This document shows positions 1 to 64,000 of a DNA stretch of 64,000 nucleotides, piece after piece (position 1 is the first letter of the stretch; each line of letters begins with the position of its first letter). The notes under the pieces were generated by a model. The model ran no database searches. It was not told where the DNA came from and saw only the letters and a program-made list of their open reading frames with translations. The position numbers and the translations under genes are program-made. This DNA comes from Bdellovibrionales bacterium (GTDB lineage: Bacteria > Bdellovibrionota > UBA1018 > CAIMNF01), in the NCBI GenBank assembly GCA_018266375.1, contig JAFEAO010000006.1, forward strand, positions 62,001 to 126,000, read 5' to 3'.

Positions 1-408
1 TTGCGCGAAATGCGCGATGCTCTTTGGGGTGAACTCAAAGTCCGCCTTCCTTGTGTGATTCGGAATGGATCGATAGAGAATGCGCTCCCGCATAACCTCA
101 GTGTGAGCGTGGTCGGTGTCGATGGAGCGGCGATGCTGTCGCGTTTTAAAGGTTTTGCGGTATCGAGCGCCTCAGCCTGCATCAATGGTTCTCAGGACTA
201 TTCGCAGGTGTTGACGGTTCTTGGCGTAAGCAAGGAACTGGCAAGAGCGACGATGCGATTTGGTTTTGGCCGGTTTAACCGCTTGGACGAGGTTCCGGCG
301 GTGGCCGCGGAAGTAGCTCAAGTCGTGGAAGACTTGAGGCAGATGGAAAAAGAATTTGCCGCTCAGGCGGGCGAGTTAGAAAGTCAGGACGGAGAATGTT
401 ACAAATGA
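1..408 (+). CDS. Cysteine desulfurase, C-terminal part (5' end outside window)
   Basis: This is the last 135 codons of a pyridoxal-phosphate cysteine desulfurase of the IscS/NifS group, which takes sulfur from cysteine for Fe-S clusters and thiolated tRNA. The visible part holds the active-site loop SSASAC (residues 55-60 of the fragment), where the Cys carries the persulfide. A small C-terminal domain follows, with the RFGFGRFN stretch typical of the family. The PLP lysine and N-terminal domain must lie left of position 1. The TTG at position 1 is not believed to be the real start. The stop overlaps the next gene's ATG (ATGA at 405-408), and the next two genes are also Fe-S genes, so this is the lead gene of a small Fe-S operon. 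The family is fairly certain. The choice between IscS and a NifS-like paralogue is not. Confidence 0.88.
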   Translation: MREMRDALWGELKVRLPCVIRNGSIENALPHNLSVSVVGVDGAAMLSRFKGFAVSSASACINGSQDYSQVLTVLGVSKELARATMRFGFGRFNRLDEVPAVAAEVAQVVEDLRQMEKEFAAQAGELESQDGECYK

Positions 409-746
409 TAACTTTAACTGGAAAAGCGGTCAGCGAGATTAGAAGACTTCACGCAAGCAAGACCGCGGAACCGACCGCGGGTGAAGGGGCTCATCTTCGC
501 GTACAAGTCGTAGGCGGCGGTTGCTCAGGCATGAGCTACAAGCTCGGATTTGAGAACGCGACTCCGACGAATACCGATAAAGTATTCGAGAAAGACGGCG
601 TAAAACTCATCATCGATTCGAAATCATTTTTATATCTGACCGGCACCGAACTCGACTTCTCGGACGGTTTGAACGGTAAAGGCTTTGTCTTCAATAACCC
701 GAACGCGAAACGCACTTGCGGTTGCGGTTCGAGCTTCAGCACCTGA
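405..746 (+). CDS. A-type Fe-S carrier protein (IscA/ErpA/HesB family)
   Basis: This is a small Fe-S scaffold or carrier that hands clusters to target proteins in the cytoplasm. The three conserved cysteines are visible: one in GGGCSGM near residue 43 and two in the terminal CGCGSSF. The length (113 residues from the chosen start) is normal for the family. I chose ATG 405, which begins MITLTG, over the ATG at 396. The sequence GGAG at 391-394 then sits about ten bases upstream, and the start overlaps the upstream stop. It is flanked by a cysteine desulfurase and a ferredoxin. IscA, ErpA and SufA cannot be told apart from the sequence alone. Confidence 0.92.
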   Translation: MITLTGKAVSEIRRLHASKTAEPTAGEGAHLRVQVVGGGCSGMSYKLGFENATPTNTDKVFEKDGVKLIIDSKSFLYLTGTELDFSDGLNGKGFVFNNPNAKRTCGCGSSFST

Positions 747-770
747 TTCCGCACGCGTGAGTCCATACCT

Positions 771-1067
771 ATGTCGATCAAAGTTAAATTCCTCCCGTCT
801 AATAAAGAAGTTACCGCTGATAAAGGCGAGGTACTTCTTGATATCGCTCTCAATCACGGAATCGATATCCAGCACGCTTGCGGCGGCTTCTGCGCTTGCA
901 CGACTTGCCACTGCGAAGTGATCGAGGGTATGACTAATCTCGAAGATCCGGAAGGCGATGAGCTTGAGCGCCTCGATGTCATGGATGGCAGAACCGAAAA
1001 GTCACGTCTCGCGTGTCAGTCCAAAATCAAAGGGCCGGTCACGGTTCGCGTCGTTAACCAAGATTAG
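771..1067 (+). CDS. fdx: [2Fe-2S] ferredoxin, adrenodoxin/Isc type
   Basis: This is a 98-residue soluble electron carrier. The cluster ligands appear as C-x5-C-x2-C (CGGFCACTTC, residues 37-46) plus the later Cys in LACQSK. The acidic helix between them (DPEGDELERL) is typical of Isc-linked ferredoxins, which supply electrons during Fe-S assembly. It lies 24 bases after the A-type carrier and most likely shares its transcript. No strong ribosome-binding site is visible before the ATG. The stop is three bases from the convergent peptidase gene. The symbol fdx is by family and operon context. Confidence 0.9.
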   Translation: MSIKVKFLPSNKEVTADKGEVLLDIALNHGIDIQHACGGFCACTTCHCEVIEGMTNLEDPEGDELERLDVMDGRTEKSRLACQSKIKGPVTVRVVNQD

Positions 1068-1070
1068 CGA

Positions 1071-1889
1071 TTACCAGGTCGCCGTTCCCGGTTTCGGAAT
1101 AGTGACAACTTCCAGCACGCCTTTAAAGGTATCCGTATTTTTGTAGTGTGCGCCGCTCAAAGACCAATCGTGCCCGCGCATCGATTGACGTTGGCTGTCG
1201 GTCAGACGAACGAGCTTAACCGGATCGGAGTACCTTCCGTTCGCATTTGGATAGCGTTCCCACGGATCGGTGACCATGACGGTGTTGTCTTGGCTTTCGC
1301 CGTAGCCGTAGATCACGACCATGTGGCCGCCAGCGCGTTTCCACTTTTTGTCTTTGCCCAAGACATACCAGCCAATTGAGGTCAACACCGGATATTTTTG
1401 ATCGATGGCATTGCGGATGTCTTGCATTGTGATCGCACGCGTTTGGCGATCGGCTTTGAGATCGTAGCCGCCGCCATTGCCGGTGTTCCCGCGAGAAATG
1501 ATTTTTAAGTTCGGGTTCTTGAGATGCGAATGGATAAAATAAGTTTCAACGCAAAGACCAGTATCCGACCAGTAAGTGCCGTCCGATTTGCTACTGCCGC
1601 AAAGATCGACGAAGTAGCGGATCAGGTCGTAGCGGGAGGTGCGTCCTCCACCGTTTTGATCATAAGGGACCTTCAGCGGAATCGCCGGTTTGCGGTACTC
1701 TCGCAAATAGATCATCGCGTTTGCGATGGAGGTATTCGCACAAAGCTCGGATGAGTTCCCCTGACCGTATCTTTCAAAAAGATCGGAAAGCGCCGAGGCC
1801 CTCTGATTGAGCGCGAATGGCGGAGTAATATCCTTCGCCAAGGCAGCTGATTTTGCCAATAACAGTAAAATCCCAATACGTAGAAGCAT
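1071..1889 (-). CDS. Secreted C39-like cysteine peptidase
   Basis: This is a 272-residue protein with a signal peptide (hydrophobic residues 4-18, likely cut near AKD). Catalytic-type residues of the papain/C39 fold can be placed at Cys50 (SSELCANTS), His189 (AGGHMVVIYGYG) and Asp208 (VTDPWE). This order and the glycine-rich His strand fit the Peptidase_C39_2 group. Cleavage of peptides or cell-wall cross-links outside the cytoplasm is inferred. GGAAG lies about eight bases before the ATG. The gene is convergent with fdx and divergent from the lipoprotein gene at 1981. It could be a non-peptidase C39-like binding protein, because Cys50 is not in the usual GCGP setting. Confidence 0.72.
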   Translation of the reverse strand: MLLRIGILLLLAKSAALAKDITPPFALNQRASALSDLFERYGQGNSSELCANTSIANAMIYLREYRKPAIPLKVPYDQNGGGRTSRYDLIRYFVDLCGSSKSDGTYWSDTGLCVETYFIHSHLKNPNLKIISRGNTGNGGGYDLKADRQTRAITMQDIRNAIDQKYPVLTSIGWYVLGKDKKWKRAGGHMVVIYGYGESQDNTVMVTDPWERYPNANGRYSDPVKLVRLTDSQRQSMRGHDWSLSGAHYKNTDTFKGVLEVVTIPKPGTATW

Positions 1890-1980
1890 GATCCATCACT
1901 TCCTTTATCTGATCGGAGGTGTATCGAATTTAACGCACAATGTAAATATAAATCGCTTGTATTACGAATGTTTAGCTGAT

Positions 1981-2601
1981 ATGACAATTCGCATTATGCT
2001 AAAGGTGGTTTTAGGTACCTTATTACTAATGGGGGCTTTCGCGTGTGGCCAGGACCATAATACGGGTTTTGAAGAACATACGGTTCAGGGCGTTCCGAAC
2101 GGGAAGTGGTCGAACACCGGTAACAATCGTCCGCCTTTTGCCGGAGTATGGACGTCGAATTGTTCAAACGGCAGCGGGCAAAGCACGAATGTGGAGATTC
2201 GCATTTTTGACGACCGTACACTGATGCTCTCGACGATATATCGGGATGAGAAATGCATAGTGCCGAACGACGAGCTTATCTTTGTTTTCAATTCCATCCC
2301 GCATGCGACTGGTGATGGTGTCTGGTCGACGATTTCAATCCGTCCTGAAAATATGGTGGATGAAATGAGAGTCGCCCTGTCTGAAGGCGCCGCGAGCGGC
2401 ATGAACTACGAAAAGGCCTGTGGCTCATCGGCTTGGAAAAAGAATCGTGCTCGATCGGTGCGGGGCTCCCGTTGTGAAACCAAAGAGATTGGATCCCCAG
2501 CGCTGTACATCAAGCTCGATGCGGACTCAAACTACGCATGGATCAAATTTTACAAAGAAGGCAAAGAGCAACGCTTTGTAAACCGGATGACGATTCACTA
2601 A
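1981..2601 (+). CDS. Small hypothetical lipoprotein
   Basis: I do not recognise the family. From ATG 1981 the product has 206 residues. It starts with a hydrophobic segment ending GAFACG, where the Cys could be lipidated, although the box is not ideal. ATG 1996 is an equally good start and leaves the same signal. The mature part begins with a polar linker, then a region starting FAGVWTSNC. Four cysteines besides the anchor suggest disulfides, and alternating hydrophobic residues suggest a beta-rich fold. No clear ribosome-binding site is seen. The last four bases overlap the convergent serpin gene. The extension of the open frame upstream to 1807 runs antisense into the peptidase gene and is not coding. 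Confidence 0.6.
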   Translation: MTIRIMLKVVLGTLLLMGAFACGQDHNTGFEEHTVQGVPNGKWSNTGNNRPPFAGVWTSNCSNGSGQSTNVEIRIFDDRTLMLSTIYRDEKCIVPNDELIFVFNSIPHATGDGVWSTISIRPENMVDEMRVALSEGAASGMNYEKACGSSAWKKNRARSVRGSRCETKEIGSPALYIKLDADSNYAWIKFYKEGKEQRFVNRMTIH

Positions 2602-3785
2602 ATCTTCGGATCGTAAACTCGGCCGATGAAGTACAGATGCCCGTTTGCGTGACGGAGCATGAAGAGGAACGGTTCGTTTGCGTAGAACCGTTTTGGCTTC
2701 TGTAACTGTGACGCACTACCCAGTCTCATTTCGATCGCGGTAGCCGCTGCACCTTCGGTTCCGTGTTCGTCGACATTAAGAGATGTCGCTTGGAGCACTT
2801 CCGTGATTTTAACGTCCGGGAGGAGAGTGAGCCTCGACCAATCACCGACCTTAAAGAGGTCCGCGTATCCCATGTCGGCTAGCACCTTTTTGAAGCTTAG
2901 GCTGGATTCGATCTTAAACTTCGGGAATTTTAAATCGACTTTCTCGTACCTAAGTCCGTCGAGGACGGTCTGCACGTACTTGGCACTGAGACTGTCCTCA
3001 AGCGTACGCAGGTCAAATTTTTTCTTTGGGAGCGCCATGAGCATGGTCATGCGTCCTTTGTAGGGAATCTCGACCCAGATGCTGTTTTTGTCTTCGTAAT
3101 ATTTCATCGAATCGATACGGCTCAAGTATGTTACCTGAGACGACATGCTTGGATTGGATTGGAACGGTCCGAAGAGCAGCTCCTCCTTTTTGAACGGCTG
3201 TTCCCAAGGGGCGTTGATATAAAATGCGTTCACCAAAACCGTATTGGTCTCAAGCGAAAGTTCATGGATGATTTCTTTTATCTTACCTTTGGTGGTTTTT
3301 TCGACCCAAGCGTTAATTTTTTTAGGATCGATCGAATTGGCGTGATAGGTATCGAGTTTACTTTTGACATTCTCCAGATAAGAAGGGCTGAGAGTTTTAC
3401 CGGGCTTGCTCCAGATCGAGTTGCCCCAAAGAAATTCAACGTTGCCGCCGAGATCTTCGTTCTTGAGTGACCGGATTTCATCGTTCTTGAATCCGAAAAG
3501 TTTCTCGATTTGCTCTTTGGTTCTACCGCCGGCACCTAAGTAGGCCATGCCGAAAGCTTGTTCGAGGCTGAGGGGTGAAATGCAAATGTTCTTCGGATCG
3601 GCCGAAAGAAATTGATATATTTTGTACGGAGTATCGACTGATTCTACTTTTTCGAGCACCTTGCCCGCAGTTAGCAGAGTTTCATTGACGATGGGGGTGG
3701 GAGTGGTGATCGTCTCCGGCTCTTTTTTGGTGCAAGCACTGAAGGCAAACGCGGTAAACACTGCGGCAGCAAGAAGATGTTTCAT
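2598..3785 (-). CDS. Serpin-family protease inhibitor, predicted lipoprotein
   Basis: This is a full-length serpin fold (395 residues) with an N-terminal lipoprotein signal (FSAC, lipidation at Cys18). The reactive-centre hinge is well kept: DEHGTEGAAATA around residues 339-350, with small residues at the P12-P9 positions and Thr at P8. This is the mark of inhibitory rather than storage serpins. Counting from the hinge, the scissile bond falls near Leu355-Gly356-Ser357, with Arg354 close by, so the target specificity is uncertain. The end ANEPFLFMLRH and GRVYDP matches the family's C-terminal strand. Expected role: irreversible inhibition of serine or cysteine proteases at the cell surface or in the periplasm. 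It lies 12 bases after oppC on the same strand. Confidence 0.9.
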   Translation of the reverse strand: MKHLLAAAVFTAFAFSACTKKEPETITTPTPIVNETLLTAGKVLEKVESVDTPYKIYQFLSADPKNICISPLSLEQAFGMAYLGAGGRTKEQIEKLFGFKNDEIRSLKNEDLGGNVEFLWGNSIWSKPGKTLSPSYLENVKSKLDTYHANSIDPKKINAWVEKTTKGKIKEIIHELSLETNTVLVNAFYINAPWEQPFKKEELLFGPFQSNPSMSSQVTYLSRIDSMKYYEDKNSIWVEIPYKGRMTMLMALPKKKFDLRTLEDSLSAKYVQTVLDGLRYEKVDLKFPKFKIESSLSFKKVLADMGYADLFKVGDWSRLTLLPDVKITEVLQATSLNVDEHGTEGAAATAIEMRLGSASQLQKPKRFYANEPFLFMLRHANGHLYFIGRVYDPKI

Positions 3786-3797
3786 GCTGCGATTTTA

Positions 3798-4634
3798 CTA
3801 TTGGCCGATGCTTGAGCCAAGCGAACTTTTAGGATCGAGGATATCTCGAAGCGCGTCACCGAGAAAATGGAACGCGAGCATCGTGATAAACAGGGCGAGG
3901 CCCGGAAAAATCATCAAATGGGGATAGCTTTGAATTCCACGGAAGCCTTCGTTGGCAAGCGTACCCCAGCTTGAATAGGGCGGCTGCAGGCCAAGGCCGA
4001 TGAACGAAAGAAAGCTTTCGGTGAGAATGTTGTTTGGGATCTGAAAGGTGAGCGACACGATCATCGGGCCCCAGAGATTCGGGATGATGTGACGGAAAAT
4101 AATCTCACCGTGAGTGAGGCCGATCGCGCGACCGGCTTCGACGAATGGAAGCTCGCGAGCCTGAAGGACAAGCGCGCGCACCAGACGCGCTTGGGATACC
4201 CAAGTCGTCATTCCGATCGCGAGGAAAATCCCGAAAAACCCGCGTCCAAACATGAGTGTGAGCAGGATCGCCAGGAGGAGCATCGGGAAGATATAAAACA
4301 TATCCACCAGACTCATCAGAATTTTATCCCACTTGCCGCCAAAGTATCCCGCAATCGCGCCAGTAAACGTACCGAGAAGGAGCGAAAAGATCGCCGTGCA
4401 AAATCCGACCGCGAGCGAGAGACGAGCACCGTAGAGAATCCGGCTGTACAAATCCCGTCCGAGGACGTCGGTGCCCATCCAAAAATCACGATTCGGCGGA
4501 ATGAGGTTCGGTCCGGCGGAGACGGCGTCGTAGTCGTAGTGGGTAAACAGCGGAGCACCGATCGCAAGCGCGCAAAGAACGAACAAGACGATCGTGCTGA
4601 TGACAAAACGCTTATCCTTTAAAAAAGAGTTCAT
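3798..4634 (-). CDS. oppC: Oligopeptide ABC transporter permease, OppC type
   Basis: This is a 278-residue inner-membrane permease of the binding-protein-dependent peptide importers. It has an N-terminal membrane helix (residues 10-30) followed by the OppC/DppC N-terminal segment with GTDVLGRDLYSR. A five-helix core follows with the ATPase-coupling loop around EAGRAIGLTHGEIIFRHIIP. The start overlaps the oppB stop by four bases (ATGA). The genes that precede it are salvage and sugar kinase genes. No ATPase or binding-protein gene is beside it. The substrate could be oligopeptides, dipeptides or murein peptides. Confidence 0.9.
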   Translation of the reverse strand: MNSFLKDKRFVISTIVLFVLCALAIGAPLFTHYDYDAVSAGPNLIPPNRDFWMGTDVLGRDLYSRILYGARLSLAVGFCTAIFSLLLGTFTGAIAGYFGGKWDKILMSLVDMFYIFPMLLLAILLTLMFGRGFFGIFLAIGMTTWVSQARLVRALVLQARELPFVEAGRAIGLTHGEIIFRHIIPNLWGPMIVSLTFQIPNNILTESFLSFIGLGLQPPYSSWGTLANEGFRGIQSYPHLMIFPGLALFITMLAFHFLGDALRDILDPKSSLGSSIGQ

Positions 4635-5557
4635 TTTGTACCGTCCACTCGAATGCGCGGATCAATCCATCCGTAAGCCATGTCGACGAGCAAGTTTGAA
4701 GCGGTGAGCACGAGTCCGTAAGTGAGGGTCATTCCCATCACGAGCGGGTAGTCTCGGTTGATCACCGAAGTAATGAAGTATTGACCCATGCCTGGGATTT
4801 GAAACACTGTCTCAACAACGTAACTGCCGGTGATGAGCGACGCGGCGATCGGGCCAAGCATCGTGATAACCGGGATCATCGAGTTTTTAAGCGCATGCTT
4901 AAAGAGGACCCGCGATTCGGTGAGGCCTTTGCTATAGGCGGTACGAATGTAGTCGGCGTGCATCACTTCTAGCAGGGTCGTGCGGGTCATCCGCGCAATG
5001 ATCGCGAGAGGACGTAAGCCCAGCGTGATCGTGGGCAGGATCATGGATTTTTTATCTTCCCACAAAGCGGGAGGCAACCAGCCCAAGTAGTTTGAAAATA
5101 AAAGAACGAGTAGAGTGGCTACCAAATACGAAGGGAGCGTGATTCCGCTAATGGCGATGAACATCGACGAGAAGTCTAAAATCGATCCGCGTTTCCACGC
5201 GGACAGAACGCCTAAACCCACGCCGAAGACAAATGAGAATCCGAGTGCAAGAAGACCAAGCTGCAGCGAAGGCGGAACCGCGTCTCGAATAATCTCGGTC
5301 ACCGGCGTACCCATGTAATGGAACGAGTCGCGGAGGTCGCCATGAAGCAAATCGCGAAACCAAGTCGTAAATTGAGTGGTGAGCGGAAGGTTCAATCCGT
5401 ACTTGGCATCGATGTTGGCTTGAATCTCGGGTGGCCAGACCTTGTCGTTATCAAATGGCCCGCCCGGAGCCAAACGCATCAAGAAAAACGTCGCGACCGC
5501 CAAAAAGAGCAACGTCACAATCGTCTGAATGATTCGTTTGGTGAGGAACTCCAGCAT
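4631..5557 (-). CDS. oppB: Oligopeptide ABC transporter permease, OppB type
   Basis: This is a 308-residue inner-membrane permease that pairs with the adjacent OppC. The first helix (residues 9-28) is followed by the family-typical MRLAPGGPFD and the periplasmic GLNLPLTTQF region. The coupling loop is IRTAYSKGLTESRVLFKHALKN, and the end YGWIDPRIRV is standard. Its ATG overlaps the preceding stop by one base (TAATG), so it is probably translated by reinitiation after the DUF429-like gene. The family is certain and the substrate unknown. Confidence 0.92.
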   Translation of the reverse strand: MLEFLTKRIIQTIVTLLFLAVATFFLMRLAPGGPFDNDKVWPPEIQANIDAKYGLNLPLTTQFTTWFRDLLHGDLRDSFHYMGTPVTEIIRDAVPPSLQLGLLALGFSFVFGVGLGVLSAWKRGSILDFSSMFIAISGITLPSYLVATLLVLLFSNYLGWLPPALWEDKKSMILPTITLGLRPLAIIARMTRTTLLEVMHADYIRTAYSKGLTESRVLFKHALKNSMIPVITMLGPIAASLITGSYVVETVFQIPGMGQYFITSVINRDYPLVMGMTLTYGLVLTASNLLVDMAYGWIDPRIRVDGTK

Positions 5558-6480
5558 TACTCTTCTTCCTCCTCGTCGATTTCGAGGGGGCCGATATCGT
5601 AGCGTGGATCAAGCAACTGCGACTTCGGATAGTCGACCCAGCCCGAATCTGCCGGGAACCCCCTTGGTGGAGATACGCATTCGCCGCGGTCGAGTAACAT
5701 TACGGTGTACGCACACAAGAACGCATCGAAGGCGTTCAGATTGGTCGTGAGCTTTTTCATGTCGCGCTCGTAGATAAAGATATCCAGATGCTCGCACATG
5801 CGTTCAAGAATGGTCTGGCGGGCGAATGCACCGTCCTCAAGAGAGCGATACATGCGCAAAGTGCGGAAAGTGAGCCTTAAGCTTGGCATGAGAAGCGCTA
5901 CGGTGAGCTTCGGTAAAACTTCGTGCATTTGGAACGCATGCAGGTGACGTTGCAAGAAATACATCCGCGCAGTGAGCGGTGCTTTGTTGCCCCCGAGCGC
6001 CTCGTCGAGCTCGAAGTGAATTTTTTTTGGAATATGTTTCATCACTTCGTATTTGAGCCATAGTTCAACCGGACGTTGGGTATAAGGGGTAAAGAAATCT
6101 TTTTGGCGCGCGGTCTTCTTGGAGATCGGCCGTTTGACTTTGGTCTGCGCATGCCGCTGCCAAAAGCTATGCATCCATTTGACTTCGGGAGTGTTGCACA
6201 TGTTCTTTGCATTGCAGATCTTGCGGTTGCAAAGTAAACACGGCGGAAGCGTGAGAGGAACGCTTACACCCATTTTCATCTGGGTTGAACCTTTAGAGTG
6301 GTCCAAGATCGTGTCGATCAAAGCCTCGTCCGAATTGACGGTTTGATCGGCACCGATGCCTGAATGGATGTCGAGCAAGAAAACTTTCTTTTCTTTCGGA
6401 TAATACTCGAGGACCGCAATCGTTGTTTTTGCGTTCTTAGCGCCGGAAAGCTCGAGACCCAGGTACCGCTGATGGCTCAT
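5557..6480 (-). CDS. DUF429-like protein (possible RNase H-fold nuclease)
   Basis: This is a 307-residue soluble protein. The N-terminus GLELSGAKNAKTTIAVLEY resembles the first beta hairpin of DUF429 proteins, which are predicted from fold comparison to be RNase H-like. A cluster of four cysteines (CLLCNRKICNAKNMC, about residues 81-95) suggests bound metal. The end is strongly acidic (EIDEEEEE). Its start overlaps the GHMP kinase stop by four bases and its own stop overlaps the oppB start, so it sits inside a tightly coupled transcript. Biochemical activity is unknown, and the DUF429 assignment is from memory of the motif only. Confidence 0.55.
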   Translation of the reverse strand: MSHQRYLGLELSGAKNAKTTIAVLEYYPKEKKVFLLDIHSGIGADQTVNSDEALIDTILDHSKGSTQMKMGVSVPLTLPPCLLCNRKICNAKNMCNTPEVKWMHSFWQRHAQTKVKRPISKKTARQKDFFTPYTQRPVELWLKYEVMKHIPKKIHFELDEALGGNKAPLTARMYFLQRHLHAFQMHEVLPKLTVALLMPSLRLTFRTLRMYRSLEDGAFARQTILERMCEHLDIFIYERDMKKLTTNLNAFDAFLCAYTVMLLDRGECVSPPRGFPADSGWVDYPKSQLLDPRYDIGPLEIDEEEEE

Positions 6481-7562
6481 ACCGTCATTTTGACTTTCAA
6501 CCCATGGGGCACGGATTCGAACGGGAGAGAACGAATGGAAGCGTCTTGAAGAACCGCTGCTTTAATTTTTTCCTTAAGTGCATCGTTTTTTTCAGGAAGG
6601 AGAATAAAGAAGCAACCTCCGCCGCCCGCCCCGCAAACTTTAAAGGCGATATCGGAGATGCTCTTAGCGCGAGTGTATGCTTCGTCCATCTCAGGAGTCG
6701 AGATGCCCGGAGCAAGACGCTTGCGGGTTTCCCACTCTTCACGCACCGAGGATACGACCGCCTTGAAGTCCTGTTTGTTGAGAGCTTGCTCGAGTTTTTC
6801 GGTCGCAGTACAGATTGCGCGGAACTTACGATCCACTTCTTGGTCTTTGTCGATCAATCCTTTGAAAAGTTGCCAGTTGTTGATGCCGGAGTTACGTGAT
6901 TTGCCCGAATAAAACAATAAGGTGCGGGCTTCGAGTTCTTTAAGCGTCGTAATCGACAGTGAATGGCGCTCGTTGCGAGCGATTTTCCAATCGAGTACTT
7001 GGAGACCGCCGAAAGCCGCTCCGTAATAATCTTGCAATCCTGCCGGGCCGTAAAGCACCTGGCTCTCGACGTCACGGACGAGCGAGATTAAAAACTCGCC
7101 GTCCTTTTCGAGATCGAGCGGCATGCGCGGATGAGTCCACTTCCAGAGCGCACCGATGATCGATATACTGAGCGCCGATGAGCCGCCGAGCCCCGCGCCG
7201 GCCGGGCTCTTGGCTTCGGTTTTAAGATGGAAGCTGAGTGCGCGTGGGTGTGGGTGCAGTTTTACGAAATATTGAAGCAATCGAATCGGGAGCACGAGCT
7301 CCGGAATCATTTGCGTCTTCGAGTCCAAGATATCGGCCCAGCTAAAGGTCTGAGATTTCTTTTGATCGATCGACTCGAGCTTTACTTGCGGAGTCGGCGA
7401 CGGGTTAGCGTCGATTGTCGTCGTGGCAAACAAGCTGATGCCGAAGTTGATCGTCTTTGGAGAATCCAGCAGTAGGTAAAGCGGCCAGATGTCGACGGTT
7501 CCGCCCGCGAGGTCGACACGGACTGGAGCGATGGATTCGATGTGAATGTTCTCAGTGCTCAT
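6477..7562 (-). CDS. GHMP-family sugar kinase
   Basis: This is an ATP-dependent small-molecule kinase of about 361 residues. The three GHMP motifs are seen: an N-terminal APVRVDLAGGTVDIWP, the glycine-rich ATP loop SPAGAGLGGSSALS, and the C-terminal CGAGGGGCFF. The stretch LQDYYGAAFGG is close to that of heptose-7-phosphate kinases (HddA type) and fucose kinases, so a sugar or sugar-phosphate for surface polysaccharide is the likely substrate. The longest open frame starts at 7607, inside hpt. I prefer ATG 7562 (MSTEN), which is nearest to the conserved start and overlaps hpt by 11 bases. The kinase assignment is firm and the substrate is inferred. Confidence 0.85.
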   Translation of the reverse strand: MSTENIHIESIAPVRVDLAGGTVDIWPLYLLLDSPKTINFGISLFATTTIDANPSPTPQVKLESIDQKKSQTFSWADILDSKTQMIPELVLPIRLLQYFVKLHPHPRALSFHLKTEAKSPAGAGLGGSSALSISIIGALWKWTHPRMPLDLEKDGEFLISLVRDVESQVLYGPAGLQDYYGAAFGGLQVLDWKIARNERHSLSITTLKELEARTLLFYSGKSRNSGINNWQLFKGLIDKDQEVDRKFRAICTATEKLEQALNKQDFKAVVSSVREEWETRKRLAPGISTPEMDEAYTRAKSISDIAFKVCGAGGGGCFFILLPEKNDALKEKIKAAVLQDASIRSLPFESVPHGLKVKMTV

Positions 7563-8103
7563 TTTCAAGATATCCAATGTAAGGGAGTCCACGGAATTTC
7601 TCGGCATAGTCGAGGCCGTATCCCACCACGAACTTATTTGGGATTTGAAATCCGATGTAATCCATTTTCAGGGTTTTGACTTTCAATGTTTCCGGTTTGT
7701 GTAAAAGCGATACCGTCCGCAGAGAAGCTGGTTTGCGAACTTTAAGATAATCGATGAGGTAGGCAAGGGTGAGGCCTGTATCGACGATGTCTTCGACGAT
7801 CAAAACGTGTTTGCCGATCAGAGGCTCGTTGAGGTCGAGCGTGACTTTGATTTCGCCGGTGGACTCGGTGTGATTACCGTAGCTCGAGGTGCCGATAAAC
7901 TCGCAGTGGATCGGCATGCGCAGCTCGCGAATCAAATCGGTAAAGAACACGATACTGCCTTTGAGCGTGCAAATGAGAGTGAGATCGATGCCGGCGTAAT
8001 CATCGTTAATTTTTGCGGCGAGTTCGAGGATCCGTGCTTTGATGTCGGCTGCCGAAATATAAGATGGCGGTTCGAAATATTTTACGTCGGGCGCTTTAGA
8101 CAT
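7552..8103 (-). CDS. hpt: Hypoxanthine phosphoribosyltransferase
   Basis: This purine salvage enzyme joins hypoxanthine or guanine to PRPP to give IMP or GMP in the cytoplasm. It is 183 residues, which is usual. The PRPP loop is VEDIVDTG at residues 103-110, and the loop TLKGS (46-50) and the C-terminal FVVGYGLDYAEKFRGLPYIG are typical of the Hpt group. It lies eight bases after upp and overlaps the GHMP kinase start, in a nucleotide-salvage run with tdk and upp. Confidence 0.93.
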   Translation of the reverse strand: MSKAPDVKYFEPPSYISAADIKARILELAAKINDDYAGIDLTLICTLKGSIVFFTDLIRELRMPIHCEFIGTSSYGNHTESTGEIKVTLDLNEPLIGKHVLIVEDIVDTGLTLAYLIDYLKVRKPASLRTVSLLHKPETLKVKTLKMDYIGFQIPNKFVVGYGLDYAEKFRGLPYIGYLENEH

Positions 8104-8111
8104 CAGTACTC

Positions 8112-8930
8112 CTACACATAAGCGTTATTCAGCACTTCGCCGAATCCCCCGCCGCCCGGAACGATGTATTGATTCTGATTGAGACCCTTTTCTTCGGCCC
8201 AATAAGTGCCCGGTACCGAATCCAAAACTTTTTGCGATGAGAGGCCGCGGTCCAAGCGGATCGCATACACGATCAGATCGGGATGCTTGGCGGTCACGTT
8301 CTTTAAGTACTCGGGAGTGACGATGCAATGAATGGAAATAAATTTGCAAGCCCTACCGTGTTGCTTAAAGAGATCGAGTGTTTCGATCAGCGTACTTCCG
8401 GTCGCGCCCATCGGATCCGGCACGAGTACGATCGAGTTATCGATGGTACCGCCGATCTTGTGACCGGAAACGGCGCTGCCCGTGACCTGATGATCTGCAC
8501 CTGTCTGACGAGCGATGCTGATGTGGTCCTGGCGTACCATCTTGGGATTCATGAAATAATTGAGGGCGTTGTAACAAACGTGAGACGGAAGAGTTCCCGC
8601 GCGTGCGAGGTTAACGCTCACGACCGGAACGTTTGGATCGATAATCGGGCTTTCGAAAATACCTTCGGGATGCATCGTCGACATCCTTGAATGCGTAGTC
8701 GAGCGCATTTGAGGGAACTCATTGTTGACGACGATTTGGATCAGCGACAGATAGAGCGTCGTGACTAGCTCATTGATCATCGGCTGATGCGTGTCGATTG
8801 AGCAGAGCTGCGCCAAGTGAGAATGTAAAAAAGGGTTTGAGAGAATGTGGACGTTCTTCCCGTACTTATGTTCGCGTTCGGACGTATGGTAGGGGATTAT
8901 TTTAAACTGCGAGTCATTGAGTGCTGGCAT
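8112..8930 (-). CDS. upp: Uracil phosphoribosyltransferase-like protein with long N-terminus
   Basis: This is a pyrimidine-salvage type phosphoribosyltransferase making UMP from uracil and PRPP. The PRPP loop PDPMGATGST is clear, and NLARAGTLP matches the family's RAG motif. The C-terminal IVPGGGGFGEVLNNAYV takes the place of the usual uracil-binding PGLGDAGDR-like end. At 272 residues from ATG 8930 it is longer than the usual 205-215, with roughly 60 extra N-terminal residues rich in His and Tyr. A start at 8966 is possible but less likely. Because the uracil-binding end is altered, a different base specificity cannot be ruled out. Confidence 0.82.
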   Translation of the reverse strand: MPALNDSQFKIIPYHTSEREHKYGKNVHILSNPFLHSHLAQLCSIDTHQPMINELVTTLYLSLIQIVVNNEFPQMRSTTHSRMSTMHPEGIFESPIIDPNVPVVSVNLARAGTLPSHVCYNALNYFMNPKMVRQDHISIARQTGADHQVTGSAVSGHKIGGTIDNSIVLVPDPMGATGSTLIETLDLFKQHGRACKFISIHCIVTPEYLKNVTAKHPDLIVYAIRLDRGLSSQKVLDSVPGTYWAEEKGLNQNQYIVPGGGGFGEVLNNAYV

Positions 8931-8978
8931 CCCGTAAAAATTATCGAAATTACAGGGGAAACGCAACGAAATCGAAGA

Positions 8979-9629
8979 TCAATTCGTCGATTCTTTTCCG
9001 AGAATTTTTGAGCGATTCGCATTCGGAAAAAGACCCGGTTGAATCATCGTGATCGGGTTTGGTTCGTGACATAAGCGGCAGCGAGCTTCGTAGTAATCGT
9101 GCGCACCGACGAGAACCTGTTCGTTGCTGCTTCCGGCATTTTGATCCGAAGTCGCGATCATGCGTTGAGAGCGGGTTGCGGGGCTGCCACAGACCACGCA
9201 AACCGCGGAGAGTTTGGTGACGCTTTCGGCAATGGCCAAAAGTTTTGGCATCGGGCCGAAAGGTTGCCCACGGAAATCCATATCCAGGCCCGCGCAAATC
9301 ACGCGTTTACCGCTATAGGCAAGTTTCTGAGCAACTTCAACGATCGAATCGTCGAAAAACTGAGCTTCGTCGATACCGATGATGCGGGTATTATCGTCGA
9401 CTTTGTCGAGGATTTCGCGCGCGGTCGTCACGGGTGTGGAGAGAATGCGGTTTGCATCGTGACTTTGCACGTGATCCACGCTGTAGCGTTGGTCGATGAC
9501 CGGCTTGAACACTTGAATCTTTTGCTTTGCGTATTGAGCACGTTTTAGGCGGCGCATGAGTTCTTCGGTTTTTCCGCTGAACATGCTGCCGCAAACGACT
9601 TCGACGATCCCTGATTGATTGTAATTCAT
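8979..9629 (-). CDS. tdk: Thymidine kinase
   Basis: This is a type II thymidine kinase of 216 residues that phosphorylates deoxythymidine for DNA precursor salvage. The P-loop GSMFSGKTEE (14-23), the Walker B-like DEAQFFDD, the zinc-finger cysteine pairs (CVVCG and CRLCH) and the substrate loop near HDYYEARC all fit. A zinc-binding homotetramer is typical of the family. Upp and hpt follow on the same strand with small gaps. A 111-base gap separates it from the upstream lipoprotein gene, so a promoter could lie there. Confidence 0.95.
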   Translation of the reverse strand: MNYNQSGIVEVVCGSMFSGKTEELMRRLKRAQYAKQKIQVFKPVIDQRYSVDHVQSHDANRILSTPVTTAREILDKVDDNTRIIGIDEAQFFDDSIVEVAQKLAYSGKRVICAGLDMDFRGQPFGPMPKLLAIAESVTKLSAVCVVCGSPATRSQRMIATSDQNAGSSNEQVLVGAHDYYEARCRLCHEPNPITMIQPGLFPNANRSKILGKESTN

Positions 9630-9740
9630 GATGCGAGTTAATCCCCACAGAAGGTGTATCGGCTTGGTCTGAATTCGTCAATAAATTGAGCGTTGTGTCG
9701 TTAGAGTTGATGCATTGCATTGTTTGCGGAAAGTGGAAAT

Positions 9741-10112
9741 TTAGCGGATGTTGTCCACGTTCCAGCAATTGTAAGCATTCCCGAAGATTTTGGTCGAGGC
9801 GGAATTGTCGTAGCCTTCTTTCTCGTTTCGAGTGTGGCGTTCGATGCTCACAATCACGACGGCATTGGCCTTTTTAGCGAGGGCTTGGTTTTTCAGGAGA
9901 GTACGGGCCTTCTCATCGGTTTCTTCGTATTGCTCTTTGGCGACGTAGTAGCCGGTGAGTTCTGAAATGAACTTGCAGTTTTTTTGCTCGCTCATGAGGA
10001 TACGGACCTTTTCGGCACCCGGATCGAGCTTGATTTCTTCGACTTCTTCCATCGAAGCGCAACCTGCAAATGCCGTCAGAGCCGCAAGCGCGGTGATCGC
10101 GAGTTTGTTCAT
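9741..10112 (-). CDS. DUF4156-like small lipoprotein
   Basis: This is a 123-residue predicted lipoprotein (signal ending FAGCAS, Cys18 lipidated). The mature part, with KVRILMSEQKNCKFISELTGYY followed by a helix with ALAKKANAVVIVSI, resembles the DUF4156/RcsF-like fold. Those proteins have a conserved Cys in the CKFI position and a second Cys near the end, here AYNC, which may form a disulfide. Its start overlaps the metG stop by four bases, so it is likely co-translated with metG. The function is unknown. Confidence 0.7.
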   Translation of the reverse strand: MNKLAITALAALTAFAGCASMEEVEEIKLDPGAEKVRILMSEQKNCKFISELTGYYVAKEQYEETDEKARTLLKNQALAKKANAVVIVSIERHTRNEKEGYDNSASTKIFGNAYNCWNVDNIR

Positions 10113-11590
10113 TCCGGTTTTGCAGACTCCATGCGTGGGAACAAAACCGGCGGATCCACCAGGTTGTAGGCGCGCGGAATAGTCGTGAGCACGCCAGGTT
10201 TCATGCCGAGAGAGGCAAGAGCCTTTGCTCCGGTTTCAGGCAAGAACGCGGTTAGGACTTGCGACACCACGTCGATACCGTAGAGGCCGTTGTAGATCAC
10301 GGTTTTGAATTTCGTTTCGTCGTCTTTGATCGCCCAAGGAGCTTGATCGTTGATGTATCCATTAACGGCGTTCACTTCCTGCCACAAGCGATCGAGCGCG
10401 CGATGGTGCTCACATTTGAACATCGATTCTTTGACGTCCGAGATGAAGCTTGTGAAATTGAACGCGATTTTTACGCCTTCCGGAGATTGCGGATCGCCGA
10501 TACGTTTGCGCGCGAGTTTCACGACGCGCATGAGGAGGTTTCCGTAGTCGTTACCGAGCTCGCTCTGGTGACGCTTCAGCAAGTCTTCCATCACGAAAGC
10601 GCCGTTCCCGTTCGACGGAATCGCGCGCAAAATATAGTAGCGAAACGAATCCACCGGAACTTGGTTGATGACGTCAACCGGATCGACGCCGTTATTCAAG
10701 CTCTTGGACATTTTTTTACCGTCGGACGCGAGGACCATGCCGTGAACGTAGACTTGTTTGTGAAGCGGGATCGAAGCTGCGTGGAGCATGATCGGCCAAA
10801 TCACGGCATGGAACCACAAAATGTCGCGTCCGATGACGTGAGTGTTGTTAGGCCAGAATCCGCGAGGTTGCGAAGCCGTGTAGTAGTTGATAAGCGCATC
10901 GAACCAAGTGTAGATCACGTATTCCGGTTTTCCCGGCACCGGAATACCCCAGCCCTTGTTCGGGCGGGTGATCGAGAGATCCTTCATTGGTTCGCTCTCG
11001 AGACGTTTCAAAATTTCATTGCGCGATAGATCCGGCATCACAAATGTCGGATTCGACTTGATGTGATTGATTATCCACGATTGGTATTGGCTGGTCTTTA
11101 AAAAGTAGCCCTCTTCTTCGACGATCTCGAGAGGAGTATGGTGTTCGGGGCACTTTTTGTCCACCGCCTGGAGCTCGGTGTAGTACGCCTCGCAATTCAA
11201 GCAGTACTGGCCTTGGTAGCGGTCGAAATAGATATCGCCCTTGGCTTCGAGTTTTTTCCAAACTTCTTGTGTGGCCTCGATGTGGCGAGGTTCAGTTGTG
11301 CGGATGAAATCGTCATACGAGATATTGAGGCGAGCGCAGAGTTCCTTGAACTTTACGACGTTGTCATCGACATACCTTTTGGTATCGACGCCAGCCATCT
11401 CGGCACTCTTCACGAGCTTCTGCCCGTTCTCATCCGTGCCGGTGAGGAAGAACACTTCGTTGCCCATCAATCGATACCAGCGGGCGTAAGAGTCGGTGAC
11501 GATCTTTTCGTAGGCGTGACCCAAGTGGGGAGCGCCGTTCGGATAATCGATGGCTGTTGTGATGCTGAAACGGTTGTTTGTTTTATTCAT
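10109..11590 (-). CDS. metG: Methionyl-tRNA synthetase, short form
   Basis: This class I aminoacyl-tRNA synthetase charges initiator and elongator tRNA-Met. The ATP signature HLGH is at residues 22-25 and KMSKS at 293-297. Zinc-knuckle cysteines are at C130, C133 and C147. The length (493) and the lack of a C-terminal tRNA-binding domain place it in the short MetG group. The end is a helical anticodon-binding domain (NAVNGYINDQAPW). It appears to lead a long leftward transcript. Confidence 0.96.
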   Translation of the reverse strand: MNKTNNRFSITTAIDYPNGAPHLGHAYEKIVTDSYARWYRLMGNEVFFLTGTDENGQKLVKSAEMAGVDTKRYVDDNVVKFKELCARLNISYDDFIRTTEPRHIEATQEVWKKLEAKGDIYFDRYQGQYCLNCEAYYTELQAVDKKCPEHHTPLEIVEEEGYFLKTSQYQSWIINHIKSNPTFVMPDLSRNEILKRLESEPMKDLSITRPNKGWGIPVPGKPEYVIYTWFDALINYYTASQPRGFWPNNTHVIGRDILWFHAVIWPIMLHAASIPLHKQVYVHGMVLASDGKKMSKSLNNGVDPVDVINQVPVDSFRYYILRAIPSNGNGAFVMEDLLKRHQSELGNDYGNLLMRVVKLARKRIGDPQSPEGVKIAFNFTSFISDVKESMFKCEHHRALDRLWQEVNAVNGYINDQAPWAIKDDETKFKTVIYNGLYGIDVVSQVLTAFLPETGAKALASLGMKPGVLTTIPRAYNLVDPPVLFPRMESAKPE

Positions 11591-11920
11591 CTAGTTTAAT
11601 CATCTAATTTTTGTTCTTCTCGGCAGGGTGATCCCATTCCACCAAACCAACTTACTGTACCGATTGGTGTTTTTAGACATTTGTAAGCCCAGCGTATCAC
11701 CGAACATGCAAAAATACTTTTGACCTTTTAATAAATTTTGCATGTCTCTGTTGATGTCTTTGCAGAGATGATTTGTTCCGTTAAAAACATACGAGTAAAC
11801 CGTTTCAAAAAACGAAAGGGCCCAAGATTTTTTCGCGTCTGGGTTTTTGCCTGAACGTAGTGAAGTAGTTTTTTAAAAAACGCAAGTAAGCTTGTCCTGA
11901 AATACGGCGATGCAGTGGAG
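11591..11920 (+). other. AT-rich intergenic region with stacked inverted repeats
   Basis: About 330 bases upstream of metG hold no convincing gene apart from the doubtful tiny frame at 11805-11924. A perfect 9-base inverted repeat CATGCAAAA / TTTTGCATG lies at 11705-11713 and 11736-11744, with a 22-base AT-rich loop. It is followed directly by TCTCTG / CAGAGA at 11745-11750 and 11763-11768. The metG promoter is expected here, but no good -35/-10 pair stands out. Confidence 0.45.
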
Positions 11921-11924
11921 TCAT
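11805..11924 (-). CDS. Possible 39-residue ORF coupled to nucleotidyltransferase gene
   Basis: This is a short frame reading MTPLHRRISGQAYLRF and ending LGPFVF. Its ATG overlaps the TGA of the upstream gene (ATGA at 11921-11924, minus strand), the arrangement used for coupled translation. It is basic and aromatic-rich with no recognised domain. The codon content is not decisive, and the frame may be chance or a remnant of a larger gene. Low confidence. Confidence 0.25.
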   Translation of the reverse strand: MTPLHRRISGQAYLRFLKNYFTTFRQKPRREKILGPFVF

Positions 11925-12451
11925 GATTGGTCCTTTTTGATAAGCAGCGCCTCGATCGTGGGCCATTCATGGAAGTGGTCCGCGTAAAACTTAAGCTTTT
12001 TTTCGTCTAAGTCGGGCTGGTTTTCGATGAGTTCTTGAATGTCGGCAAGTTCTTTATGTTTACGTTTAGGGTTACCAGCGTAGGCTTGGATTTTCAGTCC
12101 GATCAAGTCTTCCGCTTGAACGACTGGTAATTGCAGTGGAGCGGAGTATTTTGCGTTTTGGAGCATTGCGCGGCTGATCGGACGCCGAGCGATGAGGAAG
12201 TCAATCTCGGCTTTACCTGTAAATTGCAATACGTCGGCCGACTGATGAAAAACCTGAAAACCCTCGTTTGTGAAGTGCTGAAACACGGCAGAAACGGACT
12301 CTTCTGGAATCAGCCAATCCACGTCCTGGGTTCCGCGCGCATATCCATACTCAGAGAGTGCCATGCCGCCGATGAGGGCATGGGGAACCTTTAAGGAAAC
12401 AAGTGCCTGATGCGACCATAGCAGTGATTCCGCGATATCCATCCTTGCCAT
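11921..12451 (-). CDS. Nucleotidyltransferase-fold protein (AbiEii/DUF6036-like)
   Basis: This is a 176-residue soluble protein. The start of the fold is ALIGGMALSEYGYARGTQDVDWLIP, with the pol-beta type glycine pair followed by the D-x-D metal pair (DVDW). Later strands include EIDFLIARR, where the Asp may be the third carboxylate, and AEDLIGLKIQAY, which is typical of the AbiEii/AbiGii and minimal-nucleotidyltransferase proteins. Those often act in toxin-antitoxin or phage-defence pairs, but no clear partner is nearby. ATG 12442 is an alternative start. The upstream gene starts another transcript 30 bases away. Confidence 0.62.
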   Translation of the reverse strand: MARMDIAESLLWSHQALVSLKVPHALIGGMALSEYGYARGTQDVDWLIPEESVSAVFQHFTNEGFQVFHQSADVLQFTGKAEIDFLIARRPISRAMLQNAKYSAPLQLPVVQAEDLIGLKIQAYAGNPKRKHKELADIQELIENQPDLDEKKLKFYADHFHEWPTIEALLIKKDQS

Positions 12452-12481
12452 GTTAGCATGAATTGGACTTGTAGCGGGAAA

Positions 12482-13249
12482 TTAAGCGTTCCCGAGTAAA
12501 GAGCCAATTACCGCTAAAATCATCGCTCCAAAGATGCCGAGGAAGCAAGCCCCGACCAAGCTGAGTGCCGCCCAAGGCGTAACGATGACCGCGAACGAGC
12601 GAAGTTTAGACACGCGATAACGGATGGTAATTGCAAAAATCAGCATGCAGAAGCTGTAAAGCGCTCCGACAAAGGCGCCGATACTGAGAGGGAGGAAGCT
12701 TAAGATGGCTCCCACCAAGACCGGAGTTGATGCAACCGAAACGAGCTTCATGAAGTGCGTAATGCCGGTTTTGTCTTGAGTCGGATCCGCGCGGTTCCTG
12801 ATGAAGAGAGCGGATCCGATAGTGATCGCGAGTGAATTGATCGCGACACTGATCAAAAATGAAAACGGAAAGAGCGCGACTGAAGACACTTCGGCAATCC
12901 ACGCCGGAAATACCGATACGTGCTGGTTTTGCGCCCAGATGCTCGGCGGAAGGTCCTTCCAAAGCGGAAGCTGTTGCAATTGATCACGGATGCGCAAGAA
13001 ACCATCCATCAAACTCTCGTGACGAACCACGCGAGTCAGCCACTTGAGGCCCGCCGCAAACCAGCTCACGACCAACCCGAAAGCGATTGCATAGTTTTGC
13101 GACATTTGCGGATAGCGTTCGGTATAAAATCGGCGGGGTTCGGTGATGCTTTGAACGGCGTCGATATAAAGCTGCTTCAACCATCCGTTTTGAAGCGGCT
13201 GAACCAATGGGTCCGGCGGCAGATGCGAAGGAGGAATGTCGTCGTTCAC
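12482..13249 (-). CDS. Yip1-like multi-spanning membrane protein
   Basis: This is a 255-residue protein with a polar N-terminus (about 45 residues, proline-rich) followed by about five hydrophobic segments. The arrangement of a PRRFYTERYP pre-membrane helix and later small-residue-rich helices resembles bacterial Yip1-domain proteins. The role is unknown. It overlaps the DUF4340 gene stop by four bases and is the last gene of the ABC operon, which suggests that it works with that transporter or its cargo. Confidence 0.6.
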   Translation of the reverse strand: MNDDIPPSHLPPDPLVQPLQNGWLKQLYIDAVQSITEPRRFYTERYPQMSQNYAIAFGLVVSWFAAGLKWLTRVVRHESLMDGFLRIRDQLQQLPLWKDLPPSIWAQNQHVSVFPAWIAEVSSVALFPFSFLISVAINSLAITIGSALFIRNRADPTQDKTGITHFMKLVSVASTPVLVGAILSFLPLSIGAFVGALYSFCMLIFAITIRYRVSKLRSFAVIVTPWAALSLVGACFLGIFGAMILAVIGSLLGNA

Positions 13250-14700
13250 TTAGCCATCTTCCATGACTCTTCAGTGAAAGGTAAAGCACTTTTCATCGCT
13301 TCGTTCATTTCAAACGCTTCTTTGCGTTTTGAATTCAGGTCGGTCGCGAAGACCTTGTCTTTGGTGGCGGTAAAACGATAGTGGAACTTGCTCGGGTTTT
13401 TATCATCACCCAATTGCACCGTCATTTCACCAACGGATCCGCCTGGAACGGCAGTGAGGAAATTCACGACACGAGTCGCGGTCAGGGCATCCAGCAAAGA
13501 TTGGACCTTTTTAAGGTCGACATTGTTCGAAGTATCGTTCGTTGTCCAGGTTCCGTTCTTCAGTTCAAAGTGAAAGGGCTTAGGAGAAGCGCGGAACGAC
13601 ACGTTAGCGAGCGTTGTCGTGACCTTCTCGGCGTCGGTAAAGATCGTTTGTTTGCGGAACTCGTTTAGCTTCTTGTCAATTTGAGTAACGAGTACGGAAT
13701 CGATTTCCACGACTTCAGGACGAGTGGAGACTTTCGCGAAATATTTTTTGGCACCTTCGGCCGGATGCCCGCGTTGGTCCTTGTGGTCTTTGTCGAGTTC
13801 TTTGGAGAGAACTTCGATCGTAAAAGACTTGTCCTTGGTTTTTAGATCGTATTTTACGATCGACTTCGCGCCCTTGTACTCATCCGGTCGAGGAAACTCC
13901 TTGGCCTGAGTCTTTGCGATCGAAGCAAGCGCGGTTTCGATGCGATCGTGTTCGCCCGGAAGACCGTTGATTTCCCAAAGCCCGTTCACTTTTTTGCCGG
14001 AGAGTTTTCCGTCCGAGGTTCGCGCTTCGAAGCTCTCCACGTCGCCGCGTGCAAAGGTAAAGAGCGTCTTGTCGCGGAAGTAGGTGAGGTCCTTCGCGAG
14101 ATTGTTTTTGAAGTAGTTTGAAATCAGGAAGATGGTTTGATCGTTAACCGTACCGTCGACCGAACGCGCGACAAAAAATTTATCGCCGATCGGATGCTCG
14201 GTACCGAACCAAGCGGTGTAGCGCTTTCCGTCCGAAGTCACGAGTTCGACAAACTGGGTATTCATCGCGGTACGGGTATCGTCGTCGAGGCCGTACTCTT
14301 TCATGAGCTGCTTGCGCCTATCCGGAGTTTCTTCCTTCAGGTCCACCGTCTCTGTCGCAAGCAGGCTTGTGGCGTTGTGGAGGAAGTCCTTGACGTTGTC
14401 GGAATCGCCGTTGAGTTCGACCGGGTGAGTGATCTGCCATTTAGCGTTGTTTTGCTCGGCTTTGCAGCCTTTGGTTGCGAGATCGAGACACTTGAGTTCG
14501 ATCAGGCCTTTTGCAGTCTTGACCTTGATCATCGCGATTTGAGTGTCGTCGCTTGGAAGTCCGAGCGGCTTCTTGCTCAAAGTATCGACTTTTTCTTGCT
14601 TCGGTTTATGCGAGTACTGAAGCCAATAAATGAAACTCCCGCCGATCGCAAGGACCGCCGACAAAATAAAAGGTATTTTCCAATTCGGTTGCTGATTCAC
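13246..14700 (-). CDS. DUF4340-domain membrane-anchored protein
   Basis: This is a 484-residue protein with one N-terminal membrane helix (residues 8-28) and a large predicted extracytoplasmic part. Two repeated beta-rich segments with lines such as YTAWFGTEHPIGDKFFVARS and FELKNGTWTTND are typical of DUF4340. DUF4340 proteins are found next to GldG-like proteins and ABC-2 permeases, as here. The likely role is an accessory of the export or gliding-type complex. The gene lies 35 bases after the GldG-like gene. Confidence 0.75.
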   Translation of the reverse strand: MNQQPNWKIPFILSAVLAIGGSFIYWLQYSHKPKQEKVDTLSKKPLGLPSDDTQIAMIKVKTAKGLIELKCLDLATKGCKAEQNNAKWQITHPVELNGDSDNVKDFLHNATSLLATETVDLKEETPDRRKQLMKEYGLDDDTRTAMNTQFVELVTSDGKRYTAWFGTEHPIGDKFFVARSVDGTVNDQTIFLISNYFKNNLAKDLTYFRDKTLFTFARGDVESFEARTSDGKLSGKKVNGLWEINGLPGEHDRIETALASIAKTQAKEFPRPDEYKGAKSIVKYDLKTKDKSFTIEVLSKELDKDHKDQRGHPAEGAKKYFAKVSTRPEVVEIDSVLVTQIDKKLNEFRKQTIFTDAEKVTTTLANVSFRASPKPFHFELKNGTWTTNDTSNNVDLKKVQSLLDALTATRVVNFLTAVPGGSVGEMTVQLGDDKNPSKFHYRFTATKDKVFATDLNSKRKEAFEMNEAMKSALPFTEESWKMAK

Positions 14701-14735
14701 GATGTCTCCGTCGCACTGCCGGGTGCGTAATTCGT

Positions 14736-16121
14736 TTAGAGTTTTTTGCGTCTTACCCAGATCACGATACCGAGGGCGGCGATCATGAGCGGAATGATCA
14801 CCACCGCGGTCCAGAAGATCGCGATGCCTTGCTGTTGTGAAAGCTCCACGTGGCCGGCTTCGTCTTCTTTGGTGCGGATCGAGATCATGCTCTCGTCTTC
14901 CAACGTCCAGCTGATTGAGTTCAAGATCAGATCGGCGTTACCGCCGAATCGTGAGAACTGGTTGTTCGCGAATTGAGCGGAGCCAAACACCACAAGACGA
15001 GTTTCTTTAGCCGCTTTCGGATCTTTTTTGCCCGTCACGACAACGGCGCCGGTAAGCGGGCCTGGAATGTCGGTGCCTTGATTGAATTGCACGGCTCCTT
15101 TCGCGATCGAGTTCATATCCATCTCGCCCCACGCCTTAGGAGTGGTCTTTGCAAGCCACGTAGTGGTGAGACCGCTTGGCGCCGGATTCACGAGATCGAC
15201 CGGACGGGTGAACGGGAAGTAGCACTGCTGCTTGAAGTCCTTGCCGATGGTTTGATCGTTATTGAAGGTAACGAAGATCGGTACCGAAGCCTCTACTCCG
15301 AGCATGCGCGACACTGGATCGATGATAAGGCCGCCTTTCATGTCGACGCCCCAGTCATGGAGGAACGCGCGTATTTCTTTGGACTGATCGACTTGGGCAA
15401 CCGCCGCTTCAAGCGCGATGACCGCGCGTCCGCCTGCGTTCAAGTAGTCGTTCAGGATCTTGATCTCGTTCGGGAAGAATGCTTTGTTCGGTCCGAAGAT
15501 CGCGATAGCGGTACAATCAGCCGGAATTTTAGCTTCTTGAGAGAGTGTGAATTCCTTTACGGCGTAGGATTGGTCTTCGAGACCTTTCTTGACCGAAGCG
15601 TAACCGTCTTGACCGGCATCGGTGATGCTCTTCTCACCGTGACCGGTGATCGCGCATACCACTTGCTTAGTGTCTTTGGTGAGCTTGATGATCTCGTTCG
15701 TGACCTTTTCCTCGGTGATTTCCTCGATCTTCGAAGTTTTCTCGCCGTAAGTCAGAACGAGGGTCTCCATCTTCTTGATGCCCGCGGTTTTGGCGCGAGT
15801 GGGCTCTTTGTTCGGATCGACGAGCTCGAACTTAAATTTGTTGCTGAGCTTTTTATAGTTGTCGATCACGGGACGGTATTTTTCGCGAGTTCCGAAATCA
15901 CCGTACAAGGTCGCGTGAAGCTCTTTGGTAAGGCCTTTCATGACCTTTTCGGATTGGTCCGAGAAGGTGTGGAGCTTGTTCTTGGTGGTGTCGAGCTTCT
16001 GCGGATATTGTTGAGCGGCGAAGTTAACGACGCCCACGATCGCAAGAACGACCAACGTAAGGAATGCGGAGTTCAGTCCGAATGAGAGTGCACGATTTGA
16101 TTTTGCGCTGTTCTTTTTCAT
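14736..16121 (-). CDS. GldG-like ABC transporter auxiliary protein
   Basis: This is a 461-residue protein with an N-terminal membrane helix (residues 18-35), a large extracytoplasmic domain and a C-terminal helix ending in basic residues (WVRRKKL). The segments LDTTKNKLHTFSDQSEKV and AIFGPNKAFFPNEIKILNDYLNAGG belong to the GldG/ABC-type uncharacterised transport domain. In gliding bacteria GldG works with GldF and GldA. Here the neighbours at 16140 and 16913 match GldF and GldA. The substrate is unknown, and gliding itself is not shown. Confidence 0.82.
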   Translation of the reverse strand: MKKNSAKSNRALSFGLNSAFLTLVVLAIVGVVNFAAQQYPQKLDTTKNKLHTFSDQSEKVMKGLTKELHATLYGDFGTREKYRPVIDNYKKLSNKFKFELVDPNKEPTRAKTAGIKKMETLVLTYGEKTSKIEEITEEKVTNEIIKLTKDTKQVVCAITGHGEKSITDAGQDGYASVKKGLEDQSYAVKEFTLSQEAKIPADCTAIAIFGPNKAFFPNEIKILNDYLNAGGRAVIALEAAVAQVDQSKEIRAFLHDWGVDMKGGLIIDPVSRMLGVEASVPIFVTFNNDQTIGKDFKQQCYFPFTRPVDLVNPAPSGLTTTWLAKTTPKAWGEMDMNSIAKGAVQFNQGTDIPGPLTGAVVVTGKKDPKAAKETRLVVFGSAQFANNQFSRFGGNADLILNSISWTLEDESMISIRTKEDEAGHVELSQQQGIAIFWTAVVIIPLMIAALGIVIWVRRKKL

Positions 16122-16139
16122 GTTGTTATCTCCAGGTGG

Positions 16140-16916
16140 TTAACGCCACCGATAAGAGTCCAAAACTCGGTGAGAGAGGAAAAGGCTTACGAATACAAAC
16201 GACAGGTAAAAGACGATGTCGGTCGTGTCGATGATGCCTTGGCTGAAATTGTTGTAGTGTTGAATGAGCGACATGTAGTCCAGGATGTCGCTAAACACCG
16301 GACCTGCCGATTGCGACGCCCAGTTGATGAGCCAGAAGAAGAGGCCTGCCGCGAAAGTAAGCGCGCCCGCGACGATCTGGTTTTCGGTCATGGAGCTAAA
16401 GAAGACGCCGGCCGCGACGTAGCAGCTCGACAGCATCAGCGTACCCATATAGCTCGTAAGGATCGGGCCGTAATCCGGATTGCCGAAAATCCAGAGGATG
16501 ATCGGATAGACGACGGTGAGCATGAGCATCGTGAAGACCAGGAAGAATGCGGAAAAGAATTTTCCGACGACCATCTCGGCGATACTGATCGGTGAGGTCA
16601 TGAGTAACTGAATCGTTTGTTGCTTACGTTCCTCAGCAAATAAACGCATGGTGATGAACGGAACCAAAAACAAGAAAATCACGTTCATGTTTCCGTAAAG
16701 AGGGCGAATGATGCCTTCGGTGATGCTCATGCTCTTGCCCATTCCCATTTGCTTGTACTGGAGGGCTTGCATGTTGAAGTGGCTCAGGTTGAAGAAGAAC
16801 ATCCAGCCCATGATGATCAGGAAACCCGCGATGATGATGTACGCGATCGGCGACGTGAAATAGGTGCGGAAGTCTTTCCAGGCGATGGTCCAGATTTTTT
16901 TGGGTTTGAAGCTCAT
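16140..16916 (-). CDS. ABC-2 type permease (GldF-like)
   Basis: This is a 258-residue integral membrane protein with six predicted helices. The segments YFTSPIAYIIIAGF near the N-terminus and MRLFAEERKQQTIQLLMTSP in the first half are diagnostic of ABC-2 permeases of the GldF group. Its ATG overlaps the ATPase stop by four bases. It is expected to form the membrane channel with the ATPase at 16913-17845. Confidence 0.88.
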   Translation of the reverse strand: MSFKPKKIWTIAWKDFRTYFTSPIAYIIIAGFLIIMGWMFFFNLSHFNMQALQYKQMGMGKSMSITEGIIRPLYGNMNVIFLFLVPFITMRLFAEERKQQTIQLLMTSPISIAEMVVGKFFSAFFLVFTMLMLTVVYPIILWIFGNPDYGPILTSYMGTLMLSSCYVAAGVFFSSMTENQIVAGALTFAAGLFFWLINWASQSAGPVFSDILDYMSLIQHYNNFSQGIIDTTDIVFYLSFVFVSLFLSHRVLDSYRWR

Positions 16917-17845
16917 GAGTGTGCCCCTTCGTTGGTGGTGAGTTGCAAGAAGACTTCTTCGAGGCTGAGTTTCTCCGGTGCGAATTCAAGTACGCCCATT
17001 TTCTCAGACACCGCGATTTCGATGATACGGTCGCGAAGCTCCGATTGGTTCGGCTCGATTTCGATGACGAGCTTCGAACCTTCGTTGCCGACGGATTTCA
17101 CGCCCGAGATCGATTTGATCGCGTTGATCCCGCCGGCACTCGCGTTTTTAACCTGAAGATTAAAGAGTAAACCTTGGCGCATGCGAGTCGTGAGTTTCTC
17201 GATCGTGTCTTGCGCGACGATATGACCTTTGTTGATCACGATGATGCGTTGGCAAGTCGCGGTCACTTCGGGCAGGATGTGTGAGCTCAGAATCACGGTG
17301 TGATGACCCGCGAGACCTTTAATGAGTTCGCGAATCTCGATGATTTGAACCGGGTCGAGTCCGACTGTTGGTTCGTCGAGGATGAGAACTTGCGGATTGT
17401 GCACGAGTGCTTGAGCTAAGCCCACACGTTGGCGGTAACCCTTCGACAAGTTGCCGATGATGCGTTTGCGTACGCCGGTGAGCCCCGTGCGTTCGATCGC
17501 GCTGCTGATCGAAGAGCGGAGTTTGCCGCGCTCAACATCGTGAAGCTTCGCCGCGTATTCGAGATAGTCTTCGACGATCATCTCCATATATACGGGCGGG
17601 TTCTCCGGGAGGTAGCCGACATTGCGTTTAACATCGATCGCTTGGGAGAAAACATCGAAGCCCGCAACCTTTGCGGTTCCCGATGTGGCCGGCATAAAGC
17701 CGGTGAGGATTTTCATCGTCGTACTTTTTCCCGCACCGTTTGGTCCGAGGAAACCGACGATTTCACCTTTACCAATTGTGAAATTCAGATTTTGAATTGC
17801 TGCTCGAGGACCGTAAGCTTTTGTGAGATCCGAGACTTCAATCAT
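16913..17845 (-). CDS. ABC transporter ATPase (GldA-like)
   Basis: This is a 310-residue cytoplasmic ATPase. Walker A is GPNGAGKST at residues 34-42, the signature is LSKGYRQR, and Walker B is VLILDEPT. The D-loop and H-loop (SSHILPEV) are intact, and the C-terminus carries the extra domain seen in GldA and multidrug exporters. The longest frame starts at 17941. I chose ATG 17845 because GGAG lies about nine bases upstream and the family begins at MIEVSDLTKAYG. It is the first gene of the five-gene leftward operon. Confidence 0.93.
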   Translation of the reverse strand: MIEVSDLTKAYGPRAAIQNLNFTIGKGEIVGFLGPNGAGKSTTMKILTGFMPATSGTAKVAGFDVFSQAIDVKRNVGYLPENPPVYMEMIVEDYLEYAAKLHDVERGKLRSSISSAIERTGLTGVRKRIIGNLSKGYRQRVGLAQALVHNPQVLILDEPTVGLDPVQIIEIRELIKGLAGHHTVILSSHILPEVTATCQRIIVINKGHIVAQDTIEKLTTRMRQGLLFNLQVKNASAGGINAIKSISGVKSVGNEGSKLVIEIEPNQSELRDRIIEIAVSEKMGVLEFAPEKLSLEEVFLQLTTNEGAHS

Positions 17846-17951
17846 GAGTTGATTCTCCCTATATATGTGTCTTCGAAATTTCGATCTCTTTGAACGAAAA
17901 GTCAAGATTTTCAGTATGTTGGATGCTACGCTTATTTCCATGGAGAGAAAT
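17846..17951. promoter_or_regulatory. Divergent intergenic region with 12-base palindrome
   Basis: The 106 bases between the leftward ABC-ATPase operon and the rightward oppA operon must hold both promoters. A perfect palindrome TCGAAATTTCGA lies at 17873-17884. Its position between two divergent transport operons suggests an operator site. No convincing -35/-10 pair could be fixed by eye. Confidence 0.4.
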
Positions 17952-19643
17952 ATGCTTCGGTTGATGCTTTTAAGCTGTGCGTTAGGATTGTCGGCAAATG
18001 CGGATAGTCTCTATTCTAAGTACGCAGGACAAAGTTATGCGTCGTTACCTACTGCGCAGAAAGGTGGAACGCTCTACACGCGCATCTTAGGGAACCCGAA
18101 GGTGTTGAACCCCCTCACGAATAAGGATCTCGATGTGCGTAATCTCCTTGATGGTCTGGTGTTTGCTTATCTGATGCATCCAGATAAAGAGACGATGGAA
18201 TACTTTCCATCTCTTGCGGAAAAGCTCGACGTTTCCAAAGACCGCAAAGTCTATACTTACACCCTTCGCAAGGAAGCGGTGTGGGAAGACGGCACTCCCG
18301 TTACCACAGATGACGTGGAATTTACTTACAACACGATGTGGGATGAGAAAGTGGACTGCGCCCCGAAGCGTGCATTCATCGGCCCGTTCAAGTTTGAGAA
18401 AGTTGACAAGCAAACTTTTAAATTCACCGTCGAAAACCCGAACGTCAACACCGCGATGAACTTCAACGAAGACGTCATCATCATCCAGAAGAAGCAGTAT
18501 GAAGGAGTGACCAACTTTAATGCGTCCAAAGGCATCATGAACCCGATCGGAAACGGCCCATACAAGTTTAAGACCTTCTCGCGCGATCAAAAGATCGAGT
18601 TTGAACGCAATAAAGACTGGTGGGGTTACAAGCTTCCGCAGTTTAAGAACCTGTTTAACTTCGACAACATCGTCGTGCGGGTGATTCCGGATCCGGCTCT
18701 CGGGTACGAGCGTTTTATCAAAGGCGAGATCGATGTGATCGAAATGAATGCCGAGATGTTCGGAACGAAAGTCAAAGGCGTCGATAAAGACAAGTTCGGT
18801 CGCGGGCCGAACGCGGGAAAACCGGTCTGGGCCGAGCACTTTAAAACCGATGCGCCCGCTCCATGGACTTTGATCGGTTGGAATAACCGGAATCCGATGT
18901 TCGCGAGCAAGAAAACCCGTCAGGCGCTCGCGCAACTCATCGATTACAACGAAATTATTTCAAAAGCGTATTACGACGAGGCAACTCGTTGTGTTTCTCC
19001 TTTCGGGTCGGGCACTCCGAACACCGCGCCCGACATGAAAGCGAAGGCATTCAAGTTCGATATCGCCAAAGGGATCAAAGCGCTCAAAGATGACGGTTGG
19101 AAGGATAACGGCGCCAATCAGCTCGTGAAGACGATCGGCGGTAAAGAAGTTCCGTTCGAGTTCACGCTCAAGTACAACTCCGAAAACATCATGCGCTCGA
19201 AGATCGCTCAGATCGTGAAAGAAAACTTCAAGAAGGCCGGCATCAACGTAAAAGTGCAAGCGCTGGAGTGGAACACGCTCACGACCGACGTCGACAACCG
19301 CAACTACGAAGCGATGGTGTTCGGATGGGGTAAGGGAAGCATCTATCCGGATCCGAACCAGCTCTGGCATACCAAATCTTTCGAGAACAAAGGTTCAAAC
19401 CTGACGGGATACAGCAATCCTGAAGTCGACAAGCTCATTGGCGACGTTCTGAAAGAGATGAATTTGAAGAAGCGTTTCAAGCTCATGCAAAAGATTGGCG
19501 CGATGATTTACGATGATCAACCGAACGCATTCGTACTCGAAATGCCGGGCTTCATGGTGGGCGTACAGTCCAAGATCAAGTCCAAAAAGTGGTACATGAA
19601 GTACGACGACGCGCCACCGCACTGGATGTTTACGGCGCAATAG
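17952..19643 (+). CDS. Peptide ABC transporter substrate-binding protein (OppA/SBP family 5)
   Basis: This is a 563-residue periplasmic binding protein. The signal peptide is MLRLMLLSCALGLSANA, with no lipid-anchor Cys in the right place. The family pattern runs GGTLYTRILGNPKVLNPLT, then TYTLRKEAVWEDGTPVTTDDVEFTYNT, then GNGPYKFKTF. The layout resembles the YejA type that binds microcin C-like or murein peptides. ATG 17952 has GGAGAG upstream. The permease pair follows at 19748. The ligand is not known. Confidence 0.9.
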   Translation: MLRLMLLSCALGLSANADSLYSKYAGQSYASLPTAQKGGTLYTRILGNPKVLNPLTNKDLDVRNLLDGLVFAYLMHPDKETMEYFPSLAEKLDVSKDRKVYTYTLRKEAVWEDGTPVTTDDVEFTYNTMWDEKVDCAPKRAFIGPFKFEKVDKQTFKFTVENPNVNTAMNFNEDVIIIQKKQYEGVTNFNASKGIMNPIGNGPYKFKTFSRDQKIEFERNKDWWGYKLPQFKNLFNFDNIVVRVIPDPALGYERFIKGEIDVIEMNAEMFGTKVKGVDKDKFGRGPNAGKPVWAEHFKTDAPAPWTLIGWNNRNPMFASKKTRQALAQLIDYNEIISKAYYDEATRCVSPFGSGTPNTAPDMKAKAFKFDIAKGIKALKDDGWKDNGANQLVKTIGGKEVPFEFTLKYNSENIMRSKIAQIVKENFKKAGINVKVQALEWNTLTTDVDNRNYEAMVFGWGKGSIYPDPNQLWHTKSFENKGSNLTGYSNPEVDKLIGDVLKEMNLKKRFKLMQKIGAMIYDDQPNAFVLEMPGFMVGVQSKIKSKKWYMKYDDAPPHWMFTAQ

Positions 19644-19747
19644 ACTTCGGACGGATTTGATATGATCAAAACGTCAGAGCGTTGACGTGACCAAGTAGCG
19701 GTTTCCGACGCTTACTCCTTTGGGGTTTTGTGTATAATTAAACACAC
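19644..19747. promoter_or_regulatory. Gap between oppA and oppB with two inverted repeats
   Basis: A perfect inverted repeat ACGTCA-gagcgt-TGACGT lies at 19671-19688. A second, TGTGT-ataattaa-ACACA, sits at 19729-19746 immediately before the oppB ATG and contains a TATAAT (19733-19738). These could be a processing hairpin and a local promoter or operator. No clear terminator T-run is present, so read-through from oppA remains likely. Confidence 0.35.
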
Positions 19748-20782
19748 ATGTTCCGCTATCTCGTACGGCGCCTGCTCACCATGATCCCGATGTTCTTTCT
19801 GATGACATCGGTTTATTTTGCGGTTCAGAATTACCTACCCGGCGGTCCGGTGCAGGAAATGCTCTCGCGTATTCAATACGGCGGCGGCGAGGGCGGCGGT
19901 CGTACGATGAACGTCGACGACATCGCCAAGCTCAAGGCGGAACTCGAAAGACAATATGGGCTCGATAAACCGATTCCCGTTCGATACTGGAACTGGCTCA
20001 AAAAAATTTCCGTACTCGATTTCGGTGACTCGATGACGACTCGCGAACCCGCGCTGAAAACCATCGCGGAACGCGTGCCGGTATCGATGGGCTTCGGAAT
20101 TCCGGGATTTTTCTTGACGTACTTTGTTTGCATCGTGCTCGGGATGGTCAAAGCGCTCAAAGACGGTACGAGGTTCGATGTGAGTAGCTCCGTCGTGCTC
20201 TTTGTCGCCTATAGCATTCCCGCATTGGTGCTTTCGGTCGTATTCCTGCTTGTGCTTTGTACCGACCGGGTTTTGCCCGGGGGAGCTCTCTTTCCGTTGG
20301 GTGGGGCCCGTTCCGATGATTGGGATACTTTCACGACTCTGCAAAAAATTTGGGACTATTCAAAGCACATGTTTTTGCCGGTGTGCGCTTCGTTGCTGGG
20401 TGGATTTACCTTTCTCACGATGCTCATGAAAAACTCGCTCCTCGACGTATTGAGCGCCGATTTTATCCGTACCGCCCGCGCGAAAGGTTTGTCCGAGAAG
20501 CGAGTGATCTTCAAACACGCGCTTAGGAACGCGATCCTGCCCCTGATGGTGGGGATCGGCGGGTTCCTCTCGGCGTTCGTCGCGGGCTCGATCGTGATTG
20601 AGTCGGTATTCGGGCTGCCGGGCATGGGCCGGTTGCTGATCGAGAGTCTGACCTCGCGCGATTACAACGTGCTGATGGGTGTGGCCGTGATTCAATCCGG
20701 CATCGTCATGTTCGGTCAGTTGGTGAGCGACGTCGCTTACGTGCTTGTCGATCCGAGAATTGATTTCGAGGGAAGAGGGTAA
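19748..20782 (+). CDS. Peptide ABC transporter permease, OppB/YejB type
   Basis: This is a 344-residue inner-membrane permease. The first helix (9-27) is followed by QNYLPGGPVQEML and a glycine-rich insertion (GGGEGGGR) typical of the YejB subgroup rather than classical OppB. The coupling loop is IRTARAKGLSEKRVIFKHALRN, and the end VLVDPRIDFEG is standard. It follows the binding protein gene and precedes its partner permease by one base. It is a paralogue of the 4631-5557 permease. Confidence 0.92.
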   Translation: MFRYLVRRLLTMIPMFFLMTSVYFAVQNYLPGGPVQEMLSRIQYGGGEGGGRTMNVDDIAKLKAELERQYGLDKPIPVRYWNWLKKISVLDFGDSMTTREPALKTIAERVPVSMGFGIPGFFLTYFVCIVLGMVKALKDGTRFDVSSSVVLFVAYSIPALVLSVVFLLVLCTDRVLPGGALFPLGGARSDDWDTFTTLQKIWDYSKHMFLPVCASLLGGFTFLTMLMKNSLLDVLSADFIRTARAKGLSEKRVIFKHALRNAILPLMVGIGGFLSAFVAGSIVIESVFGLPGMGRLLIESLTSRDYNVLMGVAVIQSGIVMFGQLVSDVAYVLVDPRIDFEGRG

Positions 20783-20783
20783 C

Positions 20784-21800
20784 ATGGCTTTTTCTCTCGC
20801 CAATTTTTTTAGTCCCCTGACTCTTCGCCGATGGAAAGGGTTTTTCCGCCAAAAGCGCGCTTGGGTCGGACTCATCGGTTTTAGTTTTGTTTTCATTATC
20901 TCGATGACCGCCGAGGTCTGGTCAAATAGCCGGCCGATCCTGATTAAGTATCAAGGCAATTGGTACTTTCCGGCTGCGGTAAATTACTCAGCGGCAAAGT
21001 TCGGCGTCACTGACTCGTTCGTGGTGGACTATCGTGAGCTCGCCCAAAAAGAAGGCGTGTGGGCGGTGTTCCCGCCGAATCCTTGGGATCCGCTCGAGCA
21101 GACGTCCGAAGTCATGGCTAAGCCGTCGGCGATGCACTGGTTAGGCACGGACTCTCTCGGCCGCGACGTGACTGCGCGTTTGATTTACGGCACTCGAGTG
21201 TCGCTCTCTTACGGGTTGATGTTCTGGCTACTGAGCTTTTTGATTGGGGTGACCGTGGGCTGCGTGCAAGGTTACTTTGCCGGGAATATGGATTTCTATA
21301 CCGAGCGCTTAAAAGAGTTGATTGAGATCCTTCCGTTTTTGTCGGTGGTGATCCTGGTCAACGGGCTCATGAAGTCGGACTCGTTTTGGGTCACGCTCAT
21401 GGTGGTCGTGCTTTTTTCTTGGGCGGGTGTTTCGTCGCAATTGCGGGCGCAGGTCTTAAGTATCCGCAATCGCGAGTACTGCGAAGCCGCACGCGCAGCG
21501 GGCGCGGGCCATCGCAGAATTATCTTCACGCACATTCTCCCGAACGCGATTACGCCGATCTTAACCTTGACGCCGTTTGCGGTGTCGGGCGGGATCGCGA
21601 CTCTCGCGATTTTGGATTATTTGGGCTTCGGTCTTTCGCCGCCGACGCCGAGTTTAGGCGAGCTTCTCCAACAGGGTCGCACTTACATCCAAAACGCCGT
21701 TTGGCTTTTGATTACTCCGACCGTGGCGCTCTCTTGGATGCTCATCTCGATCAACTTGATCGGTGAGTCGCTGCGCGAAGCGTTTGATCCTCGTCGCTGA
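20784..21800 (+). CDS. Peptide ABC transporter permease, OppC/YejE type
   Basis: This is a 338-residue inner-membrane permease. After one N-terminal helix it has a long periplasmic insertion (about residues 45-115) before WLGTDSLGRDVTARLIYGTR, as in YejE. The core contains the EAARAAGAGHRRIIFTHILPN coupling loop and ends GESLREAFDPRR. The start ATG 20784 has a good GGAAGAGGG upstream, two bases after the previous stop. No ATP-binding gene follows. Confidence 0.92.
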   Translation: MAFSLANFFSPLTLRRWKGFFRQKRAWVGLIGFSFVFIISMTAEVWSNSRPILIKYQGNWYFPAAVNYSAAKFGVTDSFVVDYRELAQKEGVWAVFPPNPWDPLEQTSEVMAKPSAMHWLGTDSLGRDVTARLIYGTRVSLSYGLMFWLLSFLIGVTVGCVQGYFAGNMDFYTERLKELIEILPFLSVVILVNGLMKSDSFWVTLMVVVLFSWAGVSSQLRAQVLSIRNREYCEAARAAGAGHRRIIFTHILPNAITPILTLTPFAVSGGIATLAILDYLGFGLSPPTPSLGELLQQGRTYIQNAVWLLITPTVALSWMLISINLIGESLREAFDPRR

Positions 21801-21943
21801 GGTATCTCCTGTTCGACGTAGGTCTTATCGTATTCTTTCTATGAGCGGAAATTCGTAGTTTTCACAGGGCGATCAATTTGATTCATGTTGCTTTAGGTCG
21901 CAAGAGTCCGAAGTAGCGGCGACATGTGCTATTTAGGTAGATT

Positions 21944-21966
21944 TATTACACTTAATTGGTGTAATA
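21944..21966. promoter_or_regulatory. Perfect 8-base dyad upstream of the 960-residue protein
   Basis: TATTACAC and GTGTAATA flank a 7-base AT-rich spacer, about 60 bases before the next start codon. The strict symmetry, AT-rich spacer and place in a 225-base gap suggest a dimeric repressor or activator site rather than a terminator, because no T-run follows. The rest of the gap (21801-22025) holds nothing else I can identify. Confidence 0.45.
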
Positions 21967-22025
21967 TACAGAACACTATGAATACTTGTAAGATGCTGTT
22001 TGGTACCGATTGGCAAGGTAGTTAG

Positions 22026-24908
22026 ATGAAGGCGTTATGCAGGATTTCGGTTGTTCTCGCCATTGTTGCAAGCGCATTTGCAGCGCGTGCCGAAAACCCC
22101 TGCGAGAAGATCTGGAACCTAAGCGTCGGTGATCACCGGGTGATCAGCGAGTTCTCGACCGAGAATTCCCGTTTTGCGGATGAGGGCAAAAAAATCGTCT
22201 CCGTTGCGGTATCGGGCGAGGATAGCCACGATTTTCTAGTCGTCACTCAACCCGGCACGACCGAAGAAAAAATCATTGATCCTTTCCCGGCTCGCGTCTA
22301 TCCGGGAACCGAAGTCCGTCTGTCCGCGGATGGCAACTATGCGGTCTTTATTCCTCCGGCAAAATTTCAAACTCAGCCGTCCGTCTATGACGTACAAGCC
22401 GACAGTTTCCGTAAGCTGAAGGAGTTTGCCAAGGCGTCGGATGTTTGGATTGTCAAAAACTCTCGCTATGTGATCGCAAAACTCCCGGATATGTCGGTCG
22501 GTGTCTATAGTATGGAGACGGATCGCATATCGATAGCCAAAGTCTTTAAAGATGATTGGGATTTGAACGAGATGGGAATATCGGATCAAGTCCTATTGAG
22601 TGCCGACAATGGATACAGCCGTATTCTGAATTTGGATACATTAGTTTCGACCAAAGTAGAGCTCTCGAGCCGCGTGATGCGTTCGCAAAGCTCGCTCGAC
22701 GGACAGACGCTCCTTCTTTACGGTGAGTTCGATCAAGACCGTGAAAACCTATATGTATACCAGGCTCAAAACAAAGCGGCGAAGGAAGTGAAACTCGATT
22801 CGCCGACCGAGGTGCAGCTTCTTCCGAGTGGTCGTGCGCTCTTGTATGTTCAGAAATCAAATCTTCGTGCTTTGAGATTGCTCGATCTTGAAAATGGCTC
22901 CGACGTCGCGATCAGCTCTAACTACGGCGATGGGTATAGCGTCTCTCTCGATGGGTCGAACATCTTAGTCCGTGGTCAGGATCAGAGCCTCCAGCTTTAC
23001 AACGCTTATTCTAAACAAGCGACGCCTTTGAATCTCGGGCATGGCGCTCAAGTGATCGAGTTCTTCTTCGGAAAATACGGCCAAAGCGCTTATTTGCAAT
23101 ACAGCCGTGACAGTAAACTCTACTTTGGGATTTACTCGGTCATCTCTCGCTCAACTCGAGAGTACGAGGTTCCGTTCAATTCGATACCTGTAGTATCAAG
23201 CGACGAACGCCGAGTCCTGTTTTCATTCGCGGATCTTGACGAGTTTCGTGGTGGCACGACGGTGCTTTACGACTTAAAGGAACTTTCGGTGCAAACACGG
23301 ACGGGCAGAATCGCCCGCTCTAAACTCGAAAATCACTTCAGCAAACTCGCCAAACCCGGACAATTCAAGGTGGCTACTAACTTAAACGAGGTTTTATACT
23401 TCTTCCAGTCGGGTGCGTTTAAGAAGCATCGTGTGCTCGCGCAGAAAATTTTGATGAACGTGCTGTCCGAGTCAATCGGCTTATACGAATCAATCATCGC
23501 GAGATATCCGGAGTTCACCCAAGACGGCGGCTTCTTCGCGGATGCGGAACGTTCAGTTATTCCGGAAATTTGGAAGAAGGGAGTAAAACGTTACTTGGAT
23601 TACTTTGTCGCCGCTCGTGCGAACGCGGATTCCATCGTCGAGAGCGTGAAGTACGTTCGTCCGGTGCATAATTATGTTGCATGGATGTCGGGTGATCGGC
23701 TTGATTTCTACGCCGATGCATTAACCGAAGCGATGGCGGATGCCGCAGTGAAGGTCGACTTTAAAGACGAATTTAAATCCGAGATTTATAAACTTTGCGA
23801 AGAATACATCTACCCGATTTTCTGGATTCCTTATCATACGGTGGTCGATCATCCGTATGCGCGCCATCCCTACCAAGTGAGCCGTACCTTCTTTGCCTCG
23901 GAACCCATCAATGGCGATCCGAGCACGAAGACCAAATATGGATTTTATGCGAAACATTTCGACGATATCATCATTCCAAAGGATGCAAAGCCGGGTGATG
24001 TGATCAAAAAAAACGAAAAGCTTACCATGACTGTCGGCAAGGACGTGTATGAGTCGACGTGGGATATCGTGGTTCAGGCCGAGTCGATTGATCCGGTGAC
24101 GCCGGAGTTGAAAAGCTTCTCGCTCGCCAAATATCGCAAGGACGGAGTACTCTCCGGCACCGTGATGGTCGGATCGAACCTGGCGGCCGAAGACGCGAGC
24201 ACGATTGCAGCTTACCTGAAGTTTTTCCGTAAGGCGGGCTATGTGCAAGATCGTCCGAGGAGCGTACACGACCTGAAAGCGTTTTTTAGAGAGCAGGTTA
24301 TTACGGGTAAAATGGATTACATCGTGTTCGAAGCTCACTCCGATGGAGACGCTACTAACGTGATTCGGATCAATACGCGAGATAAGATTCTGACCTTGAA
24401 TCGCAACAAACGCGGAAAGATGGAGACGGTTAATATCATCGTGCCGTCGGGCAAGCCCCTCGACAATTATACCGACCCGGCCCGCACGGCGCTGGTGAGC
24501 AATCAAGAGCTCGCGGAGTGGGTAAAAGTGCGCACTGACGCCGGATTCCCGCCGATTTTGATTATTCGCACCAACTGCTGGTCGGTGAGTAAGATGGTTA
24601 ACGAGATCGAAGCCGTGAACTCAACCGGATTGCAAGAAATCGCATCTCTGACGCCGGTTACATTTTTTGACAACACCAAGGACAATGCCGAGGTGATTCT
24701 CCTCAATAACTTCTTTACCGGAAAACTGTTCCGCAAGTATCGCGAGCAGTTGATGCGCAACGCTTCGTATGCGCACAAGATCGGCAACAACTTTATTTTT
24801 CCGGACGATGAAGACTTCCAGCATTACATCCGCGACGTGATCAAGCCGGTATTGCGGATTACTCATCCTTTGACTAAAAACGGAAAGCCGTACGCGATCG
24901 ATGAGTAA
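22026..24908 (+). CDS. Large secreted protein, propeller-like N-terminus and caspase-like C-terminus
   Basis: This is a 960-residue protein with a signal peptide (residues 1-22). About residues 30-420 consist of short beta-rich repeats such as DVWIVKNSRYVIAKL and LLPSGRALLYVQKSNLRAL, like a WD40 or bacterial propeller. A helical middle part (about 430-620) follows. The C-terminal part looks like a clan CD peptidase. A strand-His pattern (DYIVFEAHSDGDA, His771) is followed about 80 residues later by a strand-Cys pattern (ILIIRTNCWSV, Cys851). A helix with DLKAFFREQV precedes the His strand, as in caspases and gingipains. No named family is recognised, and the peptidase idea is inference. Codon use looks like that of its neighbours. 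Confidence 0.7.
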   Translation: MKALCRISVVLAIVASAFAARAENPCEKIWNLSVGDHRVISEFSTENSRFADEGKKIVSVAVSGEDSHDFLVVTQPGTTEEKIIDPFPARVYPGTEVRLSADGNYAVFIPPAKFQTQPSVYDVQADSFRKLKEFAKASDVWIVKNSRYVIAKLPDMSVGVYSMETDRISIAKVFKDDWDLNEMGISDQVLLSADNGYSRILNLDTLVSTKVELSSRVMRSQSSLDGQTLLLYGEFDQDRENLYVYQAQNKAAKEVKLDSPTEVQLLPSGRALLYVQKSNLRALRLLDLENGSDVAISSNYGDGYSVSLDGSNILVRGQDQSLQLYNAYSKQATPLNLGHGAQVIEFFFGKYGQSAYLQYSRDSKLYFGIYSVISRSTREYEVPFNSIPVVSSDERRVLFSFADLDEFRGGTTVLYDLKELSVQTRTGRIARSKLENHFSKLAKPGQFKVATNLNEVLYFFQSGAFKKHRVLAQKILMNVLSESIGLYESIIARYPEFTQDGGFFADAERSVIPEIWKKGVKRYLDYFVAARANADSIVESVKYVRPVHNYVAWMSGDRLDFYADALTEAMADAAVKVDFKDEFKSEIYKLCEEYIYPIFWIPYHTVVDHPYARHPYQVSRTFFASEPINGDPSTKTKYGFYAKHFDDIIIPKDAKPGDVIKKNEKLTMTVGKDVYESTWDIVVQAESIDPVTPELKSFSLAKYRKDGVLSGTVMVGSNLAAEDASTIAAYLKFFRKAGYVQDRPRSVHDLKAFFREQVITGKMDYIVFEAHSDGDATNVIRINTRDKILTLNRNKRGKMETVNIIVPSGKPLDNYTDPARTALVSNQELAEWVKVRTDAGFPPILIIRTNCWSVSKMVNEIEAVNSTGLQEIASLTPVTFFDNTKDNAEVILLNNFFTGKLFRKYREQLMRNASYAHKIGNNFIFPDDEDFQHYIRDVIKPVLRITHPLTKNGKPYAIDE

Positions 24909-24928
24909 GCAGTGCGCCTGGAAATGGC

Positions 24929-26944
24929 TTAACGAGAATCGAGGTGGAGCTTTGGTCCGAGTTTCTTCTTCGGAACATCGACGACGCTACGACCGCTTTT
25001 GAAGCGATCTTTGTTTTTATTGCGAAGCGCGACCGGAGTACGGGTGTCGCAAGTACCGAAATCTTTTTTGACTCCGCCGGTTTTTTCCTGGATGCGCTTC
25101 GCGCGCTCGTATTCACGAATGATTTCACGGTGCTCTGGCTTATGCGGTTGCAACAAAGCCTGCTGAATCTTGCGGTCCTTCCAATCTTTGGCAATGTAGA
25201 GCGGCTTCATGCCCATCGGGTTGATGCCAGTCCAGTACATGGCTGTCGCCAAAGTCATCGGAGTCGGAATGAAAGCTTGAACCTGTTGCAGATTCCAGCC
25301 TTTGTCCTTCATGTAGTCGTAAACCTTTTCCATCTTCTCGTGGGTCGTGCCTGGAAAGCCTGAAATAAAGTAAGGAACCACATACTGTTCCTTGCCGACG
25401 TCCTCGGAGACTTCTTTGAAGTAGCTGACGAACTCGTCGAAGTTCTGGAGGCCCGGTTTCTTCATCAAGTGGAGGACTTCTTCGTCCAAATGCTCGGGAG
25501 CGACCTTCAGGTGGCCACCGACGTGGTGAGCGATCAGCTCGCGTAAGTACTCGTGACCCGCTTTTTTGTCGGAGAGCGCGAGATCGTAACGGAGGCCTGA
25601 GGCGATATGGATCTTGCGGATGCCCGGAATTTTTTTCGCTTTGCGGAGGAGGTCGATCTGCGGAGTGTGGTCGTGCTGGAGTTGCGGGCACACTTTCGGG
25701 TGCACGCACGAGAGCTTACGGCACTTGCTCTGGATCTCGGCGCTCTTGCATGAAGTCTTGTACATGTTTGCCGTCGGCCCGCCGATATCGGAGACGATGC
25801 CTTTAAAGCCCGGAACCTTGTTGAGGCCTTCGACCTCTTTTAACAAGCTGTCGGTGGAACGAGACTGCACGATCCGGCCTTGGTGCAAGGTAATCGCGCA
25901 GAAACTGCAACCGCCGTAGCAGCCGCGAACCGAGTTCACCGAGAAGCGAATCATATCTGCCGCTGGAATACGGTTTTTGTACATCGGGTGCTGCTCTTTG
26001 GTGAATGGCATCTCGTAAACCGAGTCCATTTGCTCGGTCGTGAGAGGGAGCGCGGGTGGATTGACGACCGCAGCACGGCTACCGTGATATTGAACGAGAC
26101 GCTTGCCATTGTAAGGAGAGGCTTCGTACTCAATAAAGTAAGCGGCTTTTGCAAATTTACGTTTGTCGTCGCGAACTTCGTCGAAGCTCGGGATCGAGAG
26201 ACGTGGCTCGAGTTGGCGGGCGTGATCTTTGCTTGAGCAGTACGCAATCCCACGCTGAGTCTTGATATAATCGAGTGCGCGAGTGGTTGCTTCGTGACCG
26301 AGGGTGAGGGGTCCACCGATCTCTTGCTCGGCGAGCTTGAATTGCTCCACGATCATTTCGATCGTGCGTTCGCCCATCCCGAAAACGATAAACTCCGCAT
26401 CGAGCTCGGTCAGGATCGACGGGCGGATGCGATTTTGCCAATAATCATAGTGCGCAAGCCTGCGCAAAGAAACTTCCACGCCGCCCACCACGACCGGTGT
26501 GCCCGGAAACGCCTTGCGAGCCATCCCGGAGTAAACCACCGACGCGTAGTCAGGGCGCTTTCCACCGACGCCACCTTCGGAGTACATGTCGTCCGAGCGT
26601 TTCTTTTTGTTCGCGGTGTAGTTGTTAATCATCGAGTCGACGGTGCCGCTCGATACGCCGACGAATAGGCGAGGTCGACCCATCACGAGCAGAGAATCGA
26701 TGCTGCCGTCTTTCCATTTCGGTTGAGAAATAATTCCGACGCGGAGTCCGAGCTTTTCAAGCCAGCGTCCCAAGCACGGAATGCCGAATGTCGGGTGATC
26801 GACGTACGCGTCTCCGTTAATGAGAAGGACATCAAGCTCGTCCCAACCGCACCACTGCATTTCTTGGCGAGTGGTCGGCAAAAACTTTTTACAAGCTTCG
26901 CGATAGACGACTTCGTTTGTGATGGGTTGGCTAACAGGTTTCAC
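24929..26944 (-). CDS. ygiQ: YgiQ-family radical SAM protein (UPF0313)
   Basis: This is a 671-residue cytoplasmic protein. The radical SAM cluster motif is RGCYGGCSFC near residue 340, after an N-terminal half with VGGVEVSLRRLAHYDYW that is specific to YgiQ. The C-terminal part holds DFVSYFKEVS-like and HVGGHLKVAPEHL segments plus a basic tail (RSVVDVPKKKLGPK). The reaction is unknown. It lies on the minus strand between two secreted-protein genes, alone in its transcript. Family certain, function unknown. Confidence 0.93.
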   Translation of the reverse strand: MKPVSQPITNEVVYREACKKFLPTTRQEMQWCGWDELDVLLINGDAYVDHPTFGIPCLGRWLEKLGLRVGIISQPKWKDGSIDSLLVMGRPRLFVGVSSGTVDSMINNYTANKKKRSDDMYSEGGVGGKRPDYASVVYSGMARKAFPGTPVVVGGVEVSLRRLAHYDYWQNRIRPSILTELDAEFIVFGMGERTIEMIVEQFKLAEQEIGGPLTLGHEATTRALDYIKTQRGIAYCSSKDHARQLEPRLSIPSFDEVRDDKRKFAKAAYFIEYEASPYNGKRLVQYHGSRAAVVNPPALPLTTEQMDSVYEMPFTKEQHPMYKNRIPAADMIRFSVNSVRGCYGGCSFCAITLHQGRIVQSRSTDSLLKEVEGLNKVPGFKGIVSDIGGPTANMYKTSCKSAEIQSKCRKLSCVHPKVCPQLQHDHTPQIDLLRKAKKIPGIRKIHIASGLRYDLALSDKKAGHEYLRELIAHHVGGHLKVAPEHLDEEVLHLMKKPGLQNFDEFVSYFKEVSEDVGKEQYVVPYFISGFPGTTHEKMEKVYDYMKDKGWNLQQVQAFIPTPMTLATAMYWTGINPMGMKPLYIAKDWKDRKIQQALLQPHKPEHREIIREYERAKRIQEKTGGVKKDFGTCDTRTPVALRNKNKDRFKSGRSVVDVPKKKLGPKLHLDSR

Positions 26945-27084
26945 GGCGACTCCGCCGCGAATGTTAGCAAAGTTGAGTGTTTTCTACAAGTTATTAAGCA
27001 ACTAGGACTAAAATCAACTATAGGCGATTATACGCCGTTTTCTCTAGATTTTATCTTGTAATTATTATATAAACTTTGTTTAAA

Positions 27085-28551
27085 ATGAAAATCGCCGCTG
27101 CACTTCTCTCGTTGTTTGTCGTTCTCGCTCTGCCTGCTTACGCGCAAGGGCCGAGTGCTGACCTCACCAATCTGGTTAAAGAAGTAACCACGCAAGTGGA
27201 TGCGATCGCGATCACCGCCCAGGACATTCAAGCCGGCACCGTAAAGGCCTTGGAGAGTATTTCAAAAATCAACCTCAACATCTTCAAGAAAAAAGATTTC
27301 GAGGACGCTCGTAAAGAACTTGTTCCTCTTATTTATAAAGCACGCATCGGCCTCCGCAAAAAAATGCAGGACCTCGATGCCGAAGGCAAGTTAGACGAGG
27401 CCACCGCGCGTTCGGTCGAGCGCACAATCCGTTACATGCGCGGGATAGAAGACTATTTGGGCTACGTGGATTCAGATCAGAAAAAAACGAAGCCGCTGAT
27501 CGGAAAGGCAATTCGGTTCCTCACTCCTGCCGGGATGATGGCGGGATACGAAAGTCTTCTTCCGGCGGATAACACGCTGATCAGCCCGGCATTCGATAAA
27601 AAAATTCGTGATGATCGAAGCAACCTCATGCTTAAATCGGGCGATTTGATTCTGAGTCGAGGCTCCGCTTCCACCAGCAGCGCGATCGCCCGTTTGGCCG
27701 ATGAAGACACGCAGTTTAGCCATGTCGCTCTCGTTTACATCGATCCAATCACCAAGAAAGGCTATCTGATCGAAGCACACATCGAGCTCGGTGTTCTCAC
27801 GTCTCCAATCGAAACTTGGCTCAAAGACGGCAAAAAACGTTCGGCTGTTTATCGCTATAAGGACACTGCGCTTGCGAAGACCGCGGCTGAAAAAATGTTT
27901 AGATTCGTTTCGGATTACAAAGCCAAAACCGGCAAGAACATTCCTTACGACTTCAGTTTCAACATGAATGACGGCACTTCGGTGTTTTGTAGTGAAGTCG
28001 TACGTATCGCGTATGCACTCGCGGATGAAAACACACACATTCCTCAGTATGCATCGTCACTGAATCCAAAAAATCGCCTGTACTTGGATCAGCTTGGCAT
28101 TCAAGAAAAGAAGTCGTTCATCCCAGCCGACATCGAGGCTGACCCTCGCTTTACTCCGATCGTCGAGTGGCGCGATTTTCCTCAGATTAAAGATAGCTGG
28201 CTTCGTGATGCGATCACGACCAAAATCTATGAGTGGATGGAGCGCGATACTCTGAAGTACCGTCCCAATGCCCTACAGCGATTCGCGGCTAAGGCGCTCG
28301 TGGGTCTCCGTCACACTCCGATTTGCGAGTGGGCGTTTAAAGATCGCCTCGCCGACAATGCGTCATCCGAAGTTGTTGGCGTCATGTTCGCGATCGAAAG
28401 TCTCTACGCTAAGGTCATGAACAAGCTTCTCGCCAAGGAGGCCGTGGTGATCGCCGCTCGCGGTACGCCATATACGCTTTTAGAGGCGGAACAGGCGCTT
28501 GAGCAAATGCGCCAGGAAGCTCCTGAGATATTCTCGAAGCTCCTGCGTTGA
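27085..28551 (+). CDS. YiiX-type permuted papain-like amidase, secreted
   Basis: This is a 488-residue protein with a signal peptide (MKIAAALLSLFVVLALPAYAQ). The centre carries the permuted NlpC/P60 (YiiX/YaeF, C92-like) pattern: KSGDLILSRG, then His213 in FSHVALVYID, then EAHIELGV, then Cys302 in SVFCSEVVRIAY. The N-terminal 150 residues are helical (KALESISKINLN), and the C-terminal 130 are also helical. Cleavage of an amide or ester in the cell wall or in lipoproteins is inferred. ATG 27085 is chosen over a TTG at 27076. No clear ribosome-binding site is seen. Confidence 0.83.
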   Translation: MKIAAALLSLFVVLALPAYAQGPSADLTNLVKEVTTQVDAIAITAQDIQAGTVKALESISKINLNIFKKKDFEDARKELVPLIYKARIGLRKKMQDLDAEGKLDEATARSVERTIRYMRGIEDYLGYVDSDQKKTKPLIGKAIRFLTPAGMMAGYESLLPADNTLISPAFDKKIRDDRSNLMLKSGDLILSRGSASTSSAIARLADEDTQFSHVALVYIDPITKKGYLIEAHIELGVLTSPIETWLKDGKKRSAVYRYKDTALAKTAAEKMFRFVSDYKAKTGKNIPYDFSFNMNDGTSVFCSEVVRIAYALADENTHIPQYASSLNPKNRLYLDQLGIQEKKSFIPADIEADPRFTPIVEWRDFPQIKDSWLRDAITTKIYEWMERDTLKYRPNALQRFAAKALVGLRHTPICEWAFKDRLADNASSEVVGVMFAIESLYAKVMNKLLAKEAVVIAARGTPYTLLEAEQALEQMRQEAPEIFSKLLR

Positions 28552-28628
28552 CATTCGTAGTGGCGTCGATTGTTCGCCCGTAGTTTACGCGGACTTTGCC
28601 AGGAAGCCGGCTGTGCTACACTTTCTCT

Positions 28629-29777
28629 ATGGCAAAAGCTTACCTTCCGACTGTCTCAGAGTTGATCGATGCTATCGAATCGCGCATTCCTCCGTCTTGC
28701 TCCGAAGGCTGGGACCAGGTGGGCCTCGTCGTTGGTAATCAGAAGGCAAGTGTCACCGGCGTGGTGATCGGTGTGGATCTTACCGAGCGGCTGCTCGAAC
28801 AAGCCAAACGCAATAAATGCAATTTCATTGTGATCCATCATCCGCCACTTTTTCCGCGCGGACGCGGGATGACTCGCTTGATGAAGGGCAAGAGCAATGA
28901 TCTTTCGACATTGCTCCTCGAAGCCTACGAGCAAAAAGTCGCCGTCTATGTCGCTCACACTAACTTCGATCGCTGCGCGCTCGATGGCATGATCCAACTC
29001 GCGAGCGATCTAGGCGGGGTGGTGGTCGGCCGTGTGTGGGAACAGCCGGATGAAGGTCGGACGTTGCTGAAAAAGCTGGTGACTTACGTTCCGGCTCACT
29101 ATTTCGAGAAAGTTCGCGACGCGCTTTACTCGGTGGGCTGCGGACATATCGGCAATTACGATTCTTGCGGTTTCGGTTCGGCGGGCATCGGGAATTATCG
29201 CCCGCTTCAAGGCGCAAATCCATTTCATGGCGAAATCGGGAATCTCGAAACCGTGGACGAAGTCCGCTTTGAAACGCTTGTCGTGACTGGTATGGAAGAC
29301 ATCGCTCTTGAGACTCTGAAGAGCGTACACCCGTACGAGGAGGTCGCGTACGATCTGTACCCTGTTCTACAAAACCCGGCGAAACTCGGAATGGTTTGGG
29401 GCCTAGGCTACGGTTTTGTCGCTAAACTCAAAAAGCCGATGAGTTTCTCTGTGTTTACGTCTAAAGTTAAAAATGTTTTCAAATGCGACACGATTCTCAC
29501 TTCTCAGCATCAGCCAAAAATGGTTTCAAAGATCGCGTTCACGCCGGGTAAGGGGAGTTCGTTCTTGAAATCCGCGCGCGCACACGGGGTCGATGTCTAC
29601 ATCACCGGCGAAGTCGGTTATCACGGGAGTGTGGACGCCGCACGCCAAGGTCTTTCGGTATTCGAACTGGGCCATCGCGAGAGTGAGCACTATTTTTTAA
29701 AGACTTTTGCGGCTTGGTGCAAAGAATGGGGACTTAAGCACGCAACTCTGGATGAGCGGACGCAGAGGTTTTTGTAG
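28629..29777 (+). CDS. Nif3/DUF34-family metal-binding protein with inserted domain
   Basis: This is a 382-residue protein of the Nif3 family. Metal-site residues appear in the first half as FIVIHHPPLFPRG and AHTNFD, and near the end as HRESEHYF. Residues of about 135-245, including LVTYVPAHYFEKVRDALYS and HPYEEVAYDLYPV, form the PII/CutA-like insertion found in YqfO-type members. The function of Nif3 proteins is not settled. The 3' end overlaps the convergent mnmA by 44 bases. ATG 28629 (MAKAYLP) is preferred to 28596. Confidence 0.88.
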   Translation: MAKAYLPTVSELIDAIESRIPPSCSEGWDQVGLVVGNQKASVTGVVIGVDLTERLLEQAKRNKCNFIVIHHPPLFPRGRGMTRLMKGKSNDLSTLLLEAYEQKVAVYVAHTNFDRCALDGMIQLASDLGGVVVGRVWEQPDEGRTLLKKLVTYVPAHYFEKVRDALYSVGCGHIGNYDSCGFGSAGIGNYRPLQGANPFHGEIGNLETVDEVRFETLVVTGMEDIALETLKSVHPYEEVAYDLYPVLQNPAKLGMVWGLGYGFVAKLKKPMSFSVFTSKVKNVFKCDTILTSQHQPKMVSKIAFTPGKGSSFLKSARAHGVDVYITGEVGYHGSVDAARQGLSVFELGHRESEHYFLKTFAAWCKEWGLKHATLDERTQRFL

Positions 29778-30894
29778 ACTTCTCTTCGTACAAACTTGGC
29801 CCCACTTCGGAGATCACGCCGCCGCCAAGGCAAGCGTCATCTTGGTAAAACACCACATACTGACCCGGAGTGACCGCACGCTGAGGATCTTTAAAGTCGA
29901 CGCGCACGCGGCCGTCGCTTTCGAAACTCACCGCGCACGGTTGATCGACTTGGCGATAACGAGTCTTCGCGGTGCAATCAAACGACGCAGTTGGTGCAAG
30001 GCTTGCCATCCAATTTAATTCTTGTGCAAACAAGTAGCGGCTATAAAGAGCAGGGTGTTCAACCCCGCGAGCGACCACAAGCTCGTTGTGGGCTTTATCT
30101 TTCGCGACGACGAACCATGGTTCGCCTTCACCGCCTAAGCCCAAGCCTTTGCGTTGTCCGAGGGTGTGGAACGCGATCCCGTCGTGGCGACCGACCACTT
30201 CGCCGCTCTCAAGCTCTCGAATATCGCCCGGCTTGGCTTGAACGTATTGATTCAGGAAAGTTTTGAATTTACGCTCGCCGATAAAACAAATACCGGTGCT
30301 GTCTTTTTTAGCGTGGGTCGCAAGACCTATCTTTTTGGCGATTTCGCGGACTTCAGGTTTAGTAAGATGGCCGATCGGGAACAAAACTTTTTGGAAAATC
30401 TTGCCCGGAACCGCCGTTAGAAAATAAGTTTGATCTTTATTGGCGTCGATCGCGCGGCGGAGCGGCCCCTTAGAATCGCCTGCGATAGTATCGTGCGCCA
30501 CTTGGCAGTAATGTCCGGTCGCCAAGTAATCGCAGCCGAACTCTTCGGCCTTCTTCAAAAACAAATCGAATTTGATTTCGCGGTTACATAGCACGTCCGG
30601 GTTCGGAGTGAAGCCGGCTTCGTACTGTTTCAAGAATTCGGAGAAGACGTGATCGCGATACTCTTCGACAAACTCGATCGAGTAGCAGGGGATACCGAGC
30701 TCGGCGCAAACTTTTTGCACGTCTTTGTAATCTTCGTTCGCCGAGCAGTTACCGTTTTCATCGGTTTCATCCCAGTTTTTCATGAAAAGACCGAGCACAT
30801 CAAAGCCTTGTTCTTTGAGTAAATACGCGGCGACGGAAGAGTCCACCCCTCCCGACATTCCGAGAATTACACGCTTTTTGCCGGTATTTTGCAC
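29734..30894 (-). CDS. mnmA: tRNA-specific 2-thiouridylase
   Basis: This is a 386-residue cytoplasmic enzyme that puts sulfur on U34 of tRNA-Lys, Glu and Gln. The PP-loop SGGVDSS is at residues 14-20. The two catalytic cysteines are visible in DVLCNREIKF and STGICFIGERKF. Sulfur would come from a cysteine desulfurase such as the one at the left edge. The last 44 bases overlap Nif3 on the opposite strand. It is divergent from the small secreted protein gene across a 152-base gap. Confidence 0.96.
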   Translation of the reverse strand: MQNTGKKRVILGMSGGVDSSVAAYLLKEQGFDVLGLFMKNWDETDENGNCSANEDYKDVQKVCAELGIPCYSIEFVEEYRDHVFSEFLKQYEAGFTPNPDVLCNREIKFDLFLKKAEEFGCDYLATGHYCQVAHDTIAGDSKGPLRRAIDANKDQTYFLTAVPGKIFQKVLFPIGHLTKPEVREIAKKIGLATHAKKDSTGICFIGERKFKTFLNQYVQAKPGDIRELESGEVVGRHDGIAFHTLGQRKGLGLGGEGEPWFVVAKDKAHNELVVARGVEHPALYSRYLFAQELNWMASLAPTASFDCTAKTRYRQVDQPCAVSFESDGRVRVDFKDPQRAVTPGQYVVFYQDDACLGGGVISEVGPSLYEEKSTKTSASAHPELRA

Positions 30895-31046
30895 GTTCCG
30901 ACGGTAGCATATGTATATTTTTTAGTCACGGTCTAAGCCTTAGACACTTTTTGGCACCCGAGCGGCTTGATGTCGCATAAAACTCATGAACGCGGGCATG
31001 GGTTATGCACCGATATAGGGGTAGGACAGGGTAAGGGGTGTTAAAC

Positions 31047-31364
31047 ATGAACACTAAATTCGTTTATTTTTTTGCAATTCTCGCGCTTGTTATGTCGAGC
31101 TTCGCGCTCGGCTCCGAGAGAAACCATTATAAGATTGCCAACTCCGAGAGCGGTTCTTCAAGCGACCAGTTCGCACTTTGCGAACAAGCGAAGACCCGCG
31201 CACGTGCCCTGGTTCAATGCGTTCTCGACGACGAGAAGAAGTTAAACCGCTCTCCGGGCAAAGCCGGGGTTGAGATGGATTCAGCCTGCGACTGCAAGTT
31301 GCACGAAAATCAGTTCAGTTGCTCCGTCGGAGTCAGCTTCTCCTGCGAATACAGCGCTAAGTAA
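31047..31364 (+). CDS. Small secreted cysteine-rich protein
   Basis: This is a 105-residue protein with a signal peptide (residues 1-22, cut near FALG). The mature part of about 80 residues has six cysteines (FALCEQ, VQCVL, SACDCK, FSCSV, FSCEY), so three disulfides are plausible. No known family. AAGGGG at 31033-31038 is a ribosome-binding site eight bases before ATG 31047. The gene stands alone, convergent with the M48 gene. Confidence 0.6.
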   Translation: MNTKFVYFFAILALVMSSFALGSERNHYKIANSESGSSSDQFALCEQAKTRARALVQCVLDDEKKLNRSPGKAGVEMDSACDCKLHENQFSCSVGVSFSCEYSAK

Positions 31365-31407
31365 TCAGGCCGATTCGTGTCCGCGGCTTTGAAAAGGAAA
31401 TCTTTGC

Positions 31408-32694
31408 CTAGCGATTGGGGTCTGACGAATCGGACTGAACCGGCTCGACGATCGCCGCCGGGTGTTCAGACGCGATCTCGCGTTTGGGTTCAGGCGTCTC
31501 GGGTTTTGTCGAGACAAAGTAGAACGTCGCAACCAGCATGAGCGCATAGGCGCTTGCGACCTGCAAAACATGACCTTTTAAGAACTGCTCTTGTGGAATC
31601 TCTCCGGTGTGAATCACGTTAATGCGTTCTTCGAGGGAGGGATGAGCCTGACTCAACATGAAGCGGGTGAGGAAAGGGCGCTTCTTGTAGTTCGTGCCGT
31701 GATCATCGGTAATTTTTTGGAGCGCACCGATCATGGCTTCAGACGAAGACCCCATCTTTACCGCTTCGACATCAGCTTCGTGCTCGTGCCGATGAATCGC
31801 ATTGTAAATCATCCGGTTCATGCAATAAAGCGCGCCGAGGGCGGCAAAAATGCTGGCAGCCGCTTGTAGCTGCAGTTGCTGAAGCTGGAATTTGATCATC
31901 ACCGACACGAGCAAGATCACGGGGATTGAAGCAAGCGCGACGCTCAAAAGGTAGGAGTAAAGCACGGCAAAAACGCGTTTGCGAATATGGTGCAAGCGAA
32001 AGTGCGAAGCTTCGTGGCGCATGACCGCGACGAATTCCTCCTCGCTCAAACGGCTAAAGAGATTATCCGTGACCAGAAGCGTGCGCTTCAACGGACCGAA
32101 ACCCCACTTGGTTCCGCAAACCATGGCGTTCGTGGTGTTCCGCTTTTTAGTTTGAATGATGCGAATGTGCCCGAGGTCAACACCGGCTTGTTTGAAGACG
32201 GCGCGGATTTCATCTGTCAGGCGGCTCTCCGTCATCGGGAGCGTATCGAAAAGCACGCGAACAAAAATCGGAGTCGCGTAAAAGAAGATCAAAAATCCAA
32301 ATACGTTGAAGAGATAAACGAGCGCCCACATGCACAGGAAAAACGCGAGCGTACGAAGCGTCTGAACGAGAGAGTGAAGCGCAGAAAACGGTTGGCGTAG
32401 GCCGTTCTCGGGAGTCGGTTTCAAGCCGTCGATCGCCTTCGAATAATCGTAGTGCACCCAAAGATAAGCCATCAGGCAGAGTGCAAAACTCAACTTTGTA
32501 ACGCCTTGTGTTATCGCGGAATTAGGAGCGCATACACCACCCAAACAAACTCCCATTAACCACAAAGTGACTCGGGTATAGGCAGTCTCGACGTATTCGC
32601 GACCCTGTTTACTGTTTTCCTGGAGCTGTTTACGAAAAAACAAAGTCGTCAAAATTGGCGCAAAAACCAGGGCTGTTAAGTAAAAGTAGCTCAT
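31408..32694 (-). CDS. M48-family membrane metallopeptidase
   Basis: This is a 428-residue zinc peptidase. The zinc motif HEASH is at residues 227-231, and the third ligand Glu lies in HEHEADVEAV. Four or more membrane helices surround the catalytic domain (an N-terminal cluster to residue 145, then helices near 250-280 and at the C-terminus near 395). Ste24/HtpX-type enzymes cut membrane or lipoprotein substrates. The exact role is unknown. The C-terminal 25 residues are polar and acidic. Confidence 0.9.
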   Translation of the reverse strand: MSYFYLTALVFAPILTTLFFRKQLQENSKQGREYVETAYTRVTLWLMGVCLGGVCAPNSAITQGVTKLSFALCLMAYLWVHYDYSKAIDGLKPTPENGLRQPFSALHSLVQTLRTLAFFLCMWALVYLFNVFGFLIFFYATPIFVRVLFDTLPMTESRLTDEIRAVFKQAGVDLGHIRIIQTKKRNTTNAMVCGTKWGFGPLKRTLLVTDNLFSRLSEEEFVAVMRHEASHFRLHHIRKRVFAVLYSYLLSVALASIPVILLVSVMIKFQLQQLQLQAAASIFAALGALYCMNRMIYNAIHRHEHEADVEAVKMGSSSEAMIGALQKITDDHGTNYKKRPFLTRFMLSQAHPSLEERINVIHTGEIPQEQFLKGHVLQVASAYALMLVATFYFVSTKPETPEPKREIASEHPAAIVEPVQSDSSDPNR

Positions 32695-32947
32695 CCGTTA
32701 GCCACCCTCCGTTACTCTTTTCGGCGCGTTCAGGACCGTACAATAGAGGCAAAAATTGCCCTCAAAGTGGTTAAGATCAATTCATATTCAGATGTTTTGA
32801 CGCGCCGCGCAAAGTTATAGACTCGGTTTATTCGAGCTGGTTATGACGCACTATGAAAACTTGAAGTTCGGGCAGATAGTGCGTGCACCAAAAAGGGAAC
32901 GATCCACGGGGACGGGATGTGGATCAGAAATTTGTGAGGGTATGAAA
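32695..32947. other. Divergent gap between M48 peptidase and vWA lipoprotein genes
   Basis: This is about 250 bases without a credible gene. A TTGACG (32797-32802) and a TATAGA (32816-32821) are present, but the 13-base spacing is too short for a standard promoter. A GAGGG ribosome-binding site lies at 32936-32940, seven bases before ATG 32948. Confidence 0.4.
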
Positions 32948-34198
32948 ATGAAACAGAGACCAACTTCCGTTGTAGTAAACGTGTTGCTTGCGGCGAGCAT
33001 GATCGCTCTCGCGGGCTGCGAACAAGCTTATCATCTGAACCGTAACCAGAACGCGATGTCGACCGAGAATTTTACGCCAACTAATCCAACCGGCGTGACT
33101 CCGACTAATCCGGAGATTCCAACTCAGCCGATAGTGAGGGGTCCGAAATCTGCGATGAATGTCGAGACGTTCAATGCGGCCGCAAACCAGGTTAAGAAGA
33201 TCGACTTCCTCTTCGTCGTCGATAACTCAGGCAGTATGTACGATAACCAAAAGAAACTCGCGGCTGGCTTTAAAAACTTCGCGAACGCTTTTTATCGCCG
33301 CGCGGATCTCGATATCTGTACTGCGATCATCACTTCGGACCGTTATCTCGGTCGTACTGACGAATATAAGAGCGGCACTTACTATCGTGAGCGCAAGCTT
33401 CCTTGTACTAAGCCGGCGGGTTCCACGGCGTGGAGCGCGGAGCAAATGCAAGCGCACATCGATTCTTTGATTTCAAGCTTCGAAGAGCAAGTGTACGTCG
33501 GTACATACGGCGACGGTTACGAGTTGATGGGTAAATCACTCGTTAGTTTCTTGTACAACTTGAACGCATGGGGCGAACCGATCGATCCGGCGAAGCGTAA
33601 CTCGTTTTTTCGTAAAGACGCGGTGGCAAACATCACATTCATCACCGATGAGAACAACTACTTCAACTCCGGTGTCGTAGCGACTGACGGTAGCGTCATC
33701 ACTGAAGACAAGAACGATCTTCCATACGTGACCGGCGCGATGGATCCGACCGATAAACGCCAAGGTGTTAAAAACTATCTCGATACCTACTTCGGTGCGG
33801 TGAGCCCGACACTCAGCTACTCAACGACTTCGATTCTTGAAACGACTCGCCCGGCGAACATAATTCCCGGATTGAACACAAACCTCGATGCGCTCGTGAA
33901 GGCGGTCGGACGCGAATCGACCGAGAGTAACATCAACGACAGCGTCAGCGGTTACACCGACGTGTACGCAAAAATGGCCGACGCGATCGTGTTGCGCGCC
34001 TCTGCCTTCAATCTTTCGCGCCCGATCGCTGGTGATCTCACCGTACGCATCGTGCGCTTGAACGGCGAAGTTGTGACCTTGTCGGTCGCCACGGATTACA
34101 CGCAGCAATCACCGACTAGCATCGCGCTTAATCCCGGAATTCTTCCGGCGATTCAGACCGGTGACAAAATCCAAGTGTCTTACCGTTATATGCTTTAA
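32948..34198 (+). CDS. von Willebrand factor A-domain lipoprotein
   Basis: This is a 416-residue lipoprotein (MIALAGC, Cys24). A linker rich in Asn, Thr and Pro (TPTNPTGVTPTNPEIP) leads to a vWA domain with the metal-site motif VDNSGSM at residues 91-97 and later VANITFITDENNYF. The domain typically binds a protein ligand through a metal ion. The C-terminal part (from about residue 345) is beta-rich, with TVRIVRLNGEVVTL. The first of the two possible ATGs (32942, 32948) is less well spaced from GAGGG, so 32948 is used. The PilZ-like gene follows 26 bases on. Confidence 0.88.
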   Translation: MKQRPTSVVVNVLLAASMIALAGCEQAYHLNRNQNAMSTENFTPTNPTGVTPTNPEIPTQPIVRGPKSAMNVETFNAAANQVKKIDFLFVVDNSGSMYDNQKKLAAGFKNFANAFYRRADLDICTAIITSDRYLGRTDEYKSGTYYRERKLPCTKPAGSTAWSAEQMQAHIDSLISSFEEQVYVGTYGDGYELMGKSLVSFLYNLNAWGEPIDPAKRNSFFRKDAVANITFITDENNYFNSGVVATDGSVITEDKNDLPYVTGAMDPTDKRQGVKNYLDTYFGAVSPTLSYSTTSILETTRPANIIPGLNTNLDALVKAVGRESTESNINDSVSGYTDVYAKMADAIVLRASAFNLSRPIAGDLTVRIVRLNGEVVTLSVATDYTQQSPTSIALNPGILPAIQTGDKIQVSYRYML

Positions 34199-34224
34199 CC
34201 CGAGAACTGAAAAGGAGACGCTAT

Positions 34225-34743
34225 ATGAATAACCAAAAAATCAGTTTCGTGAACCAGACGTCAAATGAACGTATCACCGTCGCAGACTTTGATTCAGCAG
34301 CGGTTCTCGCCGACGTACTCAAAGAAGTATCGATCGATTGGGTGGTCGAGGGCCAAGAGAGAGAGAGGCCGGCTCCAGTGATCGTAGCGCCAATCGCTTC
34401 GATTGCGGACGTGACTCCGCTCCCGGTTATCCTCGGCGCCGCAAAAGAAGAAAAGCATGGTAAAGAGTTCCGCGTGATTCTGATCTCCGGAACCTCAACT
34501 TTTCGTTGCGGGACTTGCAGCGCTTCGATGGAAGAAGTCGTTCTGAAGAACGTCGCGCCGGAAGCCTTCCAGCAAAAGCAATGTACGGCTTATATCAGTC
34601 ACAAAGACATGAGCGAGAGCATTGAGGTCACGTGTAAAGTCATGACCAATGCTAGCGGCGAATGTCACCTTAAGTTCGTGAAATCAGCGTCTTCTGAAAT
34701 GAAACGTTGGTCCGAGTGGATGTCAGAAAGCGTAGCCTCTTAA
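34225..34743 (+). CDS. PilZ-like cytoplasmic protein
   Basis: This is a 172-residue protein without a signal peptide. A proline-rich linker (VVEGQERERPAPVIVAP) separates a short N-terminal domain of about 40 residues from a C-terminal beta-rich domain. The C-terminal domain (about residues 78-165, FRVILISGTSTFRCGTCSAS and ending MKRWSEWM) resembles the PilZ fold of Bdellovibrio-like proteins, but the cyclic-di-GMP motif RxxxR / D-S-x-x-G is not intact. AGGAG lies eight bases before ATG 34225. The pairing with the vWA lipoprotein suggests co-expression. Confidence 0.5.
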   Translation: MNNQKISFVNQTSNERITVADFDSAAVLADVLKEVSIDWVVEGQERERPAPVIVAPIASIADVTPLPVILGAAKEEKHGKEFRVILISGTSTFRCGTCSASMEEVVLKNVAPEAFQQKQCTAYISHKDMSESIEVTCKVMTNASGECHLKFVKSASSEMKRWSEWMSESVAS

Positions 34744-34751
34744 TCTCTGTT

Positions 34752-35822
34752 TCAAGGCCGCTTCGACATTAGAGGTTTAGGTGGTGGGGTATTGATCAGG
34801 TCTTCCAGGCGGGAAGTCACCGTCTCCACCACCTGCTCGAACGGTACGTTCAGAGCAAGACCTGCAGCATAATCGTGTCCACCCCCGCCTAACTCCATCG
34901 CAATCTTGTTAATGATCACGCGGCCCTTGGACTTGATCGAAACTCGGGTCATCTCCCCGTCATCCTCTTCGCGGAAAATGCAGACCACTTCCGCATCTTT
35001 CAAAACCAACAAAATATTCAGAAACGACATCGTATCGTCTGCCGAAGCCTTAAATTTCTTCCGGAGATCGAGCCGCATTTCCATCCAGGCCAATCGACCA
35101 CTCTTAGAGATACGGGTATTTTGCAATAGCTGTCCGAGAAGTTGAACGTGCGAGAGTTCCTTCGTCGAATAGATCGCCTGATAGACCTCTTCGGGATTCA
35201 CACCGAGTTGGATCATCTCGGATGCGATTTCGTGCGACTCGGGTGTTGTACGCGAGTAACGAAAACTGTTAGTGTCGGTCATGATCGACACGTAAAGACC
35301 GAGCGCCATGTCTTCGTTAAGCTTCACGAGATCGAGCTCGGTAAAGAGCTGGTACAGGAGCTCGCCGATCGAACTGGAGTGCGTATCACTCACCACCGTT
35401 ACGTTAGGCGGGTAGTGCATTTTTTCGGGAGGCTCGATGTCGGGGTGGTGATCCAGAAATACGATCTTGCGCGACCGGAGCGGGAGCTCGTTCCAAAGTT
35501 TGCCTAGGCGGCGCGGATCGTTGGTATCGACGATGATCCAGAGATCGCACTGATCCCAGAGTTCGACTTCACCGGGTCCGAGTAAAATGTTGCCTTCCGG
35601 ATCCAAAAATTTGTAACGCTTCGGAAGTGGATCCGGATTGTAGATGCGTACGGATTTGCGCGCGCGCTTCAAATAGTGAAAGAGAGCGGTCTCAGCGCCG
35701 AGCCCGTCGCCGTCGGGTTGCACGTGCGTGGAAATGAGAATTCTCTTGGCGTCCGAAATCAGATTTTTGAAATCCGTAAATTCCCGACTGGCGGAAACGG
35801 CCTTTGTTTTTTTTTTGCTCAA
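34752..35822 (-). CDS. DHH-family phosphoesterase (NrnA-like)
   Basis: This is a 356-residue cytoplasmic enzyme. The DHH motifs are visible: VQPDGDGLGAE (metal), DTND, DHHPD, and the DHHA1 end GGGGHDYAAGLAL. NrnA-type enzymes degrade short oligoribonucleotides and 3'-phosphoadenosine 5'-phosphate. Only 34 bases separate its start from the divergent gene at 35857, so both promoters must overlap the coding ends. Confidence 0.9.
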   Translation of the reverse strand: MSKKKTKAVSASREFTDFKNLISDAKRILISTHVQPDGDGLGAETALFHYLKRARKSVRIYNPDPLPKRYKFLDPEGNILLGPGEVELWDQCDLWIIVDTNDPRRLGKLWNELPLRSRKIVFLDHHPDIEPPEKMHYPPNVTVVSDTHSSSIGELLYQLFTELDLVKLNEDMALGLYVSIMTDTNSFRYSRTTPESHEIASEMIQLGVNPEEVYQAIYSTKELSHVQLLGQLLQNTRISKSGRLAWMEMRLDLRKKFKASADDTMSFLNILLVLKDAEVVCIFREEDDGEMTRVSIKSKGRVIINKIAMELGGGGHDYAAGLALNVPFEQVVETVTSRLEDLINTPPPKPLMSKRP

Positions 35823-35856
35823 GATTCGTGTTGATCTAGCCGACTTTGACTAAGAC

Positions 35857-36186
35857 ATGATGACAGCTACTCCGATCGATCCTTTATATACTATCTTCGA
35901 GCAACACCTGTTCAACTTTCAAGATCCGAATTCTGACAGGAAGGCTTTCATCGAAGCGGTCGTCAAAGATTACCTCAGTCAGATGCGCCGTATGGGTTTA
36001 AACGTGCCTGGCGAGTGGGAAGGTCACATTTCCGAAGAATTGTCCTTCCAAGTCAACACGATGCTCGTTAAAAAGATATACGGATGTCTGACGATCAACG
36101 AGTATCAGGAGAAGGTAACGCCAACGCAAAAGAAAACGGCCCGCACGCGTTATCGTCGTCTTCAAACCGCCAAGAAAGCGGCTTAA
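35857..36186 (+). CDS. Small hypothetical protein
   Basis: This is a 109-residue protein with no recognised domain. It is mostly helical (HLFNFQDPNSDRKAFIEAVV, EELSFQVNTMLVKKIYG) with a basic C-terminus (ARTRYRRLQTAKKAA). It has no signal peptide and few cysteines. No ribosome-binding site is clear. Its last 103 bases overlap the glycosyltransferase frame. Confidence 0.5.
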   Translation: MMTATPIDPLYTIFEQHLFNFQDPNSDRKAFIEAVVKDYLSQMRRMGLNVPGEWEGHISEELSFQVNTMLVKKIYGCLTINEYQEKVTPTQKKTARTRYRRLQTAKKAA

Positions 36187-37307
36187 TCTACAAAGGCTCC
36201 CGTCAAAAAATCGCCATTGTTCACGACTGGTTGAACGGAATGCGCGGAGGCGAGATCGTCTTCGAAGCGATTCTCGATTTGTTTCCAGGAGCGGAAGTCT
36301 ACACGCTCATCTACGAGCCCGAAAATCTCAACGCTCGTTTGCGCGAAAAGCTTTCAAAACACACGGTGCGCGCGTCTTGGTTGAATCATCTGGCGCTCAC
36401 GCGCAAGTTCTACCGCCAGCTTTTGCCACTTCTTCCGTTCGCGATCCGCCAGTTTGATTTGTATCCCTACGATCTCGTGGTGTCGTCTTCGCATTGTGTG
36501 GCGAAGGGAATCCGTAAGCATCCCGAGTCGTATCATTTGAGCTACGTCCACGCGCCGATGCGCTACATGTGGAACAAGTTCGAAGATTATTTCGGCAAGG
36601 GACGTTCGAGCGCTCTTGTCCGGCTCGCTGCAAAAATTTTTCGTCCGTTTTTGCAGGCATGGGATCGCTCGACATCCAGAGCCGAACGCGTCGATAAAAT
36701 TCTCGCCAATAGTCAGTTCATCGCGCGCGAGATCAAACAATTTTACGGTCGCGACGCAAAGGTGATTTATCCATTCGCGCGGCTTGAGCGATTCACGCGC
36801 TCGCGCCAAGTCGGCGGGCATTACTTAATGGTCGGGGCATTTGCCCCGTATAAAAGGACGGATATCGCGATCGAAGCATTTGCGCGTTTGGGGCTTCCGC
36901 TCAAAATCGTCGGGCATGGGCAAGATGAACAAAGGTTAATGGTGCTCAAACAAAAGTTAGACGCGCGCAACATCGAGTTTCTCGGTAGTCCGTCGAACGA
37001 CCAAATTGAGAGTCTCTATTCTTCGTGCCGCGCGTTTATTTTTCCGGGCGAAGAAGATTTCGGCATTACCCCCCTCGAAGCGATGGCATCCGGCGCTCCG
37101 GTCATCGCATATCGCTCGGGTGGCGCGTGCGAGACGGTGACGGATAAAACCGGAATTCTATTTTCCCCGCAGACCGTTGATGCGCTCTGCGAGGCGATCA
37201 TGGACGTCGAGAGCGGGCGCAGAAAATTCGACGAAGCCGAGTGCCGTCGTCGCGCCGCTTTTTTTAGTCAAGAACGTTTCAAAAAAGAATTCTTGTCAGA
37301 ACTTTAA
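36084..37307 (+). CDS. Glycosyltransferase family 4
   Basis: This is a GT-B fold glycosyltransferase of up to 407 residues. The N-terminal domain begins near KIAIVHDWLNGMRGGEIVFE, and the C-terminal sugar-nucleotide site has EDFGITPLEAMASGAPVIAY. The likely role is adding a sugar to a surface polysaccharide or lipid, but the substrates are not visible. The first 35 or so residues are unconserved and overlap the upstream gene. No other ATG, GTG or TTG lies between 36084 and the conserved core, so the 5' end is uncertain but the overlap looks real. Confidence 0.87.
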   Translation: MSDDQRVSGEGNANAKENGPHALSSSSNRQESGLIYKGSRQKIAIVHDWLNGMRGGEIVFEAILDLFPGAEVYTLIYEPENLNARLREKLSKHTVRASWLNHLALTRKFYRQLLPLLPFAIRQFDLYPYDLVVSSSHCVAKGIRKHPESYHLSYVHAPMRYMWNKFEDYFGKGRSSALVRLAAKIFRPFLQAWDRSTSRAERVDKILANSQFIAREIKQFYGRDAKVIYPFARLERFTRSRQVGGHYLMVGAFAPYKRTDIAIEAFARLGLPLKIVGHGQDEQRLMVLKQKLDARNIEFLGSPSNDQIESLYSSCRAFIFPGEEDFGITPLEAMASGAPVIAYRSGGACETVTDKTGILFSPQTVDALCEAIMDVESGRRKFDEAECRRRAAFFSQERFKKEFLSEL

Positions 37308-37376
37308 ATCCCTCGATAGCATGAGCACTACATTCACCGCTAAACCGAACCGACGGTGAAACTTCAGGGGGACCTT

Positions 37377-38534
37377 ATGATTCGTATTTTCGCAATTCTT
37401 ACTCCGTTCTTATTCATTCCGCTTCTAGCGAGCGCCCAACACCAGCACGACTTCGCGGGTCTTGAAACCCCTGAAACGATGTCGGCGATGCGCCTCATAG
37501 ATCGCGGCGATGGCAGCGCTCCGCGCTGGATGACGTTTGCCGACGCGATGAAACTCAGTGAAAAGTCGCATGCTGAGGGCCGTTGCGCGGGCTTCATGGA
37601 TATCACTGATTTCCAGGATCTCGACCAAGAGCCGATGCCGATGGTGGAGTACTTCAAATTGAATCTCGGCGACCGTCCGTTGAAACAGCAGGCTTATTTG
37701 AGCCGTGCGATCAACGAGCTCGATTCGCAACAGCTTTTCAAGACCGTGTCTGAAATGTCCGCGTTCAAGAACCGTTACTATAAATCGGACCTCGGAGTGC
37801 AAGCTGCGATTTACATTTCGGATCGTTTCAAAGCGATCGCCAAAAACCGCACGGATATTGAAGTCAACCTCTTCAAACACAACTGGCCTCAGCCGTCCGT
37901 GGTTGCGGTGATGAAAGGGCAGGGCCCGCACGCCAATGAAATCGTGATCCTCGGCGGTCATGAAGACTCGATCAATCAGAGCGCTTTCGGCAGTAATAAT
38001 ATGACCGCGCCGGGTGCGGACGACAACGCGTCAGGCACGGCGACCGTGATCGAGGTGTTCCGTGAGATCGTGGAAAGCGGCTTTAAACCCGATCGTACTT
38101 TGATGTTCATGACTTATGCGGCGGAAGAAGTCGGCCTCTACGGAAGCCAAGATATCGCTAAGAAATTCAAAGAACAGGGCAAAACCGTTGTTGGCGTCAT
38201 GCAGCTCGATATGACTGCATTTCCAGGAGCGGGTGATCAGATTGTTTTCATGACGGACTTTACGAATCCGAATTTGACTCAATTCGCGCAGAAGCTTGTC
38301 GACTCGTATGTCAAAGTCAAGTGGAGCACGGACAAATGCGGTTACGCCTGTTCGGATCACGCGTCTTGGACCAAAGCGGGCTACGCGGCGATCATGCCGT
38401 TCGAAGCGACGATGAAGAATGATAACAAAGACATCCACACGGTTCGCGACGTGATTCAGAAGTTGGATTTCAAGTTCGGACTGCACTTTGCCAAACTGGG
38501 TCTCGCGTTCCTCACGGAATTGGCGAAAGACTAA
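37377..38534 (+). CDS. Secreted M28-family aminopeptidase
   Basis: This is a 385-residue zinc peptidase with a signal peptide (MIRIFAILTPFLFIPLLASA). Two zinc ions are expected, bound by the His of ILGGHEDSIN, the Asp of GADDNASGTA, the Glu pair in YAAEEVGLYGS, the Asp of MQLDMTAF and the His in KDIHTVRD. A Cys pair in KCGYACSDHASW may form the known disulfide next to the site. Release of N-terminal residues from peptides outside the cell is inferred. AGGGGG lies six bases before ATG 37377. Confidence 0.9.
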   Translation: MIRIFAILTPFLFIPLLASAQHQHDFAGLETPETMSAMRLIDRGDGSAPRWMTFADAMKLSEKSHAEGRCAGFMDITDFQDLDQEPMPMVEYFKLNLGDRPLKQQAYLSRAINELDSQQLFKTVSEMSAFKNRYYKSDLGVQAAIYISDRFKAIAKNRTDIEVNLFKHNWPQPSVVAVMKGQGPHANEIVILGGHEDSINQSAFGSNNMTAPGADDNASGTATVIEVFREIVESGFKPDRTLMFMTYAAEEVGLYGSQDIAKKFKEQGKTVVGVMQLDMTAFPGAGDQIVFMTDFTNPNLTQFAQKLVDSYVKVKWSTDKCGYACSDHASWTKAGYAAIMPFEATMKNDNKDIHTVRDVIQKLDFKFGLHFAKLGLAFLTELAKD

Positions 38535-38898
38535 TGGTAATGACTCGCCATATATGCGCGTTGTGTAATATGGCGTTTTGGTGGAAAAACCGGTGAAAAA
38601 ACTCTGGAAAGGTCGAGTTAAGTACCCGATATCACAAAAGCCAAAATAGACGAAAAAGGCCAATTTAGGCTTAATTCAATAAAAAATTACTGGGGGCAAG
38701 TCACTGACTTCGTCTCCAGTTGTATTTTGGGCGTGTCCGGGTCCGGATTTAGCGGCATCATGCTGCACCCGTCTGGAGCGTCAGGAAAATTGACAAAGCA
38801 GACCCAACCCTTATTCTTGAGTTATAGGAAAAAAACCGCGAGGGATTCAATGGTGAGTTCCTCCAACCACAACAGAAAGTAAAAAAGGAGTGTTCTCA
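38535..38898. other. 364-base gap before the outer-membrane protein pair
   Basis: No coding frame of interest. It holds nested inverted repeats around 38714-38778 (outer CTCCAG/CTGGAG, middle GGGT/ACCC, inner GCGGCA/TGCTGC with a three-base loop) and then a good promoter at 38790-38817. The repeats lie upstream of the promoter, so they are not in the leader of the next gene. They could be a separate small RNA or a regulatory structure. Confidence 0.5.
38790..38817 (+). promoter_or_regulatory. Sigma-70-like promoter for outer-membrane protein 1
   Basis: A perfect -35 TTGACA at 38790-38795 and a -10 TATTCT at 38812-38817 are spaced by 16 bases. The expected start is near 38824, giving a leader of about 75 bases. 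AAGGAG at 38885-38890 is the ribosome-binding site, eight bases before the ATG. This is the strongest promoter-like sequence I see in the window, in line with an abundant outer-membrane protein. Confidence 0.75.
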
Positions 38899-40038
38899 AT
38901 GAACAAACTATTTTTAATCCTGGGCTTGATGATTATTGCAGCACCAGCATTCGCATCACGTGCCCGTCTCGAAGCTTTGGGCGAAGGAAAGAACGGATCT
39001 TATTATATTCAAGATAACCGTGACATCTTCTTGAACCCTGCTCACATCAGCAAATATAAGAAGAAATTGTACCTCGAGCTCGGCGGCGCAAGCGGCACGG
39101 CAGCGACAGGTGCAGGTGCAACTGACGGATCAGGTACAAGCGGGACAGCTCAAGGCGGTTTCACCAATACCTTCGGTGATTACACCTACGGTCTTTGGAT
39201 GAACAACAACAACGACTTCTGGCAAGCGGCAGCTACCGGTTCAGGCGGTAACGGCTTCGCGGCTCCGGAAAGTCAATTGGACTTCTTCCTCGGTGGAGAA
39301 GGCTCGATGGCTTGGGGTTTGAACTTGTTCTACGCAGGTAACGCTGCAAAAGTAGCGGGCATTAGCTCTTCTGCCTCTACATTCGGTGTCGGTTTCGGTA
39401 TCGACATGAACAATTTCCAAGTTTGGGCAAACGTTGACATCCTCGGTAAATCAACAATCGACAACGGTGCTACTAACGGCAACGAACTCAAAGAAAAAGT
39501 ATCTTTCGACGCAGGCTTGTCTTACGCGCAAGAAAACTGGACATGGTTCGGTAAATTCATGAACTTCGGAACAGACACTAACACTGTCGTCACTACTGAA
39601 CGCCGCTACTCTATGTATGGTATCGGTGGCGGTTACAAGCACGAGATGAGCAAAGCGACTACTATGTTCGCTCGTATCGAAGCTGACATGGATAAAGACG
39701 ACACAAACGGTGTTGCGACTCAGTCATACGATATCCCAGTGGTTGTCGCTGCTGAATCACAAGCACTCAGCTGGCTCGCGATCCGCGGCTCTATCGCTTA
39801 CAGCCTCTTTGGGCAACAATGGACTGAAACTACCCGCAACAGCTTCGGCGGTTCTACTACCGTTGCAGCCGGTGTTGGTATGACTTTCGGCGACGTTCAA
39901 ATCGACGGTCTCGTTGCTTCTTCTGCTGCTAATAACGGCGGTGCTGCAACTGGTTTCGGTACTGGTAACCGTGCAAACCAAACTTTCGGTTTCGGCGACA
40001 ACATGATCAGCCGCATCGGTTTGACTTACAACTTCTAA
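38899..40038 (+). CDS. Outer-membrane beta-barrel protein (porin-like), paralogue 1
   Basis: This is a 379-residue protein with a signal peptide (cut at AFA|SRA). The mature end SRARLEALGE and NRDIFLNPAHI, the glycine and aromatic alternation, and the C-terminal TYNF with final Phe fit an outer-membrane barrel. It is highly similar at both ends to the next gene (40147). Codons look like those of a strongly expressed gene. I recall a similar start in major outer-membrane proteins of Bdellovibrio. Pore function is inferred. Confidence 0.82.
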   Translation: MNKLFLILGLMIIAAPAFASRARLEALGEGKNGSYYIQDNRDIFLNPAHISKYKKKLYLELGGASGTAATGAGATDGSGTSGTAQGGFTNTFGDYTYGLWMNNNNDFWQAAATGSGGNGFAAPESQLDFFLGGEGSMAWGLNLFYAGNAAKVAGISSSASTFGVGFGIDMNNFQVWANVDILGKSTIDNGATNGNELKEKVSFDAGLSYAQENWTWFGKFMNFGTDTNTVVTTERRYSMYGIGGGYKHEMSKATTMFARIEADMDKDDTNGVATQSYDIPVVVAAESQALSWLAIRGSIAYSLFGQQWTETTRNSFGGSTTVAAGVGMTFGDVQIDGLVASSAANNGGAATGFGTGNRANQTFGFGDNMISRIGLTYNF

Positions 40039-40054
40039 TTCATTCTTGAAAACG

Positions 40055-40087
40055 AAGCCCCTGGGGATATTCCCTGGGGGCTTTTTT
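40055..40087 (+). terminator. Rho-independent terminator after paralogue 1
   Basis: AAGCCCC (40055-40061) pairs with GGGGCTT (40077-40083), with further GGG/CCC pairing inside and a T-run at 40082-40087. It sits 17 bases after the stop codon. It should end most transcripts of the first barrel gene, so the second paralogue probably has its own promoter in 40088-40146. Confidence 0.88.
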
Positions 40088-40146
40088 AAAAAACCACCAC
40101 CACAACACACATTCGACTGCTCGTTTAACTACAGAGAGGGAGTAAA

Positions 40147-41400
40147 ATGAAAAACATCATCCTGGGATTGCTGGTAATCCTGACCGCTGCTCCTGCATTC
40201 GCGTCCCGCGCCCGCTTGGAAGCGCTCGGCGAAAGCAAGTTCGGCTCTTATTATATCAATGACGACCGCAACATATTCTTGAACCCGGCGCAAATGATCG
40301 ACTACAAGAAGAAAGCCTTCTTCGAGTTCGGCGGCGACCCGCAGACGCCGACGTCCTTGCTGGACCGTTCGGTGCTTGCCAACCGAGCTCAAGGTGGTTA
40401 TGTCAGCCCGATCGGCGACGATATGGCGATCGGCGTGTACTACAACAACACCACTGACCGTGCCCTCGACTTCGTCGGGCAAATCAACGGTTTCATTTTC
40501 GTAACTGCAGGTTCCGCAACCAACACCTTCATTGCTCCGGATAGCCAGATCGAAGTGTTACTCGCAGGCAAAGGTGGTATGGGTTGGGGTTTGAGCCTTC
40601 TTTACGCAGGCAACAACACCAAAACAGCTAACCTGGAAAAAACAGCTTCAGTACTCGGCGCACGCTTGGGTTTGATCTCTGGCGACCTCCAATTGATGTC
40701 GACAGTCGGTCTACTCAGCAAATCCGAGGTTCTCGTGGCCGGCGCGACCAATGAATTAAAGGGTAAACTTTCAATCGATTTCGCAGCGACCTACAAAATG
40801 GACGATCAGACTTTGTTCGGTAAATTCACCATCTACGGTGCTGACGTCACCAACCAAACCGTTTTCGCGACTACCACTCCAACCGAACTCCGTAACATCG
40901 GTTTCGGCGTCGGTATGGGCCGCAAGCACGAGATGACTAAATCCACTAACATGTACTGCCGTTTCGAAGCGGACTATTTGAAGCAAGGCGTGGAAAAAGT
41001 ACCTGCGACTTTGAGTGCCGCTCTCGCGGCTCCTGCGGTCACTTATTGGAACGTTCCACTCGTGGTCGGTGCTGAGTCACAAGCGCTCGACTGGCTCGCG
41101 ATCCGCGGCTCAATCCAATATAGCTTGGTCGGTCAGCAAATCGGCGCACGCGGTTTGATCTCGTCAGGTGCAGGCGAGAACACCATGAACAGCCTCGGCG
41201 GAACAACTACTGTTGCAGCCGGCGTCGGCATGACTTTCGGCGACCTTCAAATCGATGGTCTCGTCGCGACCAACGGTACCCAACCTGCAGTGACCGGTTA
41301 CGGCACACAGCCAGGTTTCGGTACAGCCCCGATGTCGAACACCTCTTTCGGTTTCGGCAACGGTATGCTTAGTCGTATCGCAGCTACCTACAGCTTTTAA
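40147..41400 (+). CDS. Outer-membrane beta-barrel protein (porin-like), paralogue 2
   Basis: This is a 417-residue protein with a signal peptide, the mature start SRARLEALGE and C-terminal TYSF. It shares the block TTVAAGVGMTFGD and the QIDGLVA stretch with paralogue 1, but the middle differs and is longer by about 35 residues. GAGGGAG lies five bases before the ATG. It is a tandem duplicate that has diverged. Function as pore or adhesin is inferred. No clear terminator follows. Confidence 0.82.
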   Translation: MKNIILGLLVILTAAPAFASRARLEALGESKFGSYYINDDRNIFLNPAQMIDYKKKAFFEFGGDPQTPTSLLDRSVLANRAQGGYVSPIGDDMAIGVYYNNTTDRALDFVGQINGFIFVTAGSATNTFIAPDSQIEVLLAGKGGMGWGLSLLYAGNNTKTANLEKTASVLGARLGLISGDLQLMSTVGLLSKSEVLVAGATNELKGKLSIDFAATYKMDDQTLFGKFTIYGADVTNQTVFATTTPTELRNIGFGVGMGRKHEMTKSTNMYCRFEADYLKQGVEKVPATLSAALAAPAVTYWNVPLVVGAESQALDWLAIRGSIQYSLVGQQIGARGLISSGAGENTMNSLGGTTTVAAGVGMTFGDLQIDGLVATNGTQPAVTGYGTQPGFGTAPMSNTSFGFGNGMLSRIAATYSF

Positions 41401-41428
41401 GTTGTAGGACAAAATATTCGCAAAATCC

Positions 41429-41953
41429 TTACAGCTCGCAGTTCGAGGCGAGGCTCATGCTAAAGCAGTCGGAGTTGCTATCGTTCGGATCGCAACCGAC
41501 GGCCGCAAAAGGCGCGCCCGCGCGACACTTGCAAAACGAGCCTGCAGGTATCGAAGCGGCCTGATCGCAGCTTGGAAACGCCACTGGAGCCTTGCACATG
41601 CCACTGCTTACGGCAACGTTGCCGAATTGAATCGTGTAGTTAAGGTCGAGAAACTTCGACATGTTTCGATACATTCTCGAGCAAGTGATGTACTCGCTGA
41701 AGTTCGCATCGTGCTGAAAAGATTCCAAACATGATTTTTGGTCCGTGGCGCTAACCTTGGTGTACCAAAATTCGGAACATTTCGTAGTTCGACTTTTACT
41801 GACGACTCCGCAGCTTGTTGCAGGTAACTCCGCACAAGCTACGGTCGGAATTGCAGATCTACCGTCCATCCCTGATATTGCGAAGGAGTCCTGTACCACG
41901 CATATCATCCCTAGTAACCAGCTTAGGGAAAGCCAAATCCTTTGACATTCCAT
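41429..41953 (-). CDS. Secreted cysteine-rich hypothetical protein
   Basis: This is a 174-residue protein with a signal peptide (residues 8-25). The mature part has a dozen cysteines, including ELPATSCGV, SFCKCRAG and SDCFSMSL, which suggests a disulfide-rich extracellular fold. No family is recognised. Flanking DNA on the 5' side is strikingly AT-rich. It lies between the barrel gene pair and mraY on the opposite strand. Confidence 0.55.
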   Translation of the reverse strand: MECQRIWLSLSWLLGMICVVQDSFAISGMDGRSAIPTVACAELPATSCGVVSKSRTTKCSEFWYTKVSATDQKSCLESFQHDANFSEYITCSRMYRNMSKFLDLNYTIQFGNVAVSSGMCKAPVAFPSCDQAASIPAGSFCKCRAGAPFAAVGCDPNDSNSDCFSMSLASNCEL

Positions 41954-42175
41954 AAAACCTCCCTTGAGGATATAGATCCATTATAGTTAAATAACTTTTA
42001 CATAAATAGATGTGTCTTCTTTGAATCACGCAAATAAGAGGCACAGAATATGCGTGATGTGTTTGTTTGAAATGCACAAAATCGATCCAATTCTTTTGAT
42101 CTAAAAATTAAATAGTATCATACAGTTACATCATAATTCTTGACTGCATATTAGTGCGCCGCTAAAGTCGTTTTT
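41954..42175. promoter_or_regulatory. AT-rich divergent region upstream of mraY
   Basis: The 222 bases are visibly richer in A and T than their surroundings. A TTGACT at 42140-42145 and TAAAGT at 42163-42168, with a 17-base spacer, form a possible mraY promoter. The expected start would be almost at the ATG (42176), so mraY might be leaderless. There is no ribosome-binding site before the ATG. The second promoter (for the leftward gene) was not found. Confidence 0.4.
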
Positions 42176-43252
42176 ATGCTCTATCACTTGCTCTATCCTC
42201 TGCACGAGTCCATTGGAGTATTCAACGTTTTCAAATACATCACCTTCAGAACCTTCGGCGCGACTCTGACCGCAATGGTGCTCTGTCTGTTATTGGGCAG
42301 CCGCTACATCCGCTGGTTAAAAGAGAAGCAGATCGGACAATCGATTCGCGAACTCGGGCCTCAATCGCACATGTCTAAAAAAGGCACTCCGACCATGGGC
42401 GGGGGATTGATCTTGGGGTGTATCACTTTGTCGACGGTCCTTTGGGCGGATTTGCGTAACCACTATGTTTGGGTGGCGCTTTTTGTCATGGTCGGAACGG
42501 GCCTCATCGGCTGGGTCGACGATTACCGTAAAGTCGTGCAAAAAAACTCCAAGGGTTTGAGCGCCCGTCAAAAGTTGATTTGGCAAACCGTGGTTGCGCT
42601 TGCGGCTGCGATCTTTATGTACTGGATGCGCGACACGCCGCCGGTTCTCAAGTTTCCGTTCTTTAAAGACCTGGCGCTCGATCTCGGCATCTTCTTTATT
42701 CCGTTCGCCGTGCTCGTGATCGTGGGGACGTCAAACGCAGTCAATTTGACCGATGGCTTGGATGGTCTCGCCGTGGGCCCGACGATTACCACCGCACTCA
42801 CGTTCGCGGTGCTTGCCTACAGCGCGGGTAACTTCGTGATCGCCGAGTACCTTCAAATTCCATTCGTGTCCGGTGCGGGCGAGCTCGCGATTTTCTTGGC
42901 GAGCACGGGTGCCGCATGTTTGGGCTTTTTATGGTTTAACGCATATCCGGCCGAAGTCTTTATGGGCGACGTCGGGGCGTTGGCATTGGGGGGGGCGCTC
43001 GGTGTATCAGCCGTGATCACCAAAAACGAATTTCTCCTCGTGATTTGTGGCGGGGTATTCGTGGTCGAAGCATTGAGCGTGATGCTTCAAGTGGCTTCAT
43101 TCAAGCTCACGGGTAAAAGGATTTTCAAAATGGCCCCGATTCACCATCACTTTGAACTGAAGGGATGGCCGGAGCCGAAAGTGATCGTACGTTTTTGGAT
43201 CGTATCGATCATGTTGGCGCTCGCGACTCTCGCGACATTGAAATTACGTTAA
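42176..43252 (+). CDS. mraY: Phospho-N-acetylmuramoyl-pentapeptide transferase
   Basis: This is a 358-residue integral membrane enzyme making lipid I from UDP-MurNAc-pentapeptide and undecaprenyl phosphate. About ten helices are visible. The conserved acidic loops are [11 protein letters not shown], the [10 protein letters not shown] sequence with its catalytic Asp, and [13 protein letters not shown]. It leads the rightward dcw block. murF, which usually precedes it, is absent. Confidence 0.96.
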
Positions 43253-43288
43253 TCACGATTTAAATGACAGTAGGAGCAGTTAGATCTT

Positions 43289-44674
43289 ATGAGTAAGTAC
43301 AAAGGCAAAAAGGTGCTGATCGTTGGCTGTGGAACTTCGGGCACCGCGGTGGCGAAATATTTAGTCAAGCAAGGTGCGCGCGTAATGATCACCGACACCA
43401 AACAACGCACGGAGCTCTCAGAGGTCCTGAAAGAAATCGGCGACATGAAAATCGAGTTCGAATTCGGCGGACACCAGGAGCGTTCGTTCTTGGGCGCGGA
43501 ACTCATCATTGTGAGCCCGGGGATCAACACCGTGAATCACCAACTTGTTCAGGCTGCCAAAGCCAAAGGTACTCCGGTCACGAGCGAGATCGAGCTCGCG
43601 GTTTCCGAACTCGAGCAGCCTTTGATCGCCATTACCGGCACGAACGGCAAATCAACCGTGACGATGATGGCGGGCGAGATGTTCAAGTCTGATAACAAGC
43701 CCTGCTTTGTCGGCGGGAACTTGGGTACGCCACTCATTGAGTACGTCAACGCCGGCCAGCCGGGTCAGGTCGCAGTGACCGAGCTTTCCAGTTACCAGCT
43801 CGAACTCACCGACAAGATGGTTCCGGCGGTTGCGATCTTTACGAATATCGATCAAGACCACCTCGATCGTTATGGCTCGATGGAAAATTACATTGCGGCT
43901 AAGAAGCGCTTGCTCAGGGTGTGCGATCGCAACTCTTGGGTAGTCCTCAACTACGATGATCCGGTCTTGCAAGGCTTCGCCAACGAGACGGTGGGCAAAG
44001 TCGTGTGGTTTACCATGAAGAATCCGATGCAAGTCGGTGGCGAGTTTGCCGAGAAGTTCTTCGGCGCCTATTATGACTCCGCTAAGAACGTGATCGTCGC
44101 AAAAGTGACGGGTAAAGAAGAGGTCTACACCCTCGATCAGTTCAAACTCTTCGGAGAACATAACAAACAGAACTTGATGGCATCATTGTGCGCCGCTCGA
44201 GTGATGGGTGTGAGCCAGCAAGCGATCCAAAACATGATCATTTCTTACAAGGGACTCGCGCATCGGCTCGAGTTTGTCCGCAAAAAGGATGGGGTCTACT
44301 TCTTTAACGACTCGAAAGCGACCAATATTCAGAGTGTTCAAGCCGCTTTGACGTCTTACAAGCGGTCTCCGATCATCCTGATCGCCGGCGGTAAGGACAA
44401 AAACATGGAATTTGCGCCACTGGGGCCTCTCGTGAAGCAAAAAGTGAAGCTTTTGATCCTTGTGGGCGAGGCAAAAGAGAAGATCAACCGCTCTTTGGGG
44501 GATTTCGCCGAAACTTACCTGGTCGGAACCTTTGAAGAGGCCGTATTGATGTCGTTCCAAAAGTCCAGAAATGGGGATATCATTTTATTATCCCCGGGAT
44601 GTTCGAGTCAGGACATGTTCAGGGACTTTGAAGAACGTGGCGACTATTTCAAAAAACTGGTTAACCAGCTTTAA
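43289..44674 (+). CDS. murD: UDP-N-acetylmuramoyl-L-alanine:D-glutamate ligase
   Basis: This is a 461-residue cytoplasmic ATP-dependent ligase of the Mur family. It has a dinucleotide-binding-like N-terminus (LIVGCGTSGTA), ATP loop GTNGKSTV at 117-124, then IFTNIDQDHLDRYG, and the C-terminal IILIAGGKDKNMEF. AGGAG (43272-43276) lies before the ATG. The 3' end overlaps the ftsW frame. Confidence 0.96.
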   Translation: MSKYKGKKVLIVGCGTSGTAVAKYLVKQGARVMITDTKQRTELSEVLKEIGDMKIEFEFGGHQERSFLGAELIIVSPGINTVNHQLVQAAKAKGTPVTSEIELAVSELEQPLIAITGTNGKSTVTMMAGEMFKSDNKPCFVGGNLGTPLIEYVNAGQPGQVAVTELSSYQLELTDKMVPAVAIFTNIDQDHLDRYGSMENYIAAKKRLLRVCDRNSWVVLNYDDPVLQGFANETVGKVVWFTMKNPMQVGGEFAEKFFGAYYDSAKNVIVAKVTGKEEVYTLDQFKLFGEHNKQNLMASLCAARVMGVSQQAIQNMIISYKGLAHRLEFVRKKDGVYFFNDSKATNIQSVQAALTSYKRSPIILIAGGKDKNMEFAPLGPLVKQKVKLLILVGEAKEKINRSLGDFAETYLVGTFEEAVLMSFQKSRNGDIILLSPGCSSQDMFRDFEERGDYFKKLVNQL

Positions 44675-45809
44675 GCTTTTCTTTTCAAAACAACGGGGTG
44701 GGGATGTCCTCTTGATCATCCTCGTCATGGCCATGGTGCTCTTTGGGCTCCTCATGGTCTATAGCGCTTCGTACATCTTCGCCGAAGAACGCACCGGAGA
44801 CGGTTACTCGTTCATTCGCAAACAACTCTTTTATGCGTTAGCCGGGTTCGGGGCCTTATTTGTCACGTCTCGTATCCCGCACCAGAAGTGGTATACTTGG
44901 GCGCCGATCGCGCTTGGTGTCGTCCTCTCGATGCTCATCCTGGTGATGATCCCGGGAGTGGGCGCGCGCGTGGGCGGGGCTCAGCGCTGGATCAATCTCG
45001 GGCTCTTTCGTTTTCAACCCGCCGAGCTCGCTAAGATCGTGGGCGTGATGTTTGTCGGCCGCCAGTTGGTGAGACATCAGCGTGATCTTCATGATTTCAA
45101 AAAAGGTGTGATCAGCCCGGTCGCGCTTCTGCTCCCGCTTATGGTGTTGTTGCTCTTTCAGCCGGATTTCGGTTCGACGGCGTTACTTGCTGGCACGACG
45201 TTTATCCTGATGTTTATTGCCGGCGTGCGCCCGCTTTATTTGTTCGGTGGATTATTTGGCGGTTTAGGTGCTGCAGCGATGCTCGTGATCACTTCTCCGT
45301 ACCGGATGGCGCGTGTGATGACCTTCATCGATCCTTGGCGTGATCCTGCGGGTAAAGGGTTCCAAGTCATCCAATCGATGCTTGGACTCCACAACGGCAG
45401 CCTCTTTGGTCAGGGTCTCGGGAACGGAAAAGAAAAACTGTTTTTTCTTCCGGAAGCGCACAACGATTTTATTTTTGCGGTGATCGGCGAGGAGCTCGGC
45501 TTCATCGGAATCGCCGCCGTGATCTGCGCGTATATTTTCTTTATCTATCGCGGACTCCGGATCTCCTGGAGTGCTTTGCAAGAACGTCACGACCGTTTCG
45601 GTTTCTACCTGGGCTGCGGAATTTCTCTTCTCCTCGGGATGCAGGCATTCATCAACATGGGTGTTGTGATGGGTTTGCTTCCGACCAAAGGTCTCACGCT
45701 CCCGTTTATCAGCTACGGCGGATCGGCGTTGACGTTGAACCTCATGGCGATCGGTATTCTCTACAGTATCTCTAAGGCCAACAAAGGTGCGTTCTATGAG
45801 CAAGAGTAA
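44637..45809 (+). CDS. ftsW: Septal peptidoglycan polymerase (SEDS family)
   Basis: This is an integral membrane protein of about 390 residues that polymerises glycan strands at the septum with a class B PBP. About ten helices are seen, and family-typical blocks are ARVGGAQRWINLGLFRFQPA and NMGVVMGLLPTKGLTLPFISYGG. The start is uncertain. ATG 44571 overlaps murD by 104 bases, while GTG 44637 (38-base overlap) is nearest to the first helix and was chosen. TTG 44628 is also possible. It could be RodA, but the murD-murG setting favours FtsW. Confidence 0.85.
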   Translation: MATISKNWLTSFKLFFSKQRGGDVLLIILVMAMVLFGLLMVYSASYIFAEERTGDGYSFIRKQLFYALAGFGALFVTSRIPHQKWYTWAPIALGVVLSMLILVMIPGVGARVGGAQRWINLGLFRFQPAELAKIVGVMFVGRQLVRHQRDLHDFKKGVISPVALLLPLMVLLLFQPDFGSTALLAGTTFILMFIAGVRPLYLFGGLFGGLGAAAMLVITSPYRMARVMTFIDPWRDPAGKGFQVIQSMLGLHNGSLFGQGLGNGKEKLFFLPEAHNDFIFAVIGEELGFIGIAAVICAYIFFIYRGLRISWSALQERHDRFGFYLGCGISLLLGMQAFINMGVVMGLLPTKGLTLPFISYGGSALTLNLMAIGILYSISKANKGAFYEQE

Positions 45810-46875
45810 CCGCTTGTTGGTCGCGGGTGGTGGAACCGGCGGCCATATATTGGCCGGTATAGCGGTTGCGGACGAATGGATAAAACAATTTGAAGGCCAA
45901 GCGCAGGTCTTGTTTGTCGGTGCGGAAAATGGGTTGGAGACTCGTCTAGTCCCGAAGTACGGTTATCCTCTGAAAGTATTGCGAATCGGAGCGCTGAACC
46001 GCGTGAGTCTAAAGACCCGCGCAACCACGATGTTTTTGTTACCGTTCAGTTTCTTGAAGGCGCTCTGGATTATCGTAAGTTTTAGACCGCACGCAGTACT
46101 GGGCGTAGGCGGATATGCATCGGGCCCGATGGTACTGCTTGCGCACGTGTGCTCGACTGCGTTTGGCTATCGTACGGCCATCCTTGAACAAAACTCGGTG
46201 GCGGGATTTACCAATCGCATGCTCGGACGATTCGTCCATCGCGTGTTCTGCGCGTTCGACGACGGCAAAAAGTCGTTTAACGTCGCCAAGGTTAAAGTCA
46301 CGGGCAATCCAATCCGTTCCAGCTTGAAGCGCTTGCCCGCTTCACCGATCGAGCCGTTTACTCTTTTTATCTTTGGCGGGAGTCAGGGTGCTCTTGGAAT
46401 CAACACCATGATCCTGGACGCTCTCCCGTTTTTGAAAGACCAGGGCGTTCATTTCATTCATCAGACCGGCGTAAAAGATTTCGAACGGGTGGAGCAGGGC
46501 TATGCCCGTGCGGGGGTCCAGGGTCGGATCGAAAAATTTATCGACGATATGGGTTCGTGTTACGCGCAAGCAAGTTTAGTGGTTTGCCGCTCGGGAGCAT
46601 CGTCGTTGTCGGAGCTTGCATCGGTGGGACGTGCCGCTATTTTCATCCCGTTGCCGACAGCAGCCGACAACCACCAGGAAGTAAACGCCAGGATTTACGA
46701 ACGAGCCGGGGCGTCGCTTGTTGTTCCGCAAGGTTCAATGGACGGGCGTGCGTTTGCCGATTTGATTTTAGGTTTCAAGAAAGATCCTTCCCGTATCCGC
46801 TCGATCGAGGAAAAGATCACGGCATTTTACCGCAGTGACTCGGCCCAAGCGATGGTTCAGGATTTGCGCAAATGA
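45796..46875 (+). CDS. murG: UDP-GlcNAc--lipid I N-acetylglucosaminyltransferase
   Basis: This is a 359-residue peripheral membrane enzyme that makes lipid II. It has the N-terminal GGGTGGHILAGIAVA loop, PHAVLGVGGYASGP, and in the UDP-sugar-binding half SLVVCRSGASSLSELA and IPLPTAADNHQ. ATG 45796 overlaps the ftsW stop by 14 bases, and AAAGGT lies eight bases before. The ORF would otherwise begin at 45787. Confidence 0.96.
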   Translation: MSKSNRLLVAGGGTGGHILAGIAVADEWIKQFEGQAQVLFVGAENGLETRLVPKYGYPLKVLRIGALNRVSLKTRATTMFLLPFSFLKALWIIVSFRPHAVLGVGGYASGPMVLLAHVCSTAFGYRTAILEQNSVAGFTNRMLGRFVHRVFCAFDDGKKSFNVAKVKVTGNPIRSSLKRLPASPIEPFTLFIFGGSQGALGINTMILDALPFLKDQGVHFIHQTGVKDFERVEQGYARAGVQGRIEKFIDDMGSCYAQASLVVCRSGASSLSELASVGRAAIFIPLPTAADNHQEVNARIYERAGASLVVPQGSMDGRAFADLILGFKKDPSRIRSIEEKITAFYRSDSAQAMVQDLRK

Positions 46876-48266
46876 CGGACCAGAAGAAGTATCGATTACA
46901 TTTCATCGGTATCGGCGGCATCGGTATGTCCGGTATCGCCGAGATCTTTTTGCGTCAGGGGCACTTGGTGAGCGGTTCGGATTTACAGTCGAGCGAGCAG
47001 ACCGACCGTTTGATCGCGAATGGCGCGAAGGTGTTTATCGGGCACACAGCCTCGAACGTCACCTCCGGGATTCAAACCGTCGTGGTGAGTTCAGCAGTCA
47101 AGTCCGACAACCCGGAGTACGCCGAAGCCAAGCGCTTAAAGATTCCGGTTGTCCCTCGCGCTGAGATCCTAGCCGAGATTCTTCGCGGTAAAAAAGGAAT
47201 CACGATCGCTGGTACGCACGGCAAGACCACCACCACATCGATGGTGGCGCAGGTACTGATGCAGGCGGAGCTTGATCCTACGGTTGTCGTTGGCGGTAAG
47301 GTCGAAGCCATGGGCAGCAATGCCAAATACGGCCAAGGCAATACAGTGGTGGCGGAAGCCGACGAGAGCGACGGGTCGTTTTTACTCTTGCCGGCGACTT
47401 ACACCGTGGTGACCAATATTGATTTCGATCACATGGAGTACTACCGCACGCAAGAACGTCTGGACGAAGCATTCGTGCAGTTTATAAAAAATATTCCCTT
47501 CTATGGATGCGCCTGGCTTTGCGGTGATGATGCTGGCGTGCGCCGGATCTTGCCGGAGCTCAGCAAGCCTTATCAAACTTACGGGTTTGAGTCGAAGAAT
47601 GATCTCGCTGCAACGGGAGTCAAGACGGACGGACGCATTCAGAGCGCTTCGTTGTTTTACTATGGCAAGCCGCTTGGCGATGTGGTGCTGAACGTTCTCG
47701 GGCGACACAATCTTTTGAACGCAATGGCGGCGGTCGGGATTGGACTCAGTCTCGAGATCCCTTTTGAAACCATTAGAGCGGGGCTCGCGCAGTTCCGCCA
47801 TGTTCGTCGCCGCTTTGATGAGCGTTACTACGATGCCGCTCGCGGGATCCGTGTGATCGACGATTATGGGCATCATCCGACTGAGATCAAAGCCGTACTA
47901 CAGACCGCGCGCGATACTCGCGCAAAACGGGTGGTGACGGTGTTTCAGCCGCATCGTTACTCAAGAACGCAGTTATGCTGGCGGGAGTTTCTTAGTTGTT
48001 TCGAGCAAACCGATGTTTTGTTGATGGTACCGGTGTATTCGGCGGGTGAGGAGGCAATTGAGGGAGTGACGACGACGGCGTTATTGCGTGAGATTAAAAA
48101 ACTGTATCCGTCGAAGAACGAAGTTTATCTTGAAGTTGCATCGCTTGATGCAGCTCAGGATTGGGTCGCAAAGAACAAGCAGGAAGGAGATTTGATTCTC
48201 ACTCTTGGCGCGGGATCCATCACCAAGCTCGCCCAAAAGCTCGCCCAAAAGCTCGCGACCAAATAA
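46872..48266 (+). CDS. murC: UDP-N-acetylmuramate--L-alanine ligase
   Basis: This is a 464-residue cytoplasmic Mur ligase. The N-terminal domain begins LHFIGIGGIGMSGIA, the ATP loop is GTHGKTTT (114-121), and NIDFDHMEYY and HHPTEIKAVL follow. Its ATG overlaps the murG stop (ATGA). The C-terminus ends in a short repeated stretch (KLAQKLAQKLATK) coded by a 12-base tandem repeat. murB, ddl and the fts genes that usually follow are absent. Confidence 0.96.
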   Translation: MTDQKKYRLHFIGIGGIGMSGIAEIFLRQGHLVSGSDLQSSEQTDRLIANGAKVFIGHTASNVTSGIQTVVVSSAVKSDNPEYAEAKRLKIPVVPRAEILAEILRGKKGITIAGTHGKTTTTSMVAQVLMQAELDPTVVVGGKVEAMGSNAKYGQGNTVVAEADESDGSFLLLPATYTVVTNIDFDHMEYYRTQERLDEAFVQFIKNIPFYGCAWLCGDDAGVRRILPELSKPYQTYGFESKNDLAATGVKTDGRIQSASLFYYGKPLGDVVLNVLGRHNLLNAMAAVGIGLSLEIPFETIRAGLAQFRHVRRRFDERYYDAARGIRVIDDYGHHPTEIKAVLQTARDTRAKRVVTVFQPHRYSRTQLCWREFLSCFEQTDVLLMVPVYSAGEEAIEGVTTTALLREIKKLYPSKNEVYLEVASLDAAQDWVAKNKQEGDLILTLGAGSITKLAQKLAQKLATK

Positions 48267-48270
48267 AAAA

Positions 48271-48294
48271 CCCGAAGTGGTTTCCCACCTCGGG
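48271..48294 (-). terminator. Bidirectional hairpin, minus-strand terminator for the ferritin gene
   Basis: CCCGAAGTGG (48271-48280) pairs with CCACCTCGGG (48285-48294) with one mismatch. On the minus strand it is followed by TTTTTTATTT, a standard Rho-independent terminator for the gene at 48345-48794. On the plus strand it lies five bases after the murC stop but lacks a T-run. A second perfect 8-base hairpin, CCGCCGGA/TCCGGCGG, lies at 48301-48321. Confidence 0.78.
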
Positions 48295-48344
48295 TCTAGT
48301 CCGCCGGAGAGCTTCCGGCGGAAAACTTGAACAGGAGATCGTCG

Positions 48345-48794
48345 TTAGCCTTTCTTTCGGAGCATTTTTTGGACGTCTTCGATGTGAGTCGTTTCGTCCA
48401 ACACGAATCCGCGTGCCATCTCCTCAAGCGCGATATCATCGTCTGCAACTGCGAGAGCTACGAGTTTTTTGTACAAATCGAGAGTCTCTTCTTCGTAGTG
48501 CAGGCTTTCTTTCAGAAGCACGTTGACGTCGTGATCGTGTGATTCGCGTACGTCGAGAGATTGCATCGTTGGGTGACCACCGAGAGCGGTGATTTTTTCG
48601 CCGACCTGAATCGCGTGCATCTTGGTCTCGTCCGCCTGATCGCGAAACCATTTTTGAATCGGAATCCGGTTGTGTCCCATGATCATGAACGAGTAGTGGA
48701 GGTAGCGCATGACGCCGGACATCTCGGCTTGGAAAATCTGATTCAAACAGTCGATGATTGGATTGTGTTTTGCCTTGGTTTTAGATTTTGACAT
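48345..48794 (-). CDS. Ferritin-like / bacterioferritin-type iron protein
   Basis: This is a 149-residue four-helix protein. The diiron-type residues appear as FQAEMSGVMRY, DETKMHAIQVGE, ESLHYEEETLDLY and LDETTHIEDVQ (EExxH type near the end). The HYEEE block suits a ferroxidase site. The first helix pair has ExxxH rather than ExxH, so whether it is a heme-binding bacterioferritin is open. The role is iron storage or protection against oxidative stress. It lies 19 bases from the next gene on the same strand. Confidence 0.84.
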   Translation of the reverse strand: MSKSKTKAKHNPIIDCLNQIFQAEMSGVMRYLHYSFMIMGHNRIPIQKWFRDQADETKMHAIQVGEKITALGGHPTMQSLDVRESHDHDVNVLLKESLHYEEETLDLYKKLVALAVADDDIALEEMARGFVLDETTHIEDVQKMLRKKG

Positions 48795-48813
48795 GCCTCT
48801 ATTTTACACGATT

Positions 48814-49524
48814 TTAGAGCCCGGTGCGAGCAAGAAACTTCTTTCTCGCCGCACTCGTCAAAGCCTTAACTGCGTAACGAACTTCGTCTAAATCCCATTC
48901 AAGCGAGGTTTTTAGCCCCTTCTCGCGGGCCTCAACGCTCTTCGGAAATAGGTCGTACATCGGTGCCCGAACGATATAGCAGTGCGCCGCTTTGTTGTAG
49001 GATTTGCCTTCGTTGCTCACGTCCCCCTCGAATTCACTGAAGGGAACATTTTCGACGCAGGCTTCTTTAGATTCGATGAAGATATCGGTCCATTGCTTCA
49101 TCGTTTGAGGTTTATCCGCGAATGTACGATCGATCACGCGTTCTTCTGGCGCACCATTTTCGCCTTTGACGAGCAAAAAGGGTGACACGTGAAACCACCA
49201 TTTGAAGTATTTACCGTGAGTTTTGTAGTAATAATCCTGATAAGCGTGGGTGTAGAACACGAACACTTTTTGGAGGCGCACATTTTTAGTGACCGCCAGA
49301 TCGTAGCTCCAGGTCTCGGCGCGCTGGGTGCACTCCGAGCCGGAACGTAAAAGAATCGGTTTAAGTTGCTTGAAGCCGGTTTCCATTCCGTTAAAAATGT
49401 CCGTCACTTGAGAATCGTTCTCGAAGACGGTGGGTTCGTAAGTCGTCGCGTACGACGAAGCGGACGTGAGTAGAGCGATGAGGGCGAGGGTCAGTTTACA
49501 TGTGAGTGAGGTTGGGGTTTTCAT
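48814..49524 (-). CDS. Secreted hypothetical protein
   Basis: This is a 236-residue protein with a signal peptide (LALIALLTSASSYA). Mature features include KQLKPILLRSGSECTQRAETWSYD and HVSPFLLVKGENG, with four cysteines. No family is recognised. ATG 49524 has AGGAGAG upstream. The open frame continues to 49650 but has no signal there. It may share a transcript with the ferritin gene. Confidence 0.62.
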   Translation of the reverse strand: MKTPTSLTCKLTLALIALLTSASSYATTYEPTVFENDSQVTDIFNGMETGFKQLKPILLRSGSECTQRAETWSYDLAVTKNVRLQKVFVFYTHAYQDYYYKTHGKYFKWWFHVSPFLLVKGENGAPEERVIDRTFADKPQTMKQWTDIFIESKEACVENVPFSEFEGDVSNEGKSYNKAAHCYIVRAPMYDLFPKSVEAREKGLKTSLEWDLDEVRYAVKALTSAARKKFLARTGL

Positions 49525-49541
49525 ATTTCTCTCCTGTTCGG

Positions 49542-49565
49542 CCTGTTTTGTATCCAAAAAACAGG
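49542..49565. promoter_or_regulatory. Perfect 8-base dyad in divergent region
   Basis: CCTGTTTT and AAAACAGG flank an 8-base spacer in the 124-base gap between the leftward secreted protein gene and the rightward phosphoesterase gene. It sits close to the leftward gene's ribosome-binding site. It is likely an operator or autoregulatory site, because the A-rich arms do not form a terminator for either gene. Confidence 0.45.
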
Positions 49566-49648
49566 TATGAGTGAAATTCAAAGTTTTAATATACCTATGA
49601 ATACCGTTCATGTTAAATTGTGGTACTATATAAATATAAGGCGAGGAC

Positions 49649-51070
49649 ATGGATAGCCCGAAGCTTCACACCATCGTATTGAGTGATCTCCATTTAGCGG
49701 ACGCTGAGCTCGGACAGCCTGGCCGTTCTTTATGGAAACGTTACAAGCGTCCGAAATATTTTATCGATTCGAGCTTCGGACGCATGCTCGATTACGTTCA
49801 ACGCGAGACTCAAGGCGATCTGGCCGAGCTGGTCTTAAACGGAGATATCTTTGACTTCGATTCCGTGACCCGTCTTCCGCTTCATACGAGGTTTCATGTT
49901 TCTTGGCTCGAAAAAAAACGTGGTCTGTTTCCGGAGGAAGAAAAGTCCCGATTTAAAATCGAGACCATTTTGCACGACCATCCTGTCTGGGTGGATTCAC
50001 TTAGAAAGTTCATTCAAAACGGAAATCGCATCGTTTTCATCATCGGGAACCACGATATTGAGATGCATTGGCCGGTAGTTCAAAAAGAAATCGTGAAAGC
50101 GCTTCATCTAAACGAGGAAGAAGAACTGCGAGTCCGCTTCTGCGAATGGTTTTATATTTCCAACAACGACACGGCGATCGAGCATGGCAATCAATACGAC
50201 GATTATTGTGTTGCCGCGAACCCAATTCACCCGCTAATTAAAAAAGGCAAGAGCGTGCAAGTGCGCCTGCCTTTCGGGAACATCACGAGCCGCTACATGA
50301 TTAACGGCATGGGCCTCTTCAATCCACACGTTGAGGGCTCGTTCCTGATGGCACTACCGGATTACTTTAGATTTTTTTACAAGTATGCGTTGAAAGTGCA
50401 ACCATGGTTACCCCTCAGTTGGCTCTGGAGCTCTACTGTCTCGTTTTGGATGACGATGACCGATGCGATTTTGCCGTCGATGCGCGATCCGCTCTTCATC
50501 GAGCAAAGGGTGGAAGAAATCGCTCGCAAAGCAAACGCCACTCCGACGATGGTACGGATGATGAACGAGTTGCGCACCCATCCGGCGATTTTCAATCCGA
50601 TCAAAGTCGCGCGAGAGCTTTGGCTCGACCGTTTCTTGCTTCTCATGCTTATCGTGTTCGTGAGCTTCGAGCTTTACGCGACCATCAACATGATCCGGCC
50701 CCTGTCTTGGATTTGGTTCCTGCTGTTTTTTATTCTTTCGGTGCCTCTGTTGTTTTTCTACTCGCGTAACATTAAAAGCGAGATCATCGCGTCTACCGAA
50801 GAGGCGTTAAAACAGGCGCCACTCGTGATCCGTATCACCGGAACGCAAAGAGTGATTTTTGGCCATACCCACCGGGAGATGCACACTTATGTGGATCAGA
50901 CGGAGGTCATTAATACAGGCACTTGGTCGCCGGCCTTCAAAGACCCGGAATGCCGCGAATCCTACGGAAGTAAATGCTTTGCATGGATAAAACCGACCGA
51001 ATCGACCCGTGAAGCCAAGCTTTTGGTCTGGAAAGACCCTGGAGTTGAGCCCATTCCTGTGCGAAAATAG
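49649..51070 (+). CDS. Membrane-associated metallophosphoesterase
   Basis: This is a 473-residue protein of the calcineurin-like phosphoesterase fold. The metal-site blocks are LSDLHLADAE, LNGDIFDFDS, IGNHDIEMHW and IFGHTHREMHTY. Between the last two lies a long insertion, and at about residues 325-375 two membrane helices (LLMLIVFVSFELYA and WFLLFFILSVPLLFF). The fold resembles LpxH-type phosphoesterases, but the insertion is unlike them. The substrate is unknown. Confidence 0.82.
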   Translation: MDSPKLHTIVLSDLHLADAELGQPGRSLWKRYKRPKYFIDSSFGRMLDYVQRETQGDLAELVLNGDIFDFDSVTRLPLHTRFHVSWLEKKRGLFPEEEKSRFKIETILHDHPVWVDSLRKFIQNGNRIVFIIGNHDIEMHWPVVQKEIVKALHLNEEEELRVRFCEWFYISNNDTAIEHGNQYDDYCVAANPIHPLIKKGKSVQVRLPFGNITSRYMINGMGLFNPHVEGSFLMALPDYFRFFYKYALKVQPWLPLSWLWSSTVSFWMTMTDAILPSMRDPLFIEQRVEEIARKANATPTMVRMMNELRTHPAIFNPIKVARELWLDRFLLLMLIVFVSFELYATINMIRPLSWIWFLLFFILSVPLLFFYSRNIKSEIIASTEEALKQAPLVIRITGTQRVIFGHTHREMHTYVDQTEVINTGTWSPAFKDPECRESYGSKCFAWIKPTESTREAKLLVWKDPGVEPIPVRK

Positions 51071-51075
51071 TGCTC

Positions 51076-52290
51076 ATGGAACCCATCACGTTCGCCTCAA
51101 TTGAAACCGCTTGGAAGGTGTTGCATCCTATCCTGCCGGTCACGCCGCTCATCCGTAATGAGTGGCTTTCCAAAAAATACGAGTGCGACGTTTATCTCAA
51201 GCTCGAGATCGCGCAACCGATCGGTTCCTTTAAGATCCGCGGAGCGACCCATCGGATTTCGCTTTTGTCTGAAGCCGAGAAAAAGAAAGGCGTCATTGCC
51301 GCAAGCGCGGGCAACCACGCTCAAGGCGTCGCGTGGGGCGCTCGTCATTTTAACACTAACGCGTTGATCGTGATGCCGGAGACGGCTCCGCTCATGAAGA
51401 TTCAAAATACCTCCGCGCTCGGAGCGACCATTCATCTCGAGGGCGAAAACTACGACGATAGTTTTCAAGTGGCGCTGAAGATCGCCAAAGAAACCGGCCG
51501 CACGTATATTCACGCATTCCATGACCCGGCAGTCATCGCCGGACAAGGCACGGCGGGGATTGAAATTTTACAGCAACTTCCGGACGTAGACTTCGTTGTC
51601 GGTTCCATGGGAGGCGGAGGAATGCTCGCGGGTGTCGGCGTCGCGATCAAAAACTCCCGTCCAAAAGCCAAGGTCATCGGCTGTCAGGCAACCAATGCTT
51701 CATCGATGGTGGCATCGCTGAAAAAACACAAACTCACTACGACCGATTTCTTAGGCACCTTCGCCGACGGGATATCGGTTAAAGCGGCGAACCCTGATCT
51801 TTTTAAGGTTCTTGAAACCGTCGTCGACGAAGTATTCAGCTGCGAAGAGGAAGAGATCGCGATGAACGTCCTCCAGTTCATGGAGACGGCGAAGATCGTC
51901 GTCGAAGGTAGTGGCGCCGTTGTTTTGGGCGCGCTCGATCGTTATGTCGAGCAGATGCACGGCAAGAAAGTGGTCTTAGTGGTAAGCGGCGGGAACATCG
52001 ACGTGAACCTAGTCTCCCGTATTATTGATCGCGGATTGATCCGCTTGGGACGCCGGATCCACTTGAAGGTTCAGATTAGCGACCGCCCCGGTTCGTTATC
52101 AAAGCTCACGTCCTTGATCGGAGCGTTGAAAGCCAATATCTTGCAAGCGACACACGACCGATCGGATCGCGCGATCAAGTTGGATGAGACGGAAGTGGAA
52201 CTTATGCTTGAAACTCGCGGACCGGAGCATTCGGCGGAAGTAATCGACGCGCTCGAGAAGCATTGCAAACGCGTTGAGATGATGGACTAA
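51076..52290 (+). CDS. ilvA: Threonine ammonia-lyase (serine/threonine dehydratase)
   Basis: This is a 404-residue PLP enzyme deaminating threonine to 2-oxobutanoate for isoleucine synthesis or threonine breakdown. The PLP lysine is in GSFKIRG (Lys53), with the phosphate loop SMGGGGMLAGV and a Ser in SAGNHAQGVAW. A C-terminal ACT domain (LKVQISDRPGSLSKLTSLIG) suggests regulation by an amino acid. The shape also matches TdcB-type catabolic enzymes, so the symbol is tentative. ATG 51076 follows the previous stop by five bases. Confidence 0.88.
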   Translation: MEPITFASIETAWKVLHPILPVTPLIRNEWLSKKYECDVYLKLEIAQPIGSFKIRGATHRISLLSEAEKKKGVIAASAGNHAQGVAWGARHFNTNALIVMPETAPLMKIQNTSALGATIHLEGENYDDSFQVALKIAKETGRTYIHAFHDPAVIAGQGTAGIEILQQLPDVDFVVGSMGGGGMLAGVGVAIKNSRPKAKVIGCQATNASSMVASLKKHKLTTTDFLGTFADGISVKAANPDLFKVLETVVDEVFSCEEEEIAMNVLQFMETAKIVVEGSGAVVLGALDRYVEQMHGKKVVLVVSGGNIDVNLVSRIIDRGLIRLGRRIHLKVQISDRPGSLSKLTSLIGALKANILQATHDRSDRAIKLDETEVELMLETRGPEHSAEVIDALEKHCKRVEMMD

Positions 52291-52296
52291 AGCCCC

Positions 52297-53202
52297 ATGT
52301 CTAAAAAGCGCTTTTATAAGATCAATATCGAGATCAGCAACATCTGCAACCTGCAGTGTTCGTTCTGCCCTAAAGTCATTCGATCGAAAAAACTCATGGA
52401 TGTCGCTTTGTTCGAGCAAGTGATCAGGCAAGTGGCGCCTTTGACGGAGATGGTGTGCTTTCACTTGATGGGTGAACCGTTGTTGCATCCCAAGCTGGAC
52501 GAGTTGCTGGAGATCTGCGCGCGCTACTCGACACCGGTGTTTTTTGTGTCAAACGGAGTTCTGCTCTCCGATAAGCGCTCGGAGTTGCTGTTGCACCCGG
52601 TGATCCGTCAGGTGAATTTTTCCTTGCACAGTTACCTCGATAACTATCCAGACAAGGACCCAAGCGAGTATCTGGTGCGGATTTTTGCATTTACGGATAT
52701 GGCGCTCGAACGCCGCCCGGATCTTTATGTGAATTTCAGGTTGTGGAACTTGCAAGACACAATTGGCAAATCATCCGAGAATGTTTTGATCCGTGAAAGG
52801 GTCGAAAAGCATTACGGAGCGACCTTGCGTACCGACCCGAACGTGCGAGTGACGAAGAGCCAGAATCTTCGCGGACGGCTGTACGTTCATTACGATACCG
52901 AATTTACCTGGCCTTCTTTGGATCTGCCTGTGATCGGTTCGAAGGGGACCTGTTACGGACTCCGTAATCACTTTGGAATCCTAGCGGATGGAACGGTGGT
53001 CCCTTGCTGTTTGGACAAAGAGGGTCAAATTCCGCTTGGCCGCGTGGGCGAAGCGCCAATCGAAGCGATTTTGAGTGGTGAGCGGGCCACACACATCCTA
53101 AAAGGGTTTCTTTCGGGAATGCTTCAGGAAGATCTCTGCCAGCGTTGCGATTACATGACCCGGTTTACCGAAAAGTCGACCGAGTCCGTGGTTCAGAGAT
53201 AA
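52297..53202 (+). CDS. Radical SAM protein with SPASM-like C-terminus
   Basis: This is a 301-residue protein. The radical SAM cysteines are C17, C21 and C24 in NICNLQCSFCPK. The C-terminal half has CYGLRNHFGILADGTVVPCC and ends DLCQRCDYMTR, the pattern of an auxiliary SPASM cluster with cysteines near residues 230, 248 and 288. Such proteins modify peptides or other small molecules. The substrate is not visible. It is six bases after ilvA. Confidence 0.85.
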   Translation: MSKKRFYKINIEISNICNLQCSFCPKVIRSKKLMDVALFEQVIRQVAPLTEMVCFHLMGEPLLHPKLDELLEICARYSTPVFFVSNGVLLSDKRSELLLHPVIRQVNFSLHSYLDNYPDKDPSEYLVRIFAFTDMALERRPDLYVNFRLWNLQDTIGKSSENVLIRERVEKHYGATLRTDPNVRVTKSQNLRGRLYVHYDTEFTWPSLDLPVIGSKGTCYGLRNHFGILADGTVVPCCLDKEGQIPLGRVGEAPIEAILSGERATHILKGFLSGMLQEDLCQRCDYMTRFTEKSTESVVQR

Positions 53203-53253
53203 ATATTTCGTCCAGCCGTGGATTTTTCATGAGGCTTGTTGCTTAATGGAAGT

Positions 53254-54564
53254 ATGAGCTTTCGCGTCCAGAGAGTCATCCCGTTCGCTCTGTTAATCAT
53301 TATCTGCATCATTGCCGCCTTCTTTGCCTTGCCTGATCCGGTCGCGTCCGGCACGACACCGGTCGTGACTGGCGATGTCGCTTGGATTCTCACCGCGACG
53401 GGTTTAGTGCTATTCATGACCCCAGGGCTTTCGTTTTTTTACGGCGGAATGGTTCAACGCAAAAACATCATCTCGACGATGCTTCAGAGCTACATCTGCA
53501 TGGGCATCATCAGTATCATTTGGGTTGTATTTGGTTTTAGTCTCGCTTTTGGCGAGAGCTTTCACGGTTTAGTCGGAAATCCATTTACCTATTTTATGTT
53601 TCGAGAAGTGGGTGGAGCGACTCATCCCGACTTGTCGCCCACAATCCCATTCGCGCTCTTCGCGCTATTCCAGCTGAAGTTTGCGATCATCACCCCAGCC
53701 CTCACCACCGGCGCTTTTGCCGAACGGGTTCGCTTTAACAGCTACTGTTTGTTTTTGTGTTTATTTACGATTTTTATTTACGCACCGCTCGCTCATTGGA
53801 CGTGGCATCCGCAGGGGTTTTTGCGTCAGATGGGGGTCCTGGATTTCGCCGGCGGTACGGTCGTCCACATGTCGGCGGGCCTTGCCGCCCTTGCGGGCGT
53901 GATCATCATGGGCCCAAGGATTCCGAATCGAGCGCCGTTGAGCTCGCATTCACCGCCGAGCAACCTGACTTTAGTTTTAGCTGGTACGGGCATGCTTTGG
54001 TTTGGCTGGTTTGGTTTTAACGCGGGCTCGGCACTTGCGGCGAATGACGTCGCAGTCGCGGCGTTTTTAACAACGAATACGGCTTCGGCGGCCGCGATGC
54101 TCGCATGGATCTTTTTTGACATGGCCAAAGGTCGTAAACCTTCGGCGCTCGGTGCTTGCGTAGGCGCAGTGGTCGGACTGGTCGCGATCACTCCGGCCGC
54201 GGGATACGTCAGCGTCGGATCCAGTATCTTAATCGGCGCGATCGCGTCGGTCGTCAGTAACTTAGCCGTGTATTGGAAATCAAAATCCAACTTGGACGAT
54301 ACGTTAGATGTGTTTCCGTGTCACGGTCTAGGCGGGATTGTCGGGATGATTTTGACCGCCGTTTTTGCCAAAGAAGGCGGACTCATTACCGGTCAATGGA
54401 CCTTGTTTTTGCATCACCTTCTCGGGCTCGTGATCGTCATTACCTTTGTTTTCATCGGATCGTGGCTCTTGTTTAAGCTCACTAATAAAATTATTCCACT
54501 CCGCGTGGACGAAAAGGACGAGCTCGACGGCCTTGATCTGAGCCAGCACGACGAGCGAGTCTAG
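53254..54564 (+). CDS. amt: Ammonium transporter
   Basis: This is a 436-residue channel of the Amt family with eleven helices. Family blocks include LFMTPGLSFFYGGMVQRKNI, GAFAERVRFN, FDFAGGTVVHMSAGLAAL and CHGLGGIVGM. Twin His in the pore are in VVHMS and DVFPCHGLG. ATG 53254 is chosen over a TTG at 53236. No GlnK-type regulatory gene is next to it. Confidence 0.93.
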   Translation: MSFRVQRVIPFALLIIICIIAAFFALPDPVASGTTPVVTGDVAWILTATGLVLFMTPGLSFFYGGMVQRKNIISTMLQSYICMGIISIIWVVFGFSLAFGESFHGLVGNPFTYFMFREVGGATHPDLSPTIPFALFALFQLKFAIITPALTTGAFAERVRFNSYCLFLCLFTIFIYAPLAHWTWHPQGFLRQMGVLDFAGGTVVHMSAGLAALAGVIIMGPRIPNRAPLSSHSPPSNLTLVLAGTGMLWFGWFGFNAGSALAANDVAVAAFLTTNTASAAAMLAWIFFDMAKGRKPSALGACVGAVVGLVAITPAAGYVSVGSSILIGAIASVVSNLAVYWKSKSNLDDTLDVFPCHGLGGIVGMILTAVFAKEGGLITGQWTLFLHHLLGLVIVITFVFIGSWLLFKLTNKIIPLRVDEKDELDGLDLSQHDERV

Positions 54565-54655
54565 GGCAAATTTGCCGGGTGACAAAAACCCGTCAGTTGC
54601 CTCTTGCCCTACGCGCCAGGTATTCTAGACGGGTAGTCTAATAGATGAGGTAACT
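54565..54655 (+). promoter_or_regulatory. Intergenic hairpins and promoter before secreted protein gene
   Basis: A 12-base palindrome GGCAAATTTGCC (54565-54576) follows the amt stop and runs into a short hairpin CGGGT / ACCCG. It has no T-run. A promoter with -35 TTGCCT (54597-54602), 18-base spacer and -10 TATTCT (54621-54626) is plausible. TAGAC/GTCTA lies next to the expected start, and GAGG precedes the ATG. Confidence 0.5.
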
Positions 54656-55888
54656 ATGTCCGAAGCACGCCTATTGCCCTTGTTTTTTATCGCTCTATTC
54701 AATCCGGTCGCTCACGCGGGGACGGTCTCGGTCGGAGATGCGTACGATGCCTTCAACCAGTTCATGGTCACGGTTCGAGTTTTCGATGCGTTCGAAAAAC
54801 GAGACGGTACCTATTCGAATGCGGGCGGCGCGGTAAATAATTCTGCCAGCGGTTTCGCCGCGCTCATCATGAGCGAGGCGTGGGCCGTGCCGGGTAAAGA
54901 CGACACCAAGTGTTTGCTAGCGGGATATTACGGCGTCGTCAAAGGCACCCGTTGCGTGCCGGATTCGGGCATGAAGATGTTCGATGATAAAGGCAACATC
55001 ATTTGCAGTCCGACAACGTTTGGCGTTGGCATCGTCATTTCACGCCCTAGAGATTCTCGTTGGACGATGGCCTGCGCGACCGAAGTCATCCGAAAGGCCG
55101 GTATCGCCGGAAAAACCGCTGAATCTATCTTCAGCGCCGATGAGATTAAAAAACTTGGAGAGTTCCTGCGGCTTAAACAAGGTGTCAGCTTCGCGAATAA
55201 CATGTACAACAGCATCCTAACGGATTGCGAATTTCTTAATCCGAAATCGCAAGACGCCAAGGACTGCGATCGCGTCAGCGATATCGTCGCGGATGCATTG
55301 ATGGCCTACGTACCGGCCGAGCCTGCAGGAACGAATACCTCGGCGAACAAAACCCCAGCCGCCAAAGGCGCCGACAAAAGATTTGAAGACTGCTGGAAAG
55401 AATGGACGAAGAAGGGTGCGAAACTCAGGGTAAACGCCGAAGTCTCCATGAGGTCCAAGTTCGATGCTTTAAGTAACATCAAGGGCAAAGTGAATATTAA
55501 GGCTTTATCGGGCTGCAGGCTCAAGGCGATCGACGAGAGTGCTTGGAAGAACGACGGAATCAATCCTGACGCATGCAAAATGTCCGTCGGAAGCGATGCG
55601 ACTTTCGAGAGTTATACGCCCGCAACGGCAAGCGACCTTCACGCCTATTTTGTTTTGAATGGGTCGGTGGATTGCGCAAAAGCCGACAAATCCACCATCA
55701 AGAAAACGGGAAAACTTAGAATCGATTGCTCGACCGCAGGTACGACGAAGCCGCAGGTGGTTTACCGGATATTGCGCGTGTTCGAGCGACACTTTGATCT
55801 GAATCCGGCGTGCGCTTATGTTTTGAAAAAAGATCAACGCGGTAACGATGTTACCGCCGCTGAAGAAAGCGGGAAGAAAGCTCGGTGA
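54656..55888 (+). CDS. Secreted hypothetical protein with Cys pairs
   Basis: This is a 410-residue protein with a signal peptide (FFIALFNPVAHA). About 10 cysteines in the mature part, including DTKCLLAGYYGVVKGTRC and GCRLKAIDESAW, suggest disulfides. Near the middle lies a proline- and alanine-rich linker (AEPAGTNTSANKTPAAKG) dividing two domains of about 220 and 150 residues. No family is recognised. A good promoter lies upstream. Convergent with murI. Confidence 0.6.
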   Translation: MSEARLLPLFFIALFNPVAHAGTVSVGDAYDAFNQFMVTVRVFDAFEKRDGTYSNAGGAVNNSASGFAALIMSEAWAVPGKDDTKCLLAGYYGVVKGTRCVPDSGMKMFDDKGNIICSPTTFGVGIVISRPRDSRWTMACATEVIRKAGIAGKTAESIFSADEIKKLGEFLRLKQGVSFANNMYNSILTDCEFLNPKSQDAKDCDRVSDIVADALMAYVPAEPAGTNTSANKTPAAKGADKRFEDCWKEWTKKGAKLRVNAEVSMRSKFDALSNIKGKVNIKALSGCRLKAIDESAWKNDGINPDACKMSVGSDATFESYTPATASDLHAYFVLNGSVDCAKADKSTIKKTGKLRIDCSTAGTTKPQVVYRILRVFERHFDLNPACAYVLKKDQRGNDVTAAEESGKKAR

Positions 55889-55951
55889 TTCAGAAAACGC
55901 CGATCAAATCATTGATTTGCCGATGTTGATGGGTCTCGTGCTTTTACGCGG

Positions 55952-56728
55952 TTACCCTCGGACGCGATTCAGGCGGTTCAGTTCCAAGAAGCCTTCGGAT
56001 ACGGCATCTTTGTCCGAAAACTCGTAGCTCACTTTACCTTTCTGCGACCCAGGCCCCCCGAGCGCAAGTGTGACTTGTGCGGCGACAGCGCTTGCGGAGT
56101 TTAAAATTTTCCAATTCGGAAGAGCCAGTTCAAATTGTTTTTTTATCCACGGATAATGCGTGCAAGCGAGAAGCGCGACGCCGGGTTCAAGCCGTAAATA
56201 AGTTTCAGTGTATTCTTTCAACACGAGCTTCAGCACCGGGTGGTCATTCCAGCCGCCTTCGATCATTGGCACGAGGAGCGGGCAGGCTTGCTCATGGACT
56301 TGAAGCGAAGGCCGATGCCCTTTGATGAGTTGACTGTAAACTTTCGAGTGAATCGTTGTTTGAGTGCCGAGGATGAGTACGTTCTTTTTATCGTGGATAT
56401 TGGTTATGATCGACGTGACTCCGGCTTCGACGACACCGATTACCGGCACTCCCGGAAGCGCGGCTTCGATTTCGGGGATCGCGGTGCAAGAGACCGTGTT
56501 ACAAGCGACGATGAGGAGATCCAACCGCTTATCTTTAAAGTAGGCGGCTGACTCCACAGCCAAACATTGGATTTGCTCGACCGACTTTGAACCATAAGGA
56601 ACGTTAGCGGTATCGCCGTAATAAAAGTAATGGTGCTGAGGATGCTGCTCTAACAGTTCGCCCAGCACGGTAAGGCCGCCGACTCCCGAATCGTAAACTC
56701 CGACACGTTTTTGAGCCGCCTGAGTCAC
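55952..56728 (-). CDS. murI: Glutamate racemase
   Basis: This is a 258-residue cytoplasmic enzyme giving D-glutamate for MurD. The two catalytic cysteines lie in VACNTVSC (Cys76) and LLACTHYP. The Asp of YDSGVGG is at residue 13. Its start overlaps the murE stop by four bases, so it is the last gene of the leftward dcw block. Confidence 0.95.
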   Translation of the reverse strand: MTQAAQKRVGVYDSGVGGLTVLGELLEQHPQHHYFYYGDTANVPYGSKSVEQIQCLAVESAAYFKDKRLDLLIVACNTVSCTAIPEIEAALPGVPVIGVVEAGVTSIITNIHDKKNVLILGTQTTIHSKVYSQLIKGHRPSLQVHEQACPLLVPMIEGGWNDHPVLKLVLKEYTETYLRLEPGVALLACTHYPWIKKQFELALPNWKILNSASAVAAQVTLALGGPGSQKGKVSYEFSDKDAVSEGFLELNRLNRVRG

Positions 56729-58095
56729 CGGAGTGCGTTCCTCGCTTCTTCGCGGTCATCAAAATGCCTCTTCGTGGTTCCGATAATTTGATAATCTTCA
56801 TGGCCCTTGCCCGCGATGAGAACGATCTCGCCTTTACCGGCTGCGAGGATAGCGGTTTGAATCGCGACGCGGCGATCTTCGATCACTTGATAACATGTCG
56901 GAGTAATACGAGCCTGACCGTTACGTATACACTCGACGAGCCCGGCTTCGACCTCTCGAAGGATTTGCTCTGGATTTTCGGTCCGGGGGTTGTCGCTCGT
57001 GATGATCACGCGATCCGAGAGGCGAGCCGCGATCGCACCCATGAGAGGCCGTTTGCTTTTGTCGCGATCGCCGCCGCAACCAAAGACAGTGGTGATCCGT
57101 TTGCCTTGAATTGACTGAAGGACTTTTTCGAGCGCCTCGGGCTTGTGCGCGTAATCGACAAACACCAGAATGTCCCGATTGTTGTGAACTTGTTCCATCC
57201 GACCGGGCACACCCGGAAAACTTCGGAGAGCGACAATGATTTTCTCAGCCGGAATACCCAGGTGAGAGACGACGTTGACTGCGGCTAAAATATTTTCATT
57301 TTGGAATGAGCCATAAAGCGGGCAGTAAAACAAATGGAAAGTCCCGCTGATATTGATCGTTTGGCCGCGGATCGAGTCCTTGACCGAATAGCTCATGACC
57401 CCGACGTGTTTCAGTAACTTAGCGCCGTACTCGTGATCCAAACGGGTGAGAAGTACCGGAGTTTTATTCAATGAGCGGGAGTAAGCCGCGTGGTCGGTGA
57501 ACAGTCTCTCTTTTGCGGCGAAGTACTCGTCGAACGTCGGGTGATAGTCAAGGTGCTCATGACTCAAATTCAAAAATACGGCCGCGTCCCAAACAATGCC
57601 CCACACGCGGTCTTGGTCGAGCGAGTGAGACGAGACTTCCATGACGACGTGACTTGCGCCGGCGTCGAGGACTTCGCGAAACCACTTTTGCAGGGAGAGC
57701 GCATCAGGAGTGGTATTAAGTGTATCCATCTGCTTGCCTTCGAACTCGGCGCCATTTGTCCCCAGGCGGGCGCAGCGGGCACCTGACGCATTTAAAAGAT
57801 GTTGGATCAGATAAGTAGTGGTGGTTTTGCCGCTGGTGCCGGTCACGCCGATCATCTTTAACTGACGAGTAGGGTTGCCGTACATTTCGGCCGCGAACTC
57901 GCCTAATTTTTTGCGAGCGCTTTTGCCGACGCATTTTACCCGTGTATCGGCAAAGGGTTCTTCGGAGTAAACTTGGGACGCTCCTTTGTCCAAAGCTTCA
58001 CGAATAAATTGATGCCCGTCGAACTTTGCGCCCTTGAGAGCGAAAAAAACGGAACCTGGTTTTACCTCTTTGGAATTTGCGGTGACGTGGATCAT
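56725..58095 (-). CDS. murE: UDP-MurNAc-tripeptide synthetase (MurE)
   Basis: This is a 456-residue Mur ligase adding the third amino acid to the stem peptide. The ATP loop GTSGKTT is at 86-92, and the DNPR motif (368-371) marks meso-diaminopimelate rather than lysine specificity. The carbamoylated lysine region HLDYHPTFDEYFAAKERLF is present. It is preceded by ftsI with a 18-base gap. The N-terminal domain is somewhat shorter than usual. Confidence 0.95.
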   Translation of the reverse strand: MIHVTANSKEVKPGSVFFALKGAKFDGHQFIREALDKGASQVYSEEPFADTRVKCVGKSARKKLGEFAAEMYGNPTRQLKMIGVTGTSGKTTTTYLIQHLLNASGARCARLGTNGAEFEGKQMDTLNTTPDALSLQKWFREVLDAGASHVVMEVSSHSLDQDRVWGIVWDAAVFLNLSHEHLDYHPTFDEYFAAKERLFTDHAAYSRSLNKTPVLLTRLDHEYGAKLLKHVGVMSYSVKDSIRGQTINISGTFHLFYCPLYGSFQNENILAAVNVVSHLGIPAEKIIVALRSFPGVPGRMEQVHNNRDILVFVDYAHKPEALEKVLQSIQGKRITTVFGCGGDRDKSKRPLMGAIAARLSDRVIITSDNPRTENPEQILREVEAGLVECIRNGQARITPTCYQVIEDRRVAIQTAILAAGKGEIVLIAGKGHEDYQIIGTTKRHFDDREEARNALR

Positions 58096-58113
58096 CTAAA
58101 GCTAAGCTCCCGG

Positions 58114-60150
58114 CTATTCGCTGAGGTAGAGAGTAACATGGACATTTGGCGAGAGGATAGCGCCACTTTGAGGTTCTTGTTTTTGAATCAAACCGAACCC
58201 TTTGATCTGAATTTGAGGGGAGAACGGACGAAGCGATTCCATCGCCTCCTGCGGAGTGAGACCCATGAGGGAAGGCATGACCGGGTGGTCAAAGTTGACT
58301 TCCCGAGCGCTCCGCGCCGACTCTGCGGCCACTTCGGCGCTGGACTGAGTAATTTGCACGGCTTCCATTCCCCCGACAGGTTCGATCTTCGCCGGTTTCT
58401 CTTTTTTGTTTTCGACCAACGGATTCACGACTTTTTCGGTCGCAGGAATCGAGAACCGGCTGACCACTTGTCTCATCACTTCTGAAAATAGAGGCGCCGC
58501 AGTCTCGCCCGCATAATAGACGCCCTTTGGATGATCGAGAAGCGCGAGCACCACTACGGGAGTTTTGGTGCCGACCGGGAAGCCGATGAACGAAGCAATG
58601 TAACGAGAGGTAGAGTATTTTTTAGTTTTCGGATCGACGGTCTGAGCCGTGCCTGTTTTGCCCGCGATTTTATAACCCTCGACACGCGCTTTGTGGCCGG
58701 TGCCCTTGTCGCCTTCGGTCACCAAGAGGAGTGCCGACGTGACGTCTTGAACGGTCGACGATTTGAAAATTTCACGGCGAGCGATTTTTTCGTTCTCACG
58801 GCGTTTGAGCAGCGTAGGCTCGACCAAAAACCCGCCATTAGCCAACGCCGCGTAGCCGCGAATCATCTGCATCGGAGTGACGAGGATGCTTTGCCCGAAA
58901 CCAATCGTCGCCATCGTGAGCGGCTTCAAGCTTTTGGACTGCGACGGAACCCACCCGTTGATCTCGCCCGGGAACGTGGTACCCGTCCGTTTACCGAATT
59001 CTAAGTCTCGAATGCTTGAGATCAAACGCTCGGGACCAATCTTCAAAGCGAGTTCGGCCGCGACGATGTTGCTCGATACTTCGATCATCTTTTTCAATGA
59101 GATGTAACCGAATTTCTCATGAGCCTCGGCTTCACTGATCGTGCGGTTTGAAATTTTGAATTTACCGTAGTGACCGAAGAGCGAGTCAGTCGCGTGAACG
59201 ACACCTTGCTGAATCGCTTCGGCGAGTATGAGCGGCTTGAAAGTCGAGCCCGGCTCGTAGCCGTCGGTCAGGGCCGGAACTTTCTTTACGGCTTTTGAGT
59301 GCTCGCCGTAACTTGGGCCTTGAGCAAGCGCGAGAATCTCGCCGGTGTTGGAGTCCATCGCCACGACCATACCACTCGCCGCGCGGGTACGCATGATGGA
59401 GTTGTTCAAAGATTCTTCGATTGCGTACTGAAGGGAGGCGTCGATCGAGAGCTCGACCGCGTCGCCGTCGCGAGTCGTGATCGAACCGTTACCGTTGCTA
59501 CCGGCACTCATGAGTGCGGGACGTCCGAGGGCGTCTTTTGTAACGTTAATTTGAGCGCTTTTACCGCGCAAAACGTTGTTTTTCCAGAGCTCGACACCTT
59601 CCAGGCCTTCGGCATCGATATTCACGGTGCCAAGCAAGCTATGTGCGAGGTCACCGTGCGGGTACACGCGCTTCATCTCTTTGACGATCCACAACCCTTC
59701 GGCCATATCGCCGGTCGGGAGGATGATGCCGTTCTTTTTGAGCTTCTCCATGCGCTCATCGGTGAGATGACGTTCGAGCCAGATGAAGGATTTTTTGCCT
59801 TCGAGACGCTTCTTCAAATCTTTGGGGGTGACGCCGAGCGCGCGGGCGAGCAAATGCAAAGTGGTTTTAGATTTCAAGACTTTTACCGGGCTGCCGGCCA
59901 AGCTCGAAGTTTCGAGGTTGATCGCGAGCGGCTCGCCAGTGCGGTCGACGATCAGACCGCGTCGAGGCTTCATGACCATCTTCGATTCGAATTGTTTTTT
60001 AGCGAGGTTCTCGAGTTTTGGATCGCCGATGATTTGAATCCAGGTCGAGCGTCCGAGCATGCCGAGAGCGATGACGGCAAACACGCCGATCACGAGACTT
60101 AAACGGATGCGGATAGAAGGCGTTTGATAGAAGGCCGTCGTGGCCGCCAT
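58114..60150 (-). CDS. ftsI: Class B penicillin-binding protein with PASTA domain
   Basis: This is a 678-residue septal transpeptidase. One N-terminal helix (17-33), then a dimerisation domain with KPRRGLIVDR, and the penicillin site with STFK (302-305), SSN (359-361) and KTG (498-500). After the transpeptidase domain, a proline-lysine-rich linker leads to a final PASTA-like domain (VMPSLMGLTPQEAMESL). PASTA domains on class B PBPs are typical of Firmicutes and Actinobacteria and of some delta-type lineages. It is downstream of ftsL by seven bases. Confidence 0.92.
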   Translation of the reverse strand: MAATTAFYQTPSIRIRLSLVIGVFAVIALGMLGRSTWIQIIGDPKLENLAKKQFESKMVMKPRRGLIVDRTGEPLAINLETSSLAGSPVKVLKSKTTLHLLARALGVTPKDLKKRLEGKKSFIWLERHLTDERMEKLKKNGIILPTGDMAEGLWIVKEMKRVYPHGDLAHSLLGTVNIDAEGLEGVELWKNNVLRGKSAQINVTKDALGRPALMSAGSNGNGSITTRDGDAVELSIDASLQYAIEESLNNSIMRTRAASGMVVAMDSNTGEILALAQGPSYGEHSKAVKKVPALTDGYEPGSTFKPLILAEAIQQGVVHATDSLFGHYGKFKISNRTISEAEAHEKFGYISLKKMIEVSSNIVAAELALKIGPERLISSIRDLEFGKRTGTTFPGEINGWVPSQSKSLKPLTMATIGFGQSILVTPMQMIRGYAALANGGFLVEPTLLKRRENEKIARREIFKSSTVQDVTSALLLVTEGDKGTGHKARVEGYKIAGKTGTAQTVDPKTKKYSTSRYIASFIGFPVGTKTPVVVLALLDHPKGVYYAGETAAPLFSEVMRQVVSRFSIPATEKVVNPLVENKKEKPAKIEPVGGMEAVQITQSSAEVAAESARSAREVNFDHPVMPSLMGLTPQEAMESLRPFSPQIQIKGFGLIQKQEPQSGAILSPNVHVTLYLSE

Positions 60151-60157
60151 GCCTCGG

Positions 60158-60424
60158 CTATTGACCTTTCAATTGGATGACCCGGTCCGGAGTCGGTGGG
60201 TTCAGTTTGTATTTTGCGCGTGCCAAAGCTTCGAGACGGCGAGGCGAGCGCAGTTGCGCGACCTTCAATTCCATTTTTTCGTTCTCGAGTTTGAGATTGT
60301 GAAGCGTGCGGTTCGCTTCATTTAATTCGTACGTCGTTTGAAACACCGTGAGCCGCAACCAGACCGTCGTAAACGCGAAAACGATCAACACGGGAATAGT
60401 CCAAATGGGGAAAAGCCGTTTCAT
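60158..60424 (-). CDS. ftsL: Cell-division protein FtsL-like
   Basis: This is an 88-residue protein with one N-terminal membrane helix (residues 5-22) and a coiled-coil part (NEANRTLHNLKLENEKMELKV). It is recognised mainly by position and shape, because FtsL sequences vary. It touches rsmH directly (60424/60425). Confidence 0.75.
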   Translation of the reverse strand: MKRLFPIWTIPVLIVFAFTTVWLRLTVFQTTYELNEANRTLHNLKLENEKMELKVAQLRSPRRLEALARAKYKLNPPTPDRVIQLKGQ

Positions 60425-61369
60425 CTATTTAAGTGTAACGCGCCCGCGCTTAATTGCAAGACGAAGGCGAGCCGATCTGGATCTGGGATTTTCTTCAACT
60501 TCTTGATCTGGAGCCTGAATTGCTTTGCGTGACGGGAGCTCGTAGAGCTCGCGCTTGCGGAGTTCCTCTTTAACCATTCGGTCCTCGAGCGAGTGGAACG
60601 AAAGGATCGCAAGGTGACCCCCCGGTTCGACCGCTGGGAAAATTTTGCCGATCAAAGTTTCGAGTTCATCGAGTTCGTGATTGATCGCGATTCGGAACGC
60701 TTGGAACGAGCGAGTGGCCGGATGAATACGACCATGGCGTTGGGCAGGTGGAAACGACGATGCGATGAGCTCTGCTAAGCCCTTGGTATTTTGCGGAAGT
60801 TCGTTCGTTTCACGGCGATCGACAATCCGGCGAGCGATTTTGCGTGAGAGACGTTCCTCGCCGTATTTAAAGAGGAGGTCGGCGATTTGAACCTCTGACC
60901 ACGTCTGGAGCATCGTCGAGAGCGGTTGGCCTGTGGTCGTGTTCATGCGCATGTCGAGCGAAGCCGGGTAGCGAAAGCTAAAGCCGCGTGACTCCGAGTC
61001 GATTTGATCGCTGGAGACGCCTAAGTCAGCCATCAGCCCATAAATCGGCCGATTGCCAATAGCGTCAAGTGCATGCGAGAATGGGATGTGATGAATTTCG
61101 AGAAGCCCGCTTTTGATCTCACGCTCGAATTTTACTTTGCCGCGGCGAATCGCATCGGGATCTTGGTCGATCGCAAGTACCTTATGTCCGACTGTGTTAT
61201 TTAACGCACGAATTTTTTGAAGGAGCGATGCCGTGTGACCGCCGCCACCGAGTGTGCAGTCGACGACCACTCCGGCTTTCTTGTCGCTCGACAGTGCAGT
61301 GAGACCTTGGGTTAAAAAGTCAGTAATCGGGTCGAGCAAAATCGGAATGTGTCGAGTCGTTTCGCTCAT
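60425..61369 (-). CDS. rsmH: 16S rRNA (cytosine1402-N4)-methyltransferase
   Basis: This is a 314-residue SAM-dependent enzyme acting on C1402. The SAM loop VVDCTLGGGGHTASLL, DLGVSSDQID, and the conserved FRIAINHELDEL and ILSFHSLEDRMVKE are all visible. It is the first gene of the leftward dcw block. No mraZ precedes it, and the 54-base gap to the divergent amn gene should hold its promoter. Confidence 0.96.
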   Translation of the reverse strand: MSETTRHIPILLDPITDFLTQGLTALSSDKKAGVVVDCTLGGGGHTASLLQKIRALNNTVGHKVLAIDQDPDAIRRGKVKFEREIKSGLLEIHHIPFSHALDAIGNRPIYGLMADLGVSSDQIDSESRGFSFRYPASLDMRMNTTTGQPLSTMLQTWSEVQIADLLFKYGEERLSRKIARRIVDRRETNELPQNTKGLAELIASSFPPAQRHGRIHPATRSFQAFRIAINHELDELETLIGKIFPAVEPGGHLAILSFHSLEDRMVKEELRKRELYELPSRKAIQAPDQEVEENPRSRSARLRLAIKRGRVTLK

Positions 61370-61423
61370 GAAATCTTAATCATTTCGCTTGTTTCACTTA
61401 GCCGGCCTGAGTAACCTTATACA

Positions 61424-63305
<1,882 letters not shown>

Positions 63306-63331
63306 TTTGAGGAAGGACTGAACCCGGGAGT

Positions 63332-64000
63332 CTAAGGCTTCAAAAAATTGCGAATGTCGCTCCAGCAGCGCGCATATTGCGTATGCCATGGCATTGCATA
63401 GAAGGAATGCGGCGCCTGCGGATAGATTTCGATTTTGGATTTCAATCCCAATCGTTGGCCGGCCTCGTGTAAGCGGACCGAATCCTCTAGCACCGGATCG
63501 TTCTCGCCGACCGGGATAAAGAGCTCGGGAAAAGAGCCTGCGACTTTTGCGCCGCTTGCCGCGAGCTTTTCCAAAATACAAAGTGGATCGGCCAAACCCC
63601 AATCCGCGCGTGAAGGATCCACGAGTGATTCAGGTAAGTAATTTTTTTGAATCATCCGAATTCGACAACGAACCAGCGTCGAAACTTTTGCGTCGTAGCG
63701 GGCAACGTTTGAAACTTGGTGATATCCGCAATGGATCATCGCTTTTTTGGGAACGCGCCAATTCAACGTGCGCGACGCAAGCTGCGGGTGCGGAACATCT
63801 TTCATGGTTGCCACGCCTGAGGCGAGCATGCTGATCGCGAGCGCGAAGCTTGCGCCTGCGGATTCGCCGGCTACCGAGGCGTGATCGAGATCGATTCCGA
63901 GGGTGGACGAATGCTGATGAATCCAATCGTAAACCGAAAGTACGTCAATGAGGCCATTCGGAAACGGGTGTTTCGGAGCCAGACGATAATCGGTATTGAT
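63332..64000 (-). CDS. Alpha/beta hydrolase (hormone-sensitive lipase type), 5' end outside window
   Basis: Only the last 222 codons are visible. The frame is open from position 64000. The fragment starts with INTDYRLAPKHPFPNG, which is typical of the HSL/Est family, and holds the nucleophile GESAGAS (Ser), the Asp in VGENDPVLED and the His in APHSFYAM. The true start lies beyond the window, and the ATG at 63829 is internal. The catalytic triad is complete. Substrate probably an ester. Convergent with mreB, 26 bases away. Confidence 0.9.
   Translation of the reverse strand: MNTDYRLAPKHPFPNGLIDVLSVYDWIHQHSSTLGIDLDHASVAGESAGASFALAISMLASGVATMKDVPHPQLASRTLNWRVPKKAMIHCGYHQVSNVARYDAKVSTLVRCRIRMIQKNYLPESLVDPSRADWGLADPLCILEKLAASGAKVAGSFPELFIPVGENDPVLEDSVRLHEAGQRLGLKSKIEIYPQAPHSFYAMPWHTQYARCWSDIRNFLKP

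Follow-up and report, generated by a model that had tools for sequence, protein, structure and literature searches.

An exported multi-domain protein with a predicted caspase-like cysteine peptidase domain from a Bdellovibrionales bacterium

A 960-residue protein is encoded on the + strand at positions 22026–24908 (ATG at 22026, stop ending at 24908) of the window, the 64,000-nucleotide stretch of DNA analysed here. We consider it, with good confidence, to be a cysteine peptidase that is exported and built of several domains, the C-terminal one being predicted to adopt a caspase/haemoglobinase-type fold. In the best reading of its architecture, the caspase-like domain comes last, after a propeller of the WD40 type and then helical and beta regions. 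Somewhat less securely, though on balance favoured, the protein and its homologues represent a branch of clan CD with the rank of a new family, found so far in one phylum; its members would be caspase-like peptidases that are exported, fused to a propeller and marked by an enlarged strand insert and by H-S-D-G-D in place of H-G. No family claimed the 960-residue protein in Pfam, NCBIfam, PADLOC or PDB-sequence searches, a result that leaves room for the idea of the earlier note that this could be a new peptidase subfamily. The gene has the following features:

22026..24908, + strand: whole gene, 960-residue exported protein (open reading frame and translation; single copy in its own genome)
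22026..22091, + strand: Sec signal peptide, residues 1–22, cleavage between ARA and EN (by inspection; hydrophobic leaders in relatives)
22092..23333, + strand: N-terminal beta-rich region, residues 23–436, putative WD40-type beta-propeller (alignment A1; WD40/propeller Pfam matches in L015 and L016)
23334..23825, + strand: all-helical region, residues 437–600 (AF2 pLDDT 85; common to most relatives)
23826..24098, + strand: beta-strand region, residues 601–691 (AF2 strands 175–247 of the 437–960 construct)
24099..24905, + strand: caspase-like catalytic region, residues 692–960 (AF2 pLDDT 90, pTM 0.86)
24336..24338, + strand: His771, predicted general base (conserved in 25/26)
24357..24446, + strand: three-stranded insert between β3 and α3, residues 778–807 (AF2 strands 87–92, 95–104 and 107–116 of the 692–960 construct)
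24576..24578, + strand: Cys851, predicted nucleophile (conserved in 25/26)

The window lies on contig C11 of a 2.89 Mb genome (G000), where the gene stands alone in its surroundings: a set of genes for an oligopeptide/microcin C-type ABC transporter terminates ~225 bp upstream, and a convergent YgiQ radical SAM gene lies downstream. Promoter and terminator matches were close to the number expected by chance, and a reverse-strand ORF (23721–24506) was interpreted as shadowing the coding strand. Since no neighbouring gene is common to more than four of the 26 family loci examined, no function can be read from the operon. Elsewhere in the window, positions 27076–28551 (+ strand) encode a secreted protein in which Pfam recognises a Peptidase_C92 (YiiX/YaeF permuted papain-like) domain. 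In L018 (4031–5962), the family member has immediately upstream of it a 34%-identical relative of this C92 protein, which has no Pfam match itself.

The N-terminus of the protein, MKALCRISVVLAIVASAFAARA followed by EN, is by inspection a Sec signal peptide, as had been claimed earlier, and a hydrophobic leader opens nearly all full-length relatives, so that export is a family trait. Residues 23–436 are poorly conserved in alignment A1, and this region is shortened in the relative L013. Since relatives L015 and L016 have WD40/beta-propeller matches above the Pfam cut-off, this part of the protein probably folds as a propeller, although the beta-rich repeats of the window protein itself have no Pfam match. 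The earlier proposal of a propeller is thus backed by relatives, not by the window protein directly.

With the single protein as a query, homologues were detected in 9 of the 55 genomes of the order, its own included. Profile A2 of the C-terminal part matched in 33 of the 369 genomes of the phylum (32 besides its own), scattered over many families; named relatives come from MAGs of Bdellovibrionales, Bdellovibrionaceae and Oligoflexia and from one ‘Deltaproteobacteria’ MAG. A scan of genome contigs with a single sequence gave no relatives, an alignment being needed to retrieve them, and searches of viral contigs and plasmids gave no match. Outside the phylum the reach was that of a pattern scan of genome contigs alone, and the family may have a wider range. 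Two matches were judged to be due to chance, namely, calmodulin against the profile (best E 0.04) and S-methyl_trans in one member (E 4e−4, below its cut-off). One genome (G273) carries two family copies less than 1 kb apart. The gene at L111 6041–9190 shows clear similarity to the start of the family helical region only (A2 positions 1–92); its C-terminal part is without dyad motifs, a possible domain swap. Two lipoprotein-like proteins (L114 5073–7274 and L115 4581–6644) have SH[SA]MD and N[TL]SC motifs 79 residues apart, and are apparently a more distant branch of the same catalytic domain.

The predicted catalytic residues are found where they had previously been placed, His771 within EAHSDGD and Cys851 within NCWS, exactly 80 residues apart. 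In an alignment of 26 catalytic domains, His and Cys are each kept in 25, and they are lost only as a pair, which is the outcome of the homologue check that the earlier note had suggested. Among the 269 positions of these 26 diverse sequences, the most conserved are P926, G774, S853, C851, R836 and H771. Judged from the alignment, conservation of the His and Cys motifs is far beyond chance. A point against the caspase-like reading is that, where Gly usually follows His, the family has Ser, Ala, Leu or Gly. In the sole exception (L046), His is changed to Arg and Cys to Tyr together (ESRSDGD and SSGYWS), while the adjoining motif residues remain. The same gene was also seen as L120 4794–7625, with both predicted catalytic residues replaced in the same way, and probably encodes a natural pseudo-peptidase. 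Substitution of both dyad residues is a common pattern in pseudo-orthocaspases (PMC6426788). Paired loss of His and Cys, albeit a single case, is what a catalytic pair predicts. The same relative, which keeps the rest of the domain, would also fit a non-catalytic binding or scaffold domain, that is, a pseudo-peptidase possibly binding a cation through HSDGDxxN. Further points in that direction are that the window protein deviates from the consensus beside the dyad (Asn850 for Ser and Arg848 for Asn) and that there is a weak EF-hand-like match, probably due to chance. Nevertheless, a pure scaffold would not need such conservation of His and Cys, which rank among the most conserved positions, and we regard this alternative as very unlikely.

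The sheet of clan CD peptidases is parallel, with strand order 2-1-3-4. AF2 models were obtained for residues 437–960 (8 sequences; pLDDT 85) and for residues 692–960 (26 sequences; pLDDT 90, pTM 0.86). In the latter, DSSP gives the order β1-α1-β2-α2-β3(His)-three-strand insert-α3-β4(Cys)-α4-β5. In construct numbering (add 691 for protein numbering), β1 spans 17–24, α1 33–45, β2 54–56, α2 59–68 and β3 74–78, followed by His80; then come the insert strands (87–92, 95–104 and 107–116), α3 (135–147), β4 (153–157), Cys160, α4 (163–173) and β5 (178–183). In caspases, His and Cys are located at the C-terminal ends of β3 and β4, and a small three-stranded section lies between β3 and α3 (PMC4357240). 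Compared with that description, the model reproduces the clan CD core order β1-α1-β2-α2-β3-α3-β4, with the conserved His at the end of β3 and the conserved Cys at the end of β4 (25/26 each in the alignment). The dyad and the order of elements together support the original reading of the domain as a caspase-like (clan CD) peptidase. The spacing between His and Cys, already remarked upon as longer than in typical caspases, is long because the extra length sits in the three-stranded section between β3 and α3; in L082, a C14 protein from the same phylum that Pfam recognises, 92 residues separate the two. Foldseek against the PDB produced no confident match to the model, with none at E ≤ 0.001 and low TM-scores throughout; the 50 matches listed included no clan CD entry, and the search with the 524-residue model was uninformative. 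The viral library ranked a C14 caspase-domain protein first by E-value (E 0.007, prob 0.85), a weak hit. The AlphaFold check for a caspase-like sheet thus bore out the order of elements and the position of His and Cys after β3 and β4, but not a confident structural match.

At the sequence level, the untrimmed full-length profile showed no similarity to C14 or C25. After residues 781–818 were removed, the resulting insert-free profile matched C14 proteins of the phylum with a score of 22.2 and E 0.011 over 105 columns, from β1 to past the catalytic Cys, with Cys aligned on Cys and His two columns off. None of 150 column shuffles reached this score, and unrelated α/β controls (response-regulator and short-chain dehydrogenase) never went beyond a score of 17.2 or a length of 40 columns. 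The choice of the C14 reference matters, as the 94–105-column alignment was obtained with 10 of the 19 possible reference sequences. Since a control pair of accepted clan CD families, C14 and C25, gave a stronger match (E 0.0017), the profile link between the family and C14 is suggestive, not established. It is strengthened by L110, in which the upstream region common with the family is joined to SGHSGG...FSSCFSG with a textbook caspase-like His–Cys spacing of 52, and which aligns to a C14 model on His and Cys, albeit weakly (6.3 bits). The lack of a PDB fold match, and of a significant C14 or C25 profile match before trimming, would agree with an α/β enzyme that depends on cysteine but has some other, undescribed fold, His and Cys cooperating in a domain unrelated to clan CD. 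We find this improbable, given that the order of elements, a three-stranded section in the same loop, the motif of L110 and the alignment of Cys on Cys all favour a caspase fold.

If the protein is indeed a caspase-like peptidase, it would first be exported by Sec, and the N-terminal WD40-type propeller would then dock a partner or substrate. His771, at the end of β3, would activate Cys851, at the end of β4, for attack on the peptide bond. The enlarged insert of three strands that follows His, together with the acidic DGD cluster beside His, would presumably shape the substrate site; speculatively, the acidic residues may favour a basic residue at P1 or coordinate a cation, Ca2+ for example. 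Cleavage may be directed at another protein or, as self-processing, at the enzyme itself. Caspase-like peptidases have roles in cell death, immunity, virulence and protein maturation, each family having its own P1 specificity and activation, and the phylum of the window genome includes bacterial predators. An unannotated exported family of this kind would add a specificity and possibly a role in attack or envelope processing, and would reveal the extent to which the H-G motif and the His–Cys spacing can drift.

Among known families, CHAT proteases (PF12770; found in 1 of the 241 phylum genomes searched) resemble the family in having His then Cys and a helix after the Cys strand (L089, by inspection), whereas the family has no CHAT Pfam match. 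Gingipain-type C25 peptidases (PF01364) share the clan CD order of His then Cys, but their profile shows no similarity to that of the family (E 0.2–0.4). Two Peptidase_C25 genes are present in the same genome (G000:C8:327545-328531 and G000:C5:457-1461), and C25 matches occur in 72 of 241 phylum genomes, some in ORFs of 2000–3500 residues. As for C14 (metacaspases/orthocaspases, PF00656), neither the window protein nor the A3 members gave a Pfam match to it. Fusion to WD40 is frequent among prokaryotic C14 proteins (PMC3501461). The family and C14 have in common the order of elements, with His then Cys after β3 and β4, the three-stranded section between β3 and α3, and the motif S-C-x-S; moreover, GHSDD occurs in some C14 proteins of the phylum and, in L065, L066 and L077, takes the place of GHG in a Pfam-recognised caspase domain. 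The family differs from C14 in its His–Cys spacing (67–83 versus mostly 37–55), in having a helix directly after Cys and no HG, and in being exported with helical and beta regions of its own.
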